A stretch of DNA of 32,575 nucleotides, taken from positions 1-32,575 of IMG/VR virus record IMGVR_UViG_3300023223_000177; one strand, 5' to 3'. Under the pieces are notes generated by a model. That model did not search any database. It was not told the origin of the DNA and saw only the letters and a program-made list of their open reading frames with translations. Position 1 is the first letter of the stretch. Every line of letters starts with the position of its first letter. The translations under genes were made by a program, and so were the position numbers. Of the stretch, positions 1-32,575 are shown one piece after another. This DNA is from a virus.

Positions 1-512
1 AGGCTGTTAAGGACTTTATTCGTAAGTCCGCGAAGGCTGAGGCTCAAGGTGAGTATCTACAGGAACAAAGACGTATACAACATGAGCAGGTGATTGCGGA
101 ACGTACTAAGATCCGCACTACTCAGGAAGTGGAGTATATGGCTAACAACCCGATGTATAAGGCAGCCTCTAATGAGGTTGAGTCTTATGTTAACGGTTTA
201 ACAGATGTTGGTTATGATGTATTTGAGGCGTTTTCGTCTCAGTTATATGATGGCAATGTTCCAGCGGTTATTGATTACTTTGGTGCTAATGATGGTGAAA
301 ACCTAACTGAATTAGGAGAGATTGCACGTATGTCTGCACCTAGAGCGGCGGTTGAAGTCTACAAGATACAGCAAAAGCTTTTAGCGACTCCTAAAGCAAA
401 CAAACCCAAGAGCCAGACAACGCCTGTAAAGGTGGAGAAAGGTTCAACCAAGGGCATTAAGCCCCCATCCAAAAGAGATGGGAAAGGTGTTCTTGAATGG
501 GTTCACTCATAA
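1..512 (+). CDS. Scaffolding-type protein, 3' part (start lies before the window)
   Basis: The frame beginning at base 3 is open from the window edge to TAA at 510-512, giving at least 169 residues; the GTG at 90 is internal, not a start. The visible part is mostly charged and helical (many E, Q, K), followed by a Lys/Pro/Thr-rich linker and a short basic tail (KPPSKRDGKG). It ends 11 bases before the coat gene, which is where P22-like phages keep the scaffolding gene (gp8), and a basic C-terminus suits the coat-binding end of such proteins. Role by position: a temporary core for procapsid assembly. I see no specific scaffold motif, so the call rests on location and composition. Confidence 0.6.
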   Translation, partial: AVKDFIRKSAKAEAQGEYLQEQRRIQHEQVIAERTKIRTTQEVEYMANNPMYKAASNEVESYVNGLTDVGYDVFEAFSSQLYDGNVPAVIDYFGANDGENLTELGEIARMSAPRAAVEVYKIQQKLLATPKANKPKSQTTPVKVEKGSTKGIKPPSKRDGKGVLEWVHS

Positions 513-523
513 TGGAGTAAATT

Positions 524-1756
524 ATGGCTAATGTATTTAATAATGTCAAAGACGCCCCGGGGATTATCGCTAGGGCGGCTGCACAAACACTCAAAGATAA
601 CATGGTGTTTTGTAGCACAATCGATCAAGCAGATGCTTCTGACTTCGATGGTAAGAATGGATATAAGGCGGGTGATACGATTCAAACATCTATCCCAGCG
701 CGTTATGTCCCACAAAATACTTTCGATATCACATCATCTATTCAGGACTCAGTAGAAGAGAAGGCTCCTCTAACGTTGGATATTATTTCCACTGTTGGCA
801 TGGAGATCGACTCATTCGAGTATGCAACAGAAGTTGATTTGAAGAACACTATCAAGCGTTTCGTCATTCCGGCAGCTGAGAGCATTGCTCAAGATGTTGA
901 GTCTCGTATCCTTGAAAAAGCAACTGACGCTACTTACAACTCAGTTGGTACTGCTGGATCAAACACCTACACAATCGCTGACTCACTTGCTGGCATGACT
1001 AAGCTGGATGAAAACCTCGCTCCTCGGGGTGATCGTAACTTCCTTCTTAATAGTGCAGCACTGGCTCAAGGTGTAAATGCTCGTAGTGCATTGTTCCAAA
1101 GTTCTGAGCAGATTGCTGACCAGTACAAAAAGGGACGCATGGGTGTAGCTGATGGCTTTGAGTGGTACTCAAACGAACTCGTTACAACACACACTAATGG
1201 TAACGATGTTACTGGTGTGACGACTGACGGTACTATCGTTGAAGGTGCTTCAACTTTGCATGTTGACGGTCTAACGACTACAACAGGTACGGTTACGAAG
1301 GGTCAAATCTTTACGATTGCGGGAATCTTTATGGTTCACCCAATTACGAAGGTTCCTAGCGCGGTTCTACAACAATTTGTTGTGACAGCTGATGTAACTG
1401 CGGATGGTGCAGGTGACGCAGATCTAGAAGTAAGTCCTTCGTTCTTCGCGGGTTCAGGCGGTTTGCAGAACATTACCTCTCTTCCCGGTGATGGCCTTCT
1501 GTTGACGTTCGTTGGCGGAGCTGACTCGGCTCTTAAACAACCTCTTCAATACCATAAGAGTGCGTTTAAGATGGTTTCAGTGCCTCTCATTCAACCACAA
1601 GCGGTTGAGGTGGCAGCACAAGAAACAGTTGATGGCATTACGGTATCGGTTGTTCGTGCCTTTGATGTTCTTCAACGCCGCATGATTACTCGCCTTGATT
1701 TCCTTGGCGGTGTATCAGCAGTACGTCCAGAGTGGGCAGTGCGTAACACTAACTAA
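524..1756 (+). CDS. Major capsid protein, P22 gp5 coat family
   Basis: A 410-residue protein close in length to P22 coat (430). The N-terminus (ANVFNNVKDAPGIIARAAAQ) and the following stretch with KAGDTIQTSIPARYVP are typical of the P22 coat-protein family, a HK97-fold shell subunit with an inserted domain. Residues about 225-330 are Thr/Gly/Val-rich and would contain the extra domain. A good ribosome site (GGAG) precedes the ATG. It sits between the scaffold-type gene and the gp4/gp10-like genes, the usual P22-like head order. The gene is followed by a GC-rich hairpin rather than directly by another gene, which fits separate control of a highly expressed protein. Confidence 0.9.
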   Translation: MANVFNNVKDAPGIIARAAAQTLKDNMVFCSTIDQADASDFDGKNGYKAGDTIQTSIPARYVPQNTFDITSSIQDSVEEKAPLTLDIISTVGMEIDSFEYATEVDLKNTIKRFVIPAAESIAQDVESRILEKATDATYNSVGTAGSNTYTIADSLAGMTKLDENLAPRGDRNFLLNSAALAQGVNARSALFQSSEQIADQYKKGRMGVADGFEWYSNELVTTHTNGNDVTGVTTDGTIVEGASTLHVDGLTTTTGTVTKGQIFTIAGIFMVHPITKVPSAVLQQFVVTADVTADGAGDADLEVSPSFFAGSGGLQNITSLPGDGLLLTFVGGADSALKQPLQYHKSAFKMVSVPLIQPQAVEVAAQETVDGITVSVVRAFDVLQRRMITRLDFLGGVSAVRPEWAVRNTN

Positions 1757-1763
1757 TTTAATC

Positions 1764-1793
1764 GAGCGCATCCCCTAGCGGGGGTGTGTTCTC
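1764..1793 (+). promoter_or_regulatory. GC-rich hairpin A downstream of the coat gene
   Basis: CATCCCC and GGGGGTG pair around a TAGC loop, with flanking GAG/CTC able to extend the stem. No T-run follows, so it is a poor intrinsic terminator. A closely similar hairpin lies at 1990-2016, and each is followed within about 20-30 bases by a ribosome site and a start codon. Likely an mRNA stability, processing or translation-control element; the role is inferred. Confidence 0.5.
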
Positions 1794-1817
1794 TTAACAT
1801 TTAAAAAGGAAAATACA

Positions 1818-1979
1818 ATGTCTAAAATTACACTAGTACGTGGCGATTCCACGAAACACCAAAATAACGAAGACAACCTAAAGGCACTAAAGGCCGAGGG
1901 TTGGAAATTGCAGACCGCAGATGAGGCAGCCAAAGCCAAGGCCGCCGCAAAGAAGGCAGCCAAAGAAGCGGCTAAATAG
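1818..1979 (+). CDS. Small Lys/Ala-rich protein (53 aa) after the coat gene
   Basis: The ATG follows an A-rich ribosome site (AAAAAGGAAAATACA). The protein begins MSKITLVRGDSTKHQNNEDN and ends in an almost pure Ala/Lys/Glu helix (residues about 35-53, AAKAKAAAKK...). Short proteins of this kind often sit between coat and adaptor genes in podoviruses, but I do not recognise a named family. The charged helix could bind nucleic acid or another virion protein, though this is inference. Notably the gene is bracketed by two similar hairpins, as if it were a separately regulated cassette. Codon use and frame are clean, with no overlap on either side. Confidence 0.7.
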   Translation: MSKITLVRGDSTKHQNNEDNLKALKAEGWKLQTADEAAKAKAAAKKAAKEAAK

Positions 1980-1989
1980 TTAACTCATG

Positions 1990-2016
1990 GAGCACATCCT
2001 TATATGGGGTGTTCTC
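1990..2016 (+). promoter_or_regulatory. Hairpin B, second copy of the coat-downstream hairpin
   Basis: GAGCACATCC pairs with GGGGTGTTCTC around a short AT-rich loop, with one mismatch and one G-U. Both arms match hairpin A at 1764-1793 (GAGC-CATCC and GTGTTCTC are shared). It lies 26 bases before the gp4-like gene, just upstream of its AAAGGAG ribosome site. The duplication suggests a deliberate leader element, not chance. Confidence 0.5.
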
Positions 2017-2041
2017 TATTAAGTTAATAAAGGAGTGAACC

Positions 2042-2764
2042 ATGACCACCGCACGCGATATTATAACTTCATCCCTTCGTAAGATACAGGTATTGGGTAA
2101 CGGGTCTTCATTGGATTCGACGGAGGCAGATCAAGCACTTGATACGCTTAATGATATGCTTGCCTCATTCTCTGCTGAAGGCGCTTTAATCTTTCAGGAG
2201 ACACTGGAGACATTCCCCCTTACAAACAATAAGGATGCCTATACATTTGGTATTGGTGAGGACTTCAGCACGGTTGCCCCTCTATACATCACAGCGGCCT
2301 ATGTACGGCAAGGGGAGACAGACTACCCTGTTACGTATTACGATGAGCAAGAGTACTCCCGTATAACTCAGAAGAAGATTAGCGGGTCTGTGCCAAGGAT
2401 TTACTATTATGATTCTAACTTCCCCATAGCGACCATATACTTCTATCCCGTGCCATCTGCATCAGACACCTTCCACTTTTATTCTAGAAAGCCACTGACA
2501 AACTTCTCCTCACTAGATGGCGTGTTTGCAATGCCTGAACAGTATAAATCTATGCTTATTCATAATCTAGCTGAGTGGATTGCGCCTGAGTATGAGAGAG
2601 AGGCTAGCCCTACGGTTAAGAAGATAGCCGCCAAAACTAAGAAGACTGTAATTGTGCAAAACAAACGCAATGAAAAGCACGTATCCAAGTTATCTGGGAT
2701 ACCAAGCAGAGGTGCCTCGTCTCAATACGCAGACCAGAACATCTTTGGGGGCTACTACAACTAG
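2042..2764 (+). CDS. Head-to-tail adaptor, P22 gp4 family
   Basis: A 240-residue protein whose N-terminus (TTARDIITSSLRKIQVLG) and motif ALDTLNDMLASFSAEG are characteristic of the P22 gp4 / tail-accessory family. These proteins bind under the portal ring after DNA packaging and form the platform for the next tail protein. P22 gp4 is about 166 residues, so this one is longer, with a basic Lys-rich C-terminus (about 190-225). It is preceded by AAAGGAG and hairpin B. The next gene encodes the gp10-like partner that acts after gp4 in assembly. I see no cell-wall hydrolase motif that can be assigned with confidence. Confidence 0.85.
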   Translation: MTTARDIITSSLRKIQVLGNGSSLDSTEADQALDTLNDMLASFSAEGALIFQETLETFPLTNNKDAYTFGIGEDFSTVAPLYITAAYVRQGETDYPVTYYDEQEYSRITQKKISGSVPRIYYYDSNFPIATIYFYPVPSASDTFHFYSRKPLTNFSSLDGVFAMPEQYKSMLIHNLAEWIAPEYEREASPTVKKIAAKTKKTVIVQNKRNEKHVSKLSGIPSRGASSQYADQNIFGGYYN

Positions 2765-2784
2765 GATAGTATGGAAATAAAAAC

Positions 2785-4194
2785 ATGATAATCCCCTTTG
2801 TCGGCCAAACTTACCAAATGGAAGCAGTATCCTTTGACCATCAGAGGTGCGTAAACATGTATCCACTAATCTCCGAGACAAACACAAGTAAATCTGTGTC
2901 GGCCTTAAGGTCTACGTCTGGTCTAGAAGAGTTCTCCACTATGGGCGGTGGGGCAATACGGGGCGGGATTGAATCTGACAATAGAGCTTTCTTTGTATCC
3001 GGCTCAGAGTTCTATGAGGTACTTGAGAACGGCACGAGTGTAAAACATGGTGACCTACTTAGTGCTACGTCAATAGTATCCATGGAGGAAAACCCCACAC
3101 AGGTAATGGTTGTTGATGGGCAATTTGGATATATCTTTAATAAGACTACAGATTCATTTGTGGAAATAACAGACCCAGAGTTCCCTATCCCTAGTGACCT
3201 GACCTTTCAGGATGGGTTCTTTATAGTAACAGAAGCCAATAGCGCCTCTTTCTTTATCTCTGGGCTTAACAACGGACTAACATGGGACATCCTAGACCAG
3301 ACTACAGTAGAAAGCTCCCCTGATGACCTAGTAGGCTGTAAATCAGATTCATCTAATCTTTGGATGTTTGGCACTAAATCTATCGAGGTATACAGAAACA
3401 CAGGCGCGGCAGCATTCCCCTTTACTATAATTTCCGGTGCGACTATAGAGACAGGTTGCGCAGCGCAAGGGACAATACAGTATCTTTCAAACACAGTCAT
3501 ATGGTTAGGCACAGATGAGAACGGGGACGCTATTGTATGGCGCACAGAGGGCTATAGAGCCGTAAGGGTAACAACACAAGCAATTGAGAAGAAAATAGCT
3601 GAGGGGTCTAATTTTAACGAATCATTTGCTTGGGTTTACCATGAGAGAGGCCATGCGTTTTACATGCTTCAGGTTAAGGGGTTGGATACCACTTTATGCT
3701 TAGATTTATCCACAATGGCTTGGCATGAGAGAATGTATAGAAATACAGACACAGCTAACGAGGAGCAACATAGGGGTTCTTGTCATGTGTTCTTTAATAA
3801 GAAACATTTAGTGGGCGACCGTGAAAGCAATCAAGTATATCAGATGTCACTTGACTTCTTCAGTGATGATGGCGACCCTCTGGTTAAGATTAGAACGTTT
3901 CCGTATATAAGCGAAGAAAAAGCACTAATTACTCACGCTCAGCTAGAGATAGACATGGAGGTTGGTGTGGGGACAGTATCAGGCCAAGGCCAAGACCCAC
4001 AGGTGATGATGAAATACTCTGACAATGGTAGAACGTACTCTAATGAGCTTTGGAGAAGTACTGGTAAGATAGGCGAGTACAATACGCGGGTTAAATGGAA
4101 TAAATTAGGGAGAGCAAGGGATAGAGTTTACCATATCGAAGTGAGTGACCCTATTTTTGTCCAATATAACGCTGCTTACTTAAATGGGGCTTAG
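2785..4194 (+). CDS. Packaged-DNA stabilisation / tail hub protein, P22 gp10 family
   Basis: 469 residues, matching P22 gp10 (472). The start (IIPFVGQTYQMEAVSFDHQR) followed by CVNMYPL is the hallmark N-terminus of this family. In P22, gp10 caps gp4 and closes the tail channel so packaged DNA stays in the head. The remainder is rich in beta-strand patterns such as FDGxxNxxW-like and WLGTDENGDAIVWR segments, consistent with the beta-propeller-like fold expected for hub proteins. Its stop codon directly abuts the next ATG (TAGATG), so translation of the fibre gene is probably coupled. Confidence 0.88.
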   Translation: MIIPFVGQTYQMEAVSFDHQRCVNMYPLISETNTSKSVSALRSTSGLEEFSTMGGGAIRGGIESDNRAFFVSGSEFYEVLENGTSVKHGDLLSATSIVSMEENPTQVMVVDGQFGYIFNKTTDSFVEITDPEFPIPSDLTFQDGFFIVTEANSASFFISGLNNGLTWDILDQTTVESSPDDLVGCKSDSSNLWMFGTKSIEVYRNTGAAAFPFTIISGATIETGCAAQGTIQYLSNTVIWLGTDENGDAIVWRTEGYRAVRVTTQAIEKKIAEGSNFNESFAWVYHERGHAFYMLQVKGLDTTLCLDLSTMAWHERMYRNTDTANEEQHRGSCHVFFNKKHLVGDRESNQVYQMSLDFFSDDGDPLVKIRTFPYISEEKALITHAQLEIDMEVGVGTVSGQGQDPQVMMKYSDNGRTYSNELWRSTGKIGEYNTRVKWNKLGRARDRVYHIEVSDPIFVQYNAAYLNGA

Positions 4195-5883
4195 ATGGCA
4201 CTTGATCCAGCACCCATACAAGACCAACCCACCGCCTCAAACGGTTACTTTCCAACTACGTGGGTAAATTGGTTTGATGATGTACGTATTATTATTGATA
4301 ACTTAGCCGCTGGTGGGGTTGTTAGTGTTAATGGTATGACGGGTGTTGTTGTCCTTGATACTGACGATATCCCCGAGGGGTCAGCAAACTTTTACTTCAC
4401 GCAAACCCGATTTGATACAGCTTTTGCCCTTAAAGATACGGATGATTTATCTGAGGGGTCTATTAACTTTTATTACACTGAGGCTAGATTTGATAGCAGC
4501 TTTGCAGGTAAAAGCACCACAGACTTATCAGAGGGTACTAACCTTTATTTCACTGATGAGCGCGCACAGGATGCGGTTGGTAATATATTAGTAGATACAA
4601 CAACGATTGACTTCACCTATGATGATGCTACGCCACAAATAACGGCTGATGTGGACGCTGCAGCGTTAGCGCCACTGTTGGATCATAACTCCCTTGCTAA
4701 CCTCACTGTTGGCGATGTACACACGCAATACGCCTTCCTAGCGGGCAGAGCATCAGACCAAACCTATAACATGTGTGATGACACTTCGAGTGTTGGTAAG
4801 ATTGTAGGGAATAACAGTAATATAGGAGTCATGGACAGTTTAGCATTGCAGGCGGGGTTCTTTGACGGTGACATGACCTCACGGATAGGGATTAATAACC
4901 CTGTTGAGATTCTCTTTAACCAAGGAGCCACTGGGGGGGGGCAAGCAGCAATAAGCTATAGACCCACCTTTACATCGGGAACAGGATTTCAACTTGATGT
5001 AGGTTTTTTGGCTTCTCCAGAGATAACGACAACCGGAATTCTTGCTGCTTTTATTGCGATTTCTGCACAAGGCTCCCTGACCACAACGGCTCCCATCATA
5101 GCTTCATTATTCGGATTATTTAATTCTACCTTTGTTGTTAAAAATACGGCAGCTGCCACCACCCCCCCATCAGGAACAGTGTATAGCGACCAAACAACAT
5201 TTTCCCAAGACGGAGGAACTGGCACAACTGGCTCTGCGTATAGATCATATAGATCCGCACCAACTTACGAGGCGGTGGACTCGGCAAGTTGGATACTAAA
5301 CGCTGAAATTATTGGCTTTGAGAGCAGACCATCTATTCGACAATCAAACTCTACTTTTGAAATTGCCGGATATTCTCATTTTAAAGCTGAGGGCATAGAC
5401 TATATTGGTGTCACTGACCTTGATTTTGAGCATGGTTTTTCCGTAGCAGACTTTGAGGAAAATTCTGGCACAGGCGAATACTCAGCGTATTATTCTGAAG
5501 TAACTTCTGCGTCCAATCGATTTGGCCTTAACTTCGTTGGTGATGCACAAAACTTCCTAGGTGGTAGCCTTACTGTCGCAGGTGAGATGATAACACAGGG
5601 CGGGCGCGTTAAGGAAACAAGTGATATTGGTGATGCTGCATACACCGCTCTTGGTACTGACGAAACTGTCCTTGCTACACCGAGTGTATTGCGAAGAATA
5701 ACATTACTTAACCCAGCGACCAATGAGGGGCTTGTGCAGAATTTTGTTGTTCATTACTCCTCAGCTGGTACAATTGACTTCAGCCGTACTGTGAATGGCG
5801 TGGCGGCGGGTTCCCAAGTGATTGCCGCTGGTAATCAGCTAGAGTTAACCGCAATAAGCGGCGAATGGATCATAACCGGATAA
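4195..5883 (+). CDS. Tail fibre-like protein with EGxxNxYFT repeats
   Basis: 562 residues. After an N-terminal region with WVNWFDDVRIIIDNL (possible attachment domain) come three copies of a known fibre repeat: residues 55-77, 81-103 and 108-127, each of the form DDxxEGxxNxYFTxxR. Residues about 163-179 carry the fibre motif LDHNSL...HTQY. The C-terminal half is Thr/Ser/Gly-rich with no catalytic motif visible, ending in a small domain (about 480-562) that resembles those closing phage fibres. Position directly after the gp10-like gene fits a fibre fixed to the tail hub. A nine-G tract at codons 247-249 makes this gene slip-prone; one base gained or lost would stop translation within a few codons. 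Confidence 0.75.
   Translation: MALDPAPIQDQPTASNGYFPTTWVNWFDDVRIIIDNLAAGGVVSVNGMTGVVVLDTDDIPEGSANFYFTQTRFDTAFALKDTDDLSEGSINFYYTEARFDSSFAGKSTTDLSEGTNLYFTDERAQDAVGNILVDTTTIDFTYDDATPQITADVDAAALAPLLDHNSLANLTVGDVHTQYAFLAGRASDQTYNMCDDTSSVGKIVGNNSNIGVMDSLALQAGFFDGDMTSRIGINNPVEILFNQGATGGGQAAISYRPTFTSGTGFQLDVGFLASPEITTTGILAAFIAISAQGSLTTTAPIIASLFGLFNSTFVVKNTAAATTPPSGTVYSDQTTFSQDGGTGTTGSAYRSYRSAPTYEAVDSASWILNAEIIGFESRPSIRQSNSTFEIAGYSHFKAEGIDYIGVTDLDFEHGFSVADFEENSGTGEYSAYYSEVTSASNRFGLNFVGDAQNFLGGSLTVAGEMITQGGRVKETSDIGDAAYTALGTDETVLATPSVLRRITLLNPATNEGLVQNFVVHYSSAGTIDFSRTVNGVAAGSQVIAAGNQLELTAISGEWIITG
4933..4941 (+). repeat. G9 homopolymer inside a tail fibre gene
   Basis: Nine consecutive G encode Gly-Gly-Gly. 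Losing one G leads to TAA and gaining one leads to TAG within about 20-25 bases, so either slip would remove roughly the last 310 residues. It is the longest mononucleotide run I noticed in the virion genes. Confidence 0.85.
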
Positions 5884-5895
5884 TAGGAGAAACAA

Positions 5896-6144
5896 ATGTT
5901 ACAATTACAAAATGGGCAACAATTAAAGATGCCCCAAAAAAGAGATAACGAAACCATAAAGGAAACGATAAAGTCTATTGATGACCGAATTGTTTTACGC
6001 ATTCAGTTTACTGACGACCAAGGACAAGTCACATTTGATAGTGGGTTTGTTGATACAGGGGTTGCAAAGGAAGTTTACATTTCCGGTATACAAGCTCAGA
6101 TAGATGGTAGCCTAGCGTTAATTCAGAAAATTGAAGAAGCATAA
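5896..6144 (+). CDS. Small unknown virion-region protein (82 aa)
   Basis: Starts at ATG with AGGAGAAACAA upstream. The N-terminal 25 residues are polar and Gln/Lys-rich; the middle (IDDRIVLRIQFTDDQGQVTF) looks like beta strands, and the end is a short helix (QIDGSLALIQKIEEA). I do not recognise the family. It lies between two tail appendage genes and just before an internal promoter, so a chaperone or connector for the fibre is possible but unproven. No transmembrane segment or signal peptide is visible. Confidence 0.7.
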   Translation: MLQLQNGQQLKMPQKRDNETIKETIKSIDDRIVLRIQFTDDQGQVTFDSGFVDTGVAKEVYISGIQAQIDGSLALIQKIEEA

Positions 6145-6160
6145 ATATCCTTAAGATATG

Positions 6161-6189
6161 TTGTAAAAATACCTCATATACCATATAAT
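6161..6189 (+). promoter_or_regulatory. Sigma-70-type promoter inside the tail gene block
   Basis: TTGTAA (6161-6166) and a perfect TATAAT (6184-6189) are separated by exactly 17 bases in a 98-base gap that is otherwise non-coding. The downstream start at 6243 has AAGGG as ribosome site. This would let the beta-helix and large fibre genes be transcribed separately from the upstream late genes. Confidence 0.6.
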
Positions 6190-6242
6190 CACCACAATAA
6201 TAATAAACATGGGCAAATGTAACCTTTTAAGGGTAACTGCCT

Positions 6243-7334
6243 ATGGCTTATCGCACAAGTACAGCGCCGTCTGGACGTGATGTTTACTTCAATAAGACTG
6301 GAGTAGATAATCAATCTGGTTTAACGCACGATAATGTCGTGTCAAGTCCCGAGCGTGCTATTGAGATTGTTAATGCCTTCATTATACCCCCCTCATCCTT
6401 CGTGCCCGCCTCTATCAATGCAGCGGAAACAGGGACCTACTTTGAAGGGCTTGTTATCCCCGATTTCTGCGGAGCTAAGTGTGATTTTGCAAGCCTTAGA
6501 CCAACATCCGCCACCACAACCCTTACATTAGGAAACCAGCAAGAGGCTATATTTGGCAATGTTGGGACGTTTGTTGATGGCGGCACGGGTGTTATACTAG
6601 ACGGGAAAGAGCGAGTCGTTTTCGATATTAACTCCCTCATTGTCGGCGATGCTGAGCTAAACACCACGGGTTCGATTAATAACGTTGGCGTTGATATTCG
6701 CGGCACTGTTAACAATGTCTTTGGTATCGTGCGTAAAATGTCCATGCTTGGCGATGGCATGACAGGCATAAGCCACACCGCCGACTCACCCAATCCTATT
6801 GATTACATGTTTAGCGGCATTGAGGTGTTTAACCGCAATCAAACCTTCTTTCACATGAATACAGCTAATCCGACCACTGATTTAGTCGTGGTTGTCTTCG
6901 AAACACTCAGAGAAAGTCAGGATGCAATCCACCCTGTTACTGGCTTCATTTCCTTCGATATAGAGGCTGGACGCGCGATTATAGACGGGCAAACTGGGAT
7001 AGGTGATTTTATTACTCGTGCGGACGGTGTAAGCAGCTTCAGCGCGGATGTATGGGAGGGGGATATCTTAGTTGAGGCTGGCGGCGGCGCAGCTATTCCC
7101 ACTCTAGGCCTGTTAATAGGCGATGTCATAGTTGAAGAAGGCGCGACTCTCAGATGCGAGATTAACAATCATTTCGGGACAGTAACAGGTGCGGAGCGCA
7201 TTGATGGTCACATAAATTGCGTGGCTTACGGGAATTGCAAACTACTCCCACAGATTTTAACCAGTCAGGTCACAGGACAGGTGCTGGTCAGTGAAAATAC
7301 AGGAAACGTTTTAATCTCAGGAGAAGCAGCATGA
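6243..7334 (+). CDS. Beta-helix-like tail appendage protein
   Basis: 363 residues. The N-terminus (DVYFNKTGVDNQSGLTHDNV followed by PERAIEIVNAF) resembles the opening of pectate-lyase-type beta-helix spikes, where a Gly/Asp-rich strand precedes a helix. The body has repeated short beta-strand patterns (ISFDIEAGRAIIDGQTGIGD; ILVEAGGGAAIPTLGLLIGD; VIVEEGATLRCEINNHF), as expected for stacked coils. No catalytic residues can be assigned, so it may be a structural spike or an enzyme. Its stop overlaps the next start (ATGA), indicating coupled synthesis with the giant fibre. A likely promoter lies 54 bases upstream. Confidence 0.65.
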   Translation: MAYRTSTAPSGRDVYFNKTGVDNQSGLTHDNVVSSPERAIEIVNAFIIPPSSFVPASINAAETGTYFEGLVIPDFCGAKCDFASLRPTSATTTLTLGNQQEAIFGNVGTFVDGGTGVILDGKERVVFDINSLIVGDAELNTTGSINNVGVDIRGTVNNVFGIVRKMSMLGDGMTGISHTADSPNPIDYMFSGIEVFNRNQTFFHMNTANPTTDLVVVVFETLRESQDAIHPVTGFISFDIEAGRAIIDGQTGIGDFITRADGVSSFSADVWEGDILVEAGGGAAIPTLGLLIGDVIVEEGATLRCEINNHFGTVTGAERIDGHINCVAYGNCKLLPQILTSQVTGQVLVSENTGNVLISGEAA

Positions 7335-10300
7335 CATTCCACTCAGACGAAACAGCCGGATCGATCCATATAATAAATAATTACGTATACGCAGATGAGG
7401 CAGCGCGCTTGGCAGCTACTGGCTTTGCGAGTGAGGATATAGGCAAGGTTGCTAGACAGACAGATAATACATCCTTTTGGATATTGCTTACAACAGCGCC
7501 AACATGGGGAGAGGTTACGAACACAGCTAGTAATTCCCTTGCTGAAATACTGGTAGGCGGAAATACCACAGGCGGCACTGATATCGAGGTAAGCTCTGGT
7601 GATGTTATTCTTGTCATTGATAATATGACGGTAGGGAGCAACGCACAGCCTGATAGTGACGCTTCACTTGATTTGACATCTACGACCCACGCGCTCCTCA
7701 TTAATCGCTTGACAACCACACAGCGGGACGCGCTGACACCTGTTGAGGGCATGATAATCCACAACACTACCCTGAATGACCAAGAGTTCTATAACGGTAC
7801 GTTCTGGCAATCTATGGGCGGCGGTGATGTTGTTGGCCCCGCTGGTGCGGTAGTTGCTTCTGTGCCTACATTCAACGGCACAACAGGTAAAGTCATCCAA
7901 GACCCTAATACCGTATTTATTGTTGATGGGTCTCTTGGTGTTGGTGTTATAGCGGAGGCATCTGCGGTATTGGAAGCTCAATCCGCCTCTAAGGGATTTC
8001 TATGTCCAAGAATGACAGAGGCCGAGAGGGACAATATAGCCTCACCAGCTACAGGCCTGATGATCTACAATCTTGATAACACCCAACTTGAATTATTTGA
8101 TGGTTCATCTTGGACAAAGCCAGAGCCAGCGGAGACTTTGCAGGCTGTTCTTTCCTTTGGGAACACCACAGGCGGGAATGACATTGTTGTCTCAAGCGGT
8201 GATGACATAATTTCAGCATCAGGTGTTGCTTTAAATCTTAAAGGTTCTCAAGGCGGAACTATTGGAGGGACTGTAAACATATCGGGTGGTTTTGGTCTAA
8301 CAACTGCTGGCAGAGTTAATATTAGTGCTGGTTCAACTAATTCTATAGGTGAGAATGTTATTATCAGCGGTGGTGATGGGCCAACAGGTAAAAGTGGGGG
8401 CGTATTCCTTTTAGGCGGTACTAGCGGAGACGACAATGGAGAGGGTGGAGATGTTACAATAAGAGGTGGTCAGGGTGGTGTGGTCACTGGGGCAGGCGGT
8501 GATGTTACCATCTCGTCAGGTGACTCAGAAGGTGCTTTGCCGGGAATTCTCAGACTAGAAGGTGGCGAGCAGATTGGATTCAGTGTCTTCGGAGACGTCA
8601 TCATGCAAGAAGACGGAGGTGATGTTGGTATAGGCACGACTAACCCTGACGGGACTCTTCACGTATTTTCAGGAAGTGCAGGCTCAATAGGCTCAACATC
8701 TTCCGCTGATGATCTAACAGTGGAGAATAGCGCCGATGCAGGAATAACTATCTTAACCCCTGATGCAAATATTTCCGCATTGAACTTTGGTAGTCCAAAT
8801 AGACAAACAGGAGCGTTCCTTAGGTGGCAAAATTCCACACAATTATTTAATATTGGTACTGGAGATACTGATGGTGAAATAAGCTTTGATGTTGGTTTAA
8901 GCGCGGAAGCAATGAGGATTGACCCTAGCGGTAATGTAGGCATAGGCACAAGCAGCCCGAGTGCTGAATTAGATGTTATTGGTGATATTACTTTAGGTAG
9001 TGGTAGTGATTTACTGTTAATTCACGATGGCTCAGAGGCATTTGTTCGCAACACTACAGGCGACATAACTATTGATAATTTCGGCTTAACTAACGACCTT
9101 ATTCTCAGAATAGGAACCGATCTCGTAGACACGAGTATGGTGGTAAGAAATAGCTCTGATGTTAATTTACTCTCCGTTGATGGTACGGGCGCTGCGTCCA
9201 TATTAGGCGAACTCACCCTTGAGGCAGGCAGCATTATCTCTCCCGATGGCACAAGCGGCGTTGATATTAGTATCATTGCAGGGTTTGGCTCCGCAGGTAA
9301 TGGCGGCGACCTAACTTTGAAATCCGGTGATGGGTCTGGAAGTGGCGGAGTAGTAAATTTAATTGCTCAAGATGGTACATTTGCCGGAGGGCCGATTAAT
9401 ATAACCTCGGGAAGCGTTTCTGGCACTGGTGTTGCGGGGACTATTACTTTGCTCGGCGGAGTTAGCGGCGGGGCTTCATCTGGCGCTCAAGTTCATATAT
9501 TTGGCGGTATCGGTGGAGACGCTGATGGCGATGGTGGCCAAGTTCTTGTCCATGCTGGCTCAGGTGGCAATGATGACGGTAACGGTGCGTTGCTATCCTT
9601 AGAAGGTGGACAAGGGGCCGCTGGTGGTAACTCAGATGGTGGTGATGTTGATATCCAAGGAGGTCAAAACTTTGGCTCGGGAGTTCATGGCGATGTATTT
9701 ATACAAAAAGATGCAGGTAGTGTAGGTGTAGGAACATCCAGCATAGACGCAAGCGCCCTTCTGGAAATGCTTTCAACTACACAGGGATTCTTGCAGTCTC
9801 GCATGACTGAGACACAACGCGACGCAATACCATCTCCCGCAGAAGCCCTAGCCCTTTATAGCTTAACCGCGAAAGCACCCGAGTTTTATGACGGCACACA
9901 ATATATCGGATACGAAGCATCCCCTGTTACTAAGTATGTTAGGTCGGTTGCCAATCTACCTGCCCCTGCTGCTGGTGTTATCACGCTTGCAGATTCGACT
10001 GTTTACAAGTTCTTGAATAGTGTGGACATAGGTACAGATCGCCTTGTTACAGGTAACGGAACCCTGATAGTAGGACTTGGGCCTCTGGTTACAACACTTT
10101 CAGGAACCACCACAGGAGCGCTTATTACAACTAATGGATCAAACGGGCCTGAGATTATTGATATTTCAGTAACGCAGTTAGGTGCTGGTGAGCTTATGGC
10201 TATCACAACAGGGGCTTTTGATGTGACCGTTGTTAAGAATGGTTTTCTTACTGGGGGCATTATTAGGCTATTTTCTACTGGACAGTTTCTAACGGAGTTT

Positions 10301-11791
10301 TCGGCATTTACAAATGCTCCTCTAGTAGTAGATTCAACTGCTACGGTTGGCAATATCGTGCCTGACGGCGTTGCCTTCTTTGACACAACAGCAACAAATG
10401 GACTTATTGTATTTGAAGCTGGGTCGGTAGTAAATAACCTCTTCGTTGACAAAGTTGGAATATTTCTCCAATCCGCAAGTGTGGGTATTCTTGTCGAGGG
10501 CGGCGCGTCAATAACTAGCTTTAATTTAAACAGGGTTGACCTTGCAAGAGTAGACGCTGGCTCTATTGGTATGGTTGTTGAAAACCCAGATGACATATCT
10601 TTAGGTACAATCACAGCAAGCACCTCTATAGGGTCTGGTACGAGCTTTGCATCTCTTCCTGTTCCTTCAAGTAGCTTCTCCCCACCGGGGCCGATACCTG
10701 CTGGATTGGGATGGGACGGAACAAACTTAATCATTTCAGACACAACTGATGATGAGATTGTCCTTATGGTCGGCAAGACTGCTGTTGAAGGTACTGTGAT
10801 TGCTTCTCCCGGCGGGAGCGTTAGAGGCGTTGTATGGGCAAGAGGAAACCTGATTAGCACTGATCAAACTACTGATTTAATTTATATACATGATGGGTTT
10901 AGCACAACAATAACTACAAGCTTTGCAACTCCTGCTGGCGATACTCTAGGAATCACATATGATGGGACTAATCTCATTAGTGTTGATGGTGTGACTAACC
11001 TTGTATACGTACACGATGGAATAACATCCACGATATTAGAAACCTTTGACCCTGATACTAATGCTCAGGATTTGCAGGGTATCACGTTTGATGGTGTCAA
11101 TATTATCCTCTCAGATGATTCGGACATGCATGTTATGAGGGGAATTTCAGGAACTAAGCAATACAGCATCCCCCTTGCTAGCCCTGCGCAGGACATAGTT
11201 GTTACTGATGACGGGTTGGCTCGATTACAGTTCTCAGACAACACAGTTCAATTATACGATCACTTTATAACGTTTGATCATTCATCTGCTACGTGGGTCT
11301 TTGCGAATAACACAGGCGGCCCTGTTGAATCCTCAGATAGGGGGGGCTCTCAATACCAAGATGATACTGGTCTTGGGGTTCAAGTACCGCTTGATGTGGA
11401 CGTTTGGGTGGATATTGCAGACGCGGGCGTAGATATCTTCTATGGCTCTTTCTCAGGCATGGAAAAATGTCGTATGAGTGATGAGAATAATGGAGAGCTC
11501 ACATGGACAGGGGTAAGAGATAAAGGAAGAGCAATAGCAGTACAGACAACAATCACACGGGGCGGCTCTGGCACTGATAGGATTTATGAAATTTCCTGTG
11601 TCATAAATGGTGTTGTCCAAAAAGATAGTATCGCGGCTGCTCACTTACCAACTGCCACATCATTTGTGACTATACAAACACTGCCGATTACGAGGGACTT
11701 AGTCGCTGGGGATACAATAAAAATTCAGATTAGAGGTACGACCGATAGCCTTGACCCGCTGGTGATAAGAAGTAAGGTATCAATTAACTAG
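7331..11791 (+). CDS. Giant mosaic tail fibre (1486 aa)
   Basis: The longest gene here. Visible modules in order: residues 70-91 and 270-292, two copies of a GNTTGGxDIxVSSGD unit; residues about 110-160, 210-262 and 808-865, three copies of a fibre module of the form L-STT-G-L--RMT--QRDAI-P-EGL--YN----FYDGT-W; Gly-rich runs at about 305-440 and 690-790; VGIGTxxPxxxLxV units near 437 and 536. From about 1120 to 1290 there are four repeats containing WDGTNLIISD / YDGTNLISVD / FDGVNIILSD, which resemble beta-propeller blades. The last 165 residues look like a beta-rich, jelly-roll-type tip. The set is typical of a trimeric receptor-binding fibre assembled by module shuffling. There is no S74 self-cleaving end in this protein. 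Confidence 0.8.
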   Translation: MTFHSDETAGSIHIINNYVYADEAARLAATGFASEDIGKVARQTDNTSFWILLTTAPTWGEVTNTASNSLAEILVGGNTTGGTDIEVSSGDVILVIDNMTVGSNAQPDSDASLDLTSTTHALLINRLTTTQRDALTPVEGMIIHNTTLNDQEFYNGTFWQSMGGGDVVGPAGAVVASVPTFNGTTGKVIQDPNTVFIVDGSLGVGVIAEASAVLEAQSASKGFLCPRMTEAERDNIASPATGLMIYNLDNTQLELFDGSSWTKPEPAETLQAVLSFGNTTGGNDIVVSSGDDIISASGVALNLKGSQGGTIGGTVNISGGFGLTTAGRVNISAGSTNSIGENVIISGGDGPTGKSGGVFLLGGTSGDDNGEGGDVTIRGGQGGVVTGAGGDVTISSGDSEGALPGILRLEGGEQIGFSVFGDVIMQEDGGDVGIGTTNPDGTLHVFSGSAGSIGSTSSADDLTVENSADAGITILTPDANISALNFGSPNRQTGAFLRWQNSTQLFNIGTGDTDGEISFDVGLSAEAMRIDPSGNVGIGTSSPSAELDVIGDITLGSGSDLLLIHDGSEAFVRNTTGDITIDNFGLTNDLILRIGTDLVDTSMVVRNSSDVNLLSVDGTGAASILGELTLEAGSIISPDGTSGVDISIIAGFGSAGNGGDLTLKSGDGSGSGGVVNLIAQDGTFAGGPINITSGSVSGTGVAGTITLLGGVSGGASSGAQVHIFGGIGGDADGDGGQVLVHAGSGGNDDGNGALLSLEGGQGAAGGNSDGGDVDIQGGQNFGSGVHGDVFIQKDAGSVGVGTSSIDASALLEMLSTTQGFLQSRMTETQRDAIPSPAEALALYSLTAKAPEFYDGTQYIGYEASPVTKYVRSVANLPAPAAGVITLADSTVYKFLNSVDIGTDRLVTGNGTLIVGLGPLVTTLSGTTTGALITTNGSNGPEIIDISVTQLGAGELMAITTGAFDVTVVKNGFLTGGIIRLFSTGQFLTEFSAFTNAPLVVDSTATVGNIVPDGVAFFDTTATNGLIVFEAGSVVNNLFVDKVGIFLQSASVGILVEGGASITSFNLNRVDLARVDAGSIGMVVENPDDISLGTITASTSIGSGTSFASLPVPSSSFSPPGPIPAGLGWDGTNLIISDTTDDEIVLMVGKTAVEGTVIASPGGSVRGVVWARGNLISTDQTTDLIYIHDGFSTTITTSFATPAGDTLGITYDGTNLISVDGVTNLVYVHDGITSTILETFDPDTNAQDLQGITFDGVNIILSDDSDMHVMRGISGTKQYSIPLASPAQDIVVTDDGLARLQFSDNTVQLYDHFITFDHSSATWVFANNTGGPVESSDRGGSQYQDDTGLGVQVPLDVDVWVDIADAGVDIFYGSFSGMEKCRMSDENNGELTWTGVRDKGRAIAVQTTITRGGSGTDRIYEISCVINGVVQKDSIAAAHLPTATSFVTIQTLPITRDLVAGDTIKIQIRGTTDSLDPLVIRSKVSIN

Positions 11792-11799
11792 GAGCCACC

Positions 11800-11919
11800 A
11801 TGCCATTTAAATCAGATAAGCAGCGCAGATTTTTATATAAGAACAAACCAGCGGTAGCAAAGAAGTTCGCTAAAGACACGCCTAAAAAGCGTAAAAAGCC
11901 ACGCAATAGAAAAAAATAA
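11800..11919 (+). CDS. Small basic phage protein (39 aa, KSDKQRRFLYKNKPAVAKKF type)
   Basis: AGGAGCCACC precedes the ATG. The 39 residues are MPFKSDKQRRFLYKNKP followed by AVAKKFAKDTP and a very basic KKRKKPRNRKK end. The N-terminal pattern (MPFKSxxQRRFLYxNKP) is widespread among phages as an uncharacterised small protein. The strong positive charge suggests DNA or RNA binding, which is inference. It is too short for default ORF cut-offs. It sits between the giant fibre and the acetyltransferase. Confidence 0.75.
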   Translation: MPFKSDKQRRFLYKNKPAVAKKFAKDTPKKRKKPRNRKK

Positions 11920-11960
11920 TCGTTGCCATCATGCGTCTCCTTGCGTAAAATACATACGTT

Positions 11961-12401
11961 TTGATAAGACAAGCCACACAAAAAGACATACCCCACATTA
12001 TAGAGATGTATAAGCTCGGCCTAATGGAGCTTGGGGAGACCAGATTCAATGAAAGCATGATGATTAACAAGGTGGTTTCGTCGTACCACCTCGCCCCTTG
12101 CTATTTACTTATAAAAAATGGTAATATAATCGGGATGGCAGGTTTGACCATCAAAACTTCGCCTTGGAATGGTGATGCAACGCTTAGTGATTATATGTTT
12201 TATGTTTATCCAGAACATAGAAGTTTTAAGAACTTTAGCGGCCTAGTTGAAAAATGTAAGGGCTTCGCTGCATCTCTAGACGTTCCCCTTAACTTTGAAA
12301 TAGCACTAGGTAGCCGCCCAAAATCTAGAGAGCGATTAGCCCGTATGCTTGGCTTTGAACTGATAAGCGTTAACGGGGAATACAAGAAGGAAGTTAAGTA
12401 A
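11961..12401 (+). CDS. GNAT-family N-acetyltransferase
   Basis: 146 residues. The start is the TTG at 11961: an in-frame TAA lies at 11946, no ATG precedes the conserved domain, and the resulting MIRQATQKDIPHIIEM is a textbook GNAT N-terminus. A beta-strand pair (YLLIKNGNIIGMAGLTI, residues about 50-66) precedes the strand DYMFYVYPEHRSFKNFSGL, which corresponds to motif A for acetyl-CoA binding. Acetyltransferases next to ejection-protein genes are common in podoviruses, where they may be packaged or modify host or virion proteins. The substrate is unknown. No strong ribosome site is seen, so expression may be low. The stop and next start overlap by one base (TAATG). Confidence 0.8.
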   Translation: MIRQATQKDIPHIIEMYKLGLMELGETRFNESMMINKVVSSYHLAPCYLLIKNGNIIGMAGLTIKTSPWNGDATLSDYMFYVYPEHRSFKNFSGLVEKCKGFAASLDVPLNFEIALGSRPKSRERLARMLGFELISVNGEYKKEVK

Positions 12402-13516
12402 TGGGTTTAAAGAGCGATGAGCCAAGCATGGGCGGAATGGAGCAAGCTACACGGCAATCCGAGGACATGCTGCGCCAACAGTATGAACAAGGTAGAGAAG
12501 ATCTAGCGCCTTGGTACAAAACTGGATCGGGGGGCATGGATAAACTTAGCATGTTACTTGGTATATCCCCTGACCAACAGGCAATAGGGGCAGCACTACC
12601 AAGTGGGTATAGCCAATTCGATACAGGCCGTGCAGATTTTGAGGGTGGTATTGGTTACAAATCAGGGGAAGATAGATTTAAGGTATCAGGTGATGATATT
12701 CTTAGGTCAACGGTAACAGGGCGCGATGAAAGAGGTGAGGCTCAGTTATCCCCTTGGGAGTCTTACGACACAGTTGCACCAAGCGAGGGCTACGGCTCTC
12801 TGCTTCAGGGATTCGGGATGGATCAATTCCAAGAAGACCCAGGGTATCAATTCAGACAGGAACAGGGACAAAAAGCACTTGAGCGGTCAATGGCAGCTCA
12901 AGGCGTAACACTAGGAGGCGGAGGATTTGGGACGGTTAACCCACAGGCAGCTACTGCTTTACAGGATTATTCACAAGGTCTTGCCTCGCAAGAATACGGT
13001 GATGCATATAACCGTTATACTCAAGACCAAGGGAGCGTATATAATCGATTGTTAGGTGTTAGTGGTTTAGGTCAAAACGCGGCTTCGCAAATGGTCGGAG
13101 CGGGTGAGAGATACGGTACTAATGTAGGCAATCTTAAAACTGGATTAGCTGGTGCGCAATATCAACATGATATGGCTGAATATGAGCGCGGCACACCGTT
13201 TGAGAATATTATGGGGGCATGGTCTCCTGCGTATAGTGATGCAACAGGAAGAGGTCAAGCGGGGGATCAATTTAGGCAGGGGGTTATGATGTTCTCTGAT
13301 GAGCGGTTAAAAGATAATATTGTAAAAGTAGGCCACGAGATGGGTCACGAGATTGTAGAGTTCGATTATAAGGATGGGTCGGGGCGCTTTAGGGGAGTAA
13401 TAGCTCAAAATGTGCAAAAGACAGAACCAGAGGCAGTTAAAGAGCATTCTAACGGATACCTAATGGTTGATTACGATAAGCTTGGTTTAAAAATGGAGCG
13501 AGTAAATGGCGTTTGA
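12401..13516 (+). CDS. DNA-ejection-type virion protein with C-terminal S74 chaperone domain
   Basis: 371 residues. Residues 1-60 form a Gln/Met/Gly-rich helix (QATRQSEDMLRQQYEQGRED). Residues about 145-225 contain FQEDPGYQFRQEQGQKALER, SMAAQGVTLGGGG and the YNRYTQDQ helix, a pattern I know from podovirus DNA-transfer proteins. The C-terminus from about 297 (FSDERLKDNI, then FRGVIAQNVQ) matches the peptidase S74 intramolecular chaperone, with the Ser-Lys dyad expected at S299 and K304. S74 domains usually terminate fibres, so its presence on an ejection-type protein is notable. The gene overlaps the next by 11 bases. Confidence 0.78.
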   Translation: MGLKSDEPSMGGMEQATRQSEDMLRQQYEQGREDLAPWYKTGSGGMDKLSMLLGISPDQQAIGAALPSGYSQFDTGRADFEGGIGYKSGEDRFKVSGDDILRSTVTGRDERGEAQLSPWESYDTVAPSEGYGSLLQGFGMDQFQEDPGYQFRQEQGQKALERSMAAQGVTLGGGGFGTVNPQAATALQDYSQGLASQEYGDAYNRYTQDQGSVYNRLLGVSGLGQNAASQMVGAGERYGTNVGNLKTGLAGAQYQHDMAEYERGTPFENIMGAWSPAYSDATGRGQAGDQFRQGVMMFSDERLKDNIVKVGHEMGHEIVEFDYKDGSGRFRGVIAQNVQKTEPEAVKEHSNGYLMVDYDKLGLKMERVNGV

Positions 13517-14636
13517 GAACTTATACGGCAATATAGACTTTATGGCTGGTGATAAGATGCGCCTTCAAAAGAATGCTCTGGCTCAGCAAGCCATAGGCCA
13601 AGGTATGGCTCAGTATAACGCTGAACAAAACCGAGAGATACAGCGCAGGCAGATGGATATGAAGGCTGAGGAAGCCGCTGTGCTAGACTTAGGGAAATCC
13701 GCAGAGGCAGCCCTACACAAGAACGCCCAAGGAATCCCGTTAAACCCACAAGAAACAGCAGCTATAACCGCATACTCTCAACTCAAAGGTCAACAAATGG
13801 CCACAGGTGAGTTTGGCGGCCTAGTTCCTATGCAAACCCTCGCGCAAAGAGCGGGTATAGGTGGTCAACCCCCACAACAAAACATGGGAGCGCCTTCAAT
13901 GGCTGCGCCTATGGGCGGGGGCCTCTCCCCCCCTGTGTCCCCCGCCACACCTTCTTTAATGACTGCTGACCAGTTCGCGGCAGCTAGAACACCACAAGTT
14001 ACTGGCGCACTTGCTGGCACACCTAGAGGTGAGATATTACAAGCTCAAGCCGGTGTTGATGTGCAAAAAGAATCTTTACGCGAAGAAAGAGCCGCTAAGA
14101 ATCTCCAGAAGTACGGGCAAGACCAACTACAATCCGCAACATTCGCCCACAGAATGATGACAGCCAATGATGTTATAGACGAGCTCACCCCGGATGCGGC
14201 AACGGCTAAAACTGGGTTCATAGGGGGGGTTGCCAAGACTTTAGTGGCTCTTCCTTTGGGGGATACAGGGACGGGATTTGGGGAGGCGTTAATAAAATCT
14301 AATGCAACTGATGAGCAAAAAAGATACCTAAACGCGGCTCAGATTTGGGTAACATCAAACCTACGTAAAGAATCCGGTGCGGCGATTGGCGTTGAAGAGA
14401 TGGCAAAAGATTACGCTAAGTATTTCCCTATGCCACTTGACACGCCGCAAGTTATTGCTGACAAGAAGAGATTTAGACAGGCCGCAGAAAAGGGAATGAT
14501 TGGGCAATCCGCTGGGTCGTATGATTTACAATTCGGTAAAGATGCGCCAAAGACTACCTCAAAATACACTGAAGGCCAAACAGCCACTAATGCCCAAGGG
14601 CAAACACTTACATTCACGGGTGGAAAATGGCAGTAG
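13506..14636 (+). CDS. DNA-ejection / internal virion protein
   Basis: 376 residues. Three regions are visible: a helical Gln/Glu-rich N-terminus (1-70), a low-complexity Pro/Met/Gly stretch (about 120-160), and a conserved helical domain near 280-330 (YLNAAQIWVTSNLRKESGAA, then YFPMPLDTPQVIADKK). The latter recurs in structural proteins of P22-like and other podoviruses encoded beside the ejection genes. By position and composition it belongs to the set of proteins released into the host with the DNA. It overlaps the preceding gene by 11 bases and the next by 10, so the three are co-translated. No enzymatic motif was seen. Confidence 0.7.
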   Translation: MAFENLYGNIDFMAGDKMRLQKNALAQQAIGQGMAQYNAEQNREIQRRQMDMKAEEAAVLDLGKSAEAALHKNAQGIPLNPQETAAITAYSQLKGQQMATGEFGGLVPMQTLAQRAGIGGQPPQQNMGAPSMAAPMGGGLSPPVSPATPSLMTADQFAAARTPQVTGALAGTPRGEILQAQAGVDVQKESLREERAAKNLQKYGQDQLQSATFAHRMMTANDVIDELTPDAATAKTGFIGGVAKTLVALPLGDTGTGFGEALIKSNATDEQKRYLNAAQIWVTSNLRKESGAAIGVEEMAKDYAKYFPMPLDTPQVIADKKRFRQAAEKGMIGQSAGSYDLQFGKDAPKTTSKYTEGQTATNAQGQTLTFTGGKWQ

Positions 14637-16558
14637 GAGACTTACCAGAAGGATTTACATTAAATGAAACTGCGGGTGAATTGCCCGCTGGTTTTACTAT
14701 TGATGTGCCTGATGCACAAGGTGGGGGATTCCTTGAGGGCGTTGAAACGTTTGGTAAGAGCATCCCACGCGGTCTTACGTTTGGGTTCTCCGATGAACTA
14801 GCCAAACCTATACAGGCTGGCGTTATGGCTTTACGTGGTGCTGAAGACCCATGGGGAGAAGCTGAGAAGCTACGGCAAGCAAGATTACAAGATTTAAGTC
14901 AACTACAGGAAGCCAACCCCTTAGCTGGTATTGCTGGCGAGGTTATCCCCGCTATTGCTACCGGAGCCGTGGGTGGGGCTTTATTACCAGCAGGAGCCAA
15001 AGCATATGCAGTCGCAAAACCAATTAGAGCAGCCGCAGGAGCTGGTGCTGTATCGGGGGGTTTATATGGAGCTGGAACAGGTGAGGGTGGAGCAATTGAA
15101 AGAGGAGCGCAGGCTGGCGAATATGGATTATATGGTGCTGGCGGTGGCGTTGTTGGTGGGGCTTTACTTTCTCGTGCAAAAGCTCTTTTAGGACGTAAGC
15201 GCGCAGCTAAGGGATTAAAGACCACAGGCCAAGATGTATTACAAGAAGTGGCTGAGAGAGCCGAGGAGGTTTTACCAGTTGAAGGCGCTGATAAAGCTTT
15301 TGGTAAGGTTGCCAAGGCACTTAAACAAGACTTAGGCGCTGATTATGATGATGTATTGAATGCTTATAAAGCGGGTGATGCCTCGCTTGCTGAGCTTAAT
15401 CAATCCAGAACAAGAACACTAGCCCAAGGCGCTGCGCAGTATTCGGGCGGCAAAGCTAAAGCTCAAGAGTTCTTTGACCCTAAAGTTGCCGGATCTTATG
15501 AGCGTGTGATGAAAACAGTACGTGAGAATGTAAGCGGTGTTGATAGCTACCATACCACGGCAGATGATTTGCTTGCTGCAGGACGCGCTAAGGCTGCCCC
15601 GTTATATGATGAGGCTTATGAGTCAACAATAGCAAACACAGACATATTGAAAACCCCTGAGATACAGGACGCGCTTAACAAAGCTTATAAACAATACCCC
15701 ACAGAGCTTTCTGATGCAGCGCCGGACTCTATTAAAGCCTTAGACTATGCCAAGCGTGTTCTTGATGACGATATAAATAAGGCACAAAGAGCTGGGGAGG
15801 GTAATTTTGCCCGTTCGCGTGTTAATGTTAAGAACTCACTTCTTAATGAAATGGACGCAGCAAGCCCAGCATATAAAAAAGCCCGCGCTGAGGCTGGTGA
15901 TTATCTACAGATTAATAACGCTATGGAACAAGGACGAAAAGCCCTTAAAACCGATAGTGAATTACTAGCTAAAGAATTTAAAGAACTTACTGACCCTGAA
16001 AAGCAAGCGTACCAAATCGGGATGGGCAAAGCTATTCGTGATGAGGTTGGTAAGGTAGCAGAGGGAGCAAACCCCCATAGACGCATTCTAGGCTCACCAG
16101 AGAAGAAGGCGCGTATTAGCTCAGTATTATCCCCCACACAGTATAAGAAGCTTGAGAGCGGCTTAATGGCTGAGGATAGACTATTCAAGATGCGCAACGA
16201 GGTATTAGGCGGATCCCCCACAGCTGGTAAGCAAGAGGCCAAGAACTTAATAGCCACCACCACTCAAGGCGTTGACGATATTATGCAGATACCTCGCAAG
16301 ACAATGATAGCTGGATTGAGGCAGTTCTTTGATGGGCTAAACGATAACACAGCATCAAAGGTTAGTGAGATTTTGTATGAGACCGACCCGATTAAAAAGC
16401 TAGAGATTTTAAACAAGATTGGTCTTTCTAAGGATTTCACCCCACAAGAGGCAAAGATTGTTAAGAAGACGTATTTTGATGCGGCAGACCAATTTGATGT
16501 AATGAGAACTATGGGCGCAGTCGGTGGCGGCGTAACCCCAGCAGTAATAGGAGAATAA
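14627..16558 (+). CDS. Large DNA-ejection protein with glycine-rich membrane-active segment
   Basis: 643 residues. After DLPEGFTL / ELPAGFTIDVPD repeats at the N-terminus comes a segment (about 95-185) rich in Gly and Ala (GEVIPAIATGAVGGALLPAG; AGAVSGGLYGAGTGEGG; YGAGGGVVGGALL). This glycine-zipper-like pattern is typical of ejection proteins that insert into the host envelope. The remaining 450 residues are helical and highly charged. There is no lytic transglycosylase motif that I can recognise. It closes the three-gene ejection cluster that begins at 12401 and is followed after two bases by another tail protein gene. Confidence 0.72.
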   Translation: MAVGDLPEGFTLNETAGELPAGFTIDVPDAQGGGFLEGVETFGKSIPRGLTFGFSDELAKPIQAGVMALRGAEDPWGEAEKLRQARLQDLSQLQEANPLAGIAGEVIPAIATGAVGGALLPAGAKAYAVAKPIRAAAGAGAVSGGLYGAGTGEGGAIERGAQAGEYGLYGAGGGVVGGALLSRAKALLGRKRAAKGLKTTGQDVLQEVAERAEEVLPVEGADKAFGKVAKALKQDLGADYDDVLNAYKAGDASLAELNQSRTRTLAQGAAQYSGGKAKAQEFFDPKVAGSYERVMKTVRENVSGVDSYHTTADDLLAAGRAKAAPLYDEAYESTIANTDILKTPEIQDALNKAYKQYPTELSDAAPDSIKALDYAKRVLDDDINKAQRAGEGNFARSRVNVKNSLLNEMDAASPAYKKARAEAGDYLQINNAMEQGRKALKTDSELLAKEFKELTDPEKQAYQIGMGKAIRDEVGKVAEGANPHRRILGSPEKKARISSVLSPTQYKKLESGLMAEDRLFKMRNEVLGGSPTAGKQEAKNLIATTTQGVDDIMQIPRKTMIAGLRQFFDGLNDNTASKVSEILYETDPIKKLEILNKIGLSKDFTPQEAKIVKKTYFDAADQFDVMRTMGAVGGGVTPAVIGE

Positions 16559-16560
16559 CC

Positions 16561-17970
16561 ATGGCCAAAATTAGCCCCGAGGTTTTTAAACAAGAACTTG
16601 ATAATAACGCTAATCCGTTGGCAGGTGGGAAGCTTTTCACATTTGAGGCCGGAACAAGCACACCAAAGCAAACATTCACAAGTGAAGATGAAAGTGCTGC
16701 TAACACCAATCCTATTATTTTAGACAGTGCTGGGCGCTATAATATGTGGTTGCAGAGCGGATCCTATAAGATGGTGCTAACTGATGCTGATGATGTTGAG
16801 ATTTCCACAGAGGACGATATTACGGGCGGATCTAGTGATGTATACGCCTCCTCTATTGTTGACGTAATTGCAAACAGAAACATAGTAGCCGCTGATATTA
16901 ATTCTGTTTTCGATTGTGTTGGCACTTTCACCCTTCCCCTGTTAGATGTGGCAACGGCAGAAGAGGGGTTTATCTTTACTGTCAGAAACTCAGGCACAGG
17001 AGTAATCACACTTGATCCTGATGGCGCTGAGTTGATTGATGGGATAACCACTAAAGACATTCAACCTGACGGCTCCGTAAATGTTAACTGTAACGGCACA
17101 GCATGGATTACCACCAATGAGAATTACGGTACGACTAACGTTAAAACAATGACTATTACAGGTAACAATACCCACACAGGCACAAATGAGTATGACGCGT
17201 TGGTTATATGGTCTAAGGGCGCAGACGTAGCCTCCTCCACAGCATTACCCGTGCTTACTGATGGCAATTCCTTTGATGTAACCGGAACAACCTCAATAGA
17301 GACAATAAACACCCTAGGCGTAGGCACGACTATTAAGCTTCAGTTTGATGATGTACTAACACTAACACATGACGCTGCTGATTTAATCCTCCCTACTGGT
17401 GCAAACATAACAACGGCTGCGGGTGATGTGGCAGAGTTTATCGAGTATGCAAGTGGTGATTGGAGATGCACAAACTACTCAAGAGCATCAGGCGACCCTC
17501 TAAAGCTGCCATTAACATTAGGAACACCACAAGCAACAACATCCGGCTCTAGTAAAACTTTCTCCGGTATCCCAGCGGGCACAAAGAGGATAACAATGAG
17601 CCTTGTTGGGGTATCCTCTGATGGTGGTGATGATTACCGCATACAGCTAGGAGATAGTGGCGGCTTAGAAACCACTGGTTATATAGGCGCAGGATCTACC
17701 ATCCTAGCAGTTGTGGCAACGACTGCCTTTACAGATGGTTTCGGTATAAGAATAGCAAACTCATCCTATGTTATTAGCGGGACAATAGTTTTTACTTTAG
17801 TCGATAGCGCCACAAACACATGGTCGGCCTCTGGTAACTTAGGGGATGCTGGTCAAGTAGCTACCTTCGTAACTGGTGGAAGCAAGTCGTTAAGTGCAGA
17901 ACTTACCCAAGTAGCCCTCATAACAGCGGATACGTTTGATGCTGGATCAGTTAACATTACTTTTGAATAG
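16561..17970 (+). CDS. Tail fibre / spike protein with virion-anchor N-terminal domain
   Basis: 469 residues. Residues 1-90 (NPLAGGKLFTFEAGTSTPKQ, then NPIILDSAGRYNMWLQSG and SYKMVLTDADDVEI) match a common phage N-terminal anchor domain used to plug appendages into the particle, comparable in role to the P22 tailspike head-binding domain. The rest is beta-rich with Thr/Gly/Asp patterns and no obvious catalytic residues, ending in a C-terminal domain (about 325-469) that could bind receptor. This is the fourth appendage protein in the window, after those starting at 4195, 6243 and 7331, suggesting a complex adsorption apparatus. Confidence 0.72.
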   Translation: MAKISPEVFKQELDNNANPLAGGKLFTFEAGTSTPKQTFTSEDESAANTNPIILDSAGRYNMWLQSGSYKMVLTDADDVEISTEDDITGGSSDVYASSIVDVIANRNIVAADINSVFDCVGTFTLPLLDVATAEEGFIFTVRNSGTGVITLDPDGAELIDGITTKDIQPDGSVNVNCNGTAWITTNENYGTTNVKTMTITGNNTHTGTNEYDALVIWSKGADVASSTALPVLTDGNSFDVTGTTSIETINTLGVGTTIKLQFDDVLTLTHDAADLILPTGANITTAAGDVAEFIEYASGDWRCTNYSRASGDPLKLPLTLGTPQATTSGSSKTFSGIPAGTKRITMSLVGVSSDGGDDYRIQLGDSGGLETTGYIGAGSTILAVVATTAFTDGFGIRIANSSYVISGTIVFTLVDSATNTWSASGNLGDAGQVATFVTGGSKSLSAELTQVALITADTFDAGSVNITFE

Positions 17971-17978
17971 GAATTACC

Positions 17979-18092
17979 ATGGCTAAAAAGAAAAATTCGA
18001 CACCTAAAAAGAAACCTGCTAAACTAAAACCTAGAAACGTTCGAACTTCTAGGGGGAAGAGAACATCAGCATATCGTTCTACACGCTCATAA
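17979..18092 (+). CDS. Small, extremely basic protein (37 aa)
   Basis: The ATG follows AGGAATTACC at the end of the fibre gene. The peptide starts MAKKKNSTPKKKPAKLKPRN and continues with Arg/Ser-rich sequence to RSTRS; almost half of the residues are Lys or Arg. It resembles histone-tail-like or protamine-like peptides, but I do not recognise a named family. Like the 39-aa basic protein at 11800 it follows directly after a long tail gene. Nucleic-acid binding is a reasonable inference only. Confidence 0.65.
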   Translation: MAKKKNSTPKKKPAKLKPRNVRTSRGKRTSAYRSTRS

Positions 18093-18118
18093 TACTTGCT
18101 TGGATTATTGATTTATCA

Positions 18119-18424
18119 ATGCCAGTGATTGCGTTTGAGCCGTTGTTTGAGCCTATATACCTTAACGCGGGAGCTGCACAGGCCACTATGTTAACCTCCG
18201 CTTTGGTTGTTTATCTCCTATTCCTGGAAACCAACCTATCCCCCTCGCAAAAGAAGCACGCCAAAACAGCTTTAGTGTATACATCATGCTACACCCTCTT
18301 TGTTCAATTAGAGGATTTATTATTTTCATTCATATCACCGGATTATTATGTATTGGTAACCCTAATAGCTTTCGTTGGGCTGTTTGCGTTGGTTACTCGT
18401 GATATAAGATGCACCCACGGTTAA
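18119..18424 (+). CDS. Membrane protein of the lysis region (101 aa)
   Basis: Three hydrophobic segments are visible: residues about 18-36 (AAQATMLTSALVVYLLFLE), 48-70 (TALVYTSCYTLFVQLEDLLF) and 76-95 (YYVLVTLIAFVGLFALV). Just upstream of further lysis genes, it could be a holin, antiholin or accessory membrane protein. The start is uncertain because no good ribosome site precedes the ATG. The short Arg-rich end (TRDIRCTHG) would be cytoplasmic by the positive-inside rule. I do not recognise a family. Confidence 0.6.
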   Translation: MPVIAFEPLFEPIYLNAGAAQATMLTSALVVYLLFLETNLSPSQKKHAKTALVYTSCYTLFVQLEDLLFSFISPDYYVLVTLIAFVGLFALVTRDIRCTHG

Positions 18425-18459
18425 TCCTTTATTTTACTCACCCAATAGTATAAAGTTAT

Positions 18460-18481
18460 TTGGCAAGTATTAGATACCCAA
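18460..18481 (+). promoter_or_regulatory. Small hairpin before the holin-like gene
   Basis: GTAT and ATAC pair around TAG, with an outer TTGG/CCAA pair, in the 70-base gap ahead of the lysis genes. It could influence ribosome access to the holin-like start. The stem is short and could be chance. Confidence 0.25.
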
Positions 18482-18494
18482 GGTACGTTCTTGT

Positions 18495-18746
18495 ATGGAG
18501 TGGGTCAAGATGTGGTATTTTGACTTGGAGACTAAAATGATAGCAGAGGCCAAACCATTGCAACAAGAGATTATCTCCCAAGCGACAAGACTAGCCCCCG
18601 CAGTAGGTGGTGGTTTTTGGGCTTCAATGGAGACAGATGAGCGCGTGGCGGTTATTGTCGGTTCGTTCACGGTTTTTTATATCATCATACAGGGTGCCTA
18701 TCTACTGTGGAAATGGTATCATGAGTGGCTGGAAAAAAAGAAATGA
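18495..18746 (+). CDS. Holin-like single-span membrane protein
   Basis: 83 residues from the first ATG. A polar N-terminal helix is followed by one hydrophobic segment (VAVIVGSFTVFYIIIQGAYL, residues about 52-71) and a positively charged end (WKWYHEWLEKKK). Three in-frame starts exist: 18495, 18510 and 18537. The last has the best ribosome site (GGAG, about 7 bases upstream) and would give 69 residues. Alternative starts separated by a few residues are known for holin/antiholin pairs, so a dual-start arrangement is possible here. Its TGA overlaps the lysozyme ATG (ATGA), which ties the two functionally. Confidence 0.65.
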   Translation: MEWVKMWYFDLETKMIAEAKPLQQEIISQATRLAPAVGGGFWASMETDERVAVIVGSFTVFYIIIQGAYLLWKWYHEWLEKKK

Positions 18747-19144
18747 GTGTCATTGATGACATTAAGCGAGATGAGGGGTTACGATTAACGCCGTATTTAT
18801 GCACTGCTGACAAGCTTACAATCGGGTACGGCAGGAATTTAGAGGGAAACGGCATAACAGAGCAAGAGGCTGATTATCTATTAGCTAATGACGTTCTAAG
18901 GGTTTGCCGCTCACTACGTAAAGAAATAGATTACTTCGACACACTAGACCTTGACTGCCAAGATGCACTAATAAATATGTGCTTCAATTTAGGGCTTGAG
19001 GGTTTACTTGAATTTAAAAAGATGTGGAGAGCATTAAAGATTGGGCACTACGAAAGGGCGGCATTAGAAGCCCTCGATTCTGACTGGGCTGGACAAGTAG
19101 GCGCTAGAGCTGATAGAATAGCCCTTAAAATTAAAGGAGAATGA
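18743..19144 (+). CDS. Endolysin, T4-type lysozyme (GH24)
   Basis: 133 residues when started at the ATG that overlaps the holin-like stop; an upstream GTG at 18725 would add six residues inside that gene and is less likely. MSVIDDIKRDEGLRLTPYL followed by CTADKLTIGYGRNL gives the T4 lysozyme catalytic pattern at the same numbering: E11, C20 in place of D20, and T26. The Asp-to-Cys exchange at the second position is a known variant of phage lysozymes (E-8-D/C-5-T). It would cut peptidoglycan glycan strands at the end of infection. No signal-anchor is visible, so it should need the neighbouring holin for release. Confidence 0.9.
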   Translation: MSVIDDIKRDEGLRLTPYLCTADKLTIGYGRNLEGNGITEQEADYLLANDVLRVCRSLRKEIDYFDTLDLDCQDALINMCFNLGLEGLLEFKKMWRALKIGHYERAALEALDSDWAGQVGARADRIALKIKGE

Positions 19145-19145
19145 T

Positions 19146-19376
19146 ATGTCACTTTTAGATGGACTTAAGAAACTTACAGACGGCAAGAAAACCTTTGCTG
19201 GTATTGCTATTGCAGTGGTTCCAACACTCGCGGGGTTTTTCGGTTACGCTGTATCACCAGAGGATATTGCTGAGGGCGGTACTTTGCTATTTTCGGTCGT
19301 TGATGAGCTGGAGGCATTCTGTGTTGCTGTTGGCGGTCTACTCGCATGGTATGGTCGTGCGGTTGCTAAGTCATGA
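19146..19376 (+). CDS. Small membrane protein, second holin candidate (76 aa)
   Basis: Preceded by AAAGGAGAATGAT. Hydrophobic segments at about 16-34 (TFAGIAIAVVPTLAGFFGYA) and 50-70 (FSVVDELEAFCVAVGGLLAW) suggest a two-span hairpin, with a positively charged N-terminal patch (KKLTDGKK). Two-span proteins next to lysozyme genes are often class II holins. Because a single-span protein precedes the lysozyme, this gene may be the holin and the other an antiholin, or the reverse. Its TGA overlaps the next ATG. Confidence 0.6.
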   Translation: MSLLDGLKKLTDGKKTFAGIAIAVVPTLAGFFGYAVSPEDIAEGGTLLFSVVDELEAFCVAVGGLLAWYGRAVAKS

Positions 19377-19558
19377 ATTGGGTTAATTTGGTACTAGGGG
19401 CGCTGGGTAAACTCTTAGCGCCCTTTCTAGCGTATACAAAAGGTCGAACAGATGCCGTCAACGACACTCTCAAAGAACAGAACAAGCGCCTTGCTAACCG
19501 CCCTCGCACTAACGGCGGCGTTGCTGACAGGTTGCGTGCATGGAAGCGGAAGAATTAA
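19373..19558 (+). CDS. Short inner-membrane spanin-like protein (Rz-like position)
   Basis: 61 residues: an N-terminal hydrophobic stretch (VNLVLGALGKLLAPFLAY, about 4-21), then a basic, polar region with KGRTDAVNDTLKEQNKRL and a C-terminal RLRAWKRKN. It follows the holin-like gene with an ATGA overlap, and a lipoprotein gene is nested in its other frame, the arrangement of Rz/Rz1 pairs. However, its soluble part is only about 40 residues, far shorter than lambda Rz, so whether it could span the periplasm is doubtful. The call is positional. Confidence 0.5.
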   Translation: MNWVNLVLGALGKLLAPFLAYTKGRTDAVNDTLKEQNKRLANRPRTNGGVADRLRAWKRKN

Positions 19559-19670
19559 CGTTACCGATGAGTTCCTTGATAGCCTCCTACAAGAGCAAGC
19601 GGTTATAATTGAATGCTGCCCAGCTACTCAGGAAGTTATTAAAGACTGGATTACACAGAACGAACCCTAG
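19452..19670 (+). CDS. Outer-membrane lipoprotein o-spanin (Rz1-like), nested out of frame
   Basis: 72 residues starting inside the preceding gene in another frame and extending past it. The signal sequence (about 12-27) is SALLTALALTAALLTGC, a clear lipobox with cleavage before Cys28, leaving a 45-residue mature lipoprotein (CVHGSGRINV...). A small lipoprotein encoded overlapping a small membrane protein after lysozyme is the signature of Rz1 o-spanins, which fuse inner and outer membranes in the last step of lysis. The two Cys near the end (ECCPATQ) could form a disulfide-linked dimer. The TAG stop shares the palindrome CTAG with the stop of the opposing gene. Confidence 0.75.
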   Translation: MPSTTLSKNRTSALLTALALTAALLTGCVHGSGRINVTDEFLDSLLQEQAVIIECCPATQEVIKDWITQNEP

Positions 19671-20179
19671 AATAACCAAAAGAACAGGCTTGCATACAAG
19701 AAAGCCCCTGTCAGCCATTCCCCACCGTCTGAGCCAAAGCCTAACCTATGAGAGATAGCGTATGCAGGAGCCTTTAACGCGCCAGACAAGGCTATAAATG
19801 GATTTAAAGTAACAATCCCGCATGGAATAGTAACAGCCAGCCCCAGCCAAGCCATTAGAATGAAGTCGTACCAGAATTCAGATATTTTACCCCTTAGCGG
19901 CTTAACAACAAATTCAAGGGTTTCATCATCTCTTTCTTTCTCCCATTTACCCATGTCTATTGCCCCACCGTGGCCTGTAAGAACAGCTAACGTAGTTGCG
20001 ACCAATGTTAAAACTGCATAGCTCCAATGCACTTGATATGCAATAAACACATAGGGCAACGCAAACAAAGCTTGGTTATACGGTCTAGGGAGTAGTTTCT
20101 TATACTTGCTAGCGTGCCCCCTCCAGCGATACAAAATAGCGCCCCAGAGGGTAAATAAAGCCCAGTAAATATAAATCAT
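19667..20179 (-). CDS. Multi-span membrane protein (170 aa)
   Basis: The ATG at 20179 was chosen: it has AAGGAG a few bases upstream and overlaps the preceding stop; a longer reading from 20233 has neither. Hydrophobic segments appear near the N-terminus (MIYIYWALFTLWGAILYRW), around 40-60 (ALFALPYVFIAYQVHWSYAV), 108-130 (FILMAWLGLAVTIPCGIVTL) and at the end (GAFLYASLFFWLF). A basic RWRGHASKYKK loop and an HGGAIDMG motif lie between them. I have seen similar membrane proteins in other phage genomes but know no function. It is the last gene of the leftward operon and converges on the spanin gene. Confidence 0.65.
   Translation of the reverse strand: MIYIYWALFTLWGAILYRWRGHASKYKKLLPRPYNQALFALPYVFIAYQVHWSYAVLTLVATTLAVLTGHGGAIDMGKWEKERDDETLEFVVKPLRGKISEFWYDFILMAWLGLAVTIPCGIVTLNPFIALSGALKAPAYAISHRLGFGSDGGEWLTGAFLYASLFFWLF
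19684..19711. terminator. Possible hairpin at the junction of convergent operons
   Basis: ACAGG (19684-19688) and CCTGT (19707-19711) pair, with further GGCTT/AAGCC potential. On the minus strand the sequence after the stem is T-rich (TTCTTTTGGTTATT). It lies where rightward late and leftward early transcripts meet, inside the end of the minus-strand gene. The stem is imperfect, so this is weak. Confidence 0.25.
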
Positions 20180-20418
20180 GTCTTCTCCTTCATTGTCCCT
20201 GGGCATATTTCCAATAACCCACAATAGATGCACTTACCCTTTTTAGCTAATGCAATAGAAAGGCCGTGATACCCTGTATAATGAGTCCCCTCTTGGCGCG
20301 GCACGCGCGAATTACATTCTACGCATTCAAAAACCACAACTTTAAGAGGCGGAGGCTTATCCTCAATCAATGGAAGTCCGGTTAATTTTTTAGACCACTT
20401 ATTAAGCTTATCGAACAT
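20176..20418 (-). CDS. Small zinc-ribbon-like protein (80 aa)
   Basis: Two CxxC pairs, C32-C35 (CVEC) and C63-C66 (CIYC), separated by 27 residues, could hold one zinc ion. The rest has a basic N-terminus (DKLNKWSKKLTG) and a GTHYTGYHGLSIALAKKGK segment between the pairs. A ribosome site (GGGAGAAG) precedes the ATG, and the TGA overlaps the next start (ATGA). Role unknown; protein or nucleic-acid contact is a general expectation for such ribbons. Confidence 0.65.
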   Translation of the reverse strand: MFDKLNKWSKKLTGLPLIEDKPPPLKVVVFECVECNSRVPRQEGTHYTGYHGLSIALAKKGKCIYCGLLEICPGTMKEKT

Positions 20419-20429
20419 CGTCTTCTCCC

Positions 20430-20591
20430 TTAATATTTCATTTCATTCCTCAAGGCCAATATATACAGCCACAAAAGCACAAATGAACAAAATGCGCCCC
20501 TGTACTCTCCGCCTGTAATCGTTGCCAAAAAAACTATTCCCATTAAAATGGTGCCGAACCAAAGCAGGCACTTCCAAAACAAAAACTTCAT
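20430..20591 (-). CDS. Small membrane protein (53 aa)
   Basis: Too short for standard ORF cut-offs. Starts MKFLFWKCLLWFGTILMGIV and has two hydrophobic segments (about 2-24 and 34-47) linked by TGGEYRG; it ends RNEMKY. GGGGAG stands seven bases before the ATG, and the TAA lies 11 bases before the next start, whose ribosome site follows at once. A second open frame starting seven bases upstream has no room for its ribosome site and is less likely. Confidence 0.55.
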   Translation of the reverse strand: MKFLFWKCLLWFGTILMGIVFLATITGGEYRGAFCSFVLLWLYILALRNEMKY

Positions 20592-20612
20592 TATTCATCT
20601 CCCCAAATCATA

Positions 20613-20729
20613 CTAACCCCCAGTCATTCCGCTACAGGTATTCACACTTATAATGAACAGCCATACAGAACACCACCATATCCTGCTCGATATACCCTCT
20701 AATGCCTCAATTTTGCGACGTTCCATCAT
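20613..20729 (-). CDS. Tiny single-span membrane protein (38 aa)
   Basis: Starts MMERRKIEALEGISSRIWWC and continues into one hydrophobic span (IWWCSVWLFIISVNTCS) before a short polar end. Its ATG overlaps the TGA of the upstream gene (ATGA), the standard junction in this operon. Basic N-terminus followed by a span suggests N-in topology. Function unknown. Confidence 0.5.
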   Translation of the reverse strand: MMERRKIEALEGISSRIWWCSVWLFIISVNTCSGMTGG

Positions 20730-20986
20730 AGCTCACCCCACAACTCTCTAACCCGATGCATAGCCAAATCAACCGCATCCCAAGCTATCTCTAAATCATA
20801 CCTAGCGTTCTCCATATTAGCCATATGATGCTCCTGTGTCATGTCGAACTGCTTCTGCCGGATGCCCATGTGTGTCATGTGATCCACATATTGCTCCATC
20901 TGCCCCGCGTCAACCTCCTCACAGTATAGAGTCTTAACCTCTTTCACCCAGTTCTTTTTGTCTGTCTTGTCTATGATGTTATTCAT
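20726..20986 (-). CDS. Small helical protein of unknown function (86 aa)
   Basis: The ATG at 20986 is preferred over the TTG at 21001 because GAGGGAG sits about nine bases before it. The protein is highly polar and probably all helical, with many Met, His and acidic residues (YVDHMTHMGIRQKQFDMTQE, then HHMANMENARYDLEIAWDAV). A coiled-coil-like segment ends in HRVRELWGEL. No family is recognised. It overlaps the 46-aa gene upstream by eight bases. Confidence 0.6.
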   Translation of the reverse strand: MNNIIDKTDKKNWVKEVKTLYCEEVDAGQMEQYVDHMTHMGIRQKQFDMTQEHHMANMENARYDLEIAWDAVDLAMHRVRELWGEL

Positions 20987-21119
20987 TGTCATCTCCCTCA
21001 AGTTTTTCTGTCACCCAAACGTCAAATTGACGCTGAGCATCTAGAATTGTGCTATTGTCTTGCACTGCCAAGGCCCCACCTATCACTCCCCATAGCCCAA
21101 TTACTGTTTCTTTTTTCAT
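20979..21119 (-). CDS. Small unknown protein (46 aa)
   Basis: AAAGGAGATAGACT precedes the ATG, an excellent ribosome site. The N-terminus (MKKETVIGLWGVIGGALAV) has a short hydrophobic run that could be a weak membrane anchor, followed by a polar part (QDNSTILDAQRQFDVWVTEK). It overlaps the next gene by ATGAATAA. No family is recognised. Confidence 0.55.
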   Translation of the reverse strand: MKKETVIGLWGVIGGALAVQDNSTILDAQRQFDVWVTEKLEGDDNE

Positions 21120-21216
21120 AGTCTATCTCCTTTATCTGGTGGGGCGACAGGCTGGCGTAGAATAAACATTTAACAAAAAACATAAAAGAGATGTTAATGA
21201 TTAAAATGTGTGCCTG
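21120..21216 (-). other. 97-base AT-rich gap within the leftward operon
   Basis: Holds the ribosome site of the 46-aa gene and an AT-rich stretch (TGTTTTTTGTTAAATG on the minus strand). A 45-codon frame starting here would run into the next gene but lacks a ribosome site. Nothing else was identified. Confidence 0.4.
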
Positions 21217-21402
21217 TTAGTTTTTAACGCCACTAACCCCTAATGTTAAATTTTTGCACTCAGTAATATTTACGTTAATTCCAGTTCTTTCTGTAAAATC
21301 CTCTCGAATAGTCAATATCATATTGTACGTTAGTTCTTCGCACTTCAGGCGCCCTATATCCATCTCATCAACCATAAAAACATACTCCTTATCATGCGTC
21401 AT
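21217..21402 (-). CDS. Small unknown protein (61 aa)
   Basis: Starts MTHDKEYVFMVDEMDIGRLK and ends NITECKNLTLGVSGVKN. The alternation of acidic and hydrophobic residues suggests a small alpha/beta fold. GGGGAGTAGGCT precedes the ATG, which overlaps the TGA of the gene upstream. No family is recognised. Confidence 0.6.
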   Translation of the reverse strand: MTHDKEYVFMVDEMDIGRLKCEELTYNMILTIREDFTERTGINVNITECKNLTLGVSGVKN

Positions 21403-21581
21403 AGCCTACTCCCCATGCCCATTCTTGCAAACACAACGCCTTTTGTTGTCTTGTATCCAAGGTCTTCTGCAACCCGTAGGCGCTCCCTAACCTGCTGCTC
21501 ATCGCTTAACGGCACCAAGTACCCCACAACTCTCTTTGTTTTGCCCCTAAACTGAAAGGCGTATCTACATAACCATGTCAT
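21399..21581 (-). CDS. Small basic unknown protein (60 aa)
   Basis: Rich in Arg, Lys, Gly and aromatic residues (WLCRYAFQFRGKTKRVVGYL), then a helix with EQQVRERLRVAEDLGYKTTK. This strand-helix layout might bind nucleic acid, but there is no recognised motif. It has four-base overlaps with both neighbours (ATGA). Confidence 0.6.
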   Translation of the reverse strand: MTWLCRYAFQFRGKTKRVVGYLVPLSDEQQVRERLRVAEDLGYKTTKGVVFARMGMGSRL

Positions 21582-21907
21582 AATTTAATAGCCCTTATGT
21601 TTGCACCCTCTGAGCGCCACACCTCAATCTTTATCTGCGCGGCAACCTTTAGGGCGTTAAGTTTCTCAAACTCAAATACAGCGTTCTCCAACTGCTTTAG
21701 GTGGTCTAAGTATCTATCATCTGCATACGCTAAATTCTCCCTAACAGCCACAGTCCCCTCGAATTGATTAAACAGAATGGACTTAAGTGACTTCCGGTAC
21801 TCCTCACAATAAATCTTGTAAGCCTTAGCTTGAGCGTATGCAGTTGAGTTATCACGTAACCATGCTACTGCGTCATGAATTTGCTTTTCTTGTACGATCT
21901 CTGCCAT
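21578..21907 (-). CDS. Helical phage protein of unknown function (109 aa)
   Basis: Begins MAEIVQEKQIHDAVAWLRDN and is predicted to be almost entirely helical, with a long coiled segment (LAYADDRYLDHLKQLENAVF onward). GGGGAC stands seven bases before the ATG. The start overlaps the end of the HNH-like gene by 43 bases. I have seen similar short helical proteins beside phage recombination genes, but no function is known to me. Confidence 0.65.
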   Translation of the reverse strand: MAEIVQEKQIHDAVAWLRDNSTAYAQAKAYKIYCEEYRKSLKSILFNQFEGTVAVRENLAYADDRYLDHLKQLENAVFEFEKLNALKVAAQIKIEVWRSEGANIRAIKL

Positions 21908-22221
21908 TCTTCTAGTCCCCTTTCTGCTGTCATTAAATCTTCGGTTAGATAAGCGTCATTTAGTCTTTTGGCCAATATCACTGCGTCTAATAGTATCTCA
22001 AGATAAAAACCCCTCTCACCCTTAGCTCCCTGTATTGAGTGGTGAACTCTGCACATAGGGAGGGTTGCGCTATCATCTTTCATGTTAAACCCAGAGTATG
22101 CCTCGTGTGTTAAGTGGCACTCATCCAGACCCTCACAACATACGTGACCCCAAGAGTTAGGCATTATACAGTAATAGGATTTAATAAATTCCTTCTTTGT
22201 TTTAAAGTGCCATATTTCCAT
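21865..22221 (-). CDS. HNH-like (DUF968-type) nuclease candidate
   Basis: 118 residues from the ATG at 22221, one base after the preceding stop; upstream TTG and ATG starts at 22263 and 22251 would overlap that gene and lack ribosome sites, so the start is uncertain. The core reads CCEGLDECHLTHEAYSGFNM followed by DDSATLPMCRVHHSIQGAKG, a Cys/His arrangement (C-xx-C-H-xxx-H ... C-xx-HH) resembling the HNH zinc-bound fold of DUF968 and related phage recombination-associated proteins. It may cut DNA junctions or flaps. Its neighbours, an SSB-tail protein and a Rad52-like protein, support a recombination role. Confidence 0.6.
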   Translation of the reverse strand: MEIWHFKTKKEFIKSYYCIMPNSWGHVCCEGLDECHLTHEAYSGFNMKDDSATLPMCRVHHSIQGAKGERGFYLEILLDAVILAKRLNDAYLTEDLMTAERGLEEWQRSYKKSKFMTQ

Positions 22222-22222
22222 A

Positions 22223-22471
22223 TCAGAAGGGAATTTCTGATTCCATATCATCAACTGGCGCAACAGCCTCCTTAGCCGCTTGATAGCCCTCTGCCTTCAT
22301 CTTTGGCGGGTAAACGTTAGCCCATCCTCCTCCGACTAGCTGGACACATAACGATCCATCATCACGCTCAAATAACGCCCCAACCTTGTGATAGAATTTC
22401 TTCTCTTCACCAGATTGCTTATCAGTGTATTTCTCAGTTACTTTAATGTCGCCTTTAAATTTAGTGCTCAT
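22223..22471 (-). CDS. Small protein with SSB-type acidic C-terminal tip (82 aa)
   Basis: A short beta-rich core (FKGDIKVTEKYTDKQSGEEK, then KFYHKVGALFERDDGSLCVQ) is followed by a Gly-rich loop and an end of PVDDMESEIPF. That acidic stretch closed by Ile-Pro-Phe is the signature tail of bacterial single-stranded-DNA-binding proteins (E. coli SSB ends DDDIPF), which recruits repair and replication enzymes. At 82 residues it is much shorter than SSB (about 178), so it is either a minimal ssDNA-binding protein or a decoy that displays the tip. The adjacent Rad52-like gene fits a recombination role. A good ribosome site (AAAGGAG) precedes the ATG. Confidence 0.65.
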   Translation of the reverse strand: MSTKFKGDIKVTEKYTDKQSGEEKKFYHKVGALFERDDGSLCVQLVGGGWANVYPPKMKAEGYQAAKEAVAPVDDMESEIPF

Positions 22472-22490
22472 TTCTTTTCTCCTTTGTTGT

Positions 22491-22565
22491 TGGCTCAGGA
22501 TGTAGGGATCGAACCTACGACACAGAGCTTAACAGGCTCCTGCTCTACCACTGAGCTAATCCCGA
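22491..22565 (-). tRNA. trnN: tRNA-Asn (anticodon GTT)
   Basis: All arms fold on the minus strand: acceptor TCGGGAT with ATCCTGA (one G-U), D-stem GCTC/GAGC around AGTGGTA, anticodon stem GGAGC/GCTCT with loop CTGTTAA, variable loop GTGTC, and T-arm GTAGG/CCTAC around TTCGATC. The discriminator is G and CCA is encoded. It lies between two protein genes of the same operon. Processing would therefore be needed to free it from the mRNA, unless it has its own promoter, which I did not find. Confidence 0.95.
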
Positions 22566-22572
22566 ATATTAT

Positions 22573-23490
22573 TTAACTCAATTCCTCAATCTTCTCATTG
22601 TACAGGTTTATCAATGTGTTGTAAGGTGATAGCCCGTCTCTCTTGTACTTATCCGCTTTTAATGCAATCATTAACGCCAACGATTTATAGTGCCATTTAT
22701 CGTACCAAGCCTCCAATAATATCGGGTTATCACAACCCTCAACAAAAGCCCTCATTGCTACATATTCCTCACAAGCGTGTTTTACGTTAACAAATGCGTA
22801 TTTAATGTTCTGTGCTTGATTACCAGCAGCCCAAACCGTTTTCATCTCGGCAGCTGTAGCGTTAATATCATCATGACAGCTAACATCACCAAACTCACCC
22901 ATCTCAACTTGATACTCTTCAAATGTATCGTTCATATCCTGTTCACTCTGACAACATCTCACCAAGTGACAGATGTCATTAATAATCTGTGCCTCTTGTG
23001 GTGGTGATACATATGGCTCGTCTTCAATAGGCATTCGTATGCCATTAGCCGCGTCCTGTAGCGCTTTCGCTAACGTAGGGTCGTTTGGGTTCTTAATCTT
23101 ACTAGACCGACCATACGGGACGATATCAACCCATGTATTCTTAACATCATAGAGGTATTCACCAACACCCCACGACACAGCGGCACGCTTTAACGAGTCA
23201 CTAAACGCGCCTTTATCAGCCTCTACGTCAGTAGCCCCCGCGCCATCGGTTTTACTTACCCACTCACCGTCTATTTTTACAGATAGCTTACAGCCCAGCT
23301 TACCGCCGCCACAGTCGTAATGCTCACTCGACCAGCCGCCAACACCACAAACATCATTCAACCTCTGGCGAACGTCCCTAGCGTCAATATAAGCTAAAGC
23401 AATAGCGCTTGTTTGCTCTTTGTTTCTAGCCCCAACCCGCCACGATATTAACTCCGGCGCGAACGGCTCTCTTAGTTTAGTGTAATCCAT
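22573..23490 (-). CDS. Rad52/Rad22-family single-strand annealing protein
   Basis: 305 residues. The N-terminal half carries the family core: an opening helix (KLREPFAPELISWRVGARNK), then YIDARDVRQRLNDVCGVGGW, a beta region, and the diagnostic ADKGAFSDSLKRAAVSWGVG with EYLYDVKNTWVDI (about 95-130). Such proteins anneal complementary single strands and drive phage homologous recombination. The C-terminal half (about 160-305) is helical and acidic and may bind partners. Next to it are the SSB-tail protein and HNH-like protein, together a plausible annealing module. The start ATG overlaps the upstream stop by one base (TAATG). Confidence 0.85.
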   Translation of the reverse strand: MDYTKLREPFAPELISWRVGARNKEQTSAIALAYIDARDVRQRLNDVCGVGGWSSEHYDCGGGKLGCKLSVKIDGEWVSKTDGAGATDVEADKGAFSDSLKRAAVSWGVGEYLYDVKNTWVDIVPYGRSSKIKNPNDPTLAKALQDAANGIRMPIEDEPYVSPPQEAQIINDICHLVRCCQSEQDMNDTFEEYQVEMGEFGDVSCHDDINATAAEMKTVWAAGNQAQNIKYAFVNVKHACEEYVAMRAFVEGCDNPILLEAWYDKWHYKSLALMIALKADKYKRDGLSPYNTLINLYNEKIEELS

Positions 23491-23921
23491 TATTTAATCC
23501 TCTCCTCAAGTTGTGCATATAATTTCTTAAGTTGTTCACTAAACCCACGAGTGTCTTTAATAAACCCCCCGTCTGGGTCATAACCCCCCTCTTTACATGC
23601 CTCCACAAACAACCTAAGAAACTTCTTATCAAATTCACAATATGTCGCGTTGCCATCGAATCCATCGGGGAACATAAAATCAACAGCCTCAATAAGCCAA
23701 GGAACCCTGTCGGTGGGTATCTTCTTCTTACGGTCAATATAAAGCCCCGCAAGCTCACTTAGCGCCCTGCTGGCTTGGTTATTCCTGCGAATCTCTACCT
23801 GCTCTTCATAACACTTCCAGTTTTCTGTGCATATGCTCATTACATCACCGATCAAACTGGGGTTCAGGGATAGTTTTTCGTTAACATCTGCTAAAAATTT
23901 ATCTTTAGTATTAAACATCAT
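23490..23921 (-). CDS. Unknown protein beside the Rad52-like gene (143 aa)
   Basis: Mostly helical and charged, starting MMFNTKDKFLADVNEKLSLN. Contains a basic patch (YIDRKKKIPTDRVPW) and a C-terminal helix (RGFSEQLKKLYAQLEERIK). It overlaps the Rad52-like gene by one base and the upstream gene by four, so it is co-translated with both. A recombination or regulatory accessory role is a guess from position; no motif is recognised. Confidence 0.65.
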   Translation of the reverse strand: MMFNTKDKFLADVNEKLSLNPSLIGDVMSICTENWKCYEEQVEIRRNNQASRALSELAGLYIDRKKKIPTDRVPWLIEAVDFMFPDGFDGNATYCEFDKKFLRLFVEACKEGGYDPDGGFIKDTRGFSEQLKKLYAQLEERIK

Positions 23922-24106
23922 TCACTCTCCTGCGGCTCTTCACCTACGTCTGCGCAATAATCCTTATGTTTCTCAAGCTCGAATAAAAAGTCTTTCCAAT
24001 GACTCATAGCATCGCCAGCCACTTCAATAATCTCTTTATGAGCAATACCAAGGTTTATGGATTGTTGTAGAGTGTATGCAATGTCGTTAGGTGGTTGGTT
24101 AATCAT
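23918..24106 (-). CDS. Small acidic helical protein (62 aa)
   Basis: Starts MINQPPNDIAYTLQQSINLG and ends DVGEEPQESE. A helical middle (HKEIIEVAGDAMSHWKDFLF) is flanked by acidic residues. No family is recognised. It overlaps the gene before it by eight bases (ATGATTAA) and the one after by four (ATGA). Confidence 0.6.
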   Translation of the reverse strand: MINQPPNDIAYTLQQSINLGIAHKEIIEVAGDAMSHWKDFLFELEKHKDYCADVGEEPQESE

Positions 24107-24416
24107 GATTCCCCCGATTTAATCCGCCGTATGCAGCACAAGCTTTCTTAGCTTCTTTCTCCCGCTTTAGCTTGGCAGTCATTACCTCTTTAACGCTAAC
24201 GCACTTACAGGGCTTGTCTGGGTGTCTCCAGCGTCCGGCAGTGTCTAGCCAGTAGTCTGTGTGTACGTTGCGTTCTCTAGCAAGCTCAGCCTTTAACATT
24301 ATGTTTGCCTGCTCAGATGTGCACCAATCCGCATAGTACGAATCAGCGGCCTTAACTGCAGCGATTAAATCTCTCTCTGTCTTGTCATATGTTGATTGTA
24401 ATACTAGTCCAAACAT
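24099..24416 (-). CDS. First gene of the leftward operon, unknown (105 aa)
   Basis: Starts MFGLVLQSTYDKTERDLIAA with GGGAGATACAAA upstream. Largely helical, with a CKC pair (DKPCKCVSV) and a basic C-terminal helix (KLKREKEAKKACAAYGGLNR). A WCTSEQANIMLKAELARER segment precedes a WLDTAGRWRHPD motif I do not recognise. It would be the first product made from the minus-strand promoter at 24448-24476. Confidence 0.65.
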   Translation of the reverse strand: MFGLVLQSTYDKTERDLIAAVKAADSYYADWCTSEQANIMLKAELARERNVHTDYWLDTAGRWRHPDKPCKCVSVKEVMTAKLKREKEAKKACAAYGGLNRGNHD

Positions 24417-24447
24417 TTTGTATCTCCCTATTGGTTAATCTTCATCA

Positions 24448-24476
24448 ACCTTAGCCCCCGCGTTACACCATGTCAA
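24448..24476 (-). promoter_or_regulatory. Leftward early promoter
   Basis: On the minus strand a perfect TTGACA (24471-24476) is followed after 17 bases by TAAGGT (24448-24453). The -10 is weak but correctly placed, so an activator or strong -35 contact may be needed. It is the only candidate driver of the leftward operon. Confidence 0.5.
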
Positions 24477-24500
24477 CAGCTATTTGATATTTATTTACGC

Positions 24501-24528
24501 TTGACACAAATCTATTTAGGTATATTAT
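24501..24528 (+). promoter_or_regulatory. Rightward early promoter
   Basis: TTGACA at 24501-24506, 16-base spacer and TATTAT at 24523-24528, about 30 bases before the HTH gene. The two divergent -35 boxes are 24 bases apart, and the AT-rich bases between them (TTTGATATTTATTTAC) are a natural operator location. Confidence 0.65.
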
Positions 24529-24557
24529 AAAGGCAACACAAACAAAAGGACGGGATA

Positions 24558-24791
24558 ATGACTATAGAAACTTGGAAAGAGCAGCAAAAGAAATGGAAAA
24601 TCTTTCTTATTAATGCGGATATTTCACAAAAGGATTTTGCCGAGAGATTCGGATTTAGCGAGTCTCAATTAAGCCAGTGGTTCAACGGTAAACAAAAGGC
24701 GTCAGCAAACAATGAGGGTGAGATGCACCGCGCATTTTATGAGGTTGACAACATTAAACTGAATGTAAAAGCATTGGAGACAGAAACATGA
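24558..24791 (+). CDS. Cro/XRE-type HTH regulator (77 aa)
   Basis: Residues about 22-50 (DISQKDFAERFGFSESQLSQ followed by WFNGKQKAS) form a clear helix-turn-helix of the XRE/Cro type. There is no room for a peptidase or dimerisation domain as in CI, so it resembles Cro or a small phage repressor. It lies directly downstream of the rightward promoter and next to the leftward one, so control of both is the obvious role. A good ribosome site (AAAGGACGGGATA region) precedes the ATG. Its stop overlaps the next start (ATGA). Confidence 0.8.
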   Translation: MTIETWKEQQKKWKIFLINADISQKDFAERFGFSESQLSQWFNGKQKASANNEGEMHRAFYEVDNIKLNVKALETET

Positions 24792-25042
24792 GTCCAGCAC
24801 AGATTAAAATATTACTGCATTACCACGTTTCACCAGATGAATATAATAGCCAAAGTGGCAATAAATTTATTAAAGGTGAGATTAATAAATTTATAGATTG
24901 CGGGCTAATGGCAGAAACCACAGATGGTTATGAACGGGATTACACCCTAACCGAAAAAGGGCATTTTTACGTGACCGATGGACTATGTGCCGTACCTCTA
25001 CCTGTGCAAATATTTAAAATCCCAGTTGAAAACGACCTATAG
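24788..25042 (+). CDS. Winged-helix-like phage protein (84 aa)
   Basis: The pattern MSPAQIKILLHYHVSPDEYN, then EINKFIDCGLMAETTDGYER, LTEKGHFYVTDGLCAVPLPV is one I recognise from many phage genomes, where it is annotated as hypothetical. Helix-helix-strand-turn-strand order with YTLTEKG suggests a winged helix, so DNA or protein binding is likely. It is co-transcribed with the Cro-like gene and translationally coupled to it. Confidence 0.7.
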   Translation: MSPAQIKILLHYHVSPDEYNSQSGNKFIKGEINKFIDCGLMAETTDGYERDYTLTEKGHFYVTDGLCAVPLPVQIFKIPVENDL

Positions 25043-25051
25043 GAGCCAACA

Positions 25052-25384
25052 ATGACAACACCTAATGATATAACAAAGATCGACTTCGCAGAGCTGGATA
25101 AGATGTACGCCAAGCAATTAACCAGAGAGCGTGAGCTTGAGCTTGAGAGCCTTGATAATATCGAGGAGTATAAGGGTAAGTGGAGGAATTTACATTTTAG
25201 GAAAGACGGCTCCTCAGTGTTGGATATGGACGATAGTTTTGATACGGAGGGGGCTGCTAAGGCGGATGTAGATATTTTCATCCCCGATTTTAAGCCGCCC
25301 GAGGAAATTTATTTCCTTTATACATCGGAGCGTATTCCGCATCGCGACTACTCACACACTATACAAATACCTTACACTGACTAA
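25052..25384 (+). CDS. Unknown acidic protein (110 aa)
   Basis: GGAGCCAAC precedes the ATG. The N-terminus is a charged helix (FAELDKMYAKQLTRERELEL), the middle is DGSSVLDMDDSFDTEG, and the end is aromatic-rich (PPEEIYFLYTSERIPHRDYS). No family is recognised. It is the last gene before the 656-base non-coding stretch and the terminator-like stem, so it closes the short rightward transcript. Confidence 0.65.
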   Translation: MTTPNDITKIDFAELDKMYAKQLTRERELELESLDNIEEYKGKWRNLHFRKDGSSVLDMDDSFDTEGAAKADVDIFIPDFKPPEEIYFLYTSERIPHRDYSHTIQIPYTD

Positions 25385-25429
25385 CCCCCTATACCTAAGT
25401 TAAAGGTGTTTACAGGTTGGTAGTGGGTG

Positions 25430-25510
25430 AAAGAGGGGTAGCACATGGGCTAGTGTCTGCGTGTCTTCCATGTCATAAATTACTAGCGAGATAAACTACT
25501 ACCCTTTTTT
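25430..25510 (+). terminator. Terminator-like stem with internal crossing helices
   Basis: A 12-bp stem can form between AAAGAGGGGTAG (25430-25441) and CTACCCTTTTTT (25499-25510), with the U-tract paired to the A-rich arm. GGTAGT at 25419-25424 can compete for the same 3' arm. Inside the loop, ACATGG/CCATGT (25443-25448 with 25468-25473) and GCTAGT/ACTAGC (25449-25454 with 25482-25487) cross each other. It would end the transcript of the Cro-like operon; the competing pairings suggest a regulated version. Confidence 0.5.
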
Positions 25511-25564
25511 ACACGCCAACTAAGTCAGTATGTAGGCCTATATAATATAACTTTATTTAGGGGG

Positions 25565-25593
25565 TTGCAAGCATATAAGGGATGATGTAGAGT
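25565..25593 (+). promoter_or_regulatory. Possible promoter ahead of the kissing-loop RNA
   Basis: TTGCAA (25565-25570), 17 bases, TAGAGT (25588-25593). Both boxes match four of six consensus bases. A start near 25600 would place the first kissing hairpin at the very 5' end of the RNA. A TATAAT at 25541-25546 has no matching -35. Confidence 0.3.
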
Positions 25594-25605
25594 TTAATAA
25601 CTAAA

Positions 25606-25681
25606 GCAGTTGCGGGACTGTGAAGAGACCTTTGAAGTAGACTTTGTGCCCGCACATAGAGTTTACCTCAGGGGTTTTTTT
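25606..25681 (+). ncRNA. Candidate structured RNA with a kissing-loop pair
   Basis: Hairpin 1 (25606-25621) is GCAGT-TGCGGG-ACTGT. Hairpin 2 (25637-25666) has a 12-bp stem, GTAGACTTTGTG with CATAGAGTTTAC, around the loop CCCGCA. The two six-base loops are perfectly complementary. Three of the stem-2 pairs and one in stem 1 are G-U in the plus-strand RNA, so the fold is better on this strand than on the other. A T7 run follows at 25675-25681, eight bases after the stem. It could be a stand-alone RNA of about 80 bases or part of a larger one. No known family is recognised. Confidence 0.5.
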
Positions 25682-25958
25682 ATGCCTCGATTCTATAGGT
25701 AACTTAGTAAAAGCCTTAACTGATTTGCTCCCGCTGCTAGACGCGGTATACAAGCTCTAGATACCTCGGGGGCACTTTGCTTGCAAAAGATTTCCGACCC
25801 GCTCAAATGCTTGATATAGGCTATGAGCACTAACACAGCGTTTTCGTACGATACTATGATAGTTCTTACAACTGAATTAAATGTAAGTCGGGGGTGAAGG
25901 GCAACACTAAAAAATAGCTAGCTGTGCTATACGAGGATAATATATATCTCCCTAGGTG

Positions 25959-25994
25959 CCGTTGTGATGTACGTGAGTATATCGGGGATAACGG
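25959..25994 (+). promoter_or_regulatory. GUGA-capped hairpin upstream of the leader ORF
   Basis: TGATGTAC and GTATATCG form eight pairs (two G-U) around a GTGA tetraloop, a GNRA loop. An outer CCGTT/AACGG stem (25959-25963 with 25990-25994) continues it past an asymmetric internal loop. It ends three bases before AAAGG, the ribosome site of a ten-codon ORF, and 46 bases before the cupin gene. Confidence 0.5.
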
Positions 25995-26004
25995 AAAAGG
26001 AACT

Positions 26005-26037
26005 ATGACTGAATTAAACATAACTAAAAGGAGATAG
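26005..26037 (+). CDS. Ten-codon leader ORF (MTELNITKRR)
   Basis: ATG preceded by AAAAGGAACT and ended by TAG, with that TAG lying just after the AGGAG ribosome site of the cupin gene at 26041. Ribosomes finishing here would be delivered onto the next start, so it may act as a translational lead-in. It begins ATGACTGA, like several other starts in this operon. It may not be made as a functional peptide. Confidence 0.35.
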   Translation: MTELNITKRR

Positions 26038-26040
26038 ATT

Positions 26041-26454
26041 ATGAAGATACTTTCATACGGTAAAGACGGAGGACAGGACTCAACAGTGTGGGGGTTTTGG
26101 TTAATTGAGATAAAGCCTTTATTTTCTGTGGCGTTTTTATGCTTTGAGAAAGGGTCAAGAGAAGTTTTGCATTCACATGCTTTTAATGCTTATACATGGT
26201 TTATTAGGGGGGAGGTGGAAGAACAACATTTAGATGGTCGTGTTATCACATGGAAACCAAGATGGAAACCCAAACTAACCCCTAGAGACACATTTCATAA
26301 GGTGTTTGCAACAAAAAGAACATTTGCCTTTACTGTCCGAGGTCGTTGGAAAAAGGAATGGGAAGAATATTCAACGCAAAAATCAGAATTTACAACATTA
26401 ACCAATGGGCGTAAAATTGTCGGGGTGCGCACAAAAAAGGAGGTGGGGCTATGA
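26041..26454 (+). CDS. Cupin-fold phage protein (137 aa)
   Basis: The HSH motif EVLHSHAFNAYTWFIRGEVE (H44, H46) and the later histidine in RDTFHKVFA (H86) match the metal-binding pattern of small phage cupins. A GxxxxEQHLDG turn separates the strands. Residues 98-120 (TVRGRWKKEWEEYSTQ) extend the barrel. Cupins of this size in phage genomes have no established activity; possible roles include a small-molecule-modifying enzyme or a binding protein. It has an excellent ribosome site (AAAAGGAGATAGATT) and is the first full gene after the structured non-coding block. Its stop overlaps the nucleotidyltransferase start. Confidence 0.7.
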   Translation: MKILSYGKDGGQDSTVWGFWLIEIKPLFSVAFLCFEKGSREVLHSHAFNAYTWFIRGEVEEQHLDGRVITWKPRWKPKLTPRDTFHKVFATKRTFAFTVRGRWKKEWEEYSTQKSEFTTLTNGRKIVGVRTKKEVGL

Positions 26455-26819
26455 GTAAAGATAATGAATACATACGCAGGGCTACTAAGTCGTTTTGTTT
26501 AACCTTCCTTGATGATGTTTTACCTCAATTAAGGTTGACGGCCAAATCAGATGGTTATGCTTTAGCTGTCCATGGTTCATTGAGTGACGATATTGATCTT
26601 GTGGCGATTCCTTGGCGAGTAGGGGCTGGATCACCGGAAGAATTAGTTAAAAAGATTATGGGTGTTCTTGGGGGGTTTGTGGGTAATTGTTGCTTGAGCG
26701 GAGATGCGGGAGAAAAACCACATGGCAGGATTGCTTACACAATAATTATGAACGGCACACCTACCTACATTGACCTAAGTGTGATTAAACCAATAGAGGA
26801 TGAAGATGATGGCGAATAA
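26451..26819 (+). CDS. Minimal nucleotidyltransferase-like protein (122 aa)
   Basis: Residues 37-54 (YALAVHGSLSDDIDLVAI) contain the Gly-Ser and Asp-x-Asp elements of the polymerase-beta nucleotidyltransferase fold: G42, S43, D47 and D49. D108 in TYIDLSV is placed for the third metal-binding carboxylate. The GS-to-DxD spacing is shorter than usual, so activity is not certain. Such proteins transfer NMPs to proteins, RNA or small molecules. It overlaps the cupin gene by four bases. There is no HEPN-type partner beside it, so a classical HEPN/MNT toxin pair is unlikely. Confidence 0.6.
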   Translation: MSKDNEYIRRATKSFCLTFLDDVLPQLRLTAKSDGYALAVHGSLSDDIDLVAIPWRVGAGSPEELVKKIMGVLGGFVGNCCLSGDAGEKPHGRIAYTIIMNGTPTYIDLSVIKPIEDEDDGE

Positions 26820-26970
26820 ACTACACGAAGGCGACCAAAGACTAGAAACCCTACTGCAAACACTTAAGAATGAGATTTATGAAAGGGGAGAAGGCATACC
26901 AGTACCCGCAATAATTGGGGTGATAGAATTATTAAAACTAGAGATCGTTAAGGAGTCAAACGATGAATGA
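26806..26970 (+). CDS. Small helical protein (54 aa)
   Basis: Starts MMANKLHEGDQRLETLLQTL (second ATG at 26809 also possible) and ends VIELLKLEIVKESNDE. Two amphipathic helices joined by a GEGIPVPAI turn. AGAGG precedes the ATG. It overlaps the nucleotidyltransferase by 14 bases and the next gene by eight (ATGAATGA). No family is recognised. Confidence 0.55.
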   Translation: MMANKLHEGDQRLETLLQTLKNEIYERGEGIPVPAIIGVIELLKLEIVKESNDE

Positions 26971-27244
26971 CCGCATAGAAAACGCTGAGGGGTATTACTC
27001 CCTACCCAGAATAGTAGAACCATATGAAGGAGAGGTAATAAAGCTAGATGCTAAATCACTAAACCTACTCTATCAAACATACTCAAATAACGGCGACCCT
27101 CATCAGTTTGTTGAGAAGCTAGAGCAGTATGACGAATGGTTCCAAGACAAACCCCATAAGGTATACGCTGATGGCAAATGGCTAAACCACATAATCAAGT
27201 GGATGATTAGAGACAAACAACAACATGAGGAGAGAGAGCAGTGA
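26963..27244 (+). CDS. Unknown protein (93 aa)
   Basis: Aromatic- and acid-rich (YYSLPRIVEPYEGEVIKLDA; FVEKLEQYDEWFQDKPHKVY), ending in a basic helix (HIIKWMIRDKQQHEEREQ). AAGGAGTCAAACG precedes the ATG. It overlaps the 54-aa gene by eight bases and the next by GTGA. No family is recognised. Confidence 0.6.
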   Translation: MNDRIENAEGYYSLPRIVEPYEGEVIKLDAKSLNLLYQTYSNNGDPHQFVEKLEQYDEWFQDKPHKVYADGKWLNHIIKWMIRDKQQHEEREQ

Positions 27245-27399
27245 ACGACAATTTACCCGTGATAACAACCACCCAATTCCGCGAGCTGGTTGATTTGATT
27301 AATGCACCTCCGGATGATAAAAATCTAAAGGATTACAAGTTCGACACCAGCACGTACATCGTAATGGATATGGACAGCGGTAGGGGGCGGGATGAATAA
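27241..27399 (+). CDS. Small unknown protein with GTG start (52 aa)
   Basis: The GTG overlaps the upstream TGA as GTGA, mirroring the ATGA junctions elsewhere. Starts MNDNLPVITTTQFRELVDLI and ends VMDMDSGRGRDE. Its last eight bases overlap the RusA gene (ATGAATAA). AGAGAGAGCA before the GTG is a usable ribosome site. No family is recognised. Confidence 0.5.
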   Translation: MNDNLPVITTTQFRELVDLINAPPDDKNLKDYKFDTSTYIVMDMDSGRGRDE

Positions 27400-27775
27400 C
27401 GAAGGCCAAAAATACACGATAGAACTCCCATGGTTTGATTCCACGCTAACCCCCAATGGGTCACAGGGCAATTGGAGGAAAAAAGCTGCTGCTAAGAAAA
27501 AACAACGTGCCGAATCGTGCCTGATAACGAAAACAACAATCCAAAATAAGCCACGTGGAGAGACTTTAGAGATAAAGCTAACCTATCACCCACCAGACAG
27601 GCGTAGACGCGACCTAGATAACTGCTTAGCCGCAACAAAGGGCGCTTTAGATGGTGTTGCAGATGCTTTGGGGGTTGATGACAGGAATTTCCGGCCAATC
27701 ACTGTAGATTTCGGGGATGTTTGTAAGGGCGGTAAAATAATTTTAGAAATAATTGAAATAGGGGTTGACGCATGA
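27392..27775 (+). CDS. rusA: RusA-family Holliday junction resolvase
   Basis: 127 residues, close to E. coli RusA (120). The diagnostic stretch is RRRRDLDNCLAATKGALDGV followed by ADALGVDDRNF: D74 and D76 in the DxDN motif, K83, D87 and the DD at 96-97. RusA proteins are homodimeric, metal-dependent enzymes that cut four-way DNA junctions, often made by phages to resolve recombination or replication intermediates before packaging. It complements the annealing module on the leftward operon. The GGCGGGA ribosome site lies inside the overlapping upstream gene. Confidence 0.88.
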   Translation: MNNEGQKYTIELPWFDSTLTPNGSQGNWRKKAAAKKKQRAESCLITKTTIQNKPRGETLEIKLTYHPPDRRRRDLDNCLAATKGALDGVADALGVDDRNFRPITVDFGDVCKGGKIILEIIEIGVDA

Positions 27776-27825
27776 ACAAGTGTGTTCTATTATTGCTTTA
27801 TAAATTAACCAATGGAGAGAGAAAA

Positions 27826-28698
27826 ATGTCTACAAAATTAAAGAGAAATTTAACGAGTGAGGTTTACACTGAGCTTGTTACGGTAACACCAGAAGTAGCC
27901 ACGTCTTGGTTATCGTTTAATAAACACAACAGAACACTGAGAAAAAAGACTATTGATCTTTACAGCCAATATATGAAAAACGGTGAATGGCTTTTAAATG
28001 GGGAGTCTATCAAGTTCTCAAGCGAAAACTTCCTACTCGACGGACAGCATAGGTTATCTGCTATAGTTAAATCCGGTGCTGCTGTTGAGATGATAGTTAT
28101 GCATAATCTATCGCCAGATACATTTAAGACTATCGACACAGGCAAGAAGAGATCGGGCGGTGATTCATTGTCTGTTGCTGGATATACTAATTCATCTAGA
28201 CTATCGGCTGGAATTGCTTGTTTTATAAGATACAACAGAAAACAACTATTTAATAATGTCCGGCACCATGAGCAAGCAATATCTAATTCACAGATACTTG
28301 AGTTTGCGCAGGCCAACCCTGACATTATAGATGATATGTATGAGGTTATAGCCAATGTTAAGCTATTTAAGGTTGCCCCACCGTCCGTTGTAATTGGGTT
28401 GTATCCATTGATAAAAAGTGCAGATGCGGAGAAGGCTGAAGCGTTTGTTAATATTTTAGCTAACGGTTATGATGATAGGTTTGTCGGGAATAGCGCGGCC
28501 ATAGCGTTGAGAAACAAGCTAACATCAGTTCGTTTCGCTGACAGAAAACCCAGACAGGGTGAGTACGCTAACTATTTTGTCGTTTCGTGGAACTCATTTT
28601 ACAGAGAAATTGTTACAACGGTAGCCAAGAAATCTGGTAAGACGGATTCTCTGACAATACTGGGTGCTAAAAACATTTGGGATGGGTCGAATGAATGA
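27826..28698 (+). CDS. DGQHR / ParB-like domain protein (290 aa)
   Basis: The start at 27826 has GGAGAGAG seven bases upstream; an ATG at 27772 overlapping the RusA stop would add 18 residues and has a poorer site. The N-terminal half contains KKTIDLYSQYMKNGEWLLNG and FLLDGQHRLSAIVKSG. DGQHR is the signature of the ParB/sulfiredoxin-like superfamily that includes DndB-type proteins of DNA phosphorothioation. The rest is helical with a conserved-looking TIDTGKKRSGGDSLS segment. Similar phage proteins are widespread but lack known function; a DNA-linked role is inferred. No dnd genes accompany it. Confidence 0.7.
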   Translation: MSTKLKRNLTSEVYTELVTVTPEVATSWLSFNKHNRTLRKKTIDLYSQYMKNGEWLLNGESIKFSSENFLLDGQHRLSAIVKSGAAVEMIVMHNLSPDTFKTIDTGKKRSGGDSLSVAGYTNSSRLSAGIACFIRYNRKQLFNNVRHHEQAISNSQILEFAQANPDIIDDMYEVIANVKLFKVAPPSVVIGLYPLIKSADAEKAEAFVNILANGYDDRFVGNSAAIALRNKLTSVRFADRKPRQGEYANYFVVSWNSFYREIVTTVAKKSGKTDSLTILGAKNIWDGSNE

Positions 28699-28882
28699 GT
28701 ATGAAAAGCTCATAGAATACTGCGGGATGGACTTAAAGGGTGCTGCACGTCTAATTGGTATAACTCATATCAAGTCGCGAAAGTGGGCATGCGGCGTGCA
28801 GACACCAGACCCCGAGGCAGTAGCCAAACTATCAAAACTTAGTAAGCAGATTAACAATATATTCGGAGCGCGAGATGACTGA
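28691..28882 (+). CDS. Small HTH protein (63 aa)
   Basis: Begins MNEYEKLIEYCGMDLKGAAR at the ATG overlapping the upstream stop by eight bases (ATGAATGA); a longer reading from 28664 is not needed. Residues 14-40 (LKGAARLIGITHIKSRKWAC) fit a helix-turn-helix in which the second helix would contact DNA. The C-terminal helix (EAVAKLSKLSKQINNIFGAR) could dimerise. A possible small regulator of the operon. Confidence 0.6.
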   Translation: MNEYEKLIEYCGMDLKGAARLIGITHIKSRKWACGVQTPDPEAVAKLSKLSKQINNIFGARDD

Positions 28883-29042
28883 ATACAAATGGCTAATGTT
28901 AGTAATAACCACTTGGGGAATTGCATTGACAGTGCAAATCGAAGTTAACGATGGGTTAAGAAAAGAAAAACAAGAGGAAATAATCACACTTTTGGAAAGC
29001 CCCATATACCAACACTGCCGCGTACGTGAGCAGATAAAATAA
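28875..29042 (+). CDS. Small membrane protein (55 aa)
   Basis: Starts MTEYKWLMLVITTWGIALTV, an N-terminal membrane span, then a polar cytoplasmic or periplasmic part (NDGLRKEKQEEIITLLESPI). The eight-base overlap (ATGACTGA) supplies both the upstream stop and this start. Function unknown. Confidence 0.5.
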   Translation: MTEYKWLMLVITTWGIALTVQIEVNDGLRKEKQEEIITLLESPIYQHCRVREQIK

Positions 29043-29053
29043 GGAGAGAGAAG

Positions 29054-29281
29054 ATGTGGTTCAAAAAGAAAGAAAAGAAGAAAGTTGATGTCAATCGCTA
29101 CAGCATCACGCCAATAATTGACACGGGGGTTAAGTGGTATAAGGCGGAGCATGGATGGTCCTTCGGCGCAATTGGCGTAAGGGATATTGTTATAGCAACA
29201 GAATACTACAAGCGCAGAGCTGACGCAGTAAAATGGCTAGAGAAACGCATAGCAGACGTAGGGGAGAAAAAAAATGACTGA
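29054..29281 (+). CDS. Small basic protein (75 aa)
   Basis: AAGGAGAGAGAAG precedes the ATG. Starts MWFKKKEKKKVDVNRYSITP and contains WYKAEHGWSFGAIGVRDIVI, a Trp/Tyr-rich beta region, then a helix with RRADAVKWLEKRIADVGEKK. The basic N-terminus suggests nucleic-acid contact. No family is recognised. Confidence 0.6.
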   Translation: MWFKKKEKKKVDVNRYSITPIIDTGVKWYKAEHGWSFGAIGVRDIVIATEYYKRRADAVKWLEKRIADVGEKKND

Positions 29282-29396
29282 ATTACACAACTTTGAGACT
29301 AAGCAAGTACGCAAACAACACACTGTAAACCTAGTACTGTATACAATCTTAGGAGCATTCATGGGTGGTGTTTTATTAGTGGGGATTGTCGGGTGA
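29274..29396 (+). CDS. Tiny membrane protein (40 aa)
   Basis: Starts MTELHNFETKQVRKQHTVNL, followed by a single span (VLYTILGAFMGGVLLVGIVG) that ends the protein. It overlaps the upstream gene by ATGACTGA and the next by GTGA. A tail-anchored inner-membrane peptide is likely; role unknown. Confidence 0.5.
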   Translation: MTELHNFETKQVRKQHTVNLVLYTILGAFMGGVLLVGIVG

Positions 29397-29599
29397 ACCA
29401 ATTGGCCTTTTTAGCTTCAGCGTTTCTATTTGGTATTTTGTTTCAAACCCACACGGGGTTTTTAACGTCCAAATTTGCGCCTGCAATTATACACGACTGT
29501 TCATCAAACCAGAAACAAAACGCAGCCGTTAACAAGCTTGCCCTGATAATGGATGGGGATATGTTGGGGTATGCACCAAAGCCACGGAGAAAACCATGA
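29393..29599 (+). CDS. Small exported or membrane-anchored protein (68 aa)
   Basis: GTG start overlapping the upstream stop. The N-terminus (MNQLAFLASAFLFGILFQTH) is hydrophobic enough for a signal or anchor, and the rest (SSNQKQNAAVNKLALIMDGD, ending PKPRRKP) is polar and basic. There is no lipobox. Function unknown. Confidence 0.5.
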   Translation: MNQLAFLASAFLFGILFQTHTGFLTSKFAPAIIHDCSSNQKQNAAVNKLALIMDGDMLGYAPKPRRKP

Positions 29600-29718
29600 A
29601 AACACTAACTGAATTATTCCAAGGCACAAACGCCAATGATAACAAGCTAGCTGGTGGCTTTAAGATTGAGCCAGTGGAGACTTTGATTATACCGGAGGAT
29701 TTTGATTATGAAGAATGA
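29596..29718 (+). CDS. Tiny unknown protein (40 aa)
   Basis: Starts MKTLTELFQGTNANDNKLAG and ends IIPEDFDYEE, an acidic tail. ATGA overlap with the gene before. Its last 11 bases are the start of the next gene. No family is recognised. Confidence 0.45.
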   Translation: MKTLTELFQGTNANDNKLAGGFKIEPVETLIIPEDFDYEE

Positions 29719-30043
29719 AATAGAAGAACTAAAAGACGAAGTGGAATCACTTAAGAAAGCCAACAAGGCGCAAGAAGACAAAGAGGTCGAGCGCGAGATG
29801 AAAGAGCTAAGGGCTGTTATATCCGATGAGCCATACCAGATCGTAGCCGCTACAATTTTATGCCCGAAGACAGGGTTCCACATAATTGGTTTCGCGTTAT
29901 TAAAAAGAGTTGCCAGAGGAGGAATCGGCGGCTCGTTCTGTCAAACTTCAAGTCCCTATATATCAGAGAAACAACTCGGTATATTCAAAACCCGCCAAGC
30001 TGCTGAGGATTATTGGGTAGAGATGCAAAAGGATGAGTCATGA
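29708..30043 (+). CDS. Coiled-coil protein (111 aa)
   Basis: The ATG at 29708 has CCGGAGGA upstream; a TTG two codons earlier is less likely. Residues 1-36 (KNEIEELKDEVESLKKANKA, then QEDKEVEREMKELRAVI) form a strong coiled coil. Residues about 40-111 are a compact domain with ILCPKTGFHIIGFALLKRVA and GIFKTRQAAEDYW. A small oligomeric protein of unknown role. Confidence 0.6.
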   Translation: MKNEIEELKDEVESLKKANKAQEDKEVEREMKELRAVISDEPYQIVAATILCPKTGFHIIGFALLKRVARGGIGGSFCQTSSPYISEKQLGIFKTRQAAEDYWVEMQKDES

Positions 30044-30264
30044 CCGAACAGGAATGCATAGAACGAGGTGGCCATTTTTGGAACCACTACGACAACGCAA
30101 CACCAGTGGATGAATTCGGAAGGGCTAATACCAATAGTATGTATTGTATAATGCCCACGCAGAACTTTAGAAAATGCGGTATGTGTCTTAGGACAGAGAT
30201 GAAAGTCCCTCAAACTTGGGTGCTGCACGAACCCCCTAAACAAAACAAAGGAGATACAGAATGA
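30040..30264 (+). CDS. Small Cys/His-containing protein (74 aa)
   Basis: The pattern MTEQECIERGGHFWNHYDNA, then YCIMPTQNFRKCGMCLRTEM has C6, H12 and a CGMC pair that could bind zinc. I have seen similar short proteins in phage genomes as hypotheticals. ATGA overlaps on both sides. Function unknown. Confidence 0.6.
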   Translation: MTEQECIERGGHFWNHYDNATPVDEFGRANTNSMYCIMPTQNFRKCGMCLRTEMKVPQTWVLHEPPKQNKGDTE

Positions 30265-30452
30265 AAGTGCAAACTAAAAAAATAGGCGTGGTAAGTGATC
30301 TTGTGCGGTGTTCTGATTGTGACTGGACGTACGAAGCTCTTTATGACGGGGAAATTGGGCTTGCGTGCCGCCACCACGTTAAATTTACAGGCCATAGCGT
30401 AAGCAGGGAAACCGCCACATCGACCCACTACGAACCCAAGGAGCAATCATGA
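30261..30452 (+). CDS. Small zinc-finger-like protein (63 aa)
   Basis: RCSDCDWTYEALYDGEIGLA with CRHHVKFTGHSVSRE gives C17-C20 and C36-H38-H39-H44, a likely zinc-binding set resembling half of a CxxC-CxxH ribbon. AAAGGAGATACAGA precedes the ATG. Probably binds protein or nucleic acid; no named family. Confidence 0.6.
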   Translation: MKVQTKKIGVVSDLVRCSDCDWTYEALYDGEIGLACRHHVKFTGHSVSRETATSTHYEPKEQS

Positions 30453-30511
30453 AAACCCAGAACAGAGACATTGTGAGAGATAAGCTGGCAATTTTAAAGG
30501 AGGGCGAATAA
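30449..30511 (+). CDS. Putative 20-aa ORF
   Basis: MKTQNRDIVRDKLAILKEGE, beginning in the ATGA overlap with the previous stop. Its last codons contain AAAGGAGGG, the ribosome site for the next gene. It may only serve as a translational bridge. Confidence 0.3.
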   Translation: MKTQNRDIVRDKLAILKEGE

Positions 30512-30673
30512 ATGAAACAGGAATATATCGTAGAGGAATTTGGCACAAACGGTAAATACGCCATTGAGTTGGAGCGGTTTAATAAAAAGTCAGACGCTAC
30601 AGCCTTCGCTAATACGCAAACACCACAAGACCCCGATGCGGCAATTAGAGTCAGGAAATCCCATGACAAATAA
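30512..30673 (+). CDS. Small unknown protein (53 aa)
   Basis: AAAGGAGGGCGAATA precedes the ATG, one of the best ribosome sites here. Starts MKQEYIVEEFGTNGKYAIEL; a strand-helix layout with a DATAFANTQTPQDPDAAIRV end. It overlaps the next gene by 11 bases. No family is recognised. Confidence 0.55.
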   Translation: MKQEYIVEEFGTNGKYAIELERFNKKSDATAFANTQTPQDPDAAIRVRKSHDK

Positions 30674-30962
30674 CACAGAGAAGATGCAAGAGGCATTGGA
30701 CGGATTGTACGCTTCCGGATCGCCAGACCCTGGCCTCATATTAGTGGAGGATAAGGATTACTATCTGGTTAAGGGAAGACCCGGCGGCAAGACGATAGAG
30801 GGGCCACACCCTCTTCAAATACCTGTCTACGGTTGGAAGGTGTGGCTTATGAAAGACACGTGCAGGAGCGTTGAAAAAGGCAAGGAGCCAAACTGGTTTC
30901 ACAGGAAGATGCAGACGCTCTGCTTTGGATTTAAATGGGAGAAATTGAACAATGGCAAATGA
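30663..30962 (+). CDS. Unknown protein (99 aa)
   Basis: The ATG at 30663 (AGGAAATCCC upstream) is preferred over a TTG at 30540 buried in the previous gene. Starts MTNNTEKMQEALDGLYASGS; then a beta-rich middle (LILVEDKDYYLVKGRPGGKT) and a basic aromatic end (WFHRKMQTLCFGFKWEKL). No family is recognised. It overlaps the next gene by 11 bases. Confidence 0.6.
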   Translation: MTNNTEKMQEALDGLYASGSPDPGLILVEDKDYYLVKGRPGGKTIEGPHPLQIPVYGWKVWLMKDTCRSVEKGKEPNWFHRKMQTLCFGFKWEKLNNGK

Positions 30963-31761
30963 CAAACAAGACGAGATGCCGGATGAGATTTACATAGGCG
31001 AGAAGAACACTTATCCGTATATCACAATAAAAGCAGGTGACGCGGAGTTCGTATACGCTAAATCAATGGCGCCGATTACTATGAATAAAGTGACTAAGGT
31101 CGAACTTGATGAGATGGTGAAGAACCACAAATACCCAGAGGACGGTAATCTTGTTGCTATGGGATATACACCATCCAAACCCACAAATGAGGCGCGGGAG
31201 GCGTTAACATGGGAGGAAATACCAGACCAGCCGTACACCACACTAGAGGCAAAGACGCCATTCGGGTCTTATCGTTTAGAGTGGAAGGGCTGGAAAGATA
31301 CAGAAAGAGTAGATATTCAGTTTCAAAACGAGCAAATAGAAGACGCTTGGGGTTGGGATATAGCCGGTGCAAAAGAACACGCTTTGGAGGATTACAGAAA
31401 ACGTTTAAGCGCAGCACTGGATCAGCAACCTTATAAGGAAAAAATTGTATACACCTTTAACGGTAGGGAGGTTGAGCAGCACAAGTCTAAAAAAGAGGAT
31501 CGGTGCGTTGTGATTAACTGGCCTGATGGCAACGGTGGAGAAGATGTTGAAATTAAAGTCATTGAAGGCGAATGCGATGTGTGGCTTGGTGAGGGTGAAT
31601 ATGTTCTGAGCGCCAAGCAACCCGTAGACGATATAGACCTAAGGAGCTTACAAAACCAGATAGAGAGCCTTATACCGGAGGGCTTGACGTGTGTTAGCTC
31701 AATTGCTGAAAACATCGTAGACCACCTACACAAACGCGGGCTTATAACCAATGGACATTAA
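30952..31761 (+). CDS. Unknown multi-domain early protein (269 aa)
   Basis: Residues about 95-150 (LEAKTPFGSYRLEWKGWKDT, then EDAWGWDIAGAKEHALEDYR) look like a small alpha/beta unit that recurs in phage hypotheticals. A second unit (about 165-215) is beta-rich and acidic (CVVINWPDGNGGEDVEIKVI), and the C-terminus is helical (DLRSLQNQIESLIPEG). It is the largest unrecognised protein in the rightward operon. No catalytic motif was seen. Confidence 0.65.
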   Translation: MANDKQDEMPDEIYIGEKNTYPYITIKAGDAEFVYAKSMAPITMNKVTKVELDEMVKNHKYPEDGNLVAMGYTPSKPTNEAREALTWEEIPDQPYTTLEAKTPFGSYRLEWKGWKDTERVDIQFQNEQIEDAWGWDIAGAKEHALEDYRKRLSAALDQQPYKEKIVYTFNGREVEQHKSKKEDRCVVINWPDGNGGEDVEIKVIEGECDVWLGEGEYVLSAKQPVDDIDLRSLQNQIESLIPEGLTCVSSIAENIVDHLHKRGLITNGH

Positions 31762-31900
31762 ACTAATAATCATACTCGCCCTTCTCGCTGGCTCCGGTCT
31801 CTACGGCATAAACAGCAGGGACAAAATCAAGGAGTTTTGCGAGAACATCGTCGGCACGGCGGTGGAACAAACTAGAGGCACGTTGCCGGAGTTACCATGA
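31751..31900 (+). CDS. Small membrane or exported protein (49 aa)
   Basis: Starts MDIKLIIILALLAGSGLYGI, a hydrophobic N-terminal segment, followed by a charged part (NSRDKIKEFCENIVGTAVEQ). It overlaps the previous gene by 11 bases and the next by ATGA. There is no lipobox cysteine. Function unknown. Confidence 0.5.
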   Translation: MDIKLIIILALLAGSGLYGINSRDKIKEFCENIVGTAVEQTRGTLPELP

Positions 31901-32088
31901 CTGAGACACAAAAAGAAACAATGGGCTATGTAACAGCCTTTCATAACGATAACGGAATCATGCCGACATGCTGGGATTTAACCCCTATTATGAATATGAC
32001 CCATGAATGCGTAGCACATAGATTGAATGTATTGGTTAATAAGGGGTATCTGGTTAGGGCAAGTAATAAGTTACGCTTGCCTAAGTAG
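31897..32088 (+). CDS. Winged-helix DNA-binding protein, LexA N-domain-like (63 aa)
   Basis: MTETQKETMGYVTAFHNDNG followed by IMPTCWDLTPIMNMTHECVA and HRLNVLVNKGYLVRASNKLR follows the LexA DNA-binding layout: first helix, a short turn with the PT motif, recognition helix, then the KGYL wing. There is no protease domain. A small regulator placed just before packaging genes, so it could influence the late switch. This is inference. Confidence 0.65.
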   Translation: MTETQKETMGYVTAFHNDNGIMPTCWDLTPIMNMTHECVAHRLNVLVNKGYLVRASNKLRLPK

Positions 32089-32150
32089 GGGGATTGGGTT
32101 AAAATAAACACACTTGCAGGGATGCTGCATGAAAGCTGGAAGGCGAGATT
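32089..32150 (+). other. Short gap with a small hairpin
   Basis: TGCAG and CTGCA pair around GGATG (about 32115-32129) in a 62-base gap. No promoter was found. It may be a leader for the small gene that follows. Confidence 0.3.
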
Positions 32151-32285
32151 ATGACAGGGAAGATTCTTTCAATAGGAATATGGAATAAGGTTACCATTGA
32201 GAAGCTATCTGATGAGACTGGAGAGCCTATCAATAAACTATGGGACATCATAGAGGCACAGCATAAGATAGAGGTGGGATTATGA
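32151..32285 (+). CDS. Small helical protein (44 aa)
   Basis: AAGGCGAGATT precedes the ATG. MTGKILSIGIWNKVTIEKLS, then DETGEPINKLWDIIEAQHKI. The sequence VTIEKLSDETGEPINKLWDI could be a minimal helix-turn-helix. ATGA overlap with the next gene. Unknown function. Confidence 0.5.
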   Translation: MTGKILSIGIWNKVTIEKLSDETGEPINKLWDIIEAQHKIEVGL

Positions 32286-32458
32286 ACACAGTTAAATGGT
32301 TCCACACAGGCGAATGCTATTACATGAACGAACACGGGTTGCAAAAATTCCCTGATGTGTCGAGTGTAAACGTATCTCCAACACCCTACCACCCAGTCCC
32401 GTATAATGAATACCTAGTAGCGAACACGTTTGAGAGATTTCTAGAGGGTAAATCATGA
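32282..32458 (+). CDS. Small unknown protein (58 aa)
   Basis: Starts MNTVKWFHTGECYYMNEHGL and ends NEYLVANTFERFLEGKS, rich in aromatic residues and prolines (VSPTPYHPVPYN). Four-base overlaps (ATGA) at both ends place it in a translation chain with the small terminase. No family is recognised. Confidence 0.5.
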   Translation: MNTVKWFHTGECYYMNEHGLQKFPDVSSVNVSPTPYHPVPYNEYLVANTFERFLEGKS

Positions 32459-32575
32459 CAGATAAGAACCCAGTAGGCAGGGCAACCAAACTAACAGACA
32501 AGCAGTCATTATTCTGTAAAGAATACTTGGTAGACCTCAATGCAACGCAGGCGGCCATTCGGGCTGGGTATAGTG
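32455..32575 (+). CDS. Terminase small subunit, 5' part (runs off the window)
   Basis: The 40 visible residues contain KLTDKQSLFCKEYLVDLNAT followed by QAAIRAGYS, the diagnostic N-terminal helix-turn-helix of the Terminase_2 small-subunit family. It recognises the packaging site on phage DNA and feeds it to the large subunit. It starts in an ATGA overlap with the preceding small gene, so packaging is translationally tied to the early operon. The missing C-terminus and the large terminase should lie just beyond this end. Confidence 0.9.
   Translation, partial: MTDKNPVGRATKLTDKQSLFCKEYLVDLNATQAAIRAGYS

Follow-up and report, generated by a model that had tools for sequence, protein, structure and literature searches.

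To our knowledge, only a handful of RNA classes of the size considered here have been found in phages, and for two of them, GOLLD and ROOL, the question of function is still without an answer. ColE1 RNA II is a structured sense transcript of some 550 nt. In GOLLD, a conserved 3' region is joined by a 5' region of lower conservation and by a segment that can expand, and the ROOL RNA env-120 is 659 nt long (PMC12286853). In the temperate-type phage HK022, putRNA is a structured RNA in the early transcript, near a terminator (PMC9378689). Here we describe a locus with points of likeness to each of these systems. It lies in a 32,575-base IMG/VR virus record, an incomplete record of a P22-coat-type phage, the whole of which was analysed and is called the window below. 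From the sequences compared, we conclude that the locus probably represents a hitherto undescribed and very rare family of large, structured RNAs in phages, with a GOLLD-like organisation and belonging to neither GOLLD nor ROOL.

A gene-free block in the rightward early operon

The proteins of the window include the coat protein (PF11651/phrog_283), a head closure protein (phrog_578) and an Erf-like annealing protein (phrog_1097). Its rightward early operon runs from a Cro-like HTH gene through two small genes and a block of 656 bases (25385-26040) to a cupin gene; the gene upstream of the block ends at 25384 and the one downstream starts at 26041. The initial annotation had reported the block to be free of ORFs of 60 or more codons, and this holds on both strands. 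The longest ORFs that overlap it (50, 47 and 51 aa) lie exclusively on the minus strand. Such a gap is unusual, because ORF-free gaps of at least 600 nt occur twice in about 0.7 Mb of coat-protein-sharing records, the window's own counted. Alternative genetic codes opened no long frame in the block, with reassignment of one stop giving at most 348 nt. A second, smaller gap of the window (20419-20725, 307 nt) likewise lacks ORFs of 60 or more codons and holds a 53-codon minus-strand ORF.

The cupin gene (26041-26454) is annotated as cysteine dioxygenase (phrog_4786), which is unusual for a small P22-like phage. Its nearest kin in phages (43-48% identity) come from genomes of 97-200 kb, and the annotated large-phage relatives have no gap beside the gene.

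Homologous loci and their conservation

Homologous loci in related phages had been named in the initial annotation as one way to check the block. Pieces of the block were translated, and the peptides served solely as a means of searching IMG/VR for several degenerate DNA patterns simultaneously. Among 2.9 million IMG/VR contigs, two homologous loci were found, both in other uncultured phages: L138 (contig 3300023223_000374, 26.5 kb) and L137 (contig 3300023284_001030, 8.0 kb). Both were confirmed by blastn (E = 4e-102 and E = 8e-79, respectively) and were recovered again by other patterns. An exact-pattern scan returned seven loci, the two known homologues and five chance matches. The covariance model R1 matched the three loci only in 0.98 Mb; its E-values are rough, and it was built from the same three sequences that it finds. 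With blastn, the block had no match in 50,697 phage records or 72,556 plasmid records, and two scans of bacterial and archaeal genome contigs gave no family member. Across viral contigs, phages, plasmids and prokaryote genome contigs, no member beyond the three was found. IMG/VR scans with the neighbouring proteins (encoded at 26041-26454, 25052-25384 and 27829-28698) returned nothing, and in the coat-protein relatives of the window the early regions are unrelated and the block is absent. The family thus looks very rare in scans that need near-exact short matches; TTTCCGACCCGCTCAAATGCTTGATATAGG or R1 can serve as search probes for further homologues. This rarity in public collections suggests that more such families are unseen, because searches start from proteins.

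The three loci share one operon position, after a Cro-like HTH gene in the early rightward operon, in phages that differ and are mosaic. Parts of the early module are all that these phages share: the structural genes of the window are unmatched in G026 and G027, G026 has its own terminase and portal, and the genes immediately downstream of the RNA are unrelated among the three. The alignment of the three loci has indels of 1-3 nt, not in threes, and stops in every frame, so that no open reading frame is preserved; because of these frame-breaking indels and scattered stops in the homologues, the block is not coding.

The 220 bases at 25791-26010 are 97% identical to L138 and 90% identical to L137 by blastn. 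The homologue of the gene at 24788-25042 has 48% amino-acid identity in L138, and that of the gene at 26963-27244 has 66% in L138 and 51% in L137. This contrast between 90-97% nucleotide identity and 48-66% amino-acid identity in linked genes argues that the 3' domain is under constraint. A single recent exchange could explain the likeness of the window to L138. The comparison nevertheless favours sequence constraint on the 3' domain, because L137 shows the same contrast together with compensatory change. That 0.4-1.1 kb is spent on an RNA kept at 90-97% identity amid diverging genes points to a substantial benefit to the phages.

Anatomy of the RNA

The features of the locus are collected in Table 1. 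The conserved core measures about 446 nt in the window; in L138 it is about 716 nt long and in L137 about 590 nt. From its 5' end it consists of P1, then P2, which closes a small domain ending at the invariant 21-mer, the variable arm, the 3' domain and the invariant tail. Upstream of the core, L138 has about 140 nt inserted between CTATACCTAAGTTAAAG and GTGTTTACA and at least 300 nt more of ORF-poor sequence. In L137 the counterpart of 25385-25564 is absent, with a minus-strand ORF instead.

Table 1. Coordinates of the gene-free block, the elements of the RNA and nearby promoter-like sites in the window.
Feature	Position	Strand	Remarks
Best promoter-like site upstream of the RNA's operon	24501-24528	+	TTGACA-16-TATTAT; consensus match only
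Gene-free block	25385-26040	+	No ORF of 60 aa or more; no Rfam family
Weakly conserved 5' region	25385-25564	+	CTATACCTAAGTTAAAG and GTGTTTACA common to L138
Leftward promoter-like site	25542-25570	-	TTGCAA-17-TATTAT; consensus match only
Conserved core	25565-26010	+	blastn and MAFFT alignments; L138 2505-3220, L137 2636-3225
P1	25620-25683	+	28-bp hairpin, one internal mismatch, 6-nt loop, U7 in 3' arm; terminator-like
P2 5' arm (UGCCUC), putative	25683-25688	+	Partner 25769-25774; invariant complement in 3/3, no covariation, picked post hoc
Invariant 21-mer TAGATACCTCGGGGGCACTTT	25758-25778	+	100% identical in L137 and L138; carries P2 3' arm
Variable-arm site	25775-25789	+	Approximate arm length: window 15 nt, L137 145 nt, L138 270 nt
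P4	25790-25895	+	AUUUCCGA (25790-25797) with UCGGGGGU (25888-25895); closes sub-domain holding P5 and P6
3' domain	25791-26010	+	blastn; R1 model
P5 hairpin	25801-25828	+	GCUCA/UGAGC; one compatible G-C to G-U change, L138
P6 hairpin	25865-25887	+	CUUACA/UGUAAG; compensatory A-U to G-C in L137
P9	25959-25994	+	14-bp stem, GUGA tetraloop, GGGG bulge; kept in 3/3, one compatible A-U to G-U change
Invariant tail GGAAAAGGAACUAUG	25993-26007	+	Shine-Dalgarno-like plus AUG; the three sequences diverge beyond

The stretch around TAGATACCTCGGGGGCACTTT is otherwise variable, and the core of the 21-mer has no further exact copy in IMG/VR. The variable arm expands by self-complementary sequence, with long stems in L138. 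At the 3' end, the tail GGAAAAGGAACUAUG looks like a ribosome-binding site and start codon; the ORFs that would start there have 10, 4 and 2 codons. An 11-nt repeat, ACTGAATTAAA, occurs at 25871 and 26008. Its first copy is the loop of P6; L138 and L137 lack the second, and the repeat was set aside.

In L137 a tmRNA- or tRNA-like piece adjoins the RNA on the minus strand (2221-2289, the same as L147 2521-2589). Its acceptor-like and T-arm halves are only 22 nt apart, where 324 would be expected, and it scores 16.8 bits with Rfam RF00023, under the cut-off of 47. The piece could be an attachment site at a host tmRNA gene or a small tRNA-like RNA.

Folding, strand preference and compensatory changes

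Against dinucleotide shuffles, the whole block gave z -2.4 on the + strand, where 1 of 100 shuffles did as well, and z -0.6 on the minus strand, where 29 of 100 did. Among 25 other 656-base tiles of the window, one was clearly lower in folding energy than the block. The lowest tile tested was window 1-656, mostly the reading frame before the coat gene (z -3.6, 20 shuffles). Most of the block's signal comes from the hairpin at 25620-25683, whose local z is about -5, and single-sequence folding alone is suggestive, not conclusive.

P1, with a pair probability of 0.98, is maintained by compensatory change and is most stable on the + strand. Three of its pairs are changed on both sides, and 98.5% of the cells of the main helix are paired. 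Against mononucleotide shuffles, its z scores in the three phages were -5.2, -6.2 and -6.2 on the + strand and -0.7, -2.8 and -3.5 on the minus strand. Elsewhere in the RNA, P6 has one double change, from A-U to G-C in L137, and the single changes in P4, P5, P7 and P9 are pairing-compatible, with one broken cell in P7. P4 pairs in all three sequences with two columns varying compatibly; this helix was picked post hoc, and P2, P3 and P4 came from a scan for helices that all three could form, so that their counts and the G-U tally are biased towards pairing. When the partners were slid along one another, pairing of the whole structure fell from 95% to 28-54%. The energy of the 3' domain was no better than that of shuffles (z -0.8 to +0.6) and most of its pairs never vary among the three sequences; because of this its fold is largely unproven, and it can be regarded as established only in part.

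Two structural elements named in the initial annotation are present and conserved, a GNRA-capped stem at 25959-25994, with a GUGA loop, and a terminator-like stem. The initial annotation had proposed a test for covariation; among the three sequences, compensatory changes are seen in P1 and P6. Two other candidate pairings were rejected. A long-range complement of 9 bases (25565-25573/25778-25786) is lost in the homologues and probably arose by chance, and a pseudoknot at 25737-25765 (GGUAU/AUACC) is sterically doubtful and not conserved.

Relation to GOLLD and ROOL

It had been proposed that the block is a large structured phage RNA, a member or relative of GOLLD or ROOL or else a new class. 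The homologues, the compensatory changes and the strand-specific folding bear out the structured RNA, possibly of a new class; membership of GOLLD or ROOL is not supported. Rfam 15, searched with the block at gathering score and up to E = 10, gave only sub-threshold eukaryotic or unrelated noise, and no family matched 25385-26040. Up to E = 10, the GOLLD model RF02032 had no match in the three phages (G000, G026, G027), and neither did the ROOL model RF03087, which also gave nothing in the control genomes. The 3' domain resembles ribosomal RNA over short stretches, presumably no more than by chance.

The supporting argument from a phage tRNA gene proved weak. The window has a single tRNA-Asn (GTT) gene, at 22491-22565 on the minus strand, opposite to the RNA, between early leftward genes and 2.8 kb from the block; a tRNA scan of the stretches from the other two phages (L146, L147) found none. 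The tRNA islands that are the setting of GOLLD and ROOL are not seen at these loci. GOLLD is further characterised by a homo-oligomeric RNA nanocage.

The likeness to GOLLD is one of organisation, not of sequence. Both are large phage non-coding RNAs with a fixed 3' region, a variable 5' region and an expandable segment (PMC12286853), the 5' region here being variable or absent. Unlike GOLLD, the RNA described here has no match to RF02032, is shorter in the window, is very rare and lies outside a tRNA island. ROOL is alike in size, in being phage-encoded and structured and in its variable linker, but differs in the RF03087 result, silent in the controls as well, and in its tRNA-island setting. 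An unrelated family with a GOLLD-like layout of fixed 3' domain, expandable arm and replaceable 5' part makes it possible to approach the role of such RNAs from an independent example.

Possible roles

The reading that we prefer, at a probability of roughly 0.45, is that the + strand of the block gives rise to a large structured RNA of a new non-coding family, which is made early, folds on its own and acts in trans. Conservation at one operon position in three phages, non-coding character, a nearly invariant 3' domain and a maintained 5' hairpin are observed. The RNA would be made within the early rightward transcript, from a promoter at about 24501-24528, and would fold autonomously, with P1 and P2 as a 5' module, P4-P6 and P9 in a rigid 3' domain and an expandable arm between the two. 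The 3' domain would bind a conserved host partner, with action in trans during early infection; much as in GOLLD, a peripheral place would fall to the variable arm and the 5' end. Because of the Shine-Dalgarno/AUG-like tail, the translation machinery is one possible partner. This case is drawn from three sequences and a predicted transcript whose promoter and 3' end are putative. Against it, the constraint on the 3' domain may possibly come from DNA or protein recognition, and the constant early-operon location also suits a role in cis. Since the RNA is directly followed by unrelated genes in the three phages, cis control of a specific gene is disfavoured. A trans-acting RNA, an operon-level cis element or an RNA-primed origin remain.

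It is conceivable, if somewhat doubtful, that the RNA acts on its own transcript or on RNA polymerase and so controls read-through from the HTH gene into the remaining rightward early operon, by put- or nut-like antitermination or as an attenuator with P1 as intrinsic terminator. In each of the three phages it sits between the Cro-like HTH gene and the remaining genes of the operon. P1 resembles a terminator and has a conserved run of U6-U7, and a Shine-Dalgarno-like sequence plus AUG closes the conserved region. HK022 putRNA offers a precedent, being an RNA of the early transcript that acts on polymerase, and is alike in being structured and near a terminator, with a compatible position (PMC9378689). 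Here, however, the hairpin that resembles a terminator precedes the most conserved domain, the genes that follow the RNA are unrelated among the three phages, and a terminator scanner found no terminator-like site. Put elements are also far smaller than this RNA.

An RNA-primed replication origin is unlikely. On this reading a structured + strand preprimer would stay hybridised at 25.9-26.0 kb for host DNA polymerase to extend, and a minus-strand promoter near 25570 would give a counter-transcript, in the manner of ColE1 RNA II and RNA I. Of the larger early proteins searched in the three phages (window 19.6-32.5 kb; early regions of G026 and G027), none was recognised as a replication initiator, helicase, loader, primase or polymerase, and leftward promoter-like sites lie at equivalent places in all three (TTGCAA-16-TATACT in L138 and TTGCTT-17-TATAAT in L137, by consensus match only); because of these two observations the origin gains weight. 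G027 appears to be complete from the HTH gene as far as the small terminase subunit, and a fast-changing 5' part, a fixed 3' part and several runs of G4-G5 would fit. On the other side, small or uncharacterised proteins may include an initiator and the window record is incomplete, the promoter matches are weak, the region of the would-be counter-transcript is taken by a minus-strand ORF in L137, and G runs and AT-rich bits are common. The likeness to ColE1 lies in a structured sense transcript, a candidate counter-transcript promoter and the lack of a recognised initiator protein. The differences are the location in a phage operon, an origin role that is only putative and the result of blastn, which found no similarity to ColE1-type plasmids in 72,556 plasmid records. 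That a new large phage RNA class provides the replication primer and copy-number control of phages without a recognised replication protein, from an origin unrelated in sequence to that of ColE1, is a little less probable again.

A conserved DNA element, such as a regulatory or recombination site, would account for a 3' domain whose sequence conservation far exceeds its predicted stability. This is very unlikely as a replacement for the RNA, since the base-pair changes fit a + strand RNA (free use of G-U, the strand preference of P1, the double changes) and 220 nt is long for a protein-binding site. A decayed gene, a recoded gene or neutral filler, which would suit the window taken alone with its lack of long ORFs, is already refuted by the homologues, given 97% and 90% identity across 220 nt in phages with strongly differing genes, frame-breaking indels and a frame of at most 348 nt on one-stop reassignment.

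Another phage of the same coat family has an ORF-free stretch of 837 nt with strong hairpins (L126:10202-11038, the same as L073:3134-3970). It matched neither Rfam nor the RNA described here and is possibly a different large RNA.

Follow-up and report, generated by a model that had tools for sequence, protein, structure and literature searches.

A hairpin and, directly 3' of it, a second hairpin of the intrinsic-terminator type with a loop complementary to that of the first make up a compact putative RNA element in the genome of a phage. The same layout recurs, with other loop sequences, in phages otherwise unrelated in sequence, and the conclusion that the loop-loop pairing is real and matters in this family is well supported by sequence comparison, given that relatives change both loops together. 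We propose that the element is a promoter-proximal leader RNA of ~80-100 nt that would act as a kissing-loop transcription attenuator, a reading to which we assign a probability of roughly 0.45.

The element and its genomic setting

The window, that is, the whole stretch of 32,575 bases analysed here, is a complete IMG/VR virus record, a podovirus-type phage with a P22-like coat protein. The element lies on the rightward early side, in a 656-nt noncoding gap (25385-26040) with small ORFs only and no long ones. A Cro/C1-like HTH gene (24558) is followed by two small genes, the gap, a cysteine-dioxygenase-like gene and then a RusA-type resolvase and others. The phage gene of the cysteine dioxygenase/cupin family occupies 26041-26454, and related genes occur in large phages; a tRNA-Asn (GTT) gene is located within the leftward early operon (22491-22565, minus strand). 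The gap contains a second strongly structured stretch just 5' of the element (25383-25566), which begins at the stop codon of a 110-aa gene, is closed by AACCCCCTA/TAGGGGGTT and includes a long, itself terminator-like inner helix with CUACUACCC-U6 at its end. On the other side, 350 nt of noncoding sequence (25690-26040) separate the terminator from the next gene and contain a 9-bp long-range match, TTGCAAGCA/TGCTTGCAA, to positions 25565-25573.

All parts of the element are on the plus strand. The first hairpin, H1 (25606-25621, GCAGT-TGCGGG-ACTGT), consists of 5 bp closing the loop UGCGGG at 25611-25616. The second, H2 (25622-25681), contains 14 bp, an A/C mismatch and a further 12 bp, with the loop CCCGCA at its tip (25649-25654); its 3' arm ends in GGGG-U7, the U-run spanning 25675-25681. 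A stable hairpin (-30 kcal/mol) running into seven U residues is the form of an intrinsic terminator, and we read H2 as such. A simple terminator scan did not pick it up, probably owing to the mismatch and the pairing of the U-run. The exact complementarity of the two loops would allow a 6-bp kissing interaction between 25611-25616 and 25649-25654. The segment 25595-25690 folds with a predicted energy of -37.5 kcal/mol (z -5.3), and H1 by itself is weak, at -3.2 kcal/mol with the 6-nt loop and -5.2 kcal/mol with a competing 4-nt GCGG loop. Upstream, a weak candidate sigma-70-like promoter (TTGCAA-17-TAGAGT, 25565-25593, 8/12 matches) falls under the threshold of a promoter scan and gains weight only because the relatives carry promoter motifs at the same position. 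Together with the terminator, this candidate predicts a short RNA of ~82 nt (25600-25681) that would start shortly 5' of H1 and stop with the last U of the run. Directly 3' of the U-run, an ATG opens six codons only (MPRFYR-stop, 25682-25702), and the next gene start is 360 nt away. In an Rfam scan of the window, the tRNA alone passed the gathering threshold, and the element matched no family.

The sequence-only reading had described the first hairpin and, 15 bases later, a 12-bp stem with the loop CCCGCA (25637-25666, the upper part of H2), and both were located exactly to the base; the loops are indeed exact reverse complements, and the four G-U pairs are there, one in H1 and three in the upper H2 stem. 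Overlooked in that reading were the intrinsic-terminator form of the second hairpin, the sites resembling a promoter and the start codon further 3'; together, these make transcription attenuation the first hypothesis.

Relatives with other complementary loops

Relatives of the element could not be traced by ordinary similarity: a DNA search with the gap against phages and plasmids gave no match, comparison of the gap with 43 capsid relatives yielded chance matches of 14-21 nt only, and the neighbouring proteins had no relatives among viral contigs. A pattern requiring both loops of the window and a U-run found the contig L110, where the element is intergenic, with unrelated stems, a 16-bp H1, the loops TGCGGG/CCCGCA and TTGACA-17-TAGTAT upstream. 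A relaxed pattern, still with the window's loop code, gave 33 hits, most of them due to chance, but L117 and L126 among them have genuine hairpins around both loops, together with a terminator and promoter motifs of the Bacteroidota type. The pattern hits L108 and L109 were rejected as lying inside ORFs. The identical loops of L110, L117 and L126 carry no meaning because the search was made with the window's code. Two strict patterns had no match in bacterial genome contigs, a result that, with the window's loop code assumed, does not imply absence of the element from bacteria.

Elements with different codes emerged once a descriptor allowed any complementary loop pair. These were a second L126 copy (TGTGCG/CGCACA), the capsid-relative podovirus G027 (ATTGCGC/GCGCAAT), Flavobacterium phage FCV-3 (AGTAGTGC/ACGCACTA), snusmum6-1 (AGTCGTCG/ACGACGAC) and Croceibacter phage P2559S (AGTGCAGA/CTGCAC), the last of which was first listed under looser thresholds and passes the standard ones too. 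Three hits were discarded by eye (L048, an inverted repeat; L109, coding; L137, with an intervening hairpin), and a looser descriptor was useless in AT-rich DNA, with 282 hits in Markov copies. Run on 1.69 Mb of non-redundant loci, the descriptor returned 10 hits, of which 2 look false and 4 had come via the window or the patterns; reversed sequence produced 4 and Markov copies 1-4, so that by itself the descriptor is only suggestive evidence of a family.

Altogether, at least nine complementary loop pairs were found among phages otherwise unrelated in sequence, with a shared layout in which a promoter is followed by H1 and then by the terminator hairpin H2, whose loop is the complement of the H1 loop. 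The members come from the capsid-relative podovirus, a phage contig without a known host, and Flavobacterium, Croceibacter and other Bacteroidota-like phages, the host groups of contigs being deduced from promoter style and neighbours. The length from H1 to the U-run is 76-99 nt in the nine members measured, and promoter motifs occupy the matching position: TTGACT-16-TATGGT in G027, the L110 motif given above, and TANNTTTG in the Bacteroidota-type members. Between the window and G027, the alignment score of 47, to which the shared U-run and ATG contribute, compares with 37 for the best of 1000 shuffles; in G027, the ATG at the corresponding place opens a 363-aa gene. Rfam scans of the member regions gave sub-threshold hits or none, and no description of the element was found in the open-access papers searched.

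One phage may hold two elements with different loop codes (L151, at 13666 and 14706; L126, at 2248 and 4827). The start of P2559S gp48 (L191, 33955) and morran9-1 gp042 (L192, 42-185) overlap the RNA element, and these annotated genes are probably mis-annotations. In the Bacteroidota-type members (L145, L191, L117, L151 and L126), H2 contains purine-rich internal loops located a few pairs beneath the kissing loop; these are AGUA/GAA (bulged-G-like) in FCV-3 and P2559S, and tandem GA in L117, snusmum and the second L126 copy, and could possibly form a bend or a protein site.

Covariation of the two loops

In a loop-blind test, ten Bacteroidota phage loci were screened for promoter and terminator only, which yielded 16 units with the TANNTTTG motif and a terminator at suitable spacing. 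A strong hairpin and an interval of 41-51 nt defined a subset of eight, delineated after the list had been seen, and loop complementarity of at least 6 nt was present in 6/8; the chance of such complementarity is 0.4-3.5% per unit. Four of the six were already known via their loops, and the two new ones, a second copy in snusmum6-1 and one in filifjonk9-1, are orthologues. Among 46 Flavobacterium records, the orthologues carry the loop codes GTGGAACG/CGTTCCAC, GTGAGACG/CGTCTCAC and GTGAGAAG/CTTCTCAC. In five Flavobacterium phage orthologues, 3/8 kissing pairs show double compensatory changes and 0/40 cells of the alignment are unpaired; both sides changed in 3/16 H2 pairs and 0/6 H1 pairs, and slid controls gave no doubly changed pair. 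The five rows represent only three distinct loop pairs and hence few independent events, all of them compensated and none broken. The two L126 paralogues (73% identity, E 6.5e-11) show the same tendency, with 2/6 kissing pairs and 3/4 upper H1 pairs doubly changed and no kissing pair broken; the pairs that fail are all in the H2 stem, where the ungapped structure misfits the second copy. The loop codes of these paralogues differ and are mutually mismatched.

These comparisons bear out the kissing interaction originally proposed for the window, which was to be abandoned if homologues altered one loop only: both loops change together in the orthologues and paralogues, and the podovirus homologue with a different complementary pair points in the same direction. 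They also bear on the possibility that the loops are seeds of a trans-acting small RNA for other RNAs, their mutual complementarity being secondary. C-rich or G-rich loops are common small RNA seeds, but targeting does not predict joint change of the loops in orthologues, and elsewhere in the window the RNA finds complements of at most 12 nt, a length reached at four sites and not beyond chance at any of them; we consider this the least probable of the readings.

Hardly more probable is the reading of the loop match in the window as a coincidence, with a plain terminator located behind a weak chance hairpin. The value of 1 in 4096 originally given holds for one loop pair and ignores ~250 hairpins of this kind per strand; H1 comprises just 5 bp, and the descriptor also matches 1-4 times per 1.7 Mb of Markov sequence and 4 times in reversed sequence. 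However, neither strand of the window contains another such pair (stems of at least 5 bp, 6-nt loops, gap of at most 60), and such a pair appeared in 0/40 dinucleotide shuffles of the whole window and in 2/3000 shuffles of the 656-nt gap. Moreover, the related phage G027 carries another complementary loop pair in a homologous frame, and the layout in the window equals that of the covarying family. We therefore regard coincidence as unlikely.

A possible attenuator or self-joining RNA

Under the attenuator model, RNA polymerase would make H1 first and then the 5' arm and loop of H2. Were the H2 loop to pair with the H1 loop in the nascent RNA, H2 could zip only partway, the base of the terminator beside the U-run would stay open, and transcription would enter the next gene; with the loops unpaired, or captured by another RNA copy or a factor, the full terminator would form and the short RNA would be released. 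The two hairpins, the terminator form, the covarying complementary loops and the start codon close downstream in most members are directly seen; what we infer is that the promoter is active, and with it the sequence of steps, the influence on termination and the signal behind the regulation.

The next ATG lies within 20 nt of the U-run in 9/11 members, compared with 18/138 terminators of the same genomes, a conservative control given that it includes some of the members. Such proximity leaves little room for a separate promoter, so that transcription of the next gene must, as a rule, read through H2. Geometry was assessed with a simple length model that took 2.8 A for each base pair and 6 A for each linker nucleotide, assumed coaxial stacking and used manually entered hairpin lengths. 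During loop pairing within one molecule, the model allows ~15/26 H2 pairs in the window, 13/24 in G027 and 8/12 in L110, which would make loop pairing and the full terminator mutually exclusive in these three; L117 and both L126 copies are borderline, and FCV-3, snusmum-1 and P2559S have linkers of a length that would let the loops pair with H2 complete. An earlier version that allowed H1 to pair with promoter sequence called all nine excluded; the later one is fairer.

The same geometry also fits pairing between molecules. The element might be a stand-alone small RNA that joins its own copies, the H1 of one molecule kissing the H2 of the next, in closed dimers or chains. The steric exclusion of same-molecule pairing in the window, G027 and L110 when both hairpins are complete would be escaped by head-to-tail pairing of two molecules, and a promoter just upstream with a terminator at the end suits an independent RNA gene. 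There is a phage precedent, the phi29 pRNA, whose two mutually complementary loops covary between phages (PMC12670572) and, hand in hand, build head-to-tail assemblies (PMC7357161). Two paralogues with mismatched codes on one contig would be expected if each recognised itself only, although the difference could be drift, and a start codon within 20 nt in 9/11 members is left unexplained. It is because of this placement that we rank the attenuator above the self-joining RNA, which seems somewhat unlikely. A combination of the two, in which the released short RNA binds nascent copies via one loop and shifts termination, like the antisense RNAs of plasmid attenuators, draws on the same features and would account for the separate codes of paralogues, but needs more steps than either simple model and appears quite improbable.

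Several points count against the attenuator itself. At equilibrium, the full terminator of the window (-30 kcal/mol) outweighs the loop pairing (-9.9 kcal/mol), so that any effect would have to be kinetic; mutual exclusion is, by the length model, not universal (FCV-3, snusmum-1, P2559S); neither a ligand nor a factor is apparent, and the loops vary too much for binding of either. In the window, there is no gene just after the U-run, the promoter is weak and H1 is short; given these features and the competing form of H1, the window copy could be a degenerate or RNA-only version.

It is conceivable, although we hold this only tentatively, that these elements belong to a widespread but so far unrecognised class of leader RNAs with which phages control early genes through an interchangeable kissing-loop code, either as ligand-free attenuators or as self-recognising, copy-counting RNAs. 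If so, any complementary loop pair would work, related phages that share hosts would quickly come to differ in code, and paralogues within one phage would keep their codes apart. Small RNAs of bacteria or phages rarely show covarying contacts between the loops of separate hairpins; such contacts recur here across phages unrelated by sequence, well-known phage isolates of Flavobacterium and Croceibacter among them, and escape Rfam. Short and self-contained, the element supplies naturally evolved alternative kissing-loop codes, and may explain the restraint of particular early genes in compact phage operons.

Among known systems, the noncoding RNAs GOLLD and ROOL are also associated with phages, have no known function and contain kissing loops that are conserved and covary (PMC12286853), but they are ornate and several hundred nucleotides long, in contrast to the 80-100 nt of the phage element (~82 nt in the window), which matches no Rfam model. 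The HIV-1 DIS likewise involves 6-nt GC-rich loop pairing, and the 8-nt loops of FCV-3 and snusmum keep 5' purines unpaired in the DIS manner; however, the DIS is a palindrome in which identical loops pair, whereas the phage element pairs two different loops. With the phi29 pRNA, the element shares two complementary, covarying loops within one small phage RNA. Unlike the pRNA, which has a three-way junction, pairs its loops over 3-4 nt and serves in the packaging motor, it folds into two successive hairpins, the second a terminator, with 6-8-nt pairing, and neither the three-way-junction fold nor an Rfam match was found. In the guanidine-IV riboswitch, a kissing loop hinders completion of the terminator stem (PMC11611296), and here, too, the loop of an upstream hairpin is complementary to a loop in the terminator region; start-codon placement and geometry together fit an attenuator of this type. 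In contrast to the fixed loops of the riboswitch, those of the phage element vary and covary, with no conserved ligand-binding loop, no Rfam match at gathering and no evident ligand, and the element is found in early regions rather than before guanidine exporter genes. By analogy, the best reading is that the element is a variable-loop counterpart of a guanidine-IV-style switch, from a family unlisted in Rfam.
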